Of a stretch of DNA of 64,000 nt, positions 1 to 64,000 are shown piece after piece. The DNA comes from an uncultured Gammaproteobacteria bacterium (GTDB lineage Bacteria > Pseudomonadota > Gammaproteobacteria > Pseudomonadales > Azotimanducaceae), in NCBI GenBank assembly GCA_913043815.1, contig CAJWNY010000001.1, positions 1 through 64,000 on the forward strand, written 5' to 3'. Made by a program: the position numbers and the translations under genes. Every line of letters starts with the position of its first letter. The stretch's first letter is position 1. The notes under the pieces were generated by a model that was not told the origin of the DNA, made no database searches, and worked only from the letters and a program-made list of their open reading frames with translations.

Positions 1-2160
1 GTGAGTATAGAGTTAGGCCAACGGCGGCTGGTTACCAACCTTGCGGAAATGGATGTGCCTAATCAGCGTTTGTCTTTCCCCCAAGGTGTTCGTATCAGCC
101 AACCGAATCTGGTTGTTCAGGGTGATCGTGCCGAGATGGCGAGTGGATTGGGTTCGGTAGAGCTAGAGGGCGTGCAAATGTTATTTGCAGATGCCGGCTT
201 GCGTGGGCAGGGCGAGCTTATGTCGCAATTTGCCGACGGCAGCATGCTGCTTAAGCAGGGCAAATTCACGCGCTGCGAGCCCATGAATAATGGTTGGTCT
301 CTAACGGCTAACTCTATTGAGGTAAACGAGGGTGACGTCTTCGCAACGACAAGAGGCGCCGTGCTGAAGATTAAATCAGTGCCTGTGTTTTATGCGCCGT
401 ATTTGCGTGTGCCGGTAAACGATCAGCGACAGACCGGTCTGCTGACGCCAGCAATTGGTTATTCCAGTGAAAACGGCCTGGATTTGGCTTTACCTTATTA
501 TCTGAATTTGGCGCCGAATTTGGACGCCACCATAGTGCCACGTGTTGTCACCCAGAGAGGCGTAGGCTTGGAAGGCGAGCTGCGTTACTTGTCTTCAAGA
601 CAGCAGAGCGCCATAGATTTAGCCATATTGCCCAGTGATGATTTGTACAACGGTGTATTTGACCGACGCACTTTTCAGGCTTTGAACAATGGACAAGGTG
701 GTGCTGCCAACTTGCGGAGCAATTTTGCACCGGCAGATCGCTGGTTGGCAGCAGTAGATCACTTTGGCCAATTCGGTCAGGTGCAAACTCGTGTAGATTT
801 TTCTCGGGTCAGCGATAGAGACTATTTTCGCGATGTTGATTCTAACCTTGGCGTAAGCAACCCCGTTGATTTACAGCGCTTTGCCGAAGTGGCCTTCGCT
901 TCCCCCAAATTGCAGGTGCGTCTTCTAAGCCAAGGGTTCCAGCGGTTAGATGAGCTGAATACCGAAAGTTATGAGCGCGCGCCGCAATTGCTACTGAACT
1001 ATCAATCGTCTATAGGTAGTTCTATTGCTTCGGTTAGCCTGAATGCCCAATGGGCGGATTTTCAGCGCAACACCACAGGGTTGAGTGGGTTGAACTCAGC
1101 AGAGGGTAGTCGTCTGCATATTGAACCTAGTGTGCGCGTTGGTCAGCACAAATCTGCGGGCTTTTGGGCCGCGGAGGCGGGATATAGATACAGTCAGTAC
1201 CAGCTTGATTACGCCGATTCAGTGTTTGCGGGTACCGTTGCTGACACCGACCCTCGCCGTGACGTTGCTTACCTGAGTTTGGATGCGGGTTTGTTTTTTG
1301 ATCGGCAATTTAGTTTTGCCGGACTAAATGGCACGCAAACTTTAGAGCCGCGCATTTATTACTTACGGCAAGGCTATGAAGATCAGGACAACTTGCCTAT
1401 TTTTGACTCTACCTCCATCGCTTTAGACTACGCTCAGCTGTTTCGTAGCAACCGCTTTGTTGGTTTAGACAGAATTGGTGATGCGGATCAAATCGCCCTT
1501 GGTGTTACGTCGCGATTTTTGTCCGCTGTGAATGGGCGTGAGCTGTTCAGTATCAGTGTTGGGCAAATTGAGCAATTTTCTGATTCGCGAGTATCGCTCG
1601 CTAATAATCTGCTTACGAATAGTCAGCCCGATTCAGCTGCTCTGGCTGGAGAAGTTACTGCACATTTAAGCCCTCTTTGGCAGGTGATCGCTAATGAAGT
1701 TTGGGACTACGAGCAAAGTCGGTGGCAAGAACTAGGTGCTTCGGTGCGCTACCGAGGTGACAATAAACACATTTTCAACATGGGCTTTCGGCGACGTGCT
1801 CAAGACGACATTAAGCAAGCTGAGTTATCTTTCTACTGGCCAATTAGTCAGAAGTTAGGTGTTATGGCGCTTTGGCACTACGATGTCAGCGACAATCGAA
1901 CCGTGGAAGGCTTTGGTGGTTTAGAATATGACGACTGCTGTTTGCGCGCTCGACTAATGGTTCGGCAGTATTTGGACAATCCGGCCTTTACTGGCCAGTT
2001 CCAACAAAACAATCAGCCAGCTTTTCAAGGCACGAATTTTTTTCGTACAGATAAAAGTATTTATCTGCAAGTTGTGTTCAAGGGCTTGGCAGGTTTTGGT
2101 AATAAAATTGACCAAATCCTAGAGCGCGGTGTGCGCGGCTATAGACCCGTTTCGCAATGA
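1..2160 (+). CDS. lptD: LPS-assembly outer membrane protein LptD (5' truncated by window edge)
   Basis: LptD-like beta-barrel ORF, C-terminal CC pair (YDDCCLRARLMVRQYL), followed by surA-pdxA-rsmA. Confidence 0.93.
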   Translation: MSIELGQRRLVTNLAEMDVPNQRLSFPQGVRISQPNLVVQGDRAEMASGLGSVELEGVQMLFADAGLRGQGELMSQFADGSMLLKQGKFTRCEPMNNGWSLTANSIEVNEGDVFATTRGAVLKIKSVPVFYAPYLRVPVNDQRQTGLLTPAIGYSSENGLDLALPYYLNLAPNLDATIVPRVVTQRGVGLEGELRYLSSRQQSAIDLAILPSDDLYNGVFDRRTFQALNNGQGGAANLRSNFAPADRWLAAVDHFGQFGQVQTRVDFSRVSDRDYFRDVDSNLGVSNPVDLQRFAEVAFASPKLQVRLLSQGFQRLDELNTESYERAPQLLLNYQSSIGSSIASVSLNAQWADFQRNTTGLSGLNSAEGSRLHIEPSVRVGQHKSAGFWAAEAGYRYSQYQLDYADSVFAGTVADTDPRRDVAYLSLDAGLFFDRQFSFAGLNGTQTLEPRIYYLRQGYEDQDNLPIFDSTSIALDYAQLFRSNRFVGLDRIGDADQIALGVTSRFLSAVNGRELFSISVGQIEQFSDSRVSLANNLLTNSQPDSAALAGEVTAHLSPLWQVIANEVWDYEQSRWQELGASVRYRGDNKHIFNMGFRRRAQDDIKQAELSFYWPISQKLGVMALWHYDVSDNRTVEGFGGLEYDDCCLRARLMVRQYLDNPAFTGQFQQNNQPAFQGTNFFRTDKSIYLQVVFKGLAGFGNKIDQILERGVRGYRPVSQ

Positions 2161-2296
2161 GCGTTATAAGGGTGGCGAGAAATGGGTGCTTTTTTTGAGC
2201 GCTATTTTTAGGGCCAATTTTTAGTCTTTGCAATGGACTGGTTTGGGTCAAAAAACCCCGGCACCATAGCTAGGTAAGGCGAAGCAAAATCAGGAA

Positions 2297-3646
2297 ATGG
2301 CTATGCAGCCATTGTTCAATTTCATTAGACGAACAAATAAACGGATGGGCAGAATGAACTATCGCAGCGTAATTGGAATACTTTCATTGAGCATGCTTGC
2401 TATTGCTCCGGTGAACACAGCATTTGCCGCCTACGAAAAATTAGAAGCCATTGTTGCCGTCGTTGATGACGACGTCGTGTTGGTCAGTGAATTGGTCGAC
2501 CGTTTAGAGGCCGTGCGCAATTCAATGGCAGCCAACGGTGTTGCGCTACCGCCCAACGATATTCTGGTAAGCCAGATCATGGAACGTTTGATTATCGAGA
2601 ATATTCAAAAGCAAGAGGCAGAGCGCCGAGGCGTTACAATAGATGACGAAACGCTTACCCGTGCGGTGGCTCAATTTGCACAGAACAACAACATGTCACT
2701 GCAAGACTTCCAAGTACAGTTGACGAAAGACGGCAATAGCTTTGGTCAGTTCCGAGAAGACATAAGATCCGAAATGGTCATTTCGCGCCTTCAGCGGGCT
2801 ATGATTAATCGCCGTATTTCTATCAGCGATCAAGACATTCAAGGGCTTTTAAATTCTCCTTTTTACAAGCAGCTATTCTCTGACGAGTATCGCGTGGGAC
2901 ACATTATGATAAGCCTTGACGATGGAGCGTCGTCGGATGTTGTCAAGCAGGCGGTAGAGTCTGCCAATGAAATGGTCGCAGACTTGCGCGGCGGTGAAGA
3001 TTTTGCTCAAACGGCTATCGCAAGATCTTCGGCCAGTTCAGCACTGGAAGGCGGTGATCTAGGTTGGCGCAAAGCGGGAGAGCTTCCCACGCTATTTACC
3101 GAAGCGGTTTTAGAGATGCAGCTGGGTGATGTGTCGGATCCAATCGTAAGTGGCAGTACCGTCCACGTGATTAAACTGCTAGAGCAGCGCGGCGCAGGGA
3201 CTGAGCGTTTAGATCAAACAAAGGTCAGACATATTTTGGTGCGGCCTTCAGAAATTCGCACCCTTCAAGAAGCTGAGGCTATTGCTGACGAAGTGCGTGT
3301 GAAACTTGTTGAGGGTGGCGATTTTGAAACACTGGCAAAGGAATATTCAGAGGATCCGGGCAGTGCATTAAATGGCGGCGACTTGGGTTGGGGTACGCCA
3401 GATCAATTTGTGGGTATTTTTGCCAAGGTCATGGACGAGACAGCTATTGGCGATATCAGCGAGGCGTTTGAAAGCCAGTTCGGCTGGCATATTCTGACGG
3501 TTGAAGATCGTCGCGAAGAAGATATGAGTGAAGAGGCCAGACGTAACATGGCGGTAGATTTATTGCACCGAAGGCGTTTTGAAGAAGAACGTCAGGAGTG
3601 GCTGAAAGAAATTCGCGACGAAGCTTTTGTTGAACTGCGTCTATAA
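2297..3646 (+). CDS. surA: periplasmic peptidyl-prolyl isomerase/chaperone SurA
   Basis: signal peptide, two parvulin domains (VGHIMI..., VRHILVRPSE...GGDLGW), synteny. Confidence 0.95.
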   Translation: MAMQPLFNFIRRTNKRMGRMNYRSVIGILSLSMLAIAPVNTAFAAYEKLEAIVAVVDDDVVLVSELVDRLEAVRNSMAANGVALPPNDILVSQIMERLIIENIQKQEAERRGVTIDDETLTRAVAQFAQNNNMSLQDFQVQLTKDGNSFGQFREDIRSEMVISRLQRAMINRRISISDQDIQGLLNSPFYKQLFSDEYRVGHIMISLDDGASSDVVKQAVESANEMVADLRGGEDFAQTAIARSSASSALEGGDLGWRKAGELPTLFTEAVLEMQLGDVSDPIVSGSTVHVIKLLEQRGAGTERLDQTKVRHILVRPSEIRTLQEAEAIADEVRVKLVEGGDFETLAKEYSEDPGSALNGGDLGWGTPDQFVGIFAKVMDETAIGDISEAFESQFGWHILTVEDRREEDMSEEARRNMAVDLLHRRRFEEERQEWLKEIRDEAFVELRL

Positions 3647-3673
3647 GCGTTCGCGTCAAGCTGGGCACCTAAT

Positions 3674-4654
3674 ATGATTGCCATCACCCCAGGGGAACCT
3701 GCGGGTATTGGCCCTGACTTGGTTGTTCAAGCGGTGCAACGCGAGCGCCAAGTGCCTTGGTTGGTTATAGCGGATAAAGATATGATGGCTGCGCGCGCGC
3801 GGTTACTACATCTGCCTTTAACTCTGGATGATAAGTTGCAAGCCCCCAGCTTACTTCCCGGGCACTTGACTGTGCTACATACGCCTCTGACCAATACTGT
3901 GATTCCCGGCCAGCTAGATACTGCCAATGTTCCCGGTGTGATAGCGGCCCTTGATGCAGCAATAGCTGGTTGTCTGAGTGGGGACTTCTCCGCATTGTTG
4001 ACTGGCCCTATGCAAAAGTCAGTGGTGAACGATGCAGGGATATTTTTTAGTGGGCATACCGAATATCTCGCAGGAAAGTCTGGCGTAGATGATGTGGTCA
4101 TGTTGTTAATGACTGACGTTATGCGCGTGGCATTGGCGACTACTCATTTGCCTCTGGCGAAAGTCTCACACGTTTTAACTCAGCCTCTTTTGGAGCGCCG
4201 GTTACGTATATTGAACCACGCATTAGGGAAGCAATTTGCCGTAGTTCGGCCACGTATATTAGTGGCGGGTTTGAATCCACATGCAGGGGAAGGAGGCCAT
4301 CTAGGCACTGAAGAAATAGATGTTATTCAGCCTGTATGCGAGCGGCTACGTCGCCAAGGGATGGATCTTGTTGGTCCTTTGCCGGCAGATACTCTTTTCA
4401 CACCTAAATATTTGCAACAAGCTGATGCAGTGATGTCGATGTTCCATGATCAGGGTTTGCCAGTATTAAAATACTCCGGGTTTGGGAATGCGGTTAATGT
4501 CACGTTGGGCTTGCCCTTTATCCGAACCTCGGTAGATCACGGCACTGCCCTTGATATTGCTGGCTCTGGTGATGCAGATTTAGGCAGTTTTTTAGCCGCA
4601 CTTGTAGTGGCATCTGAGTTGATTAAAAATAAGGAATTGAATGCGTCCTCGTAA
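3674..4654 (+). CDS. pdxA: 4-hydroxythreonine-4-phosphate dehydrogenase PdxA
   Basis: ITPGEPAGIGPDL N-terminus, MFHDQGLPVLKY motif, synteny. Confidence 0.95.
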   Translation: MIAITPGEPAGIGPDLVVQAVQRERQVPWLVIADKDMMAARARLLHLPLTLDDKLQAPSLLPGHLTVLHTPLTNTVIPGQLDTANVPGVIAALDAAIAGCLSGDFSALLTGPMQKSVVNDAGIFFSGHTEYLAGKSGVDDVVMLLMTDVMRVALATTHLPLAKVSHVLTQPLLERRLRILNHALGKQFAVVRPRILVAGLNPHAGEGGHLGTEEIDVIQPVCERLRRQGMDLVGPLPADTLFTPKYLQQADAVMSMFHDQGLPVLKYSGFGNAVNVTLGLPFIRTSVDHGTALDIAGSGDADLGSFLAALVVASELIKNKELNASS

Positions 4655-5441
4655 ACGCTTCGGACAACATTTTTTACATGATCAAGGAGTGTTGCAGGGT
4701 ATAGCAGACGCCTTACGCATTAAAGACGGCGACCGAATTTTGGAGATTGGTCCCGGTCAGGGTGCGCTAACAGATTATTTGTATGCTAATAAAGGCATGC
4801 ACTACCTGGCTATTGAAATCGATCGTGATCTGGCGCCGTTGTTGCCCAAGCGTTATCCAAATATTCATGTTATCAATCAGGACGTCCTTAGAGTCGATCT
4901 GAATGAGGTTTTTGCGGGGGATGCAGCACCCGACGGGCCACCTTGGCGAGTGGTGGGTAACTTGCCCTATAATATTTCATCGCCACTGATTATTAAGTTG
5001 ATTGACCATGTTCTGGCCGCGCCGGGTACTATTGGTGATATGCACTTCATGTTGCAAAAGGAAATGGCAAGTCGGTTAAGTGCTATTCCGGGTACTAAAG
5101 CTTGGGGGCGACTGAGCGTTATGATTCAAGTTACCGCAAGGGTCGATTACTTGTTTAATGTAGGCCCAGAAAGTTTTACACCGCCTCCCAAGGTAGACTC
5201 TTCTGTGATCCGTATTACCCCTTTAGCTAATGCTCACTTGCCGGTTGCCCGACAAAATCTAGATCAAGTGCTGCGAATGGCGTTTTCTGCCCGCCGTAAA
5301 AGGTTGTCAAATGCGCTAAAGAATTTGGCAATTGATTGGCAAGCGGTTGAGGTTGATGCAGGTTTGCGCGCGGACGACGTCACTGTGAAACAGTATATTG
5401 CGCTGGCGCAGTGGTCCGCCGCCAACCCTGTGGCAAGCTAA
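4641..5441 (+). CDS. rsmA: 16S rRNA dimethyladenosine transferase RsmA (KsgA)
   Basis: RKRFGQHFL, EIGPGQGALT, NLPYNIS motifs; overlaps pdxA end. Confidence 0.96.
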   Translation: MRPRKRFGQHFLHDQGVLQGIADALRIKDGDRILEIGPGQGALTDYLYANKGMHYLAIEIDRDLAPLLPKRYPNIHVINQDVLRVDLNEVFAGDAAPDGPPWRVVGNLPYNISSPLIIKLIDHVLAAPGTIGDMHFMLQKEMASRLSAIPGTKAWGRLSVMIQVTARVDYLFNVGPESFTPPPKVDSSVIRITPLANAHLPVARQNLDQVLRMAFSARRKRLSNALKNLAIDWQAVEVDAGLRADDVTVKQYIALAQWSAANPVAS

Positions 5442-5549
5442 CGTCAAATGCGGATTGTTAGATTGGTCTTAAGGGCGGGCCTACGTTTTGCCGCCATTAC
5501 TAAAAGAATTAAAGTGTAAGTTAAAGTAATCATAGATCGGAAAGTTTCA

Positions 5550-5921
5550 GTGGAAAAATATATCCAAGTTAATGTCGAATCACAGTATTTGGCGGACCAA
5601 TCAGATCCTGAAGTTCAGCGCTTTGTTTTTGGTTATACCATCACAATAAAAAATAATACCGAGCAGACCAGTCAGTTGCTCAATCGACACTGGGTTATTA
5701 CTGACGGTCGAGGTGAAGTGGAAGAAGTAAGAGGACCAGGTGTAATAGGTCAGCAACCTTGGTTAAAACCAGGCGAAGGATTTCGTTATTCAAGCGGTGC
5801 AATTCTCAAGACGCCAGTGGGTTCTATGCAGGGCTCCTATGAGTTTCAGACAGACGATGGTAAAAAGATAGATGTACCTATTCCAATTTTTTCGTTGTTA
5901 GTGCCTAACGCTCTGCATTAG
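5550..5921 (+). CDS. apaG: Co2+/Mg2+ efflux protein ApaG
   Basis: ApaG family (YTITIKNNTEQTSQLLNRHWVITDGRGEVEEVRGPGVIGQQP). Confidence 0.95.
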   Translation: MEKYIQVNVESQYLADQSDPEVQRFVFGYTITIKNNTEQTSQLLNRHWVITDGRGEVEEVRGPGVIGQQPWLKPGEGFRYSSGAILKTPVGSMQGSYEFQTDDGKKIDVPIPIFSLLVPNALH

Positions 5922-6772
5922 TGGGAAATAGTATGGCAACCTATGCAATAGGAGATATTCAGGGCTGCCTTCGAGAGTTCGACAGTCTGTTAGAAACGAT
6001 AAGTTTCTCCGCACATGATGAGCTTTGGTTGGCTGGAGACTTGATCAATCGCGGCCCTCAATCGCTTCAATTACTACGCCGTGTAAAATCCTTTTCAGGT
6101 CAATGTCAGATTGTTTTGGGGAATCATGATTTACATTTTTTAGCGATTTTATTTGGCGGTCATAAGGCCAGTAGCAAAGATACTTTTGAAGAATTGCTGC
6201 AAGCTCCAGACGTTTATGAAATTGGCCATTGGCTACGAAAGCAAAAGCTTGTTCACAGGGATATAGGCCATATTGTGGTACATGCAGGGATTCCAGGCGT
6301 TTGGTCTAGCACCCAAGCTTTCGCGTACGCAGCGGAAGTGGAGGCCGTAATCGGCCAGGATGAGGGTGTTGCTCTCTCTGCTGATGAATTGAGCTATAAA
6401 GAATTTTTTGCCGAGATGTATGGCAATAAACCTCCTTATTGGGAGCCGTCCTTGATTGGCATGGATCGCTTGCGGACTATCACCAATTATTTCACACGCA
6501 TGCGCTATGTTGACGCCGCGTGTACTATGAACTTCGTGGAGAAAGGCGGTTTAGAAAGTACGCCAAATGGGTTTATGCCTTGGTTTGAGTTCGCGCCGAG
6601 TCAAAATTTGCAAGTGCGTGCCGAAAAAATTCTCTTTGGTCATTGGGCATCGCTGAATGGCGTAACTCATACACCCAATCATATTGCCCTCGATACGGGG
6701 TGCGTTTGGGGTCGATCCTTAACCGCGTATTGTTTGGAGACCGGAAAAATCACCCGACAGTCAGCCTACTAG
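5921..6772 (+). CDS. apaH: symmetrical bis(5'-nucleosyl)-tetraphosphatase ApaH; likely start is the internal ATG (MATYAIGDIQG) at 5933
   Basis: YAIGDIQGC, GDLINRGP, LGNHDLH phosphoesterase motifs. Confidence 0.94.
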   Translation: MGNSMATYAIGDIQGCLREFDSLLETISFSAHDELWLAGDLINRGPQSLQLLRRVKSFSGQCQIVLGNHDLHFLAILFGGHKASSKDTFEELLQAPDVYEIGHWLRKQKLVHRDIGHIVVHAGIPGVWSSTQAFAYAAEVEAVIGQDEGVALSADELSYKEFFAEMYGNKPPYWEPSLIGMDRLRTITNYFTRMRYVDAACTMNFVEKGGLESTPNGFMPWFEFAPSQNLQVRAEKILFGHWASLNGVTHTPNHIALDTGCVWGRSLTAYCLETGKITRQSAY

Positions 6773-6986
6773 TGTGGTGTCGGCTTGCCTCTTACTCATT
6801 TCTATACGTCAACATGTATTGACCAATTTTTAGCAGTTAATTTTGTTTTGCGTTTTTGCGGACAGTTTTTTTTAATATTTTAATGAATCCCTCAAGATTG
6901 CCCCAATCGTAGTGCTGGATTTGAGCGGCCATAAAAAGCGTATTTTCTAAATGCAGTAACGCATTGCTATCTTGTAAACTCTAGCC

Positions 6987-8057
6987 ATGGAAAATATTCA
7001 GAGTCTTATAGTCGGCGGTGCAATTCGAGATGAATTACTTGGTCGTGTTGCTGGCGATCGTGATTGGGTAGTGATTGGTAGCACGCCGGAGCAACTCATT
7101 GACTTGGGCTTTGTGCAGATTGGCCGTGATTTTCCTGTATTTTTGCACCCGCAAAGTAAAGAGGAATATGCCCTTGCTAGAACTGAGCGTAAGCGAGGTC
7201 AGGGGCATACAGGGTTTAAAATAGATGCCAGCAAGTCAGTCACCTTGGAAGAGGATTTGCAGCGCCGTGATTTGACAATAAATGCTATAGCTAAAACTTC
7301 AGATGGCACATTTATTGATCCCTATAATGGGCAGGCGGATATACTGGCAAAGGTCTTGCGTCACGTATCGCCAGCCTTCTCCGAAGATCCTCTGCGGGTG
7401 TTTCGCGTAGCTAGATTTGCTTCCATGCTTACAGATTTTAGTGTAGCTGATGAAACCATGGCATTGATGCGTGACATGTCTCTGAGTGGCGAGTTAAAAG
7501 CTTTGTCGCCAGAGCGAGTTTGGCAAGAATTGTCAAAAGCGCTTGCAGTAAGTAATCCAAGACGTTTTTTTCAAGTGCTAGATGACTGTGATGGGTTGCG
7601 TGACTGGATGCCCGAATTGTTGGGGGTTTGGGATCAAAGTACAAATCTAGGTGGTTCTGCAGCCCAATCCTTTGCCCACCTACCTTTGAGCGAAGCCGGT
7701 TATAGTTCGTTGGCCGAGCGTCTGCGCGTGCCGAATAGTTATCTTCAGTTGGCCCTGGATCGCTGCCAACATTTGCATATTCTGATTAATTTCCGTAAAA
7801 GCTCGGCGGCACTGTTGTATGCAAGTTTGGTGTCGTTGCAGGCCCTGCACTCGCAGGATCGTCTGCTCGCGGGGCTGAATTTACTGCCAGACGTAAAACA
7901 ACGGCAGTGGTTGATTGCCGAGTTGGCACCCATTGCTGAAAGGCTTAGGGCGGTTGAAATGACGGTTACCGAAAAAACAGGTCTTCAGGGTAAGGCCTTC
8001 GGGGAAGCGTTAGCAGCCAAGCGGGTTGCTTGGCTCGCCGTTCAGTTACTGCGATAA
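6987..8057 (+). CDS. cca: CCA-adding enzyme / tRNA nucleotidyltransferase
   Basis: [43 protein letters not shown] motifs. Confidence 0.92.
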
Positions 8058-8416
8058 ATTCTGACGCCTACCGAATCCGCTCGTAAGACAGCCTGCGGTT
8101 TTTCTACTTGAACGCTTACACCGGCTACCAAGTGCTGCCGCAAACAGTGTTGAGCAATGTCCTCTATCAGCGTTTCAATGAGCAGATACTTGCCGCTTAT
8201 AGTGAGCTCGGCTACAGCCTCAGCGAGGTTGGCATAATCTAAACTGTCCTCAAGGTCGTTAGAAGCTGCGGCTTTACTGCAGTCAGTTTCAATTTCTAGG
8301 CTGATAACCACTTCCTGTGGCTGTTCTCGCTCCAGCGGGTAAATGCCTAATATCGCTTGGACGCGAAGATTATTAACAAAAATTCTGTCTGGACGGGTGT
8401 GGGTCGTTTTAGTCAT
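8042..8416 (-). CDS. folB: dihydroneopterin aldolase
   Basis: FolB-type: [23 protein letters not shown]. Confidence 0.92.
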
Positions 8417-8433
8417 GTCACTTAAAAGCTAGG

Positions 8434-9444
8434 CTATATGGATTCTAGCTGGTCCATAGGCCAGCGCGCTTTGGTAGTTATACTCAGATCGCTACTCTGC
8501 CCCGCCTGAAGGCGCAGTGCGCCGGCGTAGGCGATCATTGCGCCGTTGTCCGTACAAAGTTCCAGCGGTGCATAGATGACCTGGGCGCTGAGACTGCTGG
8601 ATAGTTTTTCTCTTAAGCGTGTATTTGCGCTCACGCCACCGGCAATGACCAAGTGCTTTACTCTGGTCTGATCAATTGCGCGCTTACATTTAATGGTCAG
8701 GGTATCCACGGCCGCCAGCTCAAACGCCAGCGCGATATCGGCTTTGTCCTGCTCACTCAATGGTGAATTATTGTGCACTGTATTGAGCGCAAATGTTTTG
8801 AGGCCGCTGAAGCTAAAATCTAACCCGGGTCGGTCAGTCATTGGGCGTGGAAACTTAAACCTTGTAGGGTCGCCGAATTCGGCCTTGGCGGCAATTTTGG
8901 GCCCGCCGGGATAGCCTAATCCAAGTAATTTTGCAGTTTTGTCGAAGGCTTCACCCGCAGCGTCATCCAATGACTCGCCTAAAATTTTGTAGTCGCCCAG
9001 TGCTTTTACATGCACCAACTGAGTGTGGCCGCCCGAAACGAGGAGGGCCATAAAAGGCAGATCTGGCGCGTTGGTGGTTTCAATGAGCGGCGCTAATAAA
9101 TGTGCCTCCATATGATGCACGCCTATGGACGGGATGTTTAAAGACCAAGCAAGACTCTTAGCGAAAGACGCGCCAACTAAAAGTGCTCCCATGAGTCCAG
9201 GGCCGGCGGTGTAAGCAATGCCGTCGAGATCGGATAATGATTTTTTGGCGTCCTTTAGGACCAGCCGGGTTAGGGGCGTTATTTTACGTACGTGGTCGCG
9301 TGAAGCCAGTTCTGGGACCACGCCACCATAGTCTGCGTGTAAGTCCACTTGGCTGTGTAAAGCCTGACTGATTAAGCCTTCTTCCGTGTCGTAGAGGGCA
9401 AGTCCTGTCTCGTCGCAGGATGATTCGATACCTAAAATTAGCAT
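8434..9444 (-). CDS. tsaD: tRNA N6-adenosine threonylcarbamoyltransferase TsaD
   Basis: [28 protein letters not shown] motifs. Confidence 0.96.
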
Positions 9445-9833
9445 TGGACTATAGTACCTAATCTGTTTATTTATATCTGTGGATAGCGCAATGAATCTCG
9501 CGTCGAGGAAGGGGGGGTGCGTAGGTTTAGCCGCCGGTCAGCTTAGGACAGAAAAGGAGTGATGTCTTGGGGCGGCGATAGGTCTGCTATATAAGCCGGC
9601 TGGTCAGACTAACGATAAATGGCCTCAATTTTTTCTTCAGTGGTAGTTTGGAAGCGCAAGCCCAGAATGTTTTGTTATTTTGCGACTATAGAAAGCGCCA
9701 GGGACTTTTCGCTCGGTTTAGACCTCAATTTTCAAAAGAAAGTGCGTTAGATTTGATAATCCGAGCAAAGTTGGTTGCTGGTCCACTGTGCAATGTGTAA
9801 AATTCTGGCCCCTTCCAGCTTTCAAGATAAGAT

Positions 9834-10049
9834 ATGCCTCAAGTTAGAGTCAAAGAAAACGAACCATTCGATATCGCATTGCGCCGCTTTAAGCGCTCAT
9901 GTGAAAAAGCCGGTGTGCTATCAGAAGTACGTCGTCGCGAGTTTTATGAGAAGCCTACAGCGGTACGCAAGCGTAAAGCTGCTGCGGCGGTAAAACGTCA
10001 TATTAAGAAGCTCCAGCGCGAAACGCGCAAGTTTGAGCGTTCATACTAA
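9834..10049 (+). CDS. rpsU: 30S ribosomal protein bS21
   Basis: 71-aa S21 ([27 protein letters not shown]). Confidence 0.97.
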
Positions 10050-10125
10050 GTTTAGAAATCTAGAGGTAGGAAGCTTAAGGGCCGGCAAGAAGAAAGCTCG
10101 CTAGCCTGCATATCCCCTAATTGCT

Positions 10126-10150
10126 AGACTCACCTCTCTAGTGAGTCTTT
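10126..10150 (+). terminator. stem-loop terminator/attenuator between rpsU and yqeY
   Basis: perfect inverted repeat AGACTCAC-ctctcta-GTGAGTCT followed by TT; same position as the rpsU-dnaG attenuator of the macromolecular synthesis operon. Confidence 0.6.
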
Positions 10151-10199
10151 ATCGCTTCTCCTGAATGTCCTTCATGCTCCATTTAACGAGTAAGGTCAC

Positions 10200-10658
10200 A
10201 TGTCTGAAATAAAGTCCGAGTTAAAAGAAACGCTTTCCAAAGCGACTAAAAATGCTATGCGCGCCCGTGACAAAGAGCGAGTTGCGACGTTAAGAATGGT
10301 TAACTCTGAGGTTAAGCGTATTGAAGTGGACGAGCGCCGTGAAGTGAGCGACGACGACGTTATGACGGTTCTGAATAAGATGTTGAAACAGCGCCAAGAT
10401 GCTCTGAGCCAATTTAAGAAAGCTGGCCGAGACGACTTGGCTGAAATAGAAGCTTATGAAATAACCGTTATCGAAGGGTTTTTACCTGCTCAGATGGAAC
10501 TCGAAGAGATGGCAGCTTTTGTTGCTTCGCTAATTGAGCAATCTGGGGCTGCTGGGATGCAAGATATGGGTAAGGTGATGGCTTTATTGAAATCTCAAGG
10601 CGAAGGACGTGTGGATATGGGCAAAGCCAGCGCACTGGTTAAAGCTAACCTAGCCTAA
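10200..10658 (+). CDS. yqeY: GatB/YqeY domain-containing protein
   Basis: YqeY family (ARDKERVATLRMVNSEVKRIEVDERREV); between rpsU and dnaG. Confidence 0.92.
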   Translation: MSEIKSELKETLSKATKNAMRARDKERVATLRMVNSEVKRIEVDERREVSDDDVMTVLNKMLKQRQDALSQFKKAGRDDLAEIEAYEITVIEGFLPAQMELEEMAAFVASLIEQSGAAGMQDMGKVMALLKSQGEGRVDMGKASALVKANLA

Positions 10659-10835
10659 GGCTTAGTTCAACTGCGAGAACTTTTAGGCCCGGCACACATG
10701 AGTGGGTGCCCATGCGAATGCCAGAAAACACAGTCTTAATAAAATTTTCCTTGCTCACTCCCATTCTCGTCAAATTGCGATCCTGTGATACCCTCAGATA
10801 ACGTTTGAACTTTAATTAATAGACGCATAAATCTA

Positions 10836-12575
10836 GTGGCCGGCCTAATTCCTCAAGCTTTTATAAATGATTTAATTGATCGCGCAGACATTGTCGAAGT
10901 GATCGACGGTCGTGTGGCTTTGAAAAAGACAGGCAAGAATTATTCAGGGTTGTGTCCGTTTCACGACGAAAAATCCCCCTCTTTTTCGGTGAGCCCCGAC
11001 AAGCAATTTTTTCACTGCTTTGGGTGCCAGGAAAGTGGTACTGCGCTTACATTCATAATGAAATTTGAGCGCATGGAGTTTGTCGAGGCGGTTGAAGCTT
11101 TAGCCAAAGATTTGGGCTTAGAGGTGCCGCGAGAAGAAAACGGTAAGCCTCGTATAGAAATAGACCATGGATTATTCCACGTGCTAGAGCGAGCCGAGCG
11201 TTTTTTTCGTGCTCAGTTACGATCTTCTCCTGATGCAGTTGCCTATTTGAAGCGGCGCGGCCTAACCGGCGAAGTGGCTCGAGATTTCGGTGTTGGATAT
11301 GCACCTGAAGGCTGGCATTCTTTGAGTGATGCCTTGCTCGCAGAACCTGCTACAGGGTCGCGTGTGGTCGCTCATGATGCGACAAAGCTGCTCACCGCAG
11401 GTTTGACGATTAAAAACGATAAGGGCAACGTTTATGATCGCTTTCGTCATCGCATTATATTCCCCATTCGCGATACTCGGGGCCGGGTTATTGGTTTTGG
11501 CGGGCGCAAACTAGGTGACGAAGAAGGACCCAAGTACTTAAACTCCCCGGAAACCCCGGTGTTCTTCAAAGGCCAGGAACTATACGGGTTGTATGAGGCG
11601 CGTAAGGCGCTTAGAAATATACAGCGGCTAATAGTCGTTGAAGGGTATATGGATGTGGTGGCATTGGCGCAAAATGGGGTACTAAACGCAGTTGCAACGC
11701 TTGGCACCGCTACCGGTGGGGCGCATTTCCAAAAACTCTATAAATATTCCGATGAAGTGGTTTGCTGCTTCGACGGCGATAAGGCTGGACGCTCTGCTGC
11801 ATGGCGTGCGCTGGAAAGTGCCTTGCCAATTCTCAATGAACACCGCCAGCTTAAATTTGTCTTTCTGCCTAATGGTGAAGATCCGGATTCGCTTATCCGC
11901 ACCCAAGGGCGCGAGGCATTCGACGGATTTCTTAATAACGCGACACCAGGTATTGAGTTCTTGTTTAAGCGTTTGGCCGATGGGTTAGATTTAACTTCTT
12001 TGGATGGGCGGGCTAAGTTTATGGGCGTGGCAAACCCTTACGTGGAAAAAATGTCGAAAGGCATTTTGAAGGATTTAGTGGCCGCACGCGTGCGTGAAAT
12101 GAGTGGTATGGCTGCGCCTGTGGGTGGTTCGCCCAGAGCAGCCAAGCCGAGATCGCAAGCCAAGAGAGGCGAAGCTGCATTAAGTGAAAGGCTGGCGGGG
12201 ATCTTAGTAAAAAGCCCTAATCTGTGGCATCTGTTAGACGCAGAGTTGCAAGAGCAGGCGTTACCCCATGCCAGTACTCTGGGCCTCCTTGGCACATTGA
12301 TGCTTCTTCTTCAGGAACAAAGTTGTGTCGATCCAGAAGAGGTGATTGCGCGCTGGCCGGATGAAAATTCGTATGAGGCCGTCATCGTTTTAGCAAAAAA
12401 ACCTTCGACCTTAAATGACGCAGCGATGGAAAAAGAGTTTATGGAAGGGCTGGCTCACCTGGTAAAAACCCATGAGTCGGCACAGCGCAGAGCACAGCTA
12501 GCACAACAAAATAACCCTAATATAAATGATCTGCGCAGCTTTGTGCGTCGACCTAGCGGGCCTGACGAAGGTTAA
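10836..12575 (+). CDS. dnaG: DNA primase DnaG (GTG start)
   Basis: CHC2 zinc finger CPFHDEKSPSFSVSPDKQFFHCFGC, TOPRIM VVEGYMDVVAL. Confidence 0.96.
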   Translation: MAGLIPQAFINDLIDRADIVEVIDGRVALKKTGKNYSGLCPFHDEKSPSFSVSPDKQFFHCFGCQESGTALTFIMKFERMEFVEAVEALAKDLGLEVPREENGKPRIEIDHGLFHVLERAERFFRAQLRSSPDAVAYLKRRGLTGEVARDFGVGYAPEGWHSLSDALLAEPATGSRVVAHDATKLLTAGLTIKNDKGNVYDRFRHRIIFPIRDTRGRVIGFGGRKLGDEEGPKYLNSPETPVFFKGQELYGLYEARKALRNIQRLIVVEGYMDVVALAQNGVLNAVATLGTATGGAHFQKLYKYSDEVVCCFDGDKAGRSAAWRALESALPILNEHRQLKFVFLPNGEDPDSLIRTQGREAFDGFLNNATPGIEFLFKRLADGLDLTSLDGRAKFMGVANPYVEKMSKGILKDLVAARVREMSGMAAPVGGSPRAAKPRSQAKRGEAALSERLAGILVKSPNLWHLLDAELQEQALPHASTLGLLGTLMLLLQEQSCVDPEEVIARWPDENSYEAVIVLAKKPSTLNDAAMEKEFMEGLAHLVKTHESAQRRAQLAQQNNPNINDLRSFVRRPSGPDEG

Positions 12576-13029
12576 TGCATTTTTTGTAGGGAAAAGCTGA
12601 AGTAAGGGTTGGTTTTTAATGGCCAACTTTCACAGCCGTCATGGCCATTTCTTATCGCAAAGATTGCAGCAAAAGGTGGCACCATCGGCGGCTCGGCGGT
12701 ATAATCCTTTTCTTGACCTTAGTGTTTAGATCCACTCAGGTGAGAGCGTTGAGAGCAGCCCAACAGCGTATACGTGAGGCGGTTAAATAAAGCCCTTCAG
12801 ACACGCGACTTCTTGTTCTACTCCTCTCATTTATTAGTTCTTAGACGAAAAGCCCCTTTGTGTAGAGTTTTTATAGAGCGTTGTTATGAAAATTTTACAC
12901 AGGGTGTTCTTGTTCTTAGATAATTTAAGTGGATTGCTGCTAGTTCAATTGAGGTCACCGAAGCGGCAGAATTGCCCATGTATCTAAACAGGTCTTTGCA
13001 GATCTATGATATCCGAGAGATAAGAAGCT

Positions 13030-14931
13030 ATGAGTAATCAAATTTCCTCCGTACAGCAGCAGTCACGACTAAAAGACCTAATTAAAAAAGGTAAAGAGCA
13101 GGGGTTTTTAACCTACGGTGAAGTTAACGACCACTTACCCGATGATATTTCTGATCCTGAGCAGATCGAAGACATTATTCGCATGATTAATGACATGGGC
13201 ATCACTGTCTATGAAACAGCTCCGGATGCTGATGAATTGCTTTCTAATGAAGAAAATACTGCGGATGAATTAGCTGCCGAAGAAGCGGCGGCAGCGCTTG
13301 CGGCGGTAGAGACCGAAGCCGGCCGTACGACAGATCCAGTACGTATGTATATGCGGGAAATGGGCACTGTTGAGCTTCTCACTCGAGAAGGTGAAATTGC
13401 TATTGCGAAGCGGATTGAAGAAGGTATTAGAGATATTTTGACAGCTCTGGCTCATTACCCGGGCACCGTCAGCTACTTGCTTGATACCTACGCTGAAGTG
13501 ACCAAAGAAGAAAAACTTGCTGATTTGTTGGTAGGTTATTTAGATCCTACAGATAATGTGCCTGCAGCTACTCAGGTAGGCCAAGAGCCGAAGAAGCCAG
13601 AGCCCGTGCTAAATGCAGATGGTACGCCGGCTTTGAACGCGGATGGCACTCCAGTAGTTGCCGAGGAAGAGGAAGAGGAAAATAAGGGGCCAGATCCCAT
13701 TGAAGCTAAAAAGCGTTTTTCTTTGCTTAAGCGCCAATACAATAAGTCTCTGAAAATTATCGAGGAGAAAGGCGCTAATAGTAAAGAATCTGAAGCTCAG
13801 ATGGTCAAGTTAGCTGAAGCCTATTGCTGCTTTAAGTTAGTTCCGAAGCACTTTGATCGGATGGTAGCTATGGCTCGAGAAGCCCAAGGGATTGTGCGCC
13901 GACATGAACGTATCATTACGACAGCAGTAGTTCGTCGGGCTCGTGTGCCCCGTGATGTATTCCGCAAAGAATATATTGGCAACGAAATCAGTGTGAGTTG
14001 GATCAATAAGATCGCCAAAAATAAGAAAGAATACGCGGCTGGTTTAGAAAAACAGCGCGATGATATTCTGCGCTCACAGAAGAAGATGAAAGCGCTGAGC
14101 AAAATTACCGAACTTAGCATAGTAGAAATTAAGGATATTAACCGGCGCATGTCGTTAGGCGAAGCTAAGGCCCGTCGAGCGAAAAAAGATATGGTTGAAG
14201 CGAACCTGCGCTTGGTTATTTCTATCGCAAAGAAATATACCAATCGTGGCCTGCAGTTCTTGGACCTTATTCAAGAAGGTAACATTGGTCTAATGAAAGC
14301 AGTTGATAAGTTTGAATATCGTCGTGGTTATAAGTTTTCAACTTATGCTACTTGGTGGATTCGTCAGGCTATTACGCGCTCAATTGCGGACCAAGCCAGA
14401 ACTATTCGTATTCCAGTGCACATGATAGAAACCATCAACAAGTTGAACCGCGTTTCGCGGCAGATGTTGCAAGAGATGGGACGTGAGCCGACGCCAGAAG
14501 AACTTGGTGACCGTATGGAAATGCCGGAAGACAAAGTGCGCAGAGTCTTGAAAATTGCAAAAGAGCCTATTTCGATGGAAACGCCAATTGGCGATGATGA
14601 AGATTCCCACTTGGGGGATTTCATAGAAGACAGTACAATTGGTTCTCCGATCGACTTGGCAACAGGCGAAGGTTTAAGAGAAGCGACTAAAGATGTGTTA
14701 GGCGGGTTAACTGCTCGTGAAGCGAAAGTACTGCGTATGCGCTTCGGCATTGATATGAATACGGACCACACTCTAGAAGAGGTAGGTAAGCAATTTGATG
14801 TAACGCGTGAAAGAATACGTCAGATTGAAGCTAAGGCACTGCGCAAACTGCGTCATCCTAGCCGGTCAGAACATTTACGCAGCTTTCTCGATGAAAGTGT
14901 TGAAGGTGGCAAAGGCAGAAACAACGTTTAG
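13030..14931 (+). CDS. rpoD: RNA polymerase sigma-70 factor RpoD
   Basis: region 1.1, 2.4 ([36 protein letters not shown]) and region 4 motifs. Confidence 0.98.
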
Positions 14932-15082
14932 CCGTAATTTGCTTTTGCATTGAGGAAGCTTATCCTAGCTGTGATTTATCACGGCGTAACAGCAAAGTTG
15001 TCGCGGGGTATGTAATAATTGCATAACGGTGATGACAGGTTGAGCGGTTAGCCGTGCAAACAAAGATTAGCGATTTGATATG

Positions 15083-15531
15083 GGGCCTATAGCTCAGTTG
15101 GTTAGAGCAGTGGACTCATCAATAAAGGTGCGCCTGATACCGAAAGGGTCAGGATGAACGGGATGAATTCAGGGAAACCGTAGCGAACTGACCTTAGTTG
15201 GTAGGTGCGCCGGCAATCCTGATCCAAGCCGGCAGTACACTGTCGGAAGGTGCAGAGACTACCTGAGAGCTGGAACCTCGCTTTAACTTAGTTCTAATGG
15301 GCTTAAACATTTGTAAAATATTGTTTAATTTCAGTTGAAAGAAATCTACGTTAAAAACAAGGTTCTAAGTGCTCTTAATAACAGGCCAGAGCGTCCCGCT
15401 CCCTAACGAAACTTAGTACCTAGAAGGTTAGTGATAAGCAGGCGAGGGAGGTGAGATAGTCCGCACATTGTCGAAAGGCAGTGAGAATGTGAATCCATTG
15501 GTCCCAGGTTCGAGTCCTGGTGGGCCCACCA
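15083..15531 (+). tRNA. ileX: split tRNA gene, anticodon CAU, Ile2(CAU)-like; exons 15083..15119 and 15492..15531 (CCA encoded)
   Basis: exons join to a full cloverleaf: GGGCCTA/TGGGCCC acceptor, GCTC/GAGC D stem, GTGGA/TCCAT anticodon stem, loop CTCATAA, CCAGG/CCTGG T stem; TTGGTC variable region and rpoD-downstream position resemble tRNA-Ile2 rather than elongator Met. Confidence 0.9.
15120..15491 (+). other. group I self-splicing intron (IC3-like), 372 nt, no ORF
   Basis: interrupts tRNA directly after U36 and ends in G; IGS GTG (15128-15130) pairs with exon CAU (U.G at splice site); P2 CCTGATACC-GAAA-GGGTCAGG (15133-15153); P GAATTCAGGGAAACC (15165-15179); Q AATCCTGATCCAAGCC (15215-15230); R GGTGCAGAGACTACC (15249-15263); S GAGATAGTCC (15453-15462); P9 CATTGTC-GAAA-GGCAGTG (15466-15483). 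Confidence 0.92.
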
Positions 15532-15615
15532 TATCAAAAGTTAATAAGCGTTTAAAACGAGAAGACCAAAGAAGAAAAAGCTGAGAAGGAATTTACCTAG
15601 TTAATGCTTTCTCGC

Positions 15616-15635
15616 AAAGCTAAAAAAAGCTTTTT
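15616..15635 (+). terminator. possible terminator downstream of the tRNA gene
   Basis: AAAGCT-aaaaaa-AGCTTT stem followed by T residues. Confidence 0.4.
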
Positions 15636-15760
15636 CTCAGTGTAGGCACGGATTAAGTTGGGACGTGTTTTCGCCGCGCCCACAGGGCGTTGCTGCAGAG
15701 TTCGAGCAGGATATTCTAGAGCAAAAATTACTGTAGAGGCTCTTAACTCAAGCAATATCT

Positions 15761-17128
15761 TTAGCCTCGCATAAATGCTGCTACGTAGGCGGGTAATTCA
15801 GAAACAGCAATTCTTTCTTGGGCCATGGTGTCGCGGTTGCGAATGGTCACGGTGTCATCGTCTTCAATGGTCTGAAAATCTACCGTAACGCAAAGCGGTG
15901 TTCCCACCTCGTCATGACGTCGATAGCCTTTACCAATATTGCCAGTATCTTCATAAAAAATTCGACCAAGACCAAGCTTCATTAGTTCCTTCTTGATGGC
16001 CTTAGCTTTATTGACAATGTCTTCGTGATTTCTCTTCAGAGGCAAAATTGCCACTTTAATCGGCGCTAAATGCGGCTTGAATGACATGACAGTTCGCTCA
16101 GAACCGTTCTCTAAAGTTTCTACTTTGTAAGCCTCGTTCATAATTGCTAACACGCCGCGGTCAACACCGGCAGAAGGCTCAATAACATAAGGAATATGCC
16201 ATCGCTTGTTTTCAATATCTTGCATCACCAGTTTGGCATTAGAATCTGTGTTCGGCTCAACCTTTGAAGTGATGCCGTAGTCGTCTTGATTTTTAGTATG
16301 TGAACCTAGGTCAAAGTCTGTTCGGTTAGCGATACCTTCTAATTCCTCGACGCCATGTGGGAATCGGTACATTACATCTACTGTCGCTTTACTGTAGTGC
16401 GCCAGTTCAACTGCTGGTACGTGGTACAATTCAAGATTGTTTGAATCTACGCCTTGTTCAGCCCACCAAGTCAGTCGCGTGTCTACCCAAGTTTTGTGCC
16501 ACTCCTCGTCTTCTCCAGCCATGACAAAGAATTCGAGCTCCATTTGTTCGAATTCTCTGACCCTAAAAATGAAATTGCGCGGCGTGATTTCGTTACGAAA
16601 TGCTTTACCTATTTGTGCAATACCAAAAGGTAACTTAGGCGATGTTGAGTCGACTACATTTTTGAAGTTGGTAAAAATCGCTTGGGCTGTTTCTGGACGT
16701 AGGTAAGCAAAGTTACTATCATCATCCTGCACTGGACCGACTTGAGTCTTAAACATTAAGTTAAAAGGCCTCGGCTCCGTTAAGTCTTCGGAATTGCATC
16801 CAGGACAAGTGGTGCCTTCTAGGTGATCTGCGCGCCAACGGCTTTTACAGGTCCGACAATCTACCAACGGATCGGTAAATGTGGCTTCGTGGCCTGAGTG
16901 TCTGAGCGTGGCTGGATTGGTTAAAATTGCTGCGTCTAATCCCTCAATATCGTCGCGTTCGTAAACCATAGCCCGCCACCACGCCGCTTTAAGGTTGTTT
17001 TTCAACTCCACACCCAGTGGGCCATAGTCGTATACCCCTTGCAGCCCGCCATAAATGTCGCTGGATTGAAAAATAAACCCTCGGCGTTTAGCCAAAGATA
17101 CCAACTCTTCCATAGATTGTGCGGTCAC
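15761..17128 (-). CDS. glyS: glycyl-tRNA synthetase, single-chain dimeric (alpha2, class IIa) type
   Basis: 455 aa; [66 protein letters not shown]; not related to GlyQ/GlyS tetrameric type. Confidence 0.94.
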
Positions 17129-17319
17129 GATTTTTTCCTATCGAAATGTATTGGGTTTATAGCTCACGAAAATTCTGCAAACTAGGCGCCGCACTATAAA
17201 GCAAATCAACTAAAACGTATCTAAGCGAAGGATCAGGTCAGCAAAAAAGTAGAAACTGCGAGCGTATTTTGTTTTGCTTATAAGACTTAAATTTAATTTC
17301 CGTAATTAAAGGGACGCTC

Positions 17320-18111
17320 ATGACAAGTAACCTCTTCGACCTCTCCAATAAAGTCGCTCTCATAACTGGTTCAAGTAAAGGTATTGGGCGTGCTATCGCT
17401 GAAGAAATGGCGCGACATGGAGCCAAAGTTGTAATCAGCAGTCGTAAAGCCGACATTTGTGAGGAAGTCGCCGCCTCAATTAATGCAGAATTGGCTGAGG
17501 ATGCCAGTAATAGTGCAGGCGCCGCAGTTGCTATACCTGCAAATATCAGCCACAAAGAAGAGTTGCAGCGCTTGGTAGATGCCACTCGCGAAAAGCTAGG
17601 TAAAATTGATATTCTAATCTGCAACGCCGCCGTGAATCCCTACTATGGTTCTATGCAAGATTTGCCCGATGAAGCCTTTGATAAAATTTTGGGCGTGAAC
17701 ATTAAGTCTAACCATTGGCTAGTGAATATGGTTCTGCCAGAAATGCGCGAGCGCAAAGACGGCGCTATTATTATTGTATCGAGTATTGGTGGTTTGCGTG
17801 GTAGCCCCGTACTTGGCGCATACTGCATTTCCAAAGCAGCTGATCTGCAACTGGTACGAAACCTTGCAACAGAGTATGGTCGCGACAACGTGCGGGTGAA
17901 CGCCATCTCTCCAGGGTTGGTGCGGACTGATTTTGCCAGAGCGTTGTGGGAAGATCCTGAAGTTTTAAAAGAGCGCACAGCTGGTGATCCCCTGAAACGT
18001 ATTGGCGAACCTAGAGAAATTGCTGGGGCGGCGGTTTATTTGGCATCCTCTGCCGGTTCATTTACCACGGGACAAAATTTTGTTGTTGATGGTGGTGCTA
18101 CCATCAGCTAA
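17320..18111 (+). CDS. SDR family oxidoreductase
   Basis: ALITGSSKGIGRAIAEE Rossmann motif, YCISKAA catalytic motif, C-terminal FTTGQNFVVDGG. Confidence 0.92.
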   Translation: MTSNLFDLSNKVALITGSSKGIGRAIAEEMARHGAKVVISSRKADICEEVAASINAELAEDASNSAGAAVAIPANISHKEELQRLVDATREKLGKIDILICNAAVNPYYGSMQDLPDEAFDKILGVNIKSNHWLVNMVLPEMRERKDGAIIIVSSIGGLRGSPVLGAYCISKAADLQLVRNLATEYGRDNVRVNAISPGLVRTDFARALWEDPEVLKERTAGDPLKRIGEPREIAGAAVYLASSAGSFTTGQNFVVDGGATIS

Positions 18112-18194
18112 AGCCTCGGCGTTTTAAAATTATTTTAACTATAACAATGACGCACAAGCCACTTTGGCCTGGGTGCGTTTAGAGGAAATTTGAT

Positions 18195-18953
18195 ATGACT
18201 GACTCTATAATCGATGAACGCCGTTGGTGGTCTAAAGCAATTTTAGTGGGGGGCGTTGTAGCCATATGCTGTGTGTTAGTCGGCTCACTAGGCGTACGTA
18301 TTGGTTTGTGGCCCTATGGTACTGGCTTTACTTTTTTGACTGGCGGCGCGGTATTGGCGGTGATCGGCTTATTTTTGGGCATCATTGCTTACGCCGTCTG
18401 TTTGCGTAAGGGCCTGCGAGCCGAGCGCTCGGGTATTTTAATTGGCATTTTGTTGAGCGCGGTGATTCTTGCTCAGCTGGGCGTCCAATATGCTGCAGTT
18501 ACAACTGTTCCAGCAATCCACAATATTTCCACAGACACTATAGATCCGCCGGCGTTTAATAAGTTGGTGGCTATTCGCGAAGCAGAGGGCGCAAACCCAT
18601 TAGTTTATGACGCAGAACTCCTAGCTGAGCAACAACAGGTGGCCTACCCGAAAGTTAAAACCTTGATTAGCGCAGAGCCAACGAAGGTTCTGTTCACTCA
18701 GGCAATGGTTGTCTTAGAAGACCTAGGGCTTGAGATCGTCAACGAAGATACGGCCGCCGGAATGATCGAGGCTACCGCGACAACATTTTGGTTTGGTTTC
18801 AAAGATGATGTTGTAGTGCGTATTCGTTCAACAGCGAATGGGTCTCTTATTGATGTTCGCAGCGTATCTCGCGTTGGACAATCTGACTTAGGCGCTAATG
18901 CTAAGCGTATTCGTGCAATATTGAATGGCTTAGAGAGCAAGCATCAGGACTAA
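18195..18953 (+). CDS. DUF1499-type domain protein with N-terminal membrane helices
   Basis: three N-terminal hydrophobic segments; C-terminal VVRIRSTANGSLIDVRSVSRVGQSDLGANAKRIRAIL resembles DUF1499. Confidence 0.75.
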   Translation: MTDSIIDERRWWSKAILVGGVVAICCVLVGSLGVRIGLWPYGTGFTFLTGGAVLAVIGLFLGIIAYAVCLRKGLRAERSGILIGILLSAVILAQLGVQYAAVTTVPAIHNISTDTIDPPAFNKLVAIREAEGANPLVYDAELLAEQQQVAYPKVKTLISAEPTKVLFTQAMVVLEDLGLEIVNEDTAAGMIEATATTFWFGFKDDVVVRIRSTANGSLIDVRSVSRVGQSDLGANAKRIRAILNGLESKHQD

Positions 18954-19323
18954 ATTCTGGTTTGCACTTCTTGGCCAGTGCCGGTGAGAGGTTCCTATCC
19001 TTCAAGACTGTGCTTCAAATACTTTATCTATATACGCTTATCAGCCTAGCTCAACGAACTAAGTCGGTAAGTTTGAGCAAAGGCATCGCTAGTAATAGAC
19101 TCTTGCTCTTTGTTTGGCTCGCAGTCGTTATCTATTTCTGAGTGTGCTAACCAGGTTGAACTCGGTAATTAGTCAGAGAAAATACAGAGGGGAAATTTAC
19201 CGCGTTACTGAGTAGAGGGCTGCTAGTAGTTAGCGGCAGATCGCCCACTAGAAAAATGAACAGCAGATACTGAGACTCGCAAGCTAATTAACAAGCGCTT
19301 TATTAAGGCAGGAGACAGTTAAT

Positions 19324-19734
19324 ATGAAATCACTCAAAGTAAAGGACTGCATGGCGACCGATTTGGTGACGTTTACTTTATCGACTAACGTTGTAGATGC
19401 AATGGATCTGCTGCTTAAGCATGGTATTTCTGGGGCTCCGGTAGTTGATGATGAGGGCGCCTTGGTAGGGATTGTGTCGGAAGTAGATCTCATACAGGTG
19501 GTTGTGCAAGACAGCTACTATAATGAGCCCGTTGGTATTGTTGCTGACTTTATGCGCTCTAATGTTGAAACAGTGACCTTAGATACAGACATATTTACCC
19601 TCGCCGAAAAAATTATCAGAGAGCATAGACGCAGATATCCGGTGGTGGATGAGGAGGGGGGACTGGTAGGGCAAATTTCGCGAAGAGATGTGCTGCGCGC
19701 GGCCTCTGAATTTCGCTCCAGAGCCTCAATCTAA
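19324..19734 (+). CDS. tandem CBS-domain protein
   Basis: two CBS motifs (GISGAPVVDDEGALVGIVSEVDL; RRYPVVDEEGGLVGQISRRDVL). Confidence 0.92.
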   Translation: MKSLKVKDCMATDLVTFTLSTNVVDAMDLLLKHGISGAPVVDDEGALVGIVSEVDLIQVVVQDSYYNEPVGIVADFMRSNVETVTLDTDIFTLAEKIIREHRRRYPVVDEEGGLVGQISRRDVLRAASEFRSRASI

Positions 19735-19785
19735 TGTCTCGCATCTTTAGTCGTTAGGTCAGCTATGGAGCGAAACTGGCACTAT

Positions 19786-21222
19786 TTATATCTTGGCTTT
19801 GATGATTTCATTGACTTGTTGAGGGTTCGCTTTACCTTGAGTCATTTTCATAACTTGGCCGACGAAGAAGCCCAGCATTTTATCTTTGCCGTTGCGCAAT
19901 TCTTCGAATTGTGCGGGATTATCATCGATGAGTTTGTCTATAATGCCTGTTAATTCCAGATCATCGCTGACTTGGGCCAGGTTCATTTCCACGATTAGTG
20001 CATCAACACCTTGACTGTTATCGGCTTTATTCCACAGGCCATCGAATAAAGCCTTGGCTGTTTTCGAGGACAGTGTTTGATCGTTCAAGCGGGTAATAAG
20101 TAGAGCCAGTTGTGCCGCTGAAACTGGACTCGCACTGATCTCAAGATTATTACGATTTAGGTATGCTGTCAGATCCCCCATTATCCAATTGGTCGCTTGC
20201 TTTGCGTTATTGCAGGCGTTAACTACCACTTCGAAATATTCTGAGCGTTCCAAATCGCTGCTGAGGGCCTGGGCATCGTATTCAGAGAGCTCTAATTGCT
20301 CTACATATCGTATACGTTTGGCGTCAGGTAACTCCGGCAGAGTCAGTGCAATTTTATCAACAAGGGCTTGGCTAAAAGTTAAGGGCAGCAGGTCGGGGTC
20401 AGGAAAGTAGCGATAGTCCTCACTGAATTCCTTGCTGCGCATAGAGCGTGTTTCATCTTTGTCTGGGTCGAATAGGCGGGTTTCTCTCTCAATAATTCCC
20501 CCGCTTTCTAAAACGTCAATCTGCCTGCTAATTTCGTAATCAATGGCACGTTCTACGAAGCGAAAGGAGTTAATGTTTTTGATTTCAGTGCGCTCGCCAA
20601 ATTCTTCCTGTCCATAAGGGCGAACCGATACGTTAGCGTCGCAACGCATGCTGCCCTCGGCTAGGTTGCCGTCACAGATTTGTAGGTAGCGCACTAACGT
20701 GTGCATTTGGCGGAAGTAAGCTGAGGCCTCTTTCGACGTGCGGATATCAGGTTCCGAAACGATTTCTAACAGGGGGGTGCCAGTGCGGTTAAGGTCTATG
20801 CCTGTTTGCCCTGGAAATAAATCATGGATGGATTTGCCTGCGTCTTCCTCAAGGTGTGCTCGGGTAATACCAACAATGCGCTCAGTTCCATTTTCTAGGG
20901 CAATGGCAATAGAGCCTTCACCAACAATGGGTGTTTCGAATTGGCTTATCTGGTAACCCTTGGGAAGGTCTGGATAAAAATAATTTTTCCTGTCGAAAAC
21001 GGAATGCAGGTTAATCTTTGCGCCAATGGCTAATCCGAACTTAATCGCCATTTCTACGGCGCGCTCATTAAGCACGGGTAGCACTCCCGGCAAGCCCAAA
21101 TCTACGGCGCAGGCTTGAGCGTTTGGTGCAGCCCCATAACGTGTGCTAGCACCGGAAAAGATTTTACTATTAGTGGCGAGCTGAACGTGGATTTCTAGTC
21201 CAATAACACTTTCCCAATTCAC
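19786..21222 (-). CDS. gatB: Asp-tRNA(Asn)/Glu-tRNA(Gln) amidotransferase subunit GatB (likely GTG start [14 protein letters not shown])
   Basis: [36 protein letters not shown] extension upstream lacks homology-like sequence. Confidence 0.95.
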
Positions 21223-22685
21223 GCTGACTCTCCTGGGTGACGCTGATGCCAATCCGTAATCTGTTGGAACTGCGCGGCTACAGAAAGAATTGTATCTTCG
21301 CGAAATGCCGGTCCAATTAGTTGCATGCCAATAGGTAGACTGTTTACAAAACCACACGGTACAGATAAAGCTGGCAGCCCTGCGAGGCTAGTGGGTACCG
21401 TGTATAAATCTTGCTGATACATCTCAACTGGGTTGTGAGTATGTTTGTTCAGTCTAAATGCAGGGGTCGGACTGGTAGGGGTCATGAGCAAATCCACCTC
21501 CTCAAAAACTTTATCGAAGTCGTTGGAAATCAATCTGCGGATTTTTTGTGCCTTAATATAGTAAGCATCAAAATAGCCGACCGATAGCGTATAAGTGCCC
21601 GTTAAAATTCTGCGCTTAACTTCTTCGCCAAAACCTTCGCTTCTTGAGCGCTCGTATAGATCCTGCAGTGAAGTAGGGTTTTCACAGCGGTGGCCATAAC
21701 GTACGCCATCGTAACGTGACAAGTTGGTCGAGGCTTCAGCGGAGGCCAATACATAGTAGGTGGGTATCGCCGCCTGTGTGTGAGGCAGACTGACCTCCTT
21801 AAATGTGTGGCCGTTTTTTACCAACTCGGCTTGGGCCGCCTCAATGACTTCTGTATTGGCGAAATCTGCAAAGTACTCTTTGGGCAAGCCGATGGTCAGC
21901 GGACGAACTAACTTTGGTATGCCATTATGGGCAATGGCGTTTAGCCAGTCGTCTTCGCGGCGAGCGCTGGTAGAATCTCGTCTATCAAAGCCAGACATGT
22001 AGCTCAACATAAGGCCTGCGTCTTCGGCAGTTCTTGTCATAGGGCCAGCTTGGTCAAGGCTAGAAGCGAAGGCAACCATGCCGTATCGAGAAATTCTTCC
22101 GTAGGTGGGTTTTAAGCCTGTGATCCCGCAGAACGCTGCGGGCTGACGAATAGATCCACCTGTATCTGTACCTGTTGCGCAAGCAACCAATCCGTCGGCA
22201 ACTGCTGCCGCAGACCCGCCGGAGGACCCGCCGGGCACTTTGGATCGATCCCACGGATTGGTTACTGGACCAAAAAAGCTGTTTTCATTGGAAGAGCCCA
22301 TGGCGAACTCGTCCATATTGGTTTTGCCAACAGTGACAATGCCGGCCCCATTTAATCGTTCAACCATAGATGAATTGTAAGGTGCGTAGAAATTGCTGAG
22401 CATTTTTGATCCGCAAGTGGTCAAAAGACCCTTGGTACAAAAAATATCTTTGTGCGCTATCGGAACTCCTGTTAGTAGCGTAGCTTTACCGTTGGCTCGC
22501 TTTACATCTGCGGCTTTTGCTTGTGCCAGTGCATGTTCCCGAGCAATTGTGATAAAGCTATTGCTCTGCTTGTTTCTCTGCTCAATATCGGTCAGGTGGG
22601 CTTCAGTGAGTTCTACGCTGGTATATTCTCCGGCTTCTAACCCAGCGCTCATGTCTCTTAGGGACGCAAATTTGTCGATAGTCAC
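21219..22685 (-). CDS. gatA: amidotransferase subunit GatA
   Basis: amidase signature [36 protein letters not shown]. Confidence 0.96.
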
Positions 22686-22688
22686 GAT

Positions 22689-23000
22689 TTAATCTATCAC
22701 TCGAGGCACTAAGTAATAGCCGTCTTCAGTTTTTGGCGCATTATTCTGGAAGTTATCTCTTGATACCGTTTCCGAAACCACATCGGCGCGCATAAGTTGC
22801 TCAGAATCTAGTGGGTGCGAAAGAGCCTCAATGCCATCTGTATTGATACTCTGCATGGCATCAATCATCGCAATGATATTTTTCAATTCTTGAGCGGTGC
22901 TTGCATGGCTGGATGCTGGAATGGCTAACCTGCCTAAGCGAGCAAGGTGAGTTATGTTTATTCCTGTATTGTCTTGATCGGTCATATGCATTTCTTTCAT
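22689..23000 (-). CDS. gatC: amidotransferase subunit GatC
   Basis: small GatC protein (ITHLARLGRL...), upstream of gatA. Confidence 0.92.
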   Translation of the reverse strand: MKEMHMTDQDNTGINITHLARLGRLAIPASSHASTAQELKNIIAMIDAMQSINTDGIEALSHPLDSEQLMRADVVSETVSRDNFQNNAPKTEDGYYLVPRVID

Positions 23001-23309
23001 TGCGTCTGGTGAGCGTTATTATTGGGCGAGTGCATAGTGTAGACTAGGACCCAGAAAAATGCTGAATTGTTGTTAATTGCGATGCGGCTCAGCGCTAATC
23101 CCACCCTCATTTGGATTTCATTAATGTAATCGATTATTAGCGTAACGGATCGGCGATTCTAATTTTCTTGATTATATGTGCGGTTTTACGTCATGACGCC
23201 CTCTCAGCCCCTCTAGGCCGTTATTTTAGACGTAAAAATATCCCGGTATTTGTTCACCGATTCCGTGCTTTTGTGCGTCGTAATCCCTATCATGGTAAAT
23301 TAAGTTTAG

Positions 23310-24362
<1,053 letters not shown>

Positions 24363-24605
24363 CGTTGTTAAAAAAATCACCTACTACGTAACAAATAAAA
24401 ACGGGTTGTTAGAGCGCGCTGCTAGAAAGCGTGCGGAATGAAATGTTGCTTTGCAGAATTGAAGTCACTATTTGCCGGTGACATTGGTTTTTGCATAGCG
24501 CGCGATAATCCAACTCAAGAATGATCTCGTGGAAAAGCCAAATGTTTTGGCGTGTACAGTTTCTCGTGTAAGCCTTAATAAGCGGGAAGATGAGGGAGCT
24601 AAAAA

Positions 24606-25532
24606 ATCAAGACTCTGTTTGCGAAGCAGTCCGGTGCAGGCTTTATTCTGCTGAGCTTGTTTGGGCTATCTAGTGCTCTTATTTATATGGACTCTTTTTG
24701 GAAACAGTCTCCACACCCGCAGAATTCCACTTCCATAACCGTTGCGCAAACCTTGAAAGAAACGCGCGCCATGTTTTCAACCCCCGCATCTTTTATCTAC
24801 TTGATCGCAGAAGTGCCCTATTTGGCCTCGGACAATATGCAAGATATGGCCGCTGACCGATCATTTTTGCAAGAACAAAATCAGCAAATGAAAAAAATGT
24901 TGGCGATGCAGTCGCTGCAAGTTCAACGCTCTGAGGCCTTAAAGTCAGAGAACGATCGACTGCGGGAATTGCTGGGATCACGGAAAAAGCTTCCCGGCAA
25001 CGCGGTAATTGCAGAAATTATTGGCTCGGTACCAAATCCCTACACACACCAAGTCGTCATCGACAAAGGCAGTGCTGATGGCATTGTTGATGGGCTGGGT
25101 GTAGTAGATGCCAACGGCTTATTCGGCCAGGTCGTTAGCGTAGGGAAATACTCAAGCAGGGTGCTGTTATTGATAGATCGTGACCATGCAGTTCCTGCCC
25201 GTATAAACCGTACGGGCACTCGATTGATAGCAGGAGGCACCGGCGAAGTAGAAACGCTACTGTTGGAGAATGTACCCATATCGACGGATGTCGTAATTGG
25301 TGATCTTATTGAGACGTCAGGTTTTGGTGGTCGATTCCCAGACGGCTTCCCTCTGGGGCTAGTATACTCCGTCTCTAATGGATCTGGCCTAACTTATGCT
25401 CAGGTGGAACTCAGACCTAGCGCTCAGCTGAATAGCACCGGTCATATCTTAGTGATCATGCCAGATCAGGACCATAATAATTTTATGCAACGCAGCGCTA
25501 AACTTTCGGCCAACGAGGAGTTTGCTCAATGA
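24606..25532 (+). CDS. mreC: rod shape-determining protein MreC (apparent AUC start at 24606; first canonical codon in ORF track is TTG 24657)
   Basis: MreC family; upstream in-frame sequence (I)KTLFAKQSGAGFILLSLFGLSS matches expected MreC N-terminus, AGGGAG Shine-Dalgarno upstream, stop codon immediately before. Confidence 0.85.
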   Translation: MKTLFAKQSGAGFILLSLFGLSSALIYMDSFWKQSPHPQNSTSITVAQTLKETRAMFSTPASFIYLIAEVPYLASDNMQDMAADRSFLQEQNQQMKKMLAMQSLQVQRSEALKSENDRLRELLGSRKKLPGNAVIAEIIGSVPNPYTHQVVIDKGSADGIVDGLGVVDANGLFGQVVSVGKYSSRVLLLIDRDHAVPARINRTGTRLIAGGTGEVETLLLENVPISTDVVIGDLIETSGFGGRFPDGFPLGLVYSVSNGSGLTYAQVELRPSAQLNSTGHILVIMPDQDHNNFMQRSAKLSANEEFAQ

Positions 25533-26086
25533 GTTCTCCTGTTTTAGGTATAGTACTGGCGGTGAGTGTGCTGCTGAGCTTTGTATTAGCTGTGGCCAGG
25601 CTACCGGCTGACTCCATCACTTGGTTTTCGTATGTTCGGCCTCAATGGATTCTGTTGATTTGCTTTTTCTGGGCGCAGCAATTGCCCTATCGCCGGGGCC
25701 TGCTTTTCGCCATTATGTTTGGCGCATCTCGGCAATCGGATGACCAAACCACCTATCGCCGAGGCATCATATTTAGTTGGATATTCGGGCTCTTTGTGGA
25801 TGTTTTATTAAATGAACCTTTTGGCTTAAACGGCGCCATCTTTTCTTCATTAACGTTCTTCGTTTGGCGATTTCACCAGCGCCACCAAATGCATTCGGTG
25901 GTGCAGCAATCGATGTTGATATTCCTAGTTATCTTTTTTGCTGAGGTTTTTCGTGCCTTTGTGATGGACATAGTCGCCGATCAGCCTTGGGATGTTTTGC
26001 CGCTCACCACGGCGTTTTCCAGTGCTGTCTTGTGGCCATTCCTGAGTCGATTTTTATTACGCCTGATAGGACCAGGAAATAATTAG
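25529..26086 (+). CDS. mreD: rod shape-determining protein MreD
   Basis: hydrophobic MreD (GLFVDVLLNEPFG), overlaps mreC end. Confidence 0.92.
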   Translation: MSSPVLGIVLAVSVLLSFVLAVARLPADSITWFSYVRPQWILLICFFWAQQLPYRRGLLFAIMFGASRQSDDQTTYRRGIIFSWIFGLFVDVLLNEPFGLNGAIFSSLTFFVWRFHQRHQMHSVVQQSMLIFLVIFFAEVFRAFVMDIVADQPWDVLPLTTAFSSAVLWPFLSRFLLRLIGPGNN

Positions 26087-26102
26087 TGCATGAAACGCCC
26101 TT

Positions 26103-26681
26103 ATGCAATTAATACTCTCATCAAGTTCTCCTCGACGAGCGGATTTGCTTAAGCAAATGGGTCTCGACTTCTCGGTTAGCTCTCCAGATGTGGATGAAAC
26201 CGCCCTACAAGGAGAAGCACCTGATTCATATGTCGCAAGACTGGCTCTAAGCAAAGCGAGAGCTGGATGGTCTTCAGGCGCTGTTTCGTTGGGTGCAGAT
26301 ACCATAGTAGTGCACGAGGGTAGGCTAATGGGTAAACCAGCTAACGCTGAAGAGGGGGCTTGGATGTTGCGCCGCCTCTCGGCTCAAACCCATCAGGTAA
26401 TGACAGGTGTTGCTCTCTATGACGGCAGACGTAGTGAGTCTGTGGTGGTTATGAGTAAAGTCTCATTTCGACAAATTACGCCAGTTGAAGCGCAAGCTTA
26501 TTGGCGGTCAGGTGAGCCAAAAGATAAGGCTGGCGGCTATGGTATTCAGGGCTTGGGTGCCGTCTTTTGCGAAAAAATTGAGGGTAGTTATACAGCGATA
26601 GTTGGGTTGCCCATGTATGAAACGGAAAATCTGTTGCGCAGTTTTGAATTTGATACTTGGGCTATGCGCGCTAATGTCTGA
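26103..26681 (+). CDS. maf: Maf family nucleotide pyrophosphatase
   Basis: LILSSSSPRRADLLKQMG, SLGADTIV, KDKAGGYGIQGLG motifs. Confidence 0.94.
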   Translation: MQLILSSSSPRRADLLKQMGLDFSVSSPDVDETALQGEAPDSYVARLALSKARAGWSSGAVSLGADTIVVHEGRLMGKPANAEEGAWMLRRLSAQTHQVMTGVALYDGRRSESVVVMSKVSFRQITPVEAQAYWRSGEPKDKAGGYGIQGLGAVFCEKIEGSYTAIVGLPMYETENLLRSFEFDTWAMRANV

Positions 26682-28185
26682 AGAAATACTGATTAACGTT
26701 AACACATTTGAGACGAGAGTAGCATTGATTGCCAGTGGTGCATTGCAAGAGATCCACATGGCTCGCTCTGGTGGGCACAGCGCTACAGGCAATATATACC
26801 TTGGTAAAGTTTTGCGGATTGTGCCTGGATTGCAGGCAGCGTTTGTTGATGTGGGACTTGGGCGTCCCGGATTTCTCCACTTGTCAGATATCCAGTCTGC
26901 TTTGCTGTTATCTGCTAGCGATGAAACTCAAGATTCTCCAATCAACACTAAGCCAAATATTCGCAGCCTTCTACATGACGGACAAACCCTTCTCGTTCAG
27001 GTGGTTAAAGATCCAATAGGCACTAAGGGGCCGCGACTAACGACTCGCATTGCAATTGCAGCCAAGTTTCTTGTGCTAACGCCGTATGAAGGTCACGTAG
27101 GAATATCTCAGCGCATTCACGATGAGGTCGTGAGAGTCAGCCTTCACAAAACGTTGAGACCCTTAGTAGAAAAAACCAAAACTGGTGTGATCGCTAGAAC
27201 ACTCAGCGAAGGTGCAGAAGAGCGCATGCTGCTTAAAGACTTTGAATTACTGCAGAGTGTCTGGTCAAATATTCAATTGACTGCAAAAAAACTCAAAGCG
27301 CCGAAGGCAGTTTATACCGAGCTTCCCATTCAAAATCGTCTAATTCGTGATTTGGTCGGTAAGAGAACTACGCGTATCGCTGTAGATGACCAAGCAACAT
27401 ACCAACGCATTCAGGAATATATGCAGACTTTTGCGCCAGAATATTTACCCCTCTTGTTTTTTTATCAAGATTACGTGTCAATATTTGAGAGTTATGCCGT
27501 TGATGGAGAAATCGCCAGGGCTCTAGAGCCTACTGTGCGCTTACAAAACGGCGGATCTTTGGTTATCGAGCAGACTGAAGCCTTGGTCAGCATAGATGTT
27601 AATTCCGGTGGTTTTATTAAGGGAACAGACCTAGAAGAAACGGCATTTAAAACAAACTTGGAGGCGGCTCTAAGTATTCCTAGACAGCTTCGGTTGCGCA
27701 ATTTGGGCGGTATAATTGTTATCGATTTTATCGACATGCTGAATATTGAAAATAGGCGAAAAGTTTTGCAGACATTGCAACAAGGCCTAGAACTTGATCC
27801 CTGCAAAACGTTTTGCGATGATTTTTCGCAGCTCGGTCTCGTGCTCATGAGTCGCAAGCGAACGCGAAAAAGCTTAGCGCAAACGGTTTGTGAGCCTTGT
27901 GATAAGTGCGCGGGAACAGGCAGTCTTGTATCTGCTGAGTCGACTTGCATGGAAATACTGCGCGAAATTTTTTCGCGTTATTCGACAAGTGAGGCGCAAA
28001 AAAACGGCTCCAATGAGTGCATAATCACTGCTTCCGAACCAGTGATTGAGCGTTTTTTAAATGAGGACGCAAAGTTTCTATCTCAAGTCTCCGAGACCCT
28101 TGGCTGCATGTTTAAATTTAAAACTAATACTGCCTTTGCCTCGGGAAATTTCGATATTCGATTTTTCGATAGCCCAGCACGCTGA
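26674..28185 (+). CDS. rng: ribonuclease G
   Basis: SEEILINVNTFETRVAL N-terminus, S1 region GNIYLGKVLRIVPGLQAAFVDVG, CEPCDKCAGTG zinc link. Confidence 0.94.
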   Translation: MSEEILINVNTFETRVALIASGALQEIHMARSGGHSATGNIYLGKVLRIVPGLQAAFVDVGLGRPGFLHLSDIQSALLLSASDETQDSPINTKPNIRSLLHDGQTLLVQVVKDPIGTKGPRLTTRIAIAAKFLVLTPYEGHVGISQRIHDEVVRVSLHKTLRPLVEKTKTGVIARTLSEGAEERMLLKDFELLQSVWSNIQLTAKKLKAPKAVYTELPIQNRLIRDLVGKRTTRIAVDDQATYQRIQEYMQTFAPEYLPLLFFYQDYVSIFESYAVDGEIARALEPTVRLQNGGSLVIEQTEALVSIDVNSGGFIKGTDLEETAFKTNLEAALSIPRQLRLRNLGGIIVIDFIDMLNIENRRKVLQTLQQGLELDPCKTFCDDFSQLGLVLMSRKRTRKSLAQTVCEPCDKCAGTGSLVSAESTCMEILREIFSRYSTSEAQKNGSNECIITASEPVIERFLNEDAKFLSQVSETLGCMFKFKTNTAFASGNFDIRFFDSPAR

Positions 28186-28361
28186 GATGGATAGTCAAAT
28201 ATTATGAGAGGAACCGAAGCCAAATCAACAAAAATACAAGAAACCGCTTTGGGTGCTATACAAGTCTCTTTATATTTTAACTTTTGGCCCGTTGATTGTT
28301 TGAGTTTTATTCTAGGCGCGCATTTAAGTTCTAAATCACTCTTTCGCCGAAGGTGTGATAA

Positions 28362-31300
28362 GTGAGGCTGATGCCCAGAAATAGCGGTATCTATTCGCCA
28401 AGTCAGCTGCAGAAATTTGTATTCCGCCCATTAGCCATTGTTGTGACTACCTTAGTATTGATCCTAGCGTTAGTTCTGAGCGCTGGTAGGATTGGCGCGG
28501 AATTTTTGTCTGACTATACTCCCAAAATTAATGACACATTAGAGCCGCTAAATGTAAAGATCATTGGCGTTTCCGCATCTTGGCGGGGGCTTAATCCAGT
28601 GTTGAAAATAGCTAAGCTAGAATTTGGCGCAGGCCATATTGATGCGCTGGAAATTGAATTGGCCTTAATTGAAAGTTTGCGGCAGGCTACCTGGATTCCG
28701 GCGCTACTTACGTGGGCTCAGTTTCATCTCTATATAGATCAAACTGAAAAAGGTTGGCGGCTACGTAATCAGGGTGAAATTGAGTTGCCCTTTGATCTAG
28801 AAAAGATAGTACAAAAAGGTAACCGGATCGTTGGAGGAGTCGAGGTCTTTCTCACTCCGACTGAAGCGGAGTTGAAGAGCTACTCCTTAAGCTTGGATTT
28901 GGCTAGTTACGGAAGTGCGCGCTTTGGCCGTATTAGTGCGGGGCTAGTAGGCCAGGATCTGGAACCTTTAACGATAGGCTTCCTTCACAGCAGCAATTGG
29001 CTTTCTCCAAGTGCGCGGTTAGAGAATTATTTTGCTGGCGGCAGTTTAACTGTGCCAGCTGGTCTGGTTGCAGATGGCGAGCTTTTGTTAACATTGAATG
29101 ATGGCAACTTAAACCGTCTGGGTGGCAAAGCCAGTGGCCAATCGAATGTTCGTGTTGCGCTATCCAAGTCTTCGTTGTTAGCTGACAATTTTTCTCTAGA
29201 TTTTGTTGTGCAGTTGCAAAGTTTAGATCACGACTGGGTTGGCGCTTTATCTCAGATTGTTTTTTCTAATCGATCTAAGTCCATTGAACTAGCAGAGCTT
29301 CTTATTCGTTTAAATTTAGATGGGGGTGATCAAACTTTTAGTAGTGAGAGACCTAAACCGGCTTTTCAAATATGGTCAAAAAATCAGGACATCGGTAGCA
29401 TTAGCGATTTCCTTATAGATACGACAAAGGGTTCACACATATTGTCGGAATGGCTGATTGCGCTTCGAGCATCTGGGTTAGCAAAAAATCTGCACCTGTT
29501 TTTCGACCCCGAGCTAGGTTTCGGCTACGCGGCCGAAGTCGATTCTGTGGGATTTCAGGGGCACCGTGGTGTGCCTTCACTCAGTAATGCTAGCGCCAAA
29601 ATGTGGGGTGATGCGGGCAACATTGCTATGGCTATCCAAAGCGAAGATTTGACTATGCTTTTTCCTGATCTATTTTATGATGCATGGCATCTAGATAGTG
29701 CCGTGGGTGAATTGTCGCTTATTGTTCGGCCGGGGTATCTAGGGTTGCGTGGGGAAAATATTGTCGCTAAACGGGGCGGTTCCACGATCTCTGGCGTGTT
29801 CGCAACTACCAGGCCTCAAGCGAAATATGAACAAAGAATAGCCGTTAGGGTAAAAGTGGATACAGCCGAGTTAGGTGAAGCTAAAAGCTACGTACCTTAC
29901 AAATTAAAGCCGGGGTTATACAATTGGTTGAAAACTGCGCCGGAAAGAGGTCAATTTGATAATGTCGAGTTGGCTCTTCAAAGCCAAATTCATGTTAAAT
30001 CCAAGCGGAAATTCGATCGACGATTTGAGATGTCCGCTGATTTTAGTGCGCTTCAAATGAACTACTTGGACGATTGGCCTCGCATCTCAAACGCTCGCGG
30101 CCGTCTTAGAGTGTTAGGCCTAGAAACTGTTGTAGAAGATCTTCAAGGCACATCGTTCGGCATCGAATTTAATCAAGCTAAAGCTAAGATCGATAAAGCC
30201 AGTGTTATTTCGGTAGATTTCACCGCAGCTCCTTCCGGGGAAGTATTGCTAGACTATATCCGGTCTTCGCCGCTGAAGGAATCTATGGCTTTTATTGAAG
30301 ACGACTGGCGTGTATTTGATGAAGGTGTTGTTACAACAACGGCTCACCTAGAAGTACCGTTAGTAAAAATCGGTGTTGAGATTGGTAATGCATTCGCAGA
30401 TGCAGTGCCAAATGTGTCGGCAACGGGTTTGGTTGCGGATTTGAGTTTGGAAATATCTGCTGTATCGCTAGATATGCCCGGCTATAAGTTGGCGCTACAA
30501 AATGTCAGCGGACCTGCCAGCTTTTCTCTCCCCCACCATTTTCATAGCCAGTTAACCGCTTCGATGTATAAGCGCCCCGCAGTTATCGCTTCACGCAGCA
30601 ATGAGCAATGGTTGAATATTGATATAGATGGGCGGATTGGCGCAAAAAATATTTTACACCTATTGAGCATCGACGCGCCCGCCGTTTTGCAAGGTGAAAC
30701 TGCATTTTCTTCGCGCTTAAATTTATCCATGCAAGGTGAAGTATCTAATTTGTTAGTGCAAACCGATCTTTTAGGGTTGAACATAGATTTGCCGGCAGAA
30801 TTTGGTAAAAAGATAGATGCGTCCGAGCGGAGCGAATTCACCTTAAAGTTTTTGCCAGAAGGCAGGCAAATCGGCTGGAATTACAAGAACACAAAAGGTT
30901 GGTTGCTGGTAAATCCAGAGGAAGCCGATAACCTATTGAATGGTGAAATATATGGGGGGCTGGGCATTGCCATTGCCGCTCCCATTTATGGATCAGACAA
31001 TCGGCCAGAGAATGGATCAGAGTTTACTGGGCTAAAAATCGTTGGTGTCATGCCGCGTTTAGATATAGCTGATTGGGTTTCGGATGACGTTGAACCGGCA
31101 ATTGCTCTTCCCTTCGACTGGCAGATTGAAAATTTGTATGTGGGCGAGTTGATCTTAGGCGATTTCGTTTTTGAGAGCGTAAATGTGGATGGATTGCGCC
31201 GGGCAGGCGAGCTAACTTTCGATCTGAAAAGTGATGCCGTTATAGGCCGCCTAGACTTCTCTGATATGGACTCGCTTGGCATTGATCTATCCTTTTTAAG

Positions 31301-32363
31301 ACTACCGAAAAATGATCAATATGCCGCAGATGGCATTACTTTAGTTGACCCAATGTCGATTGAAGTTGGCAGGACATTGCCCCGAGCAAGTGTGCAAGTA
31401 GGTTCGCTACATCTTGGTAATGAGTCATTTGGTTCCTGGGCGTTCGATATTGAACCTAAAGAGCGTGGTGTTAGCTTCGATATTAAGGCTATCGATGTTA
31501 AAGGAGTCCATATAGAAGAGAGCGTCGCCTTTTGGGACTTAGATTGCAATATGTCTTCTTTTTCCGGCGCAGCAAATCTTGATAATTTGTTTACTACTTT
31601 ACCTGCTTGGGGCTACGTGCCAGTGGTGGAAACTGAGTTTGCACGGCTTTCAGGAAATATTTCTTGGCCGGGTTCGCCGGCTAATGTCAACTTCACCCAG
31701 AGTGAGGGGGGAGTGACCATCTTAGCGAAAGATGGTCGGTTTTTAGATGTGGACACTGGCCAGGGCAGTTTGCGGCTCATTAGCCTATTCAATGTATCTG
31801 CTTTAGCAAAACGCATCAGTCTCGATTTTTCGGATGTGGTAGATGACGGTATAAGCTTTAGTCGCCTGGGGGCTGAAATCCAGATGGAGAATGAGCAGTT
31901 GTCGTTTAATAATAACCTAATAATTAAAAGTACATCCTCCACCTATGAATTGGGCGGCTCCGTGGATTTCCGCAATGGTACGCTTAAAAATGAAATGATA
32001 GTGACTCTTCCCGTCAGTGATAGCTTGCCTTGGTACGCGGCTTATGTGGCGTTAGCAAACCCTTTGGCGGGTATTGGTGTTGCCGTTGGAGAGCTTCTTC
32101 TCCGCAAACCTATCCGGCGGATGAGCAGCGCAAAATTTTCCGTTGCTGGCAACATAGTAGATCCGGAAGTGAAATTTTTGACGCTCTGGGGGCAATCAAT
32201 TGACGCAATTCCGCCAGCGGGCGAGCGACTTTCCCCTGATTTACTTCATCAAAAAGAAAGTCTAGCAGACACTCTGGATAAGATGGAGGCAGAAAAAGTG
32301 CCCAGCGAAGAAGGAGCGGTGTTTGAGATAGATGCTAAAAAGTGCAGCTTTGCGTTAGAATAG
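28362..32363 (+). CDS. yhdP: YhdP family phospholipid transport/AsmA-like protein
   Basis: 1333-aa AsmA-like protein with N-terminal TM, between rng and tldD. Confidence 0.9.
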   Translation: MRLMPRNSGIYSPSQLQKFVFRPLAIVVTTLVLILALVLSAGRIGAEFLSDYTPKINDTLEPLNVKIIGVSASWRGLNPVLKIAKLEFGAGHIDALEIELALIESLRQATWIPALLTWAQFHLYIDQTEKGWRLRNQGEIELPFDLEKIVQKGNRIVGGVEVFLTPTEAELKSYSLSLDLASYGSARFGRISAGLVGQDLEPLTIGFLHSSNWLSPSARLENYFAGGSLTVPAGLVADGELLLTLNDGNLNRLGGKASGQSNVRVALSKSSLLADNFSLDFVVQLQSLDHDWVGALSQIVFSNRSKSIELAELLIRLNLDGGDQTFSSERPKPAFQIWSKNQDIGSISDFLIDTTKGSHILSEWLIALRASGLAKNLHLFFDPELGFGYAAEVDSVGFQGHRGVPSLSNASAKMWGDAGNIAMAIQSEDLTMLFPDLFYDAWHLDSAVGELSLIVRPGYLGLRGENIVAKRGGSTISGVFATTRPQAKYEQRIAVRVKVDTAELGEAKSYVPYKLKPGLYNWLKTAPERGQFDNVELALQSQIHVKSKRKFDRRFEMSADFSALQMNYLDDWPRISNARGRLRVLGLETVVEDLQGTSFGIEFNQAKAKIDKASVISVDFTAAPSGEVLLDYIRSSPLKESMAFIEDDWRVFDEGVVTTTAHLEVPLVKIGVEIGNAFADAVPNVSATGLVADLSLEISAVSLDMPGYKLALQNVSGPASFSLPHHFHSQLTASMYKRPAVIASRSNEQWLNIDIDGRIGAKNILHLLSIDAPAVLQGETAFSSRLNLSMQGEVSNLLVQTDLLGLNIDLPAEFGKKIDASERSEFTLKFLPEGRQIGWNYKNTKGWLLVNPEEADNLLNGEIYGGLGIAIAAPIYGSDNRPENGSEFTGLKIVGVMPRLDIADWVSDDVEPAIALPFDWQIENLYVGELILGDFVFESVNVDGLRRAGELTFDLKSDAVIGRLDFSDMDSLGIDLSFLRLPKNDQYAADGITLVDPMSIEVGRTLPRASVQVGSLHLGNESFGSWAFDIEPKERGVSFDIKAIDVKGVHIEESVAFWDLDCNMSSFSGAANLDNLFTTLPAWGYVPVVETEFARLSGNISWPGSPANVNFTQSEGGVTILAKDGRFLDVDTGQGSLRLISLFNVSALAKRISLDFSDVVDDGISFSRLGAEIQMENEQLSFNNNLIIKSTSSTYELGGSVDFRNGTLKNEMIVTLPVSDSLPWYAAYVALANPLAGIGVAVGELLLRKPIRRMSSAKFSVAGNIVDPEVKFLTLWGQSIDAIPPAGERLSPDLLHQKESLADTLDKMEAEKVPSEEGAVFEIDAKKCSFALE

Positions 32364-32404
32364 CGGCTTATGTGTTCAAAAATGATACCGAGCAATAATT
32401 AGAT

Positions 32405-33850
32405 ATGAGCGATTTAATCAGCCAAGCAGAAGAGACTCTGCTCAAGAGCAAAGGTATCTCCTTTGCTGATTTAGAAGAGACAGTATTCGACTTACTGAGC
32501 CGGGAAGTTGACTACGGAGAGGTTTTTGTACAAAGCACGCGGTCTGAGTCTTTTGGTCTTGAAGATGGCATCGTTAAAGATGGCGCATTTTCCGTAGATG
32601 CTGGTATTGGCGTAAGGGCCCTGGCGGGCGAGAAAACTGGGTTCGCTTATAGCGAAGATATTCGTCTTGATGGTTTGCAACAAGCTGCAAAGGCTGCGCG
32701 ATCAATTGCTAAGAAGGGCGCGAGTAGAAATGCGCCCGCGTTCAATGCAACAGCCCACCCAGCGTTGTACGAAGGTGTCGACCCAATTTCGAGTTTATCT
32801 GATGCAGAAAAAGTAGTCTTGCTACGGCAAGTAGATATGGTTGCCCGGGCTGAAGATTCGCGGGTGAAAGAAGTCAATGTGCGTATTTCAGCTAGTCATG
32901 AATCGATGCTGATAATGGCCAGCGACGGCACACTGGCTGCAGACATTAGGCCTTTGGTGCGCTTAGACGTCTCTGTAATTGTACAACAGGGTGAGCGTCG
33001 CGAACGTGGCAGTGCAGGCGGTGGTGGCAGGCGTAGCCTGTTCTCTCTATGCGAAGGCGATTGGGCCGGTGACGTGGCAAAAGAGGCGGTACGCATGGCG
33101 ATGGTTAACTTAGAAGCCATTGATGCGCCAGCGGGGCCAATGCCAGTAGTGTTAGGGCCAGGGTGGCCTGGCGTACTACTTCATGAGGCCGTAGGTCATG
33201 GGTTAGAGGGCGATTTTAATCGTAAGGGCAGTTCTGCGTTTTCTGGCCGTGTCGGAGAGCAAGTGGCCTCTGCGTTATGTACGATAGTTGATGATGGCAC
33301 CATGCAAGGGCGACGCGGTTCCTTGTCGGTAGACGATGAAGGTACTCAAACGCAGTCTACTGTGTTGATAGAAAACGGTATCCTAAAAGGCTACATGCAG
33401 GACAAACTGAACGCCCGATTAATGAACGTTGCGCCAACAGGGAATGGCCGTCGGCAATCTTTTGCACATGTCCCGATGCCAAGAATGACAAATACTTATA
33501 TGCTGCCGGGCCAAGATTTACCCGAGGATATTTTGCGCTCAGTGAAGAAAGGGGTTTACGCGGTCAATTTTGGTGGCGGTTCTGTAGACATCACTTCCGG
33601 CCGTTTTGTTTTTTCAGCAACGGAAGCCTATTTAATTGAAGACGGTAAGGTCACCGCGCCTATTCGTGGCGCCACATTAATAGGAAGCGGCCCCGAAGTA
33701 ATGAACAAAGTCTCTATGGTGGGTAACGATCTCAACTTAGATGGCGGAGTGGGGGTTTGCGGTAAAGATGGTCAATCGGTCCCCGTTGGTGTTGGGCAAC
33801 CAACCCTTAAGGTAGATGAGATAATTGTCGGCGGTACTCAGGCTAGCTAG
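32405..33850 (+). CDS. tldD: metalloprotease TldD
   Basis: [11 protein letters not shown] zinc motif; TldD/PmbA family. Confidence 0.95.
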
Positions 33851-33856
33851 TGCTTT

Positions 33857-34354
33857 TTAGTCGCTGGCGCTGTCTCGTAAAAATTTGAACAAAAGCTTCA
33901 ATGCCCGTTTGTGTGCCTCATTGGCAGGTTCAACATTATTGGGTTTAGATCCAGCTGCCTTAACTACAACTTGACGGAATTGTTGCCGATCAACTTGTGG
34001 GTATTGGTCGATAAAGTCCTTCATAGTGTCGGGCTGCTCAACTAATCGGTCGCGCCATTGTTCAAGTTGGTGGAAGAAAGTGCGTGCGTCATTAGATCGG
34101 CCCTCAAGGTCAGCTATTTGTTTTTCTAGAGCCTCCGTGTCGATCTTACGCATGAGCTTGCCAATAAATTGCAGTTGGCGCCGTCCGCCTTCGCGGCTAG
34201 AAATACGTTGGTGAGTAGCAATTGCCTCATGCAACTCCGCCGACAGTTGAATGGTAGCGAGTACATCGGGCTTCATTTCGGTTAGCTTACGACCGACCAG
34301 TTGTAGGCGTTCAGCTTCACGTTTTCGTGCGGTTTTAGAGAGGTCTTCAAACAT
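33857..34354 (-). CDS. yjgA: ribosome-associated protein YjgA (DarP)
   Basis: DUF615 family; located between tldD and pmbA. Confidence 0.9.
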   Translation of the reverse strand: MFEDLSKTARKREAERLQLVGRKLTEMKPDVLATIQLSAELHEAIATHQRISSREGGRRQLQFIGKLMRKIDTEALEKQIADLEGRSNDARTFFHQLEQWRDRLVEQPDTMKDFIDQYPQVDRQQFRQVVVKAAGSKPNNVEPANEAHKRALKLLFKFLRDSASD

Positions 34355-34378
34355 TTTTAACTTTTTTGGAATAGTTCA

Positions 34379-35710
34379 TTGGATTTTATAGATCATCAAA
34401 CAGAATTGACGGAACTTGTGCAAGATATTCTTACTGAAGCGAACCAGCAAGGCGCAGATCAAGCTGAAGTTTCGATAAGTATGGACCAAGGTCTTGGTGT
34501 TCGGGTGCGCAAAGGCGAGCTTGAAAACTTGGAATTTAATCAAGATCGGGGTTTCGGCATTACGCTGTATTTTGGTCAGCGCAAGGGTTCTGCTAGCACG
34601 ACTGACAGCAGCTTAGATGCAATCCACGATACGGTTAAGGCTGCAAAAAATATTGCTAAACACACTCAGGAAGATGAGTGCAGTGGTTTGGCAGATAAAG
34701 CCCTAATGCCGATCCAAGCTATGGACTTGGATTTGTACCACCCATGGAATATTGAGCCTGAGGAAGCCACCCATCTTGCTATCGAATGCGAAGCCGCAGG
34801 TTTAAGGTTGGATGATAGGCTGGTTAATTCGGATGGCGCTGAAGTGAGTACCCAACAAGGTTTGCGGGTTTACGGCAACAGTCATGGTTTTATCGGTAGC
34901 TATTCAGGTACCCGGCACAGTTTAAGCTGCGTGTTGATAGGTGAAGATAAGAATGGTATGCAGCGTGATTATTGGTATTCCTTGGCGCGCCAGAGCAATG
35001 GTCTAGAAAGTGCTATAGCCGTGGGCGAAGAGGCAGGACGCCGAACCGTCTCCCGGTTGTCTCCGCAAAAAGCGCCCACAGGGAATTACCCAATTTTGTT
35101 GTCGCCGCAATTAGCCAGTGGTCTCCTTGGCCATCTTCTTGGGGCTATTGGCGGGGGTGCACAATACCGCAAGGCATCATTCTTGCTGGATAGTTTGGGT
35201 AGCCTGGTGCTGCCGACTTGGATGAGTTTGAGAGAGGACCCACATATTTTGGGTAGTTTAGGCAGCGCCTATTTCGATGACGACGGCGTATCCACCAGGG
35301 TCAATGAATTCGTAGCCAAAGGTGCTGTGAGCGGTTACATATTGTCTACTTACTCTGCTCGCAAACTTGGCATGCAGACGACCGGTAATGCGGGCGGTGT
35401 ACATAACCTAGATATTATTGCACCCCAGACATCTCATGCCGATTTGCTCAAGCAGATGAATACGGGGCTTTTGGTCACTGAATTGATGGGGCAGGGAGTG
35501 AATGCCGTAACCGGTGATTATTCTAGGGGCGCCTCAGGTTTTTGGGTTGAGAACGGCGAAATCTTATATCCGGTAGATGAACTCACAATTGCCGGCAACC
35601 TTAAAGAAATGCTGCTAAATATTGTGGCCATTGGCGACGACGTTGACATGCGTGGCAACATTCGAGCGCCAAGCATTTTGCTTGATTCAATGACTATAGC
35701 CGGACAATAA
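34379..35710 (+). CDS. pmbA: metalloprotease PmbA (TldE); TTG start
   Basis: TldE/PmbA family, [32 protein letters not shown]-like C-terminus. Confidence 0.94.
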   Translation: [443 protein letters not shown]

Positions 35711-35718
35711 TTTCTCGG

Positions 35719-36047
35719 CTATACGTATACCAGCGTAGCTAAGCCGAGAAAAACGAAAAATCCAATGATGTCGGTAATCGTCGTCAACTCCACGCCGCCG
35801 GCAATAGCTGGATCAATGTTCATTTTGCGCAGCAGGCTTGGCAGTAAGGCGCCTGCGACCGCTGCAACCAAAATGGTCACCATCATGGCCGCTTCAAAAT
35901 GTTAGCAAAGTCATCGGTATCTAGGTTTGCGGCAACAGCGACCTCAGAGGGGCGCAGAGAAGTCAGGAGTATTGTGGTGCCATCTAAACTACAGCGGCCA
36001 ATGCCCTCTAGAAAATCCTCCAACTGCTGCTGTTCGCCGCTTACCAT
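35719..36047 (-). pseudogene. mgtE: mgtE remnant (C-terminal TM region of a MgtE Mg2+ transporter; internal deletion/frameshift)
   Basis: minus-strand MMVTILVAAVAGALLPSLLRKMNIDPAIAGGVELTTITDIIGFFVFLGLATLVYV (35719-35886) matches MgtE C-terminus; preceding 54-codon ORF (35883-36047) starts overlapping npr stop (TAATG) in another frame. Confidence 0.65.
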
Positions 36048-36319
36048 TACTCTTCTAGTTCACCAAAACCGTTTTTGATTAATTCGCATAAGTTTAAAAA
36101 GGCGTCTTCCTCATCGGCGCCATCCACCCGCAAGGTAACTTGAGTGCCCATGGGGGCGCCTAACAGCAAAAGCTTCATTATACTTTTGCCGTCCACTTCA
36201 GCGCTATCTGTCGCCAAGGTAATCGCCGCCTCAAAATGCTTGGCGCAATCCACAAGCTTGGAAGCAGCTCGGGCGTGTAAGCCGAGAGGATTGATAATGG
36301 TGATGACGGTTTGCTGCAT
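36047..36319 (-). CDS. npr: HPr-family phosphocarrier protein NPr
   Basis: INPLGLHARAASKLVD with His15; adjacent to rapZ/ptsN. Confidence 0.93.
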   Translation of the reverse strand: MQQTVITIINPLGLHARAASKLVDCAKHFEAAITLATDSAEVDGKSIMKLLLLGAPMGTQVTLRVDGADEEDAFLNLCELIKNGFGELEE

Positions 36320-36521
36320 TGTTTCTCTTTTTCTGATTTTCGATTGCGCTCAGCATAGTAGCTGGAAGAATTAAAAAGAACAGAAGCGGTTTGTATCTGT
36401 GTTTGCTGTGAGGCAGAGCTAACTTCAATGACCTAAATTTTCCCTTAATAGACTAATAACTAAGTTTTTTCACAACCAGTGTGGCGCAAACAGCTGCAGG
36501 TCAGGTTGAGTGCTGCAATGG

Positions 36522-37385
36522 CTATTTGATCTTGAGGCGCTCCAGCTCCCTATGCCTAACCATTACATTCTCGAACTGATCTCTAAAATAAAGCGCTAGT
36601 TTTTCGGCCATGTAAACACTTCGGTGTTGTCCGCCGGTGCAGCCAATGCCAATTGTCATGTAAATTCTCTCGTTTGCTTTAAAGTGAGGAATCCAGCGCT
36701 TAAGTAACCCAGATAGTTCGTCGAACATCTGAATCACCAAAGGCTGGTCGTCGAGATAATTCTCTACCTCTTGATTAAGGCCGGTAAGTGGTCTTAGCTT
36801 GGGCTCCCAGTGAGGGTTAGGCAGGCAGCGCAAATCAAAGACAAAATCGGTATCAACGGGAACTCCGTGCTTGAATCCAAAGGATCGAAACACCAAGCTT
36901 ATTGAAGAGTCTTCACGCAGAATTATTCTTTCTTTGATTTGATCGCTCATTTGCTTAGAGCTTAAGTGCGTTGTATCAATGATCAGGTTGGCAAGGTCCG
37001 CAATGCTGCCCAATATGCGGGCCTCCATATCAATAGCTTGGCGAAGATCAATATCCTTGGTAGTTAGCGGGTGTTTGCGTCGTGTTTCACTGAACCTTTT
37101 TACCAGGGAGGGGCCGAGCGCATCGAGATAAATGATTTGTCTTTCGATGACAGGGTTTTCTAACTGCATCAAGATGTCTGGAAATTTCTCCAGTGATCTG
37201 CTTCTGGCATCAATGCAAACGGCAAGTTTGGTGTCAGCGGCGTCTTCCTCTAGGTATTCCATGATCAGCGCTTCAAGCAAGCTGATGGGCAAGTTATCAA
37301 TACAGTTGTAACCCGAATCCTCTAAGGCTCTAATGGCGGTGGATTTGCCCGATCCAGAGCGGCCGCTAATGATTATTAACTTCAT
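36522..37385 (-). CDS. rapZ: RNase adapter protein RapZ
   Basis: Walker A GRSGSGKSTAIRALED, GIGCTGGQHRSVYMAEKL. Confidence 0.96.
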   Translation of the reverse strand: MKLIIISGRSGSGKSTAIRALEDSGYNCIDNLPISLLEALIMEYLEEDAADTKLAVCIDARSRSLEKFPDILMQLENPVIERQIIYLDALGPSLVKRFSETRRKHPLTTKDIDLRQAIDMEARILGSIADLANLIIDTTHLSSKQMSDQIKERIILREDSSISLVFRSFGFKHGVPVDTDFVFDLRCLPNPHWEPKLRPLTGLNQEVENYLDDQPLVIQMFDELSGLLKRWIPHFKANERIYMTIGIGCTGGQHRSVYMAEKLALYFRDQFENVMVRHRELERLKIK

Positions 37386-37888
37386 TAGCCGCTGTTTGAG
37401 GTTGGTGAACTGGAATGTTCAGCTATTTCGTTTTCAATAGCTATAATGGTGGCGCGTAATTCATCGTTGGTATTAGCGATTCGAAGGCGTCGGCGAAAGT
37501 CATTCTCGCCAAAAATGTGAGCCAGAGTAGAGAGCATTTCTAAATGCGCTTTGTTCTCGTGGGTGGGCACTATGAGAACAAAAATCAGATCTACTGGTTC
37601 GCCGTCTATGGACTCGTAGTCTATGGCATCTTTGAGCGAGACAAATGCACAGATCATTTTTTCGCAGTTCATGCGGCAGTGAGGAATAGCTACACCGTCT
37701 CCTAGGCCAGTGCTACCCAGTCGCTCCCGCTCTGTCAGGCCATCATAAATTTCGTTTAATGAGCTTTCCTCATCGTTTGCTTCCTTGGCTAAGGACTCTG
37801 CCACCAATTGCAGAATTTTTTTACGGCTGTGCCCAGTAAAGTTGCAATGTACTTGTGCGGGTTCTAAAAGTTCTGCGATCGATGGCAT
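37385..37888 (-). CDS. ptsN: PTS IIA-like nitrogen regulatory protein PtsN
   Basis: GDGVAIPHCRM active site. Confidence 0.95.
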   Translation of the reverse strand: MPSIAELLEPAQVHCNFTGHSRKKILQLVAESLAKEANDEESSLNEIYDGLTERERLGSTGLGDGVAIPHCRMNCEKMICAFVSLKDAIDYESIDGEPVDLIFVLIVPTHENKAHLEMLSTLAHIFGENDFRRRLRIANTNDELRATIIAIENEIAEHSSSPTSNSG

Positions 37889-37910
37889 ATGAGTAAAGGC
37901 TCTTTTAAAT

Positions 37911-38240
37911 CTAAGAAATTGTATGGTTAGGAGATCTGTGGCTTCGGCCGTTATGACGTGCTACGGTTTTCTCTTTGTGCTTTATCAACTGTCGGTCGAG
38001 TTTATCTGATAGTTGGTCTATCGCTGCGTACATATCCGGCGCTTCTGTATGGGCAAATAACTCTGCGCCCGGCACATGGGCCGTCGCTTCTGCCTGATGA
38101 GATAATTTCTCGATGTTAAGAACAACATGAGTTTTTGTTATTTGGTCGGAATGCCTTTCTAATTTTTGGAATTTTTCCCTAATGTAAAGTTGCAGTGAGT
38201 CCGTGAGGTCAATTTGGTGGCCGGTGATATTTAGCTGCAT
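37911..38240 (-). CDS. hpf: ribosome hibernation promoting factor
   Basis: LNITGHQIDLTDSLQLYIREKFQKLERH. Confidence 0.95.
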   Translation of the reverse strand: MQLNITGHQIDLTDSLQLYIREKFQKLERHSDQITKTHVVLNIEKLSHQAEATAHVPGAELFAHTEAPDMYAAIDQLSDKLDRQLIKHKEKTVARHNGRSHRSPNHTIS

Positions 38241-38329
38241 GGCTAATCTCCTTATTGTCCAATGAATCCTTCAGTCAGCCGTCTATTAAATGCCTTTGCC
38301 GGAATACAATCTTTGTCCGCAGGCTAACG

Positions 38330-39838
38330 CTACACAAATTGTTTGCGCTCGTTAGAAGGGGGTATCGATAAGGATTCCCTGTACTTTGCAACTGTACGTC
38401 TTGCAACGGTAATATTCTGTTCCTGCAATATTACGGCGATTTTGCTATCACTCAACGGTTTTCTTGGATTTTCTTCCGCAGTGAGTTTTTTGATAATAGC
38501 CCGTATCGCAGTGCTTGAAACTTCGCCTCCGCTGGCGTTGCCGACATGGGAGGAAAAGAAGTATTTTAATTCAAAAAGCCCTCTTGGCGTTGCCAAGTAC
38601 TTGCGGTTGGTTACTCTTGAAACAGTCGATTCATGCAATTCAACTTGGTCAGCAATATCCGCGAGGATAAGTGGTTTCATGGCCTCTGGGCCGTGTTCCA
38701 AAAAGTCTTGTTGCACTTCAACAATTTTTGTAGCCACTTTCAGTAAAGTATCATGCCTGGTCTGCAAGCTTTTCAGAAACCAGCGAGCCTCGTGTAGATT
38801 GTCTTTAATGAAATCTTTATCTGCGCCGGAATTTAGATTTTTGATATAGCCCGCGTAAGTGTCATTGATACGCAACTTTGGCAATGTTTCGGGATTCAAC
38901 TCTACTAACCAACGATTGCTTTTTTTTCGCACCACAACGTCGGGCAGGACAAAATCAGAATCCGCCGTATCAAATGCTGCTCCTGGCCTGGGCTGTAGCG
39001 TTCTGATCAGAAAAACAATTTCGCTTAGCTGATACTCCTGTAGACGAGTCCGTTTTATGAGGTTGACGAAATCCTTTGCACCCAGCAGATCGAGGTGCTG
39101 ATCAACAACATTGAGGGCCTCTTCTAGCCATTTTGTGGCAGGGTCTAATTGCATTAGCTGTAAAAGCAGGCATTCGCGTAGGTCCCGCGCGCCGACCCCA
39201 ATGGGGTCAAACTGCTGTACTCGTTCCAGTATTTGGGCAATGTCGTCGTCGTTGATTTGGTCACCATCGACAAGGCTTGGGTCAAATAACGTGGTCCTTA
39301 TTTCTTCAATGCTGGCACTGAGCATGCCGTCGGCGTCAATGGCATCAATTATGGCCATTGCAACGACTCGATCGGATGGAGCCATCGGTGTCAGGTTAAG
39401 CTGCCATTCAAGGTGATCAACGAGGTTAGGCGCGGTGACATTATTGGCGCCGGGATCTAGGTCAAACTCGCCGCTGGCTGGAGCCGCAGCAGGTGCCTGC
39501 GGGTAAACGTCATCCCAAGTCGAGTCCACCTCTAATATCTCGGTCAATGGTTCTGAGAGCTGAGCGCCCACATCCTGCTCTAAATCTTGGGCATCCGGGA
39601 ATTCGTCAATTGGCGCGAGTTCAGCATCAAAGTTGTCGTAGTGGTCTACACTGTCGTCAACTTCTGTTGAATCTTCACTCCAATCATCCGCTACTTCCAG
39701 CAGCGGATTGCTGTCTAGTGTGGTTTGGATTTCTTGACTCAGTTCCATGGCCGATAGCTGCAAAAGTTTAATGGCTTGTTGCAATTGAGGTGTCATCTTC
39801 AACTGCTGGCCAAGCTTCATGGAAAGCGACTGCTTCAT
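38330..39838 (-). CDS. rpoN: RNA polymerase sigma-54 factor
   Basis: Q-rich N-terminus LGQQLKMTPQLQQAIKLLQLS; RpoN box ARRTVAKYRESL. Confidence 0.97.
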   Translation of the reverse strand: MKQSLSMKLGQQLKMTPQLQQAIKLLQLSAMELSQEIQTTLDSNPLLEVADDWSEDSTEVDDSVDHYDNFDAELAPIDEFPDAQDLEQDVGAQLSEPLTEILEVDSTWDDVYPQAPAAAPASGEFDLDPGANNVTAPNLVDHLEWQLNLTPMAPSDRVVAMAIIDAIDADGMLSASIEEIRTTLFDPSLVDGDQINDDDIAQILERVQQFDPIGVGARDLRECLLLQLMQLDPATKWLEEALNVVDQHLDLLGAKDFVNLIKRTRLQEYQLSEIVFLIRTLQPRPGAAFDTADSDFVLPDVVVRKKSNRWLVELNPETLPKLRINDTYAGYIKNLNSGADKDFIKDNLHEARWFLKSLQTRHDTLLKVATKIVEVQQDFLEHGPEAMKPLILADIADQVELHESTVSRVTNRKYLATPRGLFELKYFFSSHVGNASGGEVSSTAIRAIIKKLTAEENPRKPLSDSKIAVILQEQNITVARRTVAKYRESLSIPPSNERKQFV

Positions 39839-40015
39839 AAATTAGCTCATAGCCGAGTTACAGCGGGTTGGGGTTGGGTTGCAGTCTAGTCTGCCGGTCT
39901 TCGAGCCAACTTTTTCGCCTACCAGAGGCGCAGAGAGACTGCCGAACTTCACTAATTGTAGTCCCGTTAGCTGCATGTTCGCGTGCGCCCTGTGATACTT
40001 TTTAGATGCCTTATG

Positions 40016-40738
40016 CTAATCTCCAAATCCTTCACCAAGATAGACTTTTTGTACAATTTTGTTCGACAAAATTTCTGAGGGTTGGCCCTCTGCAATTATC
40101 CGTCCTTGGTGGACGATATAGGCTCGGTCACAAATATCTAGGGTGTCTTTGACATTATGATCAGTGATTAAAACGCCGATACCCCGTTGAGCCAAGTCAA
40201 TGATTTCATCCTTAATATCGTTAACAGAAATTGGATCAACACCAGCAAAGGGTTCGTCTAAAAGAATAAACTGCGGGCCGCTGGCCAGTGCTCTGGCTAT
40301 TTCCAAGCGCCTCCGCTCGCCACCACTTAGACTTTGCCCAAGACTTTTGCGTACCGAGTTCAAGTTGAATTCGGCGATAAGTTCTTCAAGGCGGGTGTGG
40401 CGCTGGGGTTTATCTAGTTGATCATTTAGCTCAAGAATAGCCAAAATATTATCTTCGGTAGAAAGCGTTTTGAAAACGCTGGCTTCTTGCGGTAGGTAAC
40501 CGATTCCTGCGCGAGCTCTTACGTGTACTGGCGCTGTGGTGAGGTTTTGGGGGCCCAAGTTAATCTTGCCCGAATTTGGTTTGATCAGCCCCACCAGTAT
40601 ATAGAAGCAAGTCGTTTTTCCCGCGCCATTTGGTCCGAGTAAACCCACGATCTCGCCCCTGTTTACGGCTAAGGAAACATCCTCTAATACCAAGGTGTTG
40701 CCATAGGATTTGCGTAAATGTTGGGCAGATAAGCGCAC
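40016..40738 (-). CDS. lptB: LPS export ABC transporter ATP-binding protein LptB
   Basis: [35 protein letters not shown]. Confidence 0.96.
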
Positions 40739-40740
40739 TA

Positions 40741-41307
40741 TTATTCTTTAATAACGCCAGTCGGCTTTTTTGCGTTAGCATCGATTTTAGGCAGCAGTAA
40801 CTGCATTTGAACTCTGTTTGTGCCCCTCTTATCACCAGCTTCCACTTCTCCGCCCAGGATGTTGTAGCGAATAGATGCGCTGCTAACTACGTTGTTGCCT
40901 TGGGCTAGTCGGGCCTCTCCTGTCAGTTCTAATTTATTCTCTTCTGGGTAATAGATAATTTTTGCTGCCGAGGCGGACGTTTCATTGGGGCGGCCGGTGC
41001 TTGGGCTCGCCGCTTGGCTAAATCTTGCGGGCTTGCCAGTGGTCGTAATGAGTTGTACTTGGTCTTGGTCAAGATTAACCAAAAGTATCTCGCCAGTAAT
41101 CGCAACACTTTCCATTTTTGCCTTTACATTACCCGTGTAGGTGATGGTGTTATTCGTCTTGTCGAATTCTGCGCTGGCACCTTCAATAACAATTTCAGCA
41201 GTCGTCTGGGCAGGTGCAGCACTGCCAATAATTGGCAGTGCTAATATTGCCATCGAAGTCAGTACTATTAGCAGCCCTGATCTGATCATTTTGTTAAGCA
41301 TCGGCAT
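40741..41307 (-). CDS. lptA: LPS transport periplasmic protein LptA
   Basis: OstA-like domain, signal peptide, position between lptB and lptC. Confidence 0.93.
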
Positions 41308-42037
41308 TACCGGAAAGTTTCTTTAGGCCACTGTATTCTGAATCTGTTGCCAGGGGTGCAGAAAGTGCCGGATTTTTAGATATATCTGGCGGTGCAATAA
41401 AGTTGCTTTTTACGCGTTGGAGAGGGTTTGGGGGAAATTCCATTCGGCCACTTGAAAGATCTATGATTACCCCTTTAGCTTGTGTTCGAAAAGCTAAGGT
41501 TTCAACAGTAACAATTCGCTCAGTGGCTGCAGTATGTGCGTCTGGATAAAGTGTTAAAGCTTCGCTGCGCAAACGCATAAAGTCGTTTCTACCGAGGTTT
41601 TGGGTCACTGAGACCGCGCCCTTAAGAATCAGTACTTTTTCACCTTCACCCAAGTTGCCATCACTTTTCTCAATGAGGCCATCATTAGCTTTAATGACCC
41701 AAGGCGAATTGCCTTGGGTGTTAAAGGTAATGATTGGTGTTTGTAGATTGGTGGATTTATCGGATAAATATTGCTGCATCGATTCAGCTTGCACTTGATA
41801 CTGAATGTAGCCGTCTTCAGAAAAAGTCTGCAGCAACATCTTTTCGCCGTAGCTATCTGGCTTGCGTCGGGGTTCCGCTGATGCCTTGCTTTGATCGGAA
41901 AAGGGAGCCTTAGCGTGTTGGAGGTCTTTATAATAATTAGGCATAAAAATGGCTAGCAAAACCAATGAGGATAATGTTATCGCTGCAAAGCTAAGTCCTT
42001 TGCCTCGAGAAGTGAATCGAGTGGAGGTGGCGGTCAT
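41294..42037 (-). CDS. lptC: LPS export protein LptC
   Basis: single N-terminal TM, LptC-type sequence, synteny. Confidence 0.9.
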   Translation of the reverse strand: MTATSTRFTSRGKGLSFAAITLSSLVLLAIFMPNYYKDLQHAKAPFSDQSKASAEPRRKPDSYGEKMLLQTFSEDGYIQYQVQAESMQQYLSDKSTNLQTPIITFNTQGNSPWVIKANDGLIEKSDGNLGEGEKVLILKGAVSVTQNLGRNDFMRLRSEALTLYPDAHTAATERIVTVETLAFRTQAKGVIIDLSSGRMEFPPNPLQRVKSNFIAPPDISKNPALSAPLATDSEYSGLKKLSGNADA

Positions 42038-42543
42038 CAGTCAAAATCCCACTTACCTTGGGCTTTGAGTATGAGTTCCGCCAGCTCTAATGCGACTCCC
42101 TCACCACCGGCTCTTAGCGTTGTAAAGTTCGCTCGAGCTAACACCACTGGATGAGCGTTTGCCACGGTGGCGCGTAGCGTAACACCGGGGTGATTAAACA
42201 ACTGTAAATCTTGGATGTCGTCGCCGACTGCGCAAAGATCATGTTTAGGAAAGCCTTTCTCCATTAGTGACTGGAGGGCATCGGTTTTGGAATCAGCGCC
42301 TTGCACTACGTGGACAATATTTAATTCTTCGGCGCGCCGGCTCACAATTGTGGATTCGCGTCCCGTAATTATCGCTATATCAATGCCGCTGTTGGCCATT
42401 AACTTTATGCTTGCTCCGTCTCGAACATGAAAATGTTTGGTCTCAACGCCACTGTCGCTATAAATAATTCGCCCATTAGTGAGAACACCATCCACATCAA
42501 AGACGATACCTTTAATAGTCTCTGCGATTTGCTCAATTGACAT
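42037..42543 (-). CDS. kdsC: KDO-8-phosphate phosphatase KdsC
   Basis: FDVDGVLTNGRI HAD motif, FHVRDGASIKLM. Confidence 0.94.
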   Translation of the reverse strand: MSIEQIAETIKGIVFDVDGVLTNGRIIYSDSGVETKHFHVRDGASIKLMANSGIDIAIITGRESTIVSRRAEELNIVHVVQGADSKTDALQSLMEKGFPKHDLCAVGDDIQDLQLFNHPGVTLRATVANAHPVVLARANFTTLRAGGEGVALELAELILKAQGKWDFD

Positions 42544-42546
42544 AAC

Positions 42547-43506
42547 CTATGCCTGCTGAATCAAAAGTAGGTTGTAACCGATCCAAGCCATGAGCATTAC
42601 AGATCCCTCAAATCGAGTTATAACGGCTCTAGAATTTAGGCCGTAAGCGAATAGTGCCAGCATAAGGGTTAGAGCCAACATCATCCCACTGTCGCGCCAA
42701 AGTGCGGCGTGGTCCATGTCGGTAGCATGAATCAGTCCCGGCACAGCTAGCACGGCCAGTATATTTAAAATGTTGGAGCCAACGATATTGCCAATAGCAA
42801 TATCTGGTTGGCCTTTTATAGCCGAGCCAAGAGTGGCTGCTAGCTCCGGTAAGCTGGTGCCCACTGCGACAATTGTTAAGCCAATAATCATGTCGCTTAC
42901 GCCTAGGGCGGTGGCAATATTAGTCGCTGCATAAACGAGGATTTGTGCCGAAACCAGCAATACAATCAATCCAACTGTGAGCCAAACAATGCTCTGTCTA
43001 TTTGTCATTTCAGGTAAGTCGTCCAGCTCAGTTGAAATCGCATCGGTTGAGTACTCAGAGTCGCTTTGGGTCACTACTAGCTGCCAAAGAATATAAGCCA
43101 AGCCAAGTAATAAGATTGTGCCGTCGACAAAGTCCAAGCGCCGGTCGAACAGCAGGATAACGGCTAAAAACGTAGCTCCAATCAACCAGGGCAGTTCTTT
43201 GCTCCTGACATTGGCCGAAAATGAAAGGGGGGTAATGATCGCGGTGATCCCTAACACTAGTCCGATATTGGCGATATTTGAGCCAATGGCGTTACCCACA
43301 GCGAGCAAGGAATTGCGATCTAATGCGGCCATGGTGGCTACTACAATCTCTGGTGCGGAAGTGCCTATGGAAACGACTGTAAGGCCGATCATCATTTTTG
43401 ACACGCCCATATTTGCCGCTGTTGCCGCCGCGCCAGACAAAAATTTATCCGCGCTCCAGATTAAGGCAACAAAGCCAAAAACGAGAAGAGTAAGTTGAAT
43501 CCACAT
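42547..43506 (-). CDS. yrbG: Ca2+/Na+ antiporter YrbG family
   Basis: duplicated CaCA motifs GTSAPEIVV / GTSLPELAATL with GNIVGSNILNIL. Confidence 0.93.
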   Translation of the reverse strand: MWIQLTLLVFGFVALIWSADKFLSGAAATAANMGVSKMMIGLTVVSIGTSAPEIVVATMAALDRNSLLAVGNAIGSNIANIGLVLGITAIITPLSFSANVRSKELPWLIGATFLAVILLFDRRLDFVDGTILLLGLAYILWQLVVTQSDSEYSTDAISTELDDLPEMTNRQSIVWLTVGLIVLLVSAQILVYAATNIATALGVSDMIIGLTIVAVGTSLPELAATLGSAIKGQPDIAIGNIVGSNILNILAVLAVPGLIHATDMDHAALWRDSGMMLALTLMLALFAYGLNSRAVITRFEGSVMLMAWIGYNLLLIQQA

Positions 43507-43822
43507 GGATGTTGACTGTCCTTATTTAAAACACGCTAATCTAGTGAAAACGCATTTTAGTCCGATCTGGTCCATGAGCCAAGCAGCTTAGGGTACCAGA
43601 TTATTGCTTTTATAGTCACTAGTGGTAAAAAAATAGCGAGGTAATGGTCAATCTGTTCATGAATGTCGGCTCAAAATTGCGTACCATGTGGTTTGCGAGA
43701 CATATGTTTGTCGCGAGCGGCGCCAACTACCTAAAGGCGATGACACAAAGAAAGCAAAAAGCGTGATCGTAAATTGCGAAAAAAGCTCAAAATCCGAAGT
43801 ACAACGAAGAAAGACGCTGTCC

Positions 43823-45315
<1,493 letters not shown>

Positions 45316-45462
45316 GTCTTCAAGTTGTGCCGAACAAATCAATAAAATCACTACAGCGGCAGGGTTCGTCGTTGCTAGGGAGCTTTTAGCGGTGGTCGAA
45401 AGAAAGTCTGTTTGCCGCTCAATTTGTATTCGATCGAAAATTAATCAAGGCTGATTAGAACT

Positions 45463-46122
45463 ATGGGGTTAGTCATCGCGCTCAATAAGGGCCGTATTTT
45501 TAAAGAGTGTTTGCCTTTGTTGGCGGCCTGTGAGATCCAACCAAGCGAGGACCCGGATAAGTCCAGAAAGCTAATTTTTGACAGCGTTTCTGGTGGCCAC
45601 AAACTTATTGTCACACGCTCAGCTGATGTGCCTACCTATGTGGAGAACGGGGTTGCTGATATAGGCATTACCGGTAAAGACACCATTCTTGAATATGGCG
45701 GTAGCATGAGTTTTTATGAACGTTTGGATCTTAAAATAGGCCAATGTAAGATGATGACAGCTGGGCCAGTGGGTGCACCAGAGCCGGAACATGTGCTCAG
45801 GGTCGCCTCTAAGTTTGTCAATATTACTCGCAAATATTACCAAACTCAGAGTCGGCAAGTGGCGCTGATTAAGCTTTCCGGGGCTATGGAAATTGCCCCT
45901 TTGCTTGGTTTGGCCGATTGTATTGTGGATATCGTAGATACCGGCAATACCCTCCGAGCGAATGGCCTTGAAGAGCGTGAAACTATTTGCGACATCAGCA
46001 CTCGATTGATCGTAAATCGCGCATCTATGAAAACTAAATTCGATGAAGTACAGCGCCTCATTGCTAAGCTCTCTGCTGTGGTTGAAAGCATAGACGAACA
46101 AAAGCAGGTTGGTCAGAAATGA
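45463..46122 (+). CDS. hisG: ATP phosphoribosyltransferase (short form) HisG
   Basis: [39 protein letters not shown]. Confidence 0.95.
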
Positions 46123-47432
46123 GCATTCGCCAAATTTCTTCAATTGCAGATGATTTTCCCCAACAGTTAGACGAGCTACTTGCTTGGGATATGAGTGCAT
46201 CCAGTGATGTCGATGTTGTTGTTGCTGGGATTATTGCTGAAGTTCGGGTAAACGGTGACGAGGCTCTGTTGGCTTACACCGAAAAGTTTGACCGTTTATC
46301 AGCAATTTCAGTGGCCGAGTTTGAAATTAGCCATGAAAGGCTTGCTGCCGCTTGGGCAACTATCGACCCTTTTGCTCAACAAGCTTTGAAAGTTGCTGTG
46401 ATGCGTATTCGACAGTTTCACGAAAAACAGGTGGAGGCATCTTGGTCGTTTACCGATGACCTGGGCAATCAATTGGGTCAGCGCATTAGTCCGATAGAGC
46501 GGGTTGGCGTTTACGTGCCGGGCGGTCGAGCAGCCTATCCATCTAGTGTCTTAATGACGCTAGTGCCAGCAAAAGTGGCTGGCGTTGATGAGGTTGTTGT
46601 CACAGTGCCAACGCCAGATGGTGTGATCAACAACATGGTGTTGGCAGCCCTGCATCTTGCAGGGGCAGATAAGGTATATACCATTGGTGGTGCGCAAGCA
46701 GTAGCTGCAATGGCTTACGGCACAGAAACGATTCAAAAAGTAGATAAGATTGTTGGTCCGGGCAGTGCCTACGTGGCTGCTGCAAAGAAGCAGGTCTTTG
46801 GCCAAGTGGGCATAGATATGATTGCTGGGCCCAGCGAAGTGTTAGTGGTTGCTGACGGTACCACGCCTGTGGAGTGGGCGGTATTAGACCTCTTTTCCCA
46901 AGCCGAACACGACTCTTATGCTCAAAGTATATTGATCAGCCCAGATGCGTATTTTATAAAGGCAGTTGCCGATAAAATTAAAGAAATGTTGCCGGGTATG
47001 CAAAGATCGGAAATTATTGCCGCTTCATTGGAAAGTCGGGGCGCGCTGATTCACTGCGCCGACGCCCAAAACGCCATTGCCATAGCCAATCGCATTGCTC
47101 CGGAGCACTTAGAGTTGGCCGTTGCTGACCCCGAGGAGTGGGTCAAAGGTATACGCCACGCGGGCGCGATATTTATGGGCGCTCATACCGGTGAGACTTT
47201 TGGCGACTACATGGCTGGCCCGTCGCATGTTTTACCTACATTTGGTACTGCTCGATTTGCCTCTCCCCTAGGCGTTTATGATTTCCAGAAGCGTAGCTCT
47301 ATGATTCACATGTCGGGTAAAGGCGCTGCACATTTGTCAACAATGACAGACCTATTAGCAACTAGTGAGGGGTTAGAGGCCCATGCGCTGGCTGCTCGAG
47401 TCAGAGGCCAGGGCAAGATAACTTCAGTTTAG
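46119..47432 (+). CDS. hisD: histidinol dehydrogenase HisD
   Basis: [38 protein letters not shown]. Confidence 0.97.
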
Positions 47433-47524
47433 GATTCATCTAAATCGGGCAGATTCCCACGAAGGAGTCTGATCTGGACAAGAGCCTCATAGCCGAAAAA
47501 ATACAGAGCAAAGAAATTCGATAG

Positions 47525-48676
47525 ATGCGCCAAAGTCCTGAAGAAAAATATCAACATTGTTTAAGCGATGGCAAAATGTTGGCCGACCCAGCGCAGGCTG
47601 AAGTGATGCGGCGTCTAACGGAACTGTTTCTTCGAATAGAGCTTAGTGATGGCAAAAATAAAACCATTTGGCCCTTGCTGACTGGTTGGGTTTCTGGATT
47701 GTTTCCAGCTGCGCCGATTCAACCCCAGCGCGGATTGTATTTGTGGGGTGGTGTTGGCCGCGGTAAGACGATGATGATGGATCTGTTTTGCACGTGTTTA
47801 CCGGCGGACAGAACCTTGCGTATGCACTTTCACAGGTTCATGCGTCGTGTGCATGTCAGTCTTGGGCGGAATTCTGGAGCCTCCAATCCTCTCCATAAAG
47901 TCGCGGATGAGTTTGCTGCTGAAGCCAATATTTTATGCTTTGATGAGTTTTTCGTTTCTGATATTGGCGACGCTATGATTCTGGGGGAGTTAATGACGGC
48001 AATGTTTGCGCGGGGCGTCAGTTTGGTTGCTACTTCCAATGTTGAACCTCAAAACCTTTACCTGAACGGCCTTCAGCGATCTCGCTTCTTGCCAGCAATA
48101 GAGCAAATTTATCAATACTGCGACATCTGGGAAATTGACCAAGGCCAAGATTTCCGGTTGCGTACATTGCAGCAAGCTGAGCTTTATCACTTTCCGCTAG
48201 ACCAGGTCGCGCAACAGAGCATGGCAGCTAGTTTTAGCGCTTTGGCCTCAGAGCCGGAGCGTAATGACGTGGCTCTAGAGGTTGAAAACCGAAAGATCCT
48301 TGCGCAAAAGCTAGCGGGAGATGTTGTCTGGTTTGAGTTTGCGAATATATGTGAAGGGCCAAGAAGTCAGAACGACTACATTGAGTTGGCAACAGTCTTT
48401 AGTACGGTTTTTGTCAGCAGTATTCCTACCCTAACGGTTGATAGAGAGGATGCCGCTCGGCGGTTTATCAGTTTAGTCGATGAGTTTTATGACCGGGGAG
48501 TTAAGTTAATTATTTCCGCAGAGCAATCGATAACAACTTTATATCAGGGGCGGCGCCTAGCATTTGAATTCGAGCGCACGCAAAGTCGATTATTAGAGAT
48601 GCAATCTGAGGAATATTTGGCAGGAGCTCATCAAGCCGTTAGCCGGAACTCGAAAGAGTCGAATTCTCAGTTGTAA
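47525..48676 (+). CDS. zapE: cell division ATPase ZapE
   Basis: AFG1-like: GLYLWGGVGRGKTMMMDLF, LCFDEFFVSDIGDAMIL. Confidence 0.94.
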   Translation: MRQSPEEKYQHCLSDGKMLADPAQAEVMRRLTELFLRIELSDGKNKTIWPLLTGWVSGLFPAAPIQPQRGLYLWGGVGRGKTMMMDLFCTCLPADRTLRMHFHRFMRRVHVSLGRNSGASNPLHKVADEFAAEANILCFDEFFVSDIGDAMILGELMTAMFARGVSLVATSNVEPQNLYLNGLQRSRFLPAIEQIYQYCDIWEIDQGQDFRLRTLQQAELYHFPLDQVAQQSMAASFSALASEPERNDVALEVENRKILAQKLAGDVVWFEFANICEGPRSQNDYIELATVFSTVFVSSIPTLTVDREDAARRFISLVDEFYDRGVKLIISAEQSITTLYQGRRLAFEFERTQSRLLEMQSEEYLAGAHQAVSRNSKESNSQL

Positions 48677-49059
48677 AGCGCTTAGCGCTCCTCTATCATT
48701 CGCGTCCCGAAATTCCGACGCAGACTCATAGGCATTGGTCTTGTGAGATAAACTAAATTTTGGTCAATGTCGGTGAAAAAAGTCATTTAAACGACTGTTG
48801 ATTATGTTTTACACGCGATGTCGGCGGAGCCGATGTCTCGAGAGTACGGCAGACTAGAAACGATAGGTGTAGACGTACAGTTACAAAACATATTGAAATG
48901 TCTTGTACTTAAAGAAATAGACTAATGGTGATTAAGTGATTGACCTTAGGTCCGGCAATGGATTTGGGTTGATAGAAGAGCAAACATAGAGCAAATGACG
49001 CACGACAGCGTTGATAAGAGTTGACTTATAAAGTCAGCGCTGCGCAAAAGAGGTACAGA

Positions 49060-49497
49060 ATGAAAACAACAGTGAGCATGCGCGAGCAAGACGTTGAAAG
49101 ATCCTGGTGGGTAATAGACGCCGAAGATCAAACCCTTGGTCGTATAGCAACCGAGATAGCCAGTCGGCTTCGCGGCAAACACAAGCCAGAATTCACCCCC
49201 CACGTTGACACTGGAGATTTCATTGTCGTTGTAAACGCCGAAAAGGTACGGGTTACGGGTAATAAAGAAAAAGGCAAGTTGTACTGGCGACACTCTGGTT
49301 ACCCTGGTGGTATCCGCAGCACTGATGTGTCTACTATGCGGGCTGAACATCCAGAGCGAATGATTGAAATCGCAGTCAGAGGTATGCTGCCTAAGAACCC
49401 ATTAGGTCGCGCTATGTTTCGCAAGTTAAAAGTTTATGCAGGCGGAGAACATCCGCACGCCGCCCAGCAACCTAAAGCTCTGGAGCTACAGAGATGA
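49060..49497 (+). CDS. rplM: 50S ribosomal protein uL13
   Basis: [41 protein letters not shown]; start chosen at MKTTVSM. Confidence 0.96.
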
Positions 49498-49883
49498 CAG
49501 ATTATAATTACGGTACTGGTCGCAGAAAAACTGCGGCAGCCAGGGTATTTCTTTCGACTGGAACTGGAAAGATTTCGGTAAATGCGCAGTCTTTGGAGGA
49601 ATTTTTTGGTCGCGAAACCTCTCGAATGGTTGTGCGTCAACCACTAGAGGTGGCTGACATGACCGACAAGCTAGACGTGAAAATTACCGTTCGCGGCGGT
49701 GGGAACTCAGGCCAAGCCGGTGCAATTCGCCACGGCATCGCCCGTGCCCTAGTTGATTTTGACGAAAACTTCCGAGGCCCAATGCGCCAAGCAGGGTTCT
49801 TAACCCGAGATGCGCGTGCAGTAGAGAGAAAGAAAATCGGCCTACGCAAAGCGCGGAAGCGACCACAGTTTTCAAAACGATAA
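49494..49883 (+). CDS. rpsI: 30S ribosomal protein uS9
   Basis: [15 protein letters not shown]...KRPQFSKR. Confidence 0.97.
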
Positions 49884-50156
49884 GACACCGTTTTTCTCGC
49901 CAAAAGTTTGCCAAGCGGTTGCCCCGCTTAGATGTGTGGTAAAATTTGGAAGTAAGAGAAAGTCGCACTTTTTGTCATGTGCGTTCACTAATAGCGCGAG
50001 TCTCTCGCTTTCCGTATTAATTATGAGCTAGATAACAGGGTCGAAAATATCGGATCTTTTGGTAGATTCATTGTTTTAAAAAAAATCTTGTCTACGGGAC
50101 GTAGGGAACGTTACTTCGGTCAAGGATAAATCACCAGATTATGGGAGCTAACTGCC

Positions 50157-50798
50157 GTGAGCGATGGCGATGTGGCTATAGTTTCAGCCAAAGACGATAA
50201 TAAAGATGCGACCTCGGGTGGCGTCAACAGAGACAGAAGGTACTTTCTAATTCAAGCAACGTCGGCGGTGGCGGCGGTGGGTGTACTCGGAGCGGCCTGG
50301 CCTTTCGTCAAGTATTGGACGCCGAGCGCCAAAGCAAGAGCGGCCGGTGCGCCAGTGAAAATTGATTTTTCTAAGTTAGTTCCGGGCGAAATGTTGAGCC
50401 CGATCGTAGCTTGGAGAGGAAAGCCTATATTCGTTGTTTGGCGAGACAATCAAGCTATCGAGTCACTCAAATCGGATACTTCTGATCTCGCCGACCCAGA
50501 TTCTTTAAATCCAGATCAGCAGCCAGAGTTTGCAGTCAACGCGTGGAGGTCTGTAAAGCCTGAGATAGGTGTTTATCTGGGAATTTGCACGCACTTAGGG
50601 TGCTCTCCTAAGTACGTTTTAACCGATAATTTCGAAGCTTCTGGCCAAGGAGGCTTTTTTTGCCCATGCCATGGCTCGAAGTTTGACTTAGCTGGCCGTG
50701 TGGTGAAAGGCGTGCCGGCACCCGATAACCTTCAGGTGCCGCCCTATCGTTTTGTTTCTGACACGGTGATAGTAATTGGCGAAGAAGGTACTGCTTAA
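50157..50798 (+). CDS. petA: ubiquinol-cytochrome c reductase iron-sulfur subunit
   Basis: Rieske motifs CTHLGCSP and CPCHGSKFD. Confidence 0.96.
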   Translation: MSDGDVAIVSAKDDNKDATSGGVNRDRRYFLIQATSAVAAVGVLGAAWPFVKYWTPSAKARAAGAPVKIDFSKLVPGEMLSPIVAWRGKPIFVVWRDNQAIESLKSDTSDLADPDSLNPDQQPEFAVNAWRSVKPEIGVYLGICTHLGCSPKYVLTDNFEASGQGGFFCPCHGSKFDLAGRVVKGVPAPDNLQVPPYRFVSDTVIVIGEEGTA

Positions 50799-52066
50799 TG
50801 GAAAAATCTAAAACACAAACTGGGCCAACGAAGCTAGAGTCAGCTATGGGCTGGCTAGACAAGCGCTTTCCAGCGACCGAGACATTTGAATACCATATGT
50901 CTAAGTATTACGCGCCCAAGAATTTTAATTTCTGGTACTACTTTGGCTTTCTCGCCATGTTCGTACTTGTTAACCAGCTAGTTACGGGCGTTTGGTTGAC
51001 AATGAATTATGTTCCTAGTGGGGACGGAGCTTTCGCTTCTGTGGAATATATTATGCGCGATGTGGAATATGGCTGGTTGTTACGATATCTGCACTCTACC
51101 GGGGCATCATTCTTCTTTATCGTGATATACCTACATATGTATCGTGCCCTGCGTTATGGCTCTTACCGGGGGCCTCGTGAGTTACTTTGGCTTATCGGTA
51201 TGGCAATTTTCATCGCTCTGATGGCCGAAGGTTTCTTTGGTTACCTACTCCCATGGGGAAACATGTCCTATTGGGGCGCTCAAGTCATTGTGTCGTTGTT
51301 TGGGGCCATCCCCTTTATAGGGCCTGAGTTGATGGAATGGATTCGTGGTGACTTTTTGATGTCAGACACTACACTGAATCGTTTCTTTGCCCTGCACGTG
51401 GTGGCGCTGCCGCTCGTCTTGTGTATTCTGATCTTTGTTCACTTGGTCGCATTGCATCACGTAGGTTCAAACAATCCAGATGGCATCGAGATTAAGAAAA
51501 ATAAGGATGCAGATGGCATTCCCTTAGATGGAATTCCTTTTCATCCTTATTACACCGTTCATGACATTCACGCTATGGTGGTGTTCTTGTTTATCTTTTG
51601 TGGTGTTGTGTTTTTTGCGCCTGAAATGGGGGGGTATTTCTTAGAAGCTCCAAACTTTGACATGGCTGACCCGTTGAAGACGCCGGATCATATTGCACCA
51701 GTCTGGTACTACACGCCGTTTTACGCGATGCTTCGCGCAGCGACCTACCCCCTATTTGGTATGTCAGCAAAGTTTTGGGGATTTGTTGTGATGGCCGGTG
51801 CCATTGTAATTCCTGCAGTACTTCCTTGGTTGGATCGCAGCCCGGTTAAATCCATGCGCTATAAAGGGGTCTGGTCGAGAATGATGCTTTCGTTGTTCGT
51901 TATCAGCTTTTTTATATTGGGATACCTAGGCACTCAAGCGCCCTCCAAACTCGGTACAATTATGGCTCAGATTTGTACTACGATTTATTTTTCTTACTTT
52001 ATCTTAATGCCATGGTACACCAGAGTAGAAAAAACGAAGCCGGAACCGGAGAGGGTAACGGGATAA
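50798..52066 (+). CDS. petB: cytochrome b
   Basis: cytochrome b/b6 with conserved His helices, LLPWGNMSYWGAQV. Confidence 0.96.
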   Translation: MEKSKTQTGPTKLESAMGWLDKRFPATETFEYHMSKYYAPKNFNFWYYFGFLAMFVLVNQLVTGVWLTMNYVPSGDGAFASVEYIMRDVEYGWLLRYLHSTGASFFFIVIYLHMYRALRYGSYRGPRELLWLIGMAIFIALMAEGFFGYLLPWGNMSYWGAQVIVSLFGAIPFIGPELMEWIRGDFLMSDTTLNRFFALHVVALPLVLCILIFVHLVALHHVGSNNPDGIEIKKNKDADGIPLDGIPFHPYYTVHDIHAMVVFLFIFCGVVFFAPEMGGYFLEAPNFDMADPLKTPDHIAPVWYYTPFYAMLRAATYPLFGMSAKFWGFVVMAGAIVIPAVLPWLDRSPVKSMRYKGVWSRMMLSLFVISFFILGYLGTQAPSKLGTIMAQICTTIYFSYFILMPWYTRVEKTKPEPERVTG

Positions 52067-52788
52067 TGAAGAAGTTTTTACTAGTAGTTTTAATACTTCT
52101 TCCTTTAACGGGATGGTCGGCCAGTACTAACAACTGGCCGATGGAAGAGTTCGACGGTGATCTCGAAAACTTGCCTAGTCTCCAAAGTGGCTTTCAGTTG
52201 TATACGAACTATTGCCTAGGTTGCCACACTTTGCAGTTCCAACGTTATGAGCGCACCGCAGATGATCTGGGTATCCCTCATGACATAGCCCTGGAGAACT
52301 TGGTATTCACCGGGCAAAAGATTGGTTCGCTTATCACCAACGCCATGCCAAAACAGGAGTCTAAGGGGTGGTTTGGCGCTGCGCCGCCAGATTTGACATT
52401 AGTCACCCGGGTTAGATCTCCGGAGTGGGTCTATAATTATCTGAAGACATTTTATGCTGACGCGGACCGCCCGATGGGCGCAAATAATAAGGTTTATCCT
52501 AATGTCGGTATGCCTAATGTGTTGTTAGACTTGCAAGGCATCCAGCGACAGGTCTGCAGCGAAGGAAACTGTGATCAGTTGGTGTTAGATCCAGGTACTG
52601 GCAAGATGTCAGCGGAAGAATTCGATGCCGCAATTTATGATTTGACCAATTTTTTATACTACACAGGTGAGCCAACGCGATTACAGCGTCAGCGCACAGG
52701 TATTTACGTCTTACTGTTCCTAGTTTTCTTGGGCTGCTTTACGTACTTGCTTAATCGGGAATATTGGAAAGACATCGACGGCCACTAA
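52066..52788 (+). CDS. petC: cytochrome c1
   Basis: signal peptide, heme motif CLGCH, C-terminal TM; start ATG overlaps petB stop. Confidence 0.94.
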   Translation: MKKFLLVVLILLPLTGWSASTNNWPMEEFDGDLENLPSLQSGFQLYTNYCLGCHTLQFQRYERTADDLGIPHDIALENLVFTGQKIGSLITNAMPKQESKGWFGAAPPDLTLVTRVRSPEWVYNYLKTFYADADRPMGANNKVYPNVGMPNVLLDLQGIQRQVCSEGNCDQLVLDPGTGKMSAEEFDAAIYDLTNFLYYTGEPTRLQRQRTGIYVLLFLVFLGCFTYLLNREYWKDIDGH

Positions 52789-52865
52789 AGATTGCTTGTG
52801 CAGTTTCCAGTCCTGGAGGCTGCTTCGAGGTCCGACCAGTTTGAATTTTAGAAAGTGAGAAGCGA

Positions 52866-53498
52866 ATGAGTATTGTTACAAAAAGATCGTCAATGACACT
52901 TTTTTCTGACCCCAGAGATCACTATTCCCATCGAGTACGCATGGTTTTGGCTGAAAAAGGCGTAACCGTTGAAATAATAGATGTGGTCTCTGGAAAGGTA
53001 CCGGAAGATCTTGCTGAAATAAATCCATACAACACTTTACCAACTTTGGCAGATCGTGATTTGGCGCTTTACGAAGCCAACGTTATTATGGAATATCTTG
53101 ACGAAAGATTCCCTCACCCCCCTTTGCTCCCTGTTTATCCAGTTCAACGTGCCCTGTCGCGTCTCTGGATTACACGCGTGGAAAAAGAATGGAGTAGTCG
53201 ACTAGACATTCTTATGGCTGGTAAGGGCAGAGAGACCATTTTAAGCAAGGCTCGTAAAGAACTGCGTGAAAGCATTGTTGCCATTGCCCCAATTTTTGCT
53301 GAAAAGCCTTATTTTATGAATGACGAGTTCTCGTTAGTGGATTGCTGTGTTGCGCCAATTCTATGGCGTCTTAAAGAGGTTGACATCACGCTGCCAGAAA
53401 AATCTACCCGCGCTCTGCATCAATACATGCAGACAATGTTCGAGCGTGATGCATTTCACGCAAGTCTTACCGAGACGGAAATAGAGATGCGCGAGTGA
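52866..53498 (+). CDS. sspA: stringent starvation protein A
   Basis: GST-like SspA family, upstream of sspB. Confidence 0.94.
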   Translation: MSIVTKRSSMTLFSDPRDHYSHRVRMVLAEKGVTVEIIDVVSGKVPEDLAEINPYNTLPTLADRDLALYEANVIMEYLDERFPHPPLLPVYPVQRALSRLWITRVEKEWSSRLDILMAGKGRETILSKARKELRESIVAIAPIFAEKPYFMNDEFSLVDCCVAPILWRLKEVDITLPEKSTRALHQYMQTMFERDAFHASLTETEIEMRE

Positions 53499-53935
53499 AA
53501 GCTCGCCGTCCTTATTTGATGAGGGCTCTCTACGAATGGATCCTTGATAGCGAGGAAATTCCTAATATCTTAGTGGATACAGAGCGCGAAGACGTCATCG
53601 TACCGCGGGAATTTGTCAAAGACGGGCAGATTGTTCTTAACATATCGCCCGACGCTGTGCGTGGTTTGTCCATAACAGATGACTACTTGATGTGTGAGGG
53701 ACGCTTTTCTGGGCGTAGCTTTGAAGTGATATTGCCAATGGCTAGCATTCGCGCAATTTACTGTCGCGGCAGTGGCCAAGGCTTGGTATTTGAAGACGAA
53801 GATTACCCTTTGGATATTACGAGCGAAGGCCTTACATCAATAAGCCCCGTTGGTCCCAATGACTTGGACGACGAGCCTCCAACACCTAAAGGTAGAAAAG
53901 GGCGGCCAAATAAGCCGTCCCTAAAACTGGTCTAA
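53495..53935 (+). CDS. sspB: ClpXP protease specificity-enhancing factor SspB
   Basis: RPYLMRALYEWILDSEEIPNILVDTE. Confidence 0.94.
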   Translation: MKARRPYLMRALYEWILDSEEIPNILVDTEREDVIVPREFVKDGQIVLNISPDAVRGLSITDDYLMCEGRFSGRSFEVILPMASIRAIYCRGSGQGLVFEDEDYPLDITSEGLTSISPVGPNDLDDEPPTPKGRKGRPNKPSLKLV

Positions 53936-54111
53936 GTCTGCGTCCAAGTCTAAGATCAGCCGAGTGGCTCAGTTTCATCCACCCAGTTACCTAGTTCTAC
54001 CTAACAAGCCCACCTAGTCAGTTCTGCGTAGTCAGGCCTACTTAATCACCTTAACGAACCTGCTCCTAACAAAAGACTTCGAGTACAAGCCACCAAGTAA
54101 AACCTAGTGAC

Positions 54112-54127
54112 GGGCTACAACTAGCCC
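54112..54127. terminator. short hairpin between convergent sspB and dolP
   Basis: perfect inverted repeat GGGCTA-caac-TAGCCC; no strong T-tract. Confidence 0.35.
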
Positions 54128-54137
54128 TTGTTGCGGC

Positions 54138-54716
54138 TTATTCTGGGTTTTCTACGTAATCAAAAACCTTTATAATTTTTCTTACGCCAAAAGATTTTTG
54201 CGTTGCTGCAACTGCCGCCTCGCCCTGCTCTTCGGTGATTTTTCCTAACAAATAAATCACGCCATCCTGGGTCTTTACTTTAATTTTGGTTCCGGGGGCA
54301 GCTTTGTCAGCCAATAGGCGAGCCTTCACCTTGCTACTCAAATAACCATCATTAGTTCTGGCCAAGAAAGAAATGGGTCCTTCAACTGTCATGTGGTTAT
54401 GCACGCTGCCTACTTCAACCTTGCTCAAGGCTTCGGTGGTGTCGGTAGCGAGGGTCTTAAGTTCATCGCTGGCTACTTGTCCTAGGAGGAGGACGAGTCC
54501 GTCATAAACGGTGACTACGATATGCGCGCCCTTATAGCCTTCGTCTGCAGCCTTTATTTCTTTTGCTATGACTAATTCTAAAACGTTGTCGTCAATGATG
54601 GTGCCAGCAGACCGTTGTTTGTCTGGATTGCTCGTGCAGGCTACTAGGCTCAGAGAAAGTAGCGCAATTAGGCCTATGTGTGTTTTCTTAATCATTGGAA
54701 TGCATCTCTTATCCAC
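54138..54716 (-). CDS. dolP: BON domain lipoprotein DolP (YraP)
   Basis: lipobox LVAC, two BON domains. Confidence 0.92.
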   Translation of the reverse strand: MDKRCIPMIKKTHIGLIALLSLSLVACTSNPDKQRSAGTIIDDNVLELVIAKEIKAADEGYKGAHIVVTVYDGLVLLLGQVASDELKTLATDTTEALSKVEVGSVHNHMTVEGPISFLARTNDGYLSSKVKARLLADKAAPGTKIKVKTQDGVIYLLGKITEEQGEAAVAATQKSFGVRKIIKVFDYVENPE

Positions 54717-55112
54717 AAAATTTTCGGACTATAGTTTCGCCTTGTCACCGCAACCACGTCAAACCTAACCGGCAAATCATTATATTCAGTGTGTTTGGCT
54801 AAAGAGGCGCGGGCTGTATTGAGTATCTTTGCCTGTTTACGACGATCTACTGTTGCCGCTGGGCTGCCATATATCCCACTGGTTCTGCACCGAACCTCCA
54901 CAAAAACAAGGATGGCATCGGTTAAAGGTGCCGTGCGCGAGTTATATAAGGTGCTCTGGCTGTACTCGCTGAAACAGCTTTCGGTTTTGTCCAGCATGAT
55001 GAGACCAATCTCACCCCAACGCGAATGGTATTTTTTTCTATACACGACAACCCTTGAGCAAAAAGATACCACGCGGCTAATTTCTTCGCCCAGTGTCCGA
55101 GTGATGCTCTTA
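54692..55112 (-). pseudogene. yraN: YraN family (UPF0102) endonuclease-like protein, frameshifted at an A7 run and lacking a canonical start
   Basis: C-terminal frame KKYHSRWGEIGLIML...ILVFVEVRCRTSGIYGSPAATVDRRKQAKIL...; upstream +frame reads ASLGHWAKKLAAWYLFAQGLSCIEKN, the expected N-terminus, joined only by a -1 shift at 55031-55037. Confidence 0.75.
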
Positions 55113-57059
55113 TTACAAATGCTCGTTCGTTATCTTAAGGCGTCCCCGCCGGTCGATATTGACCAGTTCAAGGGTTCGCTGAAAGCGCCCGTTAGGGTTG
55201 AGTTGAACTGTTCCGGTTGCCATAGAAAGCCTAAAGGAACCATTTAAAAGCGTTCGTCCGGACTGATTCAGCAGGTGTATCCAAGTTGCCAGTTGGTAGG
55301 CATCATAGCCCAGTGCATACAGTTCAACTAACGGTGACTCTTTTAGCCCGTAGGTGCTAACCAAATTTCTCATATTGAGGTTTGAACTGGCGAGAATTGG
55401 TAATTCAGTGACAGTAAATCCCGCAAGTTCCTTTATGTTGACGCCGCCCCGTAGACTTTGGGAGGTAGCATATACGGGTAGGTTATCCGCAAAGTGGAAG
55501 CGCAATGCTGGTACTAAAGCGCGGGACTCCACGTTGCTTGTTAGTGCTACAACAGCATCTAGGTCTAGCCTGGCTCTGGGTAGAAATTGGATTTCTTGAT
55601 CAAACAACAGCGTCAGTTCGTTTTTTCGGGCAATACTGTCGGCAACACCCATTGAGCCTCCAACCGCGCCGGTTACTTCCTTGATCTGATCGAATCTCGC
55701 CACGCTCACTGGATATGGCCAAAGCGCTTGAAATTCCGCCAATGCGCGTTGGGACCAAGTTTGGCTGCTATGAACCACAAGAACGCGCTGATGTTCACTC
55801 TCCATTAGTGCGTTCGCTAGGGTCGCTGCTTCATTTTCAATTGCTGCGCCTAACTGATAAGTTTCGCTTCTTTGCGTCAGTGCTGAAGGGTTGTCTTGAG
55901 TCTCGGGCGCTTGCTCTAGATAGTTTAGTAGCAACGCTGGCATATTGGCTCGTGCGGCAAGTTCAGCCACGGTCTGCGCTTTGTCTTTCCGCAGTGGGCC
56001 AATAATAAGATCGGCACCCTCTGCTTTTGCCCTGGCAACTAAGTCCTTCAGCGGGGCGCTTGCTGAATCGTATAAAATGAGCGATCTAGATCTAGCTGCT
56101 TGTGCGCCTGCGAGGGAGCTTGGCACCTGCAAAAAATTCCGCTCCAGCACACCGTCTTCTGGCTGGAAGAATTTGTTCAGTGTCTCGAGTTGCGTATTGG
56201 GTTGCGCATCTGATTGTGTATTAGGTTGAGGGTACAGTCTGCTGTCCGCAAAGTAGCCGCCCAGAAAGCCATCACGAACTGCATCGCCAGCATTGCTTAG
56301 CCGTCCGGTTAGCGGCAGCAACAGCGCTACTTTGGGCGAGCTATAACGCTGTAGATTTTTTAGCATGCTCGGCAGTCGTTGTGCAGCGCTATGATTAGGA
56401 TTGAGGCTAGTCCACTGAGCCAGCGCGAGCTTTGCGCGATCTACTGACCCTGAGGTAAATATGCTGTCACGCAGCGTCCACCAGCCCCGTTCCAGTTCAT
56501 TACTAAATTGTTTGTCCGGTGAGTTAGCCAACATTAAGGCCGACCATATTGCGTCTTGAAGGTCTTGTTTGTTTGCTGGGACCTCAGCGCTCGCGCCGTG
56601 TTCTTGTTGCAGACGAATTAAGTTGCGGGTGCTGCACGAATAATCTTCCAAGCCATCACAAAACCCAATGATCACTTTTAGGTCTTGTCGATTGGGGTTG
56701 GATACCAAATTCATCAGTACAAGCGCCCGGGCTTGGTCGCCAAGCTGGCCATAGGCTATTGCAGATAATCGCTGGTATTGATCGCTAAGAGGGGCGGGTA
56801 GGGTGTCCGGTTTTAGGCTTTTGAGCAAATTCAGCGCAGCTAAACTTTGCTCAGCGTTAATTTGGGCCGAGGCGTTGTTCAGAACTAGGGTGACCGCTTT
56901 ATATTGGCTGCTCGAATACTGTTCTGTGCTCAAGCTAGGCGAAGTGATTTTCTCGCGATCTCGTGGAAATTTATTTTGCACATCTGCTGATTGTGGGGTG
57001 CTTTGGCAGCCATTCATGGTCAGAATGATTAAACAAAGAATTATCGAGCGTTTGGGCAT
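55113..57059 (-). CDS. lpoA: penicillin-binding protein activator LpoA (LppC)
   Basis: lipoprotein N-terminus, periplasmic-binding-like domain (VALLLPLTGRLSNAGDAVRDGFL). Confidence 0.92.
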   Translation of the reverse strand: MPKRSIILCLIILTMNGCQSTPQSADVQNKFPRDREKITSPSLSTEQYSSSQYKAVTLVLNNASAQINAEQSLAALNLLKSLKPDTLPAPLSDQYQRLSAIAYGQLGDQARALVLMNLVSNPNRQDLKVIIGFCDGLEDYSCSTRNLIRLQQEHGASAEVPANKQDLQDAIWSALMLANSPDKQFSNELERGWWTLRDSIFTSGSVDRAKLALAQWTSLNPNHSAAQRLPSMLKNLQRYSSPKVALLLPLTGRLSNAGDAVRDGFLGGYFADSRLYPQPNTQSDAQPNTQLETLNKFFQPEDGVLERNFLQVPSSLAGAQAARSRSLILYDSASAPLKDLVARAKAEGADLIIGPLRKDKAQTVAELAARANMPALLLNYLEQAPETQDNPSALTQRSETYQLGAAIENEAATLANALMESEHQRVLVVHSSQTWSQRALAEFQALWPYPVSVARFDQIKEVTGAVGGSMGVADSIARKNELTLLFDQEIQFLPRARLDLDAVVALTSNVESRALVPALRFHFADNLPVYATSQSLRGGVNIKELAGFTVTELPILASSNLNMRNLVSTYGLKESPLVELYALGYDAYQLATWIHLLNQSGRTLLNGSFRLSMATGTVQLNPNGRFQRTLELVNIDRRGRLKITNEHL

Positions 57060-57894
57060 GTCAGGAATACTCTATGTGGTTGCCACACCTATTGGACACC
57101 TAGGAGACTTTACTACGCGAGGGGCAGAAGTCCTTAACCAAGTGAAGATCATAGCCGCGGAGGATACCAGACGTACGCGCGTGCTGTTAACGCATATTGG
57201 CCATAAAGGCTGTGAGCTGTTGAGCTTGCACGAACACAACGAAGATCGGATCAGCGAAAATTTGGTTCGCCGGCTAAATGCTGGCGACAGTGTCGCCTTG
57301 GTTTCTGATGCTGGAACACCGTTGATAAACGATCCAGGCTTTCAGTTATTGCAACTGGCTTGGCAGGAAAAAATCCGTGTAGTGCCTATCCCAGGTGCTT
57401 GCTCCATCACGACGGCGTTGAGCGTTTGCCCTATCCCATGTCAGCCATTTCGCTTTGTGGGGTTTTTGTCGGCTAAAGCGAAAGTACGTCAACAGGCGCT
57501 TAGCCAATGGTTGCTGATGCCTGAAGCCTTGGTGTTTTTAGAGTCGCCCCACCGCATCAGGGGAACGCTCACGGATATCGCGGCGTTAAGTAATAAGCGC
57601 ATGTTGATTGGGCGAGAAATGACCAAGCAATTTGAAACTTTTATGGTTGGCCCAGCGGAGCAATTGCTGGGTGAGTTAGCTGAGCAACCAAAAGGTGAGT
57701 TTGTTTGTATTGTGGAAGCGGGTAAACAGGTTACCCAGGGCTTTGAAATTGCGCATGTGCTTGAGGCTCTGTTGAAAGAATTGCCACCAACTCAAGCGTC
57801 GCGAATTGCGGCAAGCATATGTGGGGTGCGTAAAAAAGAGGCCTACCAAATTGCATTGCAAATGAACTCAAAGGGCGCTGAAAAAGACACTTAA
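57058..57894 (+). CDS. rsmI: 16S rRNA 2'-O-ribose C1402 methyltransferase RsmI
   Basis: LYVVATPIGHLGDFTTRGAEVL; AAEDTRRTRVLL; VSDAGTPLINDPG. Confidence 0.95.
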   Translation: MSGILYVVATPIGHLGDFTTRGAEVLNQVKIIAAEDTRRTRVLLTHIGHKGCELLSLHEHNEDRISENLVRRLNAGDSVALVSDAGTPLINDPGFQLLQLAWQEKIRVVPIPGACSITTALSVCPIPCQPFRFVGFLSAKAKVRQQALSQWLLMPEALVFLESPHRIRGTLTDIAALSNKRMLIGREMTKQFETFMVGPAEQLLGELAEQPKGEFVCIVEAGKQVTQGFEIAHVLEALLKELPPTQASRIAASICGVRKKEAYQIALQMNSKGAEKDT

Positions 57895-58047
57895 CGACAA
57901 CTTTGTGAGCTACCGTAGTGCTCAAAATATTGGGTAGAGCACTTTTGGCATCGGAAAACACTCACTATTAATGAGGTGTTTGTCGTCGCTACTCAGCACA
58001 GCTATAAAAACCTTGTGTCACAGAGGCTGAATCCTTACTCTGGCGCC

Positions 58048-58410
<363 letters not shown>

Positions 58411-58672
58411 AATTTTATTCTAGTCTGGTAGGCACCTGCTGCGCGTTCCTGCTGAGCAAAGTACATAGCAAAGTGCTGAATAACGTACTGAGCAGAATCA
58501 GCTCAACTTAATGTAGTTTCGAGCTTATGCTGGCATAGCTATGCTTTATCGAAGATATTTTCAATTTTTTTATCTTTTTGAAGAAAAAACTTCTTATTTT
58601 TCCGCAGCTTATAGGCTTTATCTGTATTTTATTTCCTTGACTCTCACTAAGCGCCTATATAGTGTCGCAATC

Positions 58673-58697
58673 TGGTTAAAAGTGGAGAAAAGTGGGG
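58673..58697 (+). promoter_or_regulatory. putative MraZ operator, three direct TGGNN repeats
   Basis: TGGTTaaaagTGGAGaaaagTGGGG, exact 10-bp period, ~190 bp upstream of mraZ. Confidence 0.65.
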
Positions 58698-58887
58698 ATC
58701 GTTCCCGGAACGTGCAAAATAACTTGGGCGAGGGCGAAGAGTTCTTAGGTCCCTACAAACCAGTGGTAGATGATCGGTAGCAATATATTTTCTCCGTTTC
58801 GTGATTTTTCCTCTGCTAGAGCGCTGATGCTACATCAGCGAAGTTGCTTTCCTTGCCATTTTGGAACCACCTCCCGCGGCTAAAGAA

Positions 58888-59346
58888 ATGTTTCGTGGTA
58901 TCAACAGTGCAACACTTGATGGGAAGGGCCGCATGGCGCTGCCAACCCGTACTCGTGAAACGCTGTCTGCGTTTAGCGAAAATAAAGTCGTTGTCACCAT
59001 AGACATGCGCGAACCCTGCCTGCTTTTGTACCCATTATCCGAATGGGAAATCGTCCAGCGCAAATTGGAGGGCCTTTCGAATATTGCCTCCCAAGCGCGC
59101 CTGTTGCAAAGGTTGTTAATTGGCCATGCCACCGATTTGGATTTAGACGCCAATGGGCGTCTGCTTTTCCCTAGCCTGTTGCGTGGCTACTCTCAGCTAG
59201 AGAAAAAGCTGGTGCTTGTTGGGCAAGGCAACAAAATAGAAATTTGGTCAGAACAAAATTGGCAACAGCGTATGAGCGTCTGGCTCGAAGACGGTGCCTC
59301 AGCGCTGGTTGAAAATGCTGATATGTTTGAAGGCTTGTCAGTTTGA
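58888..59346 (+). CDS. mraZ: transcriptional regulator MraZ
   Basis: MFRGINSATLDGKGRMALPTRTRE; first gene of dcw cluster; ORF-track start 27 nt upstream judged less likely. Confidence 0.95.
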   Translation: MFRGINSATLDGKGRMALPTRTRETLSAFSENKVVVTIDMREPCLLLYPLSEWEIVQRKLEGLSNIASQARLLQRLLIGHATDLDLDANGRLLFPSLLRGYSQLEKKLVLVGQGNKIEIWSEQNWQQRMSVWLEDGASALVENADMFEGLSV

Positions 59347-60401
59347 GAGCGTTTGCCCAGCCATCATTTGTTCCGACGCGGCAAGCGCAATGGACAGGAT
59401 CTAACTCAGTCGCTGAGCTCACCCAAGAGATAAAATCTGAAGAAGTAGATTTTGGTGGCGGTGCATCCAAGGCTGCGTCGGAAGAACACATTCCGGTGCT
59501 ATTGCGCGAGGTTGTGCACTCGCTCATTCAGGCTGATTCCGGTATTTATGTCGATGGCACATATGGCCGTGGTGGTCACTGCCGCTCTATGCTTGCCAGG
59601 TTAGCCCCAGATGCCAAAATGATTGGCTTAGATCGTGACCCTGAAGCGGTTGCGGCAGCCCAAATGTTAGCGCAAGCAGATCCTCGCTTCAGTATTTTCC
59701 ACGCACGCTTTTCTCAGTTGGCGGACGTGCTTGAGCAAGCCGGTATAGTGGGCGGAGCCCAAGGCATTCTGTTAGATATTGGTGTTTCGTCGCCTCAAAT
59801 AGACGATGCCAGTCGCGGTTTTAGTTTTAAATCCGATGGGCCACTAGACATGCGCATGGACCCCACTCAGGGTCTGAGCGCAGCGGAATGGCTAAACACT
59901 TCAGTTGAAGAGGATATTGCCAAAGTGCTCTTCGTGCACGGAGAGGAGCGTAATTCTCGCCGCATAGCCAAAAATATTGTCGCGGCCCGCCCGCTAAGCA
60001 CCACTTTGCAACTAGCGGATATAGTTGAAGCCTGTGTGCCACGCAATCGCAACAATATGAGCAAGCACCCTGCGACTAAAACATTTCAAGCTATTCGCAT
60101 TTTTATAAATGCGGAGGACCAAGAGCTTCGCGCAGGCCTTGAGCATGCTTTTGCAGCCTTAGCCATTGGCGGGCGGTTAGCGGTGATCTCCTTTCATTCG
60201 TTGGAAGACCGGCAAGTTAAGCATGTGTTCAGAGGTTTAAGTCGTCCGCCGAGTATGCCGCGGCGATTGCCAGTACGGCACAGCGATCAGGGCATTAGCG
60301 CGCGACTTATTGGCAAAAGTATTAAAGCGCAATCTGATGAGCTGGCGACTAATCCGCGAGCGCGTAGCGCAACCCTACGGGTTATAGAGAGGATTTGTTA
60401 G
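59343..60401 (+). CDS. rsmH: 16S rRNA m4C1402 methyltransferase RsmH (TTG start, N-terminal extension)
   Basis: EEHIPVLLREVVHSL, VDGTYGRGGHCRSML, ISFHSLEDRQVK. Confidence 0.95.
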   Translation: MRAFAQPSFVPTRQAQWTGSNSVAELTQEIKSEEVDFGGGASKAASEEHIPVLLREVVHSLIQADSGIYVDGTYGRGGHCRSMLARLAPDAKMIGLDRDPEAVAAAQMLAQADPRFSIFHARFSQLADVLEQAGIVGGAQGILLDIGVSSPQIDDASRGFSFKSDGPLDMRMDPTQGLSAAEWLNTSVEEDIAKVLFVHGEERNSRRIAKNIVAARPLSTTLQLADIVEACVPRNRNNMSKHPATKTFQAIRIFINAEDQELRAGLEHAFAALAIGGRLAVISFHSLEDRQVKHVFRGLSRPPSMPRRLPVRHSDQGISARLIGKSIKAQSDELATNPRARSATLRVIERIC

Positions 60402-60761
60402 ATGGCGCTGCGCGAGGTCAAAACCTTGAAGCCTAAACAGCTTGCCAAGAAAAGCTTATTCAAAGCGACGGCTGTACTTAAGCAGCAAAAATCCGTCCCA
60501 GCGCAATGGGTTGCCGGCATGGTTATTTTATTGGCTGGCATCCTTTATAGTGGTCTGCAGTTAGTTGAATCTGCAGACGAAATGCGCTTTTTGTACCGTT
60601 CTATGGACGAGTTACAAACAAATCAGAATGTTCTGATGGCTAATTACAGTAGGCTCTTATTGGAGCGCAGTACGTTAGCGAGTATGCAAACCGTTGAGGT
60701 TGTGGCGACTACCGAACTGCAGATGTTTTTCCCGAAAGATATTGTACAGGTGAATAATTGA
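60402..60761 (+). CDS. ftsL: cell division protein FtsL
   Basis: small single-TM protein between rsmH and ftsI. Confidence 0.9.
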   Translation: MALREVKTLKPKQLAKKSLFKATAVLKQQKSVPAQWVAGMVILLAGILYSGLQLVESADEMRFLYRSMDELQTNQNVLMANYSRLLLERSTLASMQTVEVVATTELQMFFPKDIVQVNN

Positions 60762-62464
60762 AGCCCTGGCGACACTATCTAGTGTTGTGCGCCTTTTTGT
60801 TGGTGGGCGTTGGCTTGTCCGTGAGAGTGTTATATCTAGGCGTTACCGAGCGCGAGTTCTTGCAACAAGAAGGGGATGAGCGCTCCGTACATAAAGAGGT
60901 TATCCCCGGCATGCGCGGGATGATTTACGACAGAAACGGTGAACCCTTAGCGGTAAGTACCCCAGTTTTTGCTGTGACTACAAACCCCCGGCTCGCCAAG
61001 TTCAAGGAGTTGGAATTACAGCAAATCGCTGATGCGTTGGGGTTGAGCAAAGAAGCTGTGCGCAAAAAAGTTGAAGACAATAAAGACAAAGGATTTCTTT
61101 ACCTGAAACGGCGTCTGAGCTGGGTTAAGAGTAATGCCCTCAAACAGCTTGATATCAGCCACCTTACCTTAGAGCCGGAATACCAGCGTTACTACCCCGC
61201 CGGAGAAATTGCATCTCATGTGGTCGGCATTACTGATTTAGACGGCAAGGGTATTGAAGGGCTTGAATCTAATTTTGAAACAAGTTTGCGTGGCCACGCT
61301 GGGGCAAAAACCGTATTAAGAGATCGCAAGAAAAATTCAATCCGTGATTTGGATTACCTAAGCTCACCTAGATATGGCGAGGACCTAAATCTAACGATAG
61401 ATTTACGCCTACAATTTATCGCTTATCGCGAATTGAAGGCAGCCGTGAATAGTCACCAAGCAGTAAGTGGCTCCCTAATCATGCTGGATGCGAAAACTGG
61501 CGAAATCTTAGCAATGGTTAATCAACCTTCGTTTAATCCCAATAGTGGCGACAAGCAGCAAAATACAATGCGTAATCGCGCAGTAGTGGACGCCTATGAG
61601 CCGGGATCCACCATTAAACCGTTTACCGCTCTTGCGGCATTAGAAAGCGGCCGCTATACGCCAGAAACGATAATTGATACTGCTCCTGGATATTTTAAGG
61701 TGGGTAACAAACTGATTGAGGACCCGATAAATAGAAAAAGTCTATCATTGGGTCAGTCTATACAGAAGTCGAGTCAGGTTGCATTTGCCAAGCTTGCGTT
61801 AGATTTGGAACAAGATGCCATATTCGATGTGTTAGCGCGTGCGGGCTTGGGGAACTATGTCGGTGTTGAGTTGCCAGGCGAAGCCTATGGGAAATTGTCT
61901 AGTGCGCAGCTCAAGTATCCGGTTGTCCGCGCAACTCTGGCTTACGGATATGGGCTAAGTGTTTCGCCAATTCAACTTGCGCAAGCCTATCTAACGATAG
62001 CCAGCCATGGCTTGCGGCTTCCTATCAGTATTGTCAAAAGTGATGTGCCAGACACTGGTGAAAGAGTGTTTGAAGTGCAAGCGACGAAAGACGTTTTAAC
62101 AATGATGGAACTTGTGACTGCTCGCGAAGGAACCGCGGCTAAGGCCGCCGTGTCTGGTTATCGCGTGGCAGGTAAAACCGGTACGGCCCGAATGATTGGT
62201 GCTAATGGCTACGACGATGAGCGGCATATATCTTGGTTTGCTGGCGTGGCTCCTGTATCTGATCCAAAAGTGGTCATGATAATTGTAATTAACGAAGCCA
62301 AGGCCGGTCGCTCTGGCGGCGGTAAGGTTGCAGCGCCAGTATTTGCCAGAGTAGCTGAGCGCAGCTTGCGTTTGCTTGGCGTAAGCCCAGACAAAGTGGA
62401 TGTTGATTTAGCGCGCGCCCCGACAGAAGCGTCCGCTCCCATTGGATTTGGGGGGCGAGGATGA
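60758..62464 (+). CDS. ftsI: peptidoglycan transpeptidase FtsI (PBP3)
   Basis: RGMIYDRNGEPLAVS, SxxK PGSTIKPF, KTGTAR. Confidence 0.96.
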   Translation: MKPWRHYLVLCAFLLVGVGLSVRVLYLGVTEREFLQQEGDERSVHKEVIPGMRGMIYDRNGEPLAVSTPVFAVTTNPRLAKFKELELQQIADALGLSKEAVRKKVEDNKDKGFLYLKRRLSWVKSNALKQLDISHLTLEPEYQRYYPAGEIASHVVGITDLDGKGIEGLESNFETSLRGHAGAKTVLRDRKKNSIRDLDYLSSPRYGEDLNLTIDLRLQFIAYRELKAAVNSHQAVSGSLIMLDAKTGEILAMVNQPSFNPNSGDKQQNTMRNRAVVDAYEPGSTIKPFTALAALESGRYTPETIIDTAPGYFKVGNKLIEDPINRKSLSLGQSIQKSSQVAFAKLALDLEQDAIFDVLARAGLGNYVGVELPGEAYGKLSSAQLKYPVVRATLAYGYGLSVSPIQLAQAYLTIASHGLRLPISIVKSDVPDTGERVFEVQATKDVLTMMELVTAREGTAAKAAVSGYRVAGKTGTARMIGANGYDDERHISWFAGVAPVSDPKVVMIIVINEAKAGRSGGGKVAAPVFARVAERSLRLLGVSPDKVDVDLARAPTEASAPIGFGGRG

Positions 62465-63924
62465 CCATGATTATAGAGGCTGTTGTACAAGATTTAGTTA
62501 ACGATTCCCCTTCCATGGAGCATCGCGGCAGTTTTGGTCTTTGTGAAAATTCTGCCATGGTGTTAACTGACGATATATTCATTGCAAGTGCCGCGGATCC
62601 ATCTCAGCGGGAAAAGCACATTGAGCAAGCTTTAGCCGCTGGCGCTGCTGCAGTTATATACGATCGAGACGGAACGCCACCTATTGAGCGCGGCGTTCCT
62701 ATGTTGGGTGTTGCAGATTTGGCCATTCGTAAAAGCGCGCTTGCCGTTAAATTCTTTGCGTCGCCCAGTGCTAACGTTGAGTGTGTTGGCATCACGGGCA
62801 CAAATGGTAAGACATCAATTGGTTTCCACGTGGCCAATTTTAGCGATTCGCTGGGTGTGCCTTGTGGGTATTGCGGCACTTTAGGCTGGGGGCGTGTGAC
62901 GCAATTGGCTGAAGCTGCGTTAACTACACCCAACGCTGTCGAGATGCAGCGACGAATTGCTAGTCTTCGCCAAAACAATGTTACCCGCTTGGCGTTAGAA
63001 GTGAGCTCTCATGCGCTGGCTCAGGGCCGCATCGATGATGTGCAGATGGACGTGGCAGTGTTTTCCAACCTTACTCGCGACCACTTAGATTTTCATAAAA
63101 CAATGGATGACTACGGTCACGCCAAAGCGCGGCTCTTTACTCATTGGCCTCTTAAGCTTGCCGTTATAAATAGTGACGATGCCTTTGGTCGGAGCTTGGC
63201 TGTGACCAATCGCGCTCAAGAGGTGATTAGTTATGGTAAAGGCGGTGATGTGAGTTGGCGTGCTTTTTCTGTGAGCAAAGGTATGGATGTGAAGTTTGCT
63301 ACCCCTTGGGGCAAGGTAAGTTGCGTGTTACCGGTTGCGGCAGATTTTGCCGTTGCCAACATAGCTGCCTCGTTAGCTGTGATGATGGGTATGGGGCATA
63401 AATTACCCGATGTCTGCAATGCACTGCAAAACATGCGCGTAGTTCCTGGGCGTATGCAGGTGTTAAATAGCGGCTCAAACAGCCCCAAAGTTGTGGTCGA
63501 CTATGCGCATACTCCTGACGCAGTGCACAAAGTGCTGGCTGCCATAAGACCCCAGTGTCGCGGCAATGTTATCTGTGTGGTGGGTTGTGGAGGTGATCGA
63601 GATCGGGGCAAGCGGCCTGAGATGGCGAAGCTTGCCTTTGCGGGTAGCAACACAGTGTGGCTGACATCTGATAATCCGCGTAGTGAAGATCCTGAGAGCA
63701 TTATCCAAGACATGTTAGCGGGCGTTCCAAAGGATGCGTCCTGCCAAGTGCATACGCAAGTCGATAGGGCAAAGTGCATTCAGGCGGCTATCGAATCAGC
63801 TGGACCTGATGACGTGGTTTTAATTGCGGGAAAAGGGCATGAGAACACCCAAGAAATACTAGGCCAGCACAATCGCTTTAGCGACGTTGACTATGCTGAG
63901 GATTTATTAAGGAGTATGCGTTAA
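62461..63924 (+). CDS. murE: UDP-MurNAc-L-Ala-D-Glu--2,6-diaminopimelate ligase MurE
   Basis: GITGTNGKTS P-loop, EVSSHAL, DNPR meso-DAP specificity motif. Confidence 0.95.
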   Translation: MTMIIEAVVQDLVNDSPSMEHRGSFGLCENSAMVLTDDIFIASAADPSQREKHIEQALAAGAAAVIYDRDGTPPIERGVPMLGVADLAIRKSALAVKFFASPSANVECVGITGTNGKTSIGFHVANFSDSLGVPCGYCGTLGWGRVTQLAEAALTTPNAVEMQRRIASLRQNNVTRLALEVSSHALAQGRIDDVQMDVAVFSNLTRDHLDFHKTMDDYGHAKARLFTHWPLKLAVINSDDAFGRSLAVTNRAQEVISYGKGGDVSWRAFSVSKGMDVKFATPWGKVSCVLPVAADFAVANIAASLAVMMGMGHKLPDVCNALQNMRVVPGRMQVLNSGSNSPKVVVDYAHTPDAVHKVLAAIRPQCRGNVICVVGCGGDRDRGKRPEMAKLAFAGSNTVWLTSDNPRSEDPESIIQDMLAGVPKDASCQVHTQVDRAKCIQAAIESAGPDDVVLIAGKGHENTQEILGQHNRFSDVDYAEDLLRSMR

Positions 63925-64000
63925 TGCTGCTGTGGTTAACCGATTATCTATCTGCGTATGTTGGCGGGTTCGTAGTCTTCCAGTATCTGACTCTTCGTAC
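63924..64000 (+). CDS. mraY: MraY phospho-MurNAc-pentapeptide transferase, N-terminus (truncated by window edge)
   Basis: TAATG overlap with murE stop; MLLWLTDYLSAYVGGFVVFQYLTLR matches MraY N-terminus. Confidence 0.85.
   Translation, partial: MLLWLTDYLSAYVGGFVVFQYLTLR

Follow-up and report, generated by a model that had tools for sequence, protein, structure and literature searches.

What interrupts the tRNA gene that lies downstream of rpoD in the window (the whole 64,000-nt stretch of DNA analysed here), and what does the interruption mean for the decoding of AUA? The gene occupies 15083–15531 of the forward strand, to which all coordinates below refer. It consists of a 37-nt 5′ exon (15083–15119; tRNA positions 1–36, terminal letters GGACTCAT) that ends in the anticodon CAT, a 372-nt insert (15120–15491) with a terminal G at 15491, and a 40-nt 3′ exon (15492–15531) that reads AATCCATTGG...CCA, the CCA being encoded. 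Both exons are defined by the sequence and by ARAGORN, and the 5′ exon also by contiguous intronless homologues in sister genera. When introns are allowed, ARAGORN recovers an unspliced gene of 449 nt with a 372-nt intron, and without the intron option it calls zero tRNA in the window. The insert matches the Rfam group I intron model RF00028 over its full length (model positions 1–253 of 253) at 57.5 bits, above the gathering threshold of 50 (E 5.6e-12). The first-pass annotation had proposed a group I intron in a CAU tRNA gene; the covariance model bears this out, the joined exons give one clean 77-base cloverleaf, tRNA(cat), in ARAGORN, and the coordinates, boundaries and P1 pairing proposed there were exact. 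Comparable tRNA-Ile2 introns, 37 first gathered from many genera and 58 after a class-wide search, likewise interrupt the gene right after its CAT and have the 3′ boundary G|AATC (in two, a 3′ end misplaced by ARAGORN was corrected before use), and these shared boundaries exclude a chance origin of the window intron. Among other RNA features, a class A RNase P RNA is found at 58049–58413 of the window, and elsewhere in the genome (L027, G000:C1:88475-88535) a tRNA that breaks off within the T arm, with AT-rich DNA behind it, may be the remnant of an attachment site.

The conserved pairings of the intron can be located in its sequence. The internal guide sequence GUG (15128–15130), found in all aligned relatives, is complementary to the exon CAU (15117–15119) and forms P1 with a U.G pair at the splice site, while P2 (15133–15153) and P9 (15466–15483) are hairpins with GAAA loops, evident in the sequence and in the aligned relatives; guide, splice-site pair and both loops had been recognized in the first-pass annotation. 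The 5′ strand of P3 (CGGGAU, 15159–15164) pairs with GUCCCG (15393–15398), that of P4 (UCAGG, 15169–15173) with CCUGA (15218–15222), and that of P7 (GACUA, 15257–15261, element R; from sequence and comparison of relatives) with UAGUC (15457–15461, element S). P8 (15399–15450) is closed by CUCCCU (15399–15404) and AGGGAG (15445–15450). Between P7 and the 3′ strand of P3 lies a 131-nt J7/3 domain (15262–15392), made up of a P7.1 stem, CCUG/CAGG (15262–15265/15382–15385), and a long AT-rich extension. Compensatory changes among 34 introns preserve the pairing in P3, P4, P7.1 and P8. For example, pair 5 of P3 is A-U in 25/34 and G-C in 9/34, and P7.1 has several pair types at each position (C-G in 25, G-C in 8 and A-U in 1 at pair 1), although such counts come from introns that share ancestry and are not independent events. 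P7.1 is fully paired in all 34 introns, against a mean paired fraction of 0.73 after shuffling. Its domain is 36–37 nt long in most relatives, 38–60 nt in several and 81–131 nt in the closest kin of the window. The AT-rich extension (15270–15369) varies in length among sister species, with introns of 270 to 372 nt; the idea that it is a mobile repeat was rejected, since the genome contains no second full copy. As to a homing endonuclease, no ORF of at least 100 aa occurs inside the intron.

The kinship of the intron was one point on which the first-pass annotation failed. It had compared the intron with the IC3 intron of Azoarcus, implying a gain from Betaproteobacteria, and several features agree with this: the host tRNA and the nucleotide are the same, P2 and P9 are GAAA-capped, the guide is GUG, and Azoarcus-type introns occur at the identical position in two of the collected loci (L108 and L116). 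However, in IC3 introns the 3′ strand of P3 directly follows the 5′ strand of P7 without a P7.1, and the IC3-type introns compared (in tRNA-Leu UAA, tRNA-Arg CCU and Azoarcus-type tRNA-Ile genes) have only 0–5 nt between P7 and P3, the place of the whole J7/3 domain in the window. Sequence profiles separate the two classes in the same way: with its closest relatives held out, the window intron scores 172.7 bits with the P7.1-class profile and 35.9 bits with the IC3-type profile, and the order is reversed for the two Azoarcus-type introns (88.5 and 78.1 bits with the IC3 profile, at most 14.8 with that of the P7.1 class). Hairpin and scores together rule out the IC3 assignment, which we regard as very improbable. 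An extra pairing, P7.1, between P7 and P3 is a feature of subgroup IA, and extra P7 hairpins have been described in the subgroup IA2 introns of IStrons and in the Twort ribozyme (PMC4227781, PMC1995217). We therefore place the window intron with subgroup IA, as an IA-like intron assigned by its P7.1. Since L108 and L116 belong by profile to a separate lineage, the same nucleotide of tRNA-Ile2 is occupied by two unrelated intron lineages.

Whether the host has another copy of the gene was addressed by BLAST with the joined exons; the pattern CTCATAA is blind to CAU tRNAs with a TTCATAA loop. In eight intron-bearing genomes of the family, seven of them 96–99% complete, tRNA-Ile2 was found only as separated halves, in keeping with the suggestion that the split gene might be the only one. 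The assembly of the window is fragmented and approximately 90% complete, and the sole-copy claim leans mainly on these more complete relatives. A second 3′-exon match in one genome (G181) was rejected as a contig-end match, the coordinate offsets of which fit a 55-nt overlap. Two intronless sister genera carry a contiguous tRNA-Ile2, 91% identical and also beside rpoD, and this locus is the natural empty site of the intron. The genome encodes TilS (153.6 bits), and AUA accounts for 138 of 666 isoleucine codons (21%) in 24 ORFs of the window. With a sole, split copy, a tilS gene and frequent AUA codons, the host very probably needs to splice the intron in order to decode AUA. A dead pseudogene, with AUA read by another, intact tRNA, could be imagined given the incomplete assembly and a splicing activity deduced from sequence. 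It would have to be reconciled with intact exons that do not differ among three sister species even as the intron drifts, with a catalytic core that is intact and covarying, and with the lack of a contiguous copy in the eight genomes, and we give it very little credence.

A CAU anticodon by itself cannot tell tRNA-Ile2 from methionine tRNA, and the identification rests on the neighborhood. In Escherichia coli K-12 the gene order is tsaD, rpsU, dnaG, rpoD, mug, ileX, with ileX annotated as tRNA-Ile(CAU); in the window it is tsaD, dnaG, rpoD (an ORF at 13030–14931) and then the split tRNA gene. Because rpoD adjoins the gene as it does E. coli ileX, and because the gene, with its CAU anticodon, is distinct from that of the elongator, the split gene is tRNA-Ile2 (the ileX locus), as the first-pass annotation had held. 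That it is instead elongator tRNA-Met(CAU), the label ARAGORN gives the joined exons, is ruled out as the least credible reading of all by this synteny and by a separate elongator gene (GGCTACG...TTCATAATG, anticodon loop TTCATAA in the genus of the window), which is whole in sister genomes and, in the genome of the window, is found at the end of a contig.

Taken together, the locus is best read as the sole tRNA-Ile2(CAU) gene of its host, at the ileX locus, split after position 36 by an endonuclease-free, P7.1-bearing, IA-like intron that is most likely active, a reading to which we assign a probability of about 0.93. The established chemistry of group I introns and the intact core suggest a two-step, guanosine-initiated splicing reaction. 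Following transcription, itself presumed (a crude consensus scan found neither promoter nor terminator), the intron would fold and pair its guide GUG with the exon CAU, placing the U.G pair at the splice site. In the first step, cleavage after U36 would be brought about by an external guanosine bound in P7. In the second, the U36 end so released would attack the junction behind the terminal G and join the exons as the 77-nt tRNA. Modification of C34 to lysidine by TilS would then let the tRNA read AUA as isoleucine. Through the long, fast-growing AT-rich extension of P7.1, the maturation of tRNA-Ile2 could come to respond to conditions. It is nevertheless unlikely that splicing of this obligatory AUA decoder serves as a control point, by which the intron would regulate AUA-rich translation rather than merely persist.

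The first-pass annotation had also described such introns as rare in Gammaproteobacteria, which does not hold for the genomes sampled. Within the order of the window, 296 genomes were sampled, and 27 of them contain a match to RF00028. The core motif AMGGTGCAGAGACTA occurred in 27 of 369 sampled gammaproteobacterial genomes (a reversed control matched two); 22 of these carry the P7.1 class at the same tRNA-Ile2 site, in four the interrupted gene reads as tRNA-Thr(UGU), and in one the match lies in a coding sequence. The lineage is thus present in about 6% of the sampled gammaproteobacterial genomes, in which ordinary tRNA annotation would call the gene missing. A broad pattern search of contigs was noisy, and only matches confirmed as split tRNA genes, among those listed, were kept. 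Identical boundaries are seen in Gamma- and Betaproteobacteria, Planctomycetes and a Runella MAG, and carriers include Lysobacter daejeonensis, Luteimonas aestuarii, Dyella mobilis, Rhodanobacter fulvus and Singulisphaera acidiphila, as well as MAGs of Azonexus, Comamonadaceae and Runella. By RpoD, the nearest named relative among the matches listed is a MAG labelled HTCC2089 (97%).

Other intron insertions were encountered during the survey. In the four genes read as tRNA-Thr(UGU) (L223, L226, L227 and L236) the guide of the P7.1-class intron is changed to match, a possible spread to another anticodon. Introns of this class also occur in nine leucine tRNA genes of the same order (L034, L035, L037, L041, L046, L047, L048, L050 and L059), read by ARAGORN as Leu(CAA). 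Two tRNA-Ile2 genes (L055 and L056) have a group I intron before the anticodon (33/34) and not after it, two 23S rRNA introns with an apparent homing endonuclease frame (L060 and L058) were seen in G107 and G099, and two introns (L033 and L038) lie in apparent protein genes.

In 34 of the 58 intron loci, rpoD is the immediate upstream neighbor. Over 28 loci, intron distance correlates with RpoD distance (Mantel Spearman rho 0.53, 0/2000 permutations), and with the kin of the window reduced to one the correlation is 0.47 (3/2000 permutations). This fits an intron passed down mainly along with its host locus, lost in places and now and then transferred. At one locus of the same order (L036, G117:C47) the intron is markedly different (0.45). 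There rpoD is followed first by a truncated 5′ half of tRNA-Ile2 that has no intron and then, just over 100 bp on, by the complete, intron-bearing copy. The divergent intron and the truncated half together suggest allele replacement, of which the half may be a trace, or else one of integration. The P7.1 lineage offers a natural series for studying how introns come to be indispensable, disappear, or take the place of an intronless allele.

The window intron is real and is essentially a known kind of element. Within the open-licence literature searched, a 2014 review places tRNA group I introns in cyanobacteria and in alpha- and betaproteobacteria (PMC4033280). According to passages of the tRNAscan-SE 2.0 paper, the tRNA-Ile2 genes of Acidovorax and Burkholderia contain group I introns, and in 36 genomes such introns account for a missing fMet or Ile2 gene (PMC8450103). 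As in the window, a marine gammaproteobacterium, the host tRNA is tRNA-Ile2 and the gene is hidden from tRNA finders; those passages give no subgroup, gammaproteobacterial survey or locus history. Two introns from Burkholderiales/Comamonadaceae (L088 and L090) belong to the P7.1 class of the window. The subgroup IA introns of phage Twort and of IStrons, with P7.1/P7.2, share the extra hairpin between P7 and P3, but the window intron has one P7.1 hairpin, no P9.1/P9.2, no encoded protein and a tRNA host. The tRNA-Arg(CCU) introns, as in Agrobacterium, are also group I introns in a tRNA anticodon loop; they differ in being IC3-type, without P7.1 and in another tRNA. The second group I intron of the genome (L002, G000:C13:21136-21344) is of this kind. 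The IC3 intron of Azoarcus sp. BH72, approximately 205 nt long, lies in the same tRNA-Ile(CAU) as the window intron, and its look-alikes L108 and L116 share the insertion nucleotide and the GUG guide, but it has no P7.1 and, by the profile scores of those look-alikes, is of a different lineage. Two distinct group I lineages thus share one nucleotide of an essential, single-copy tRNA.
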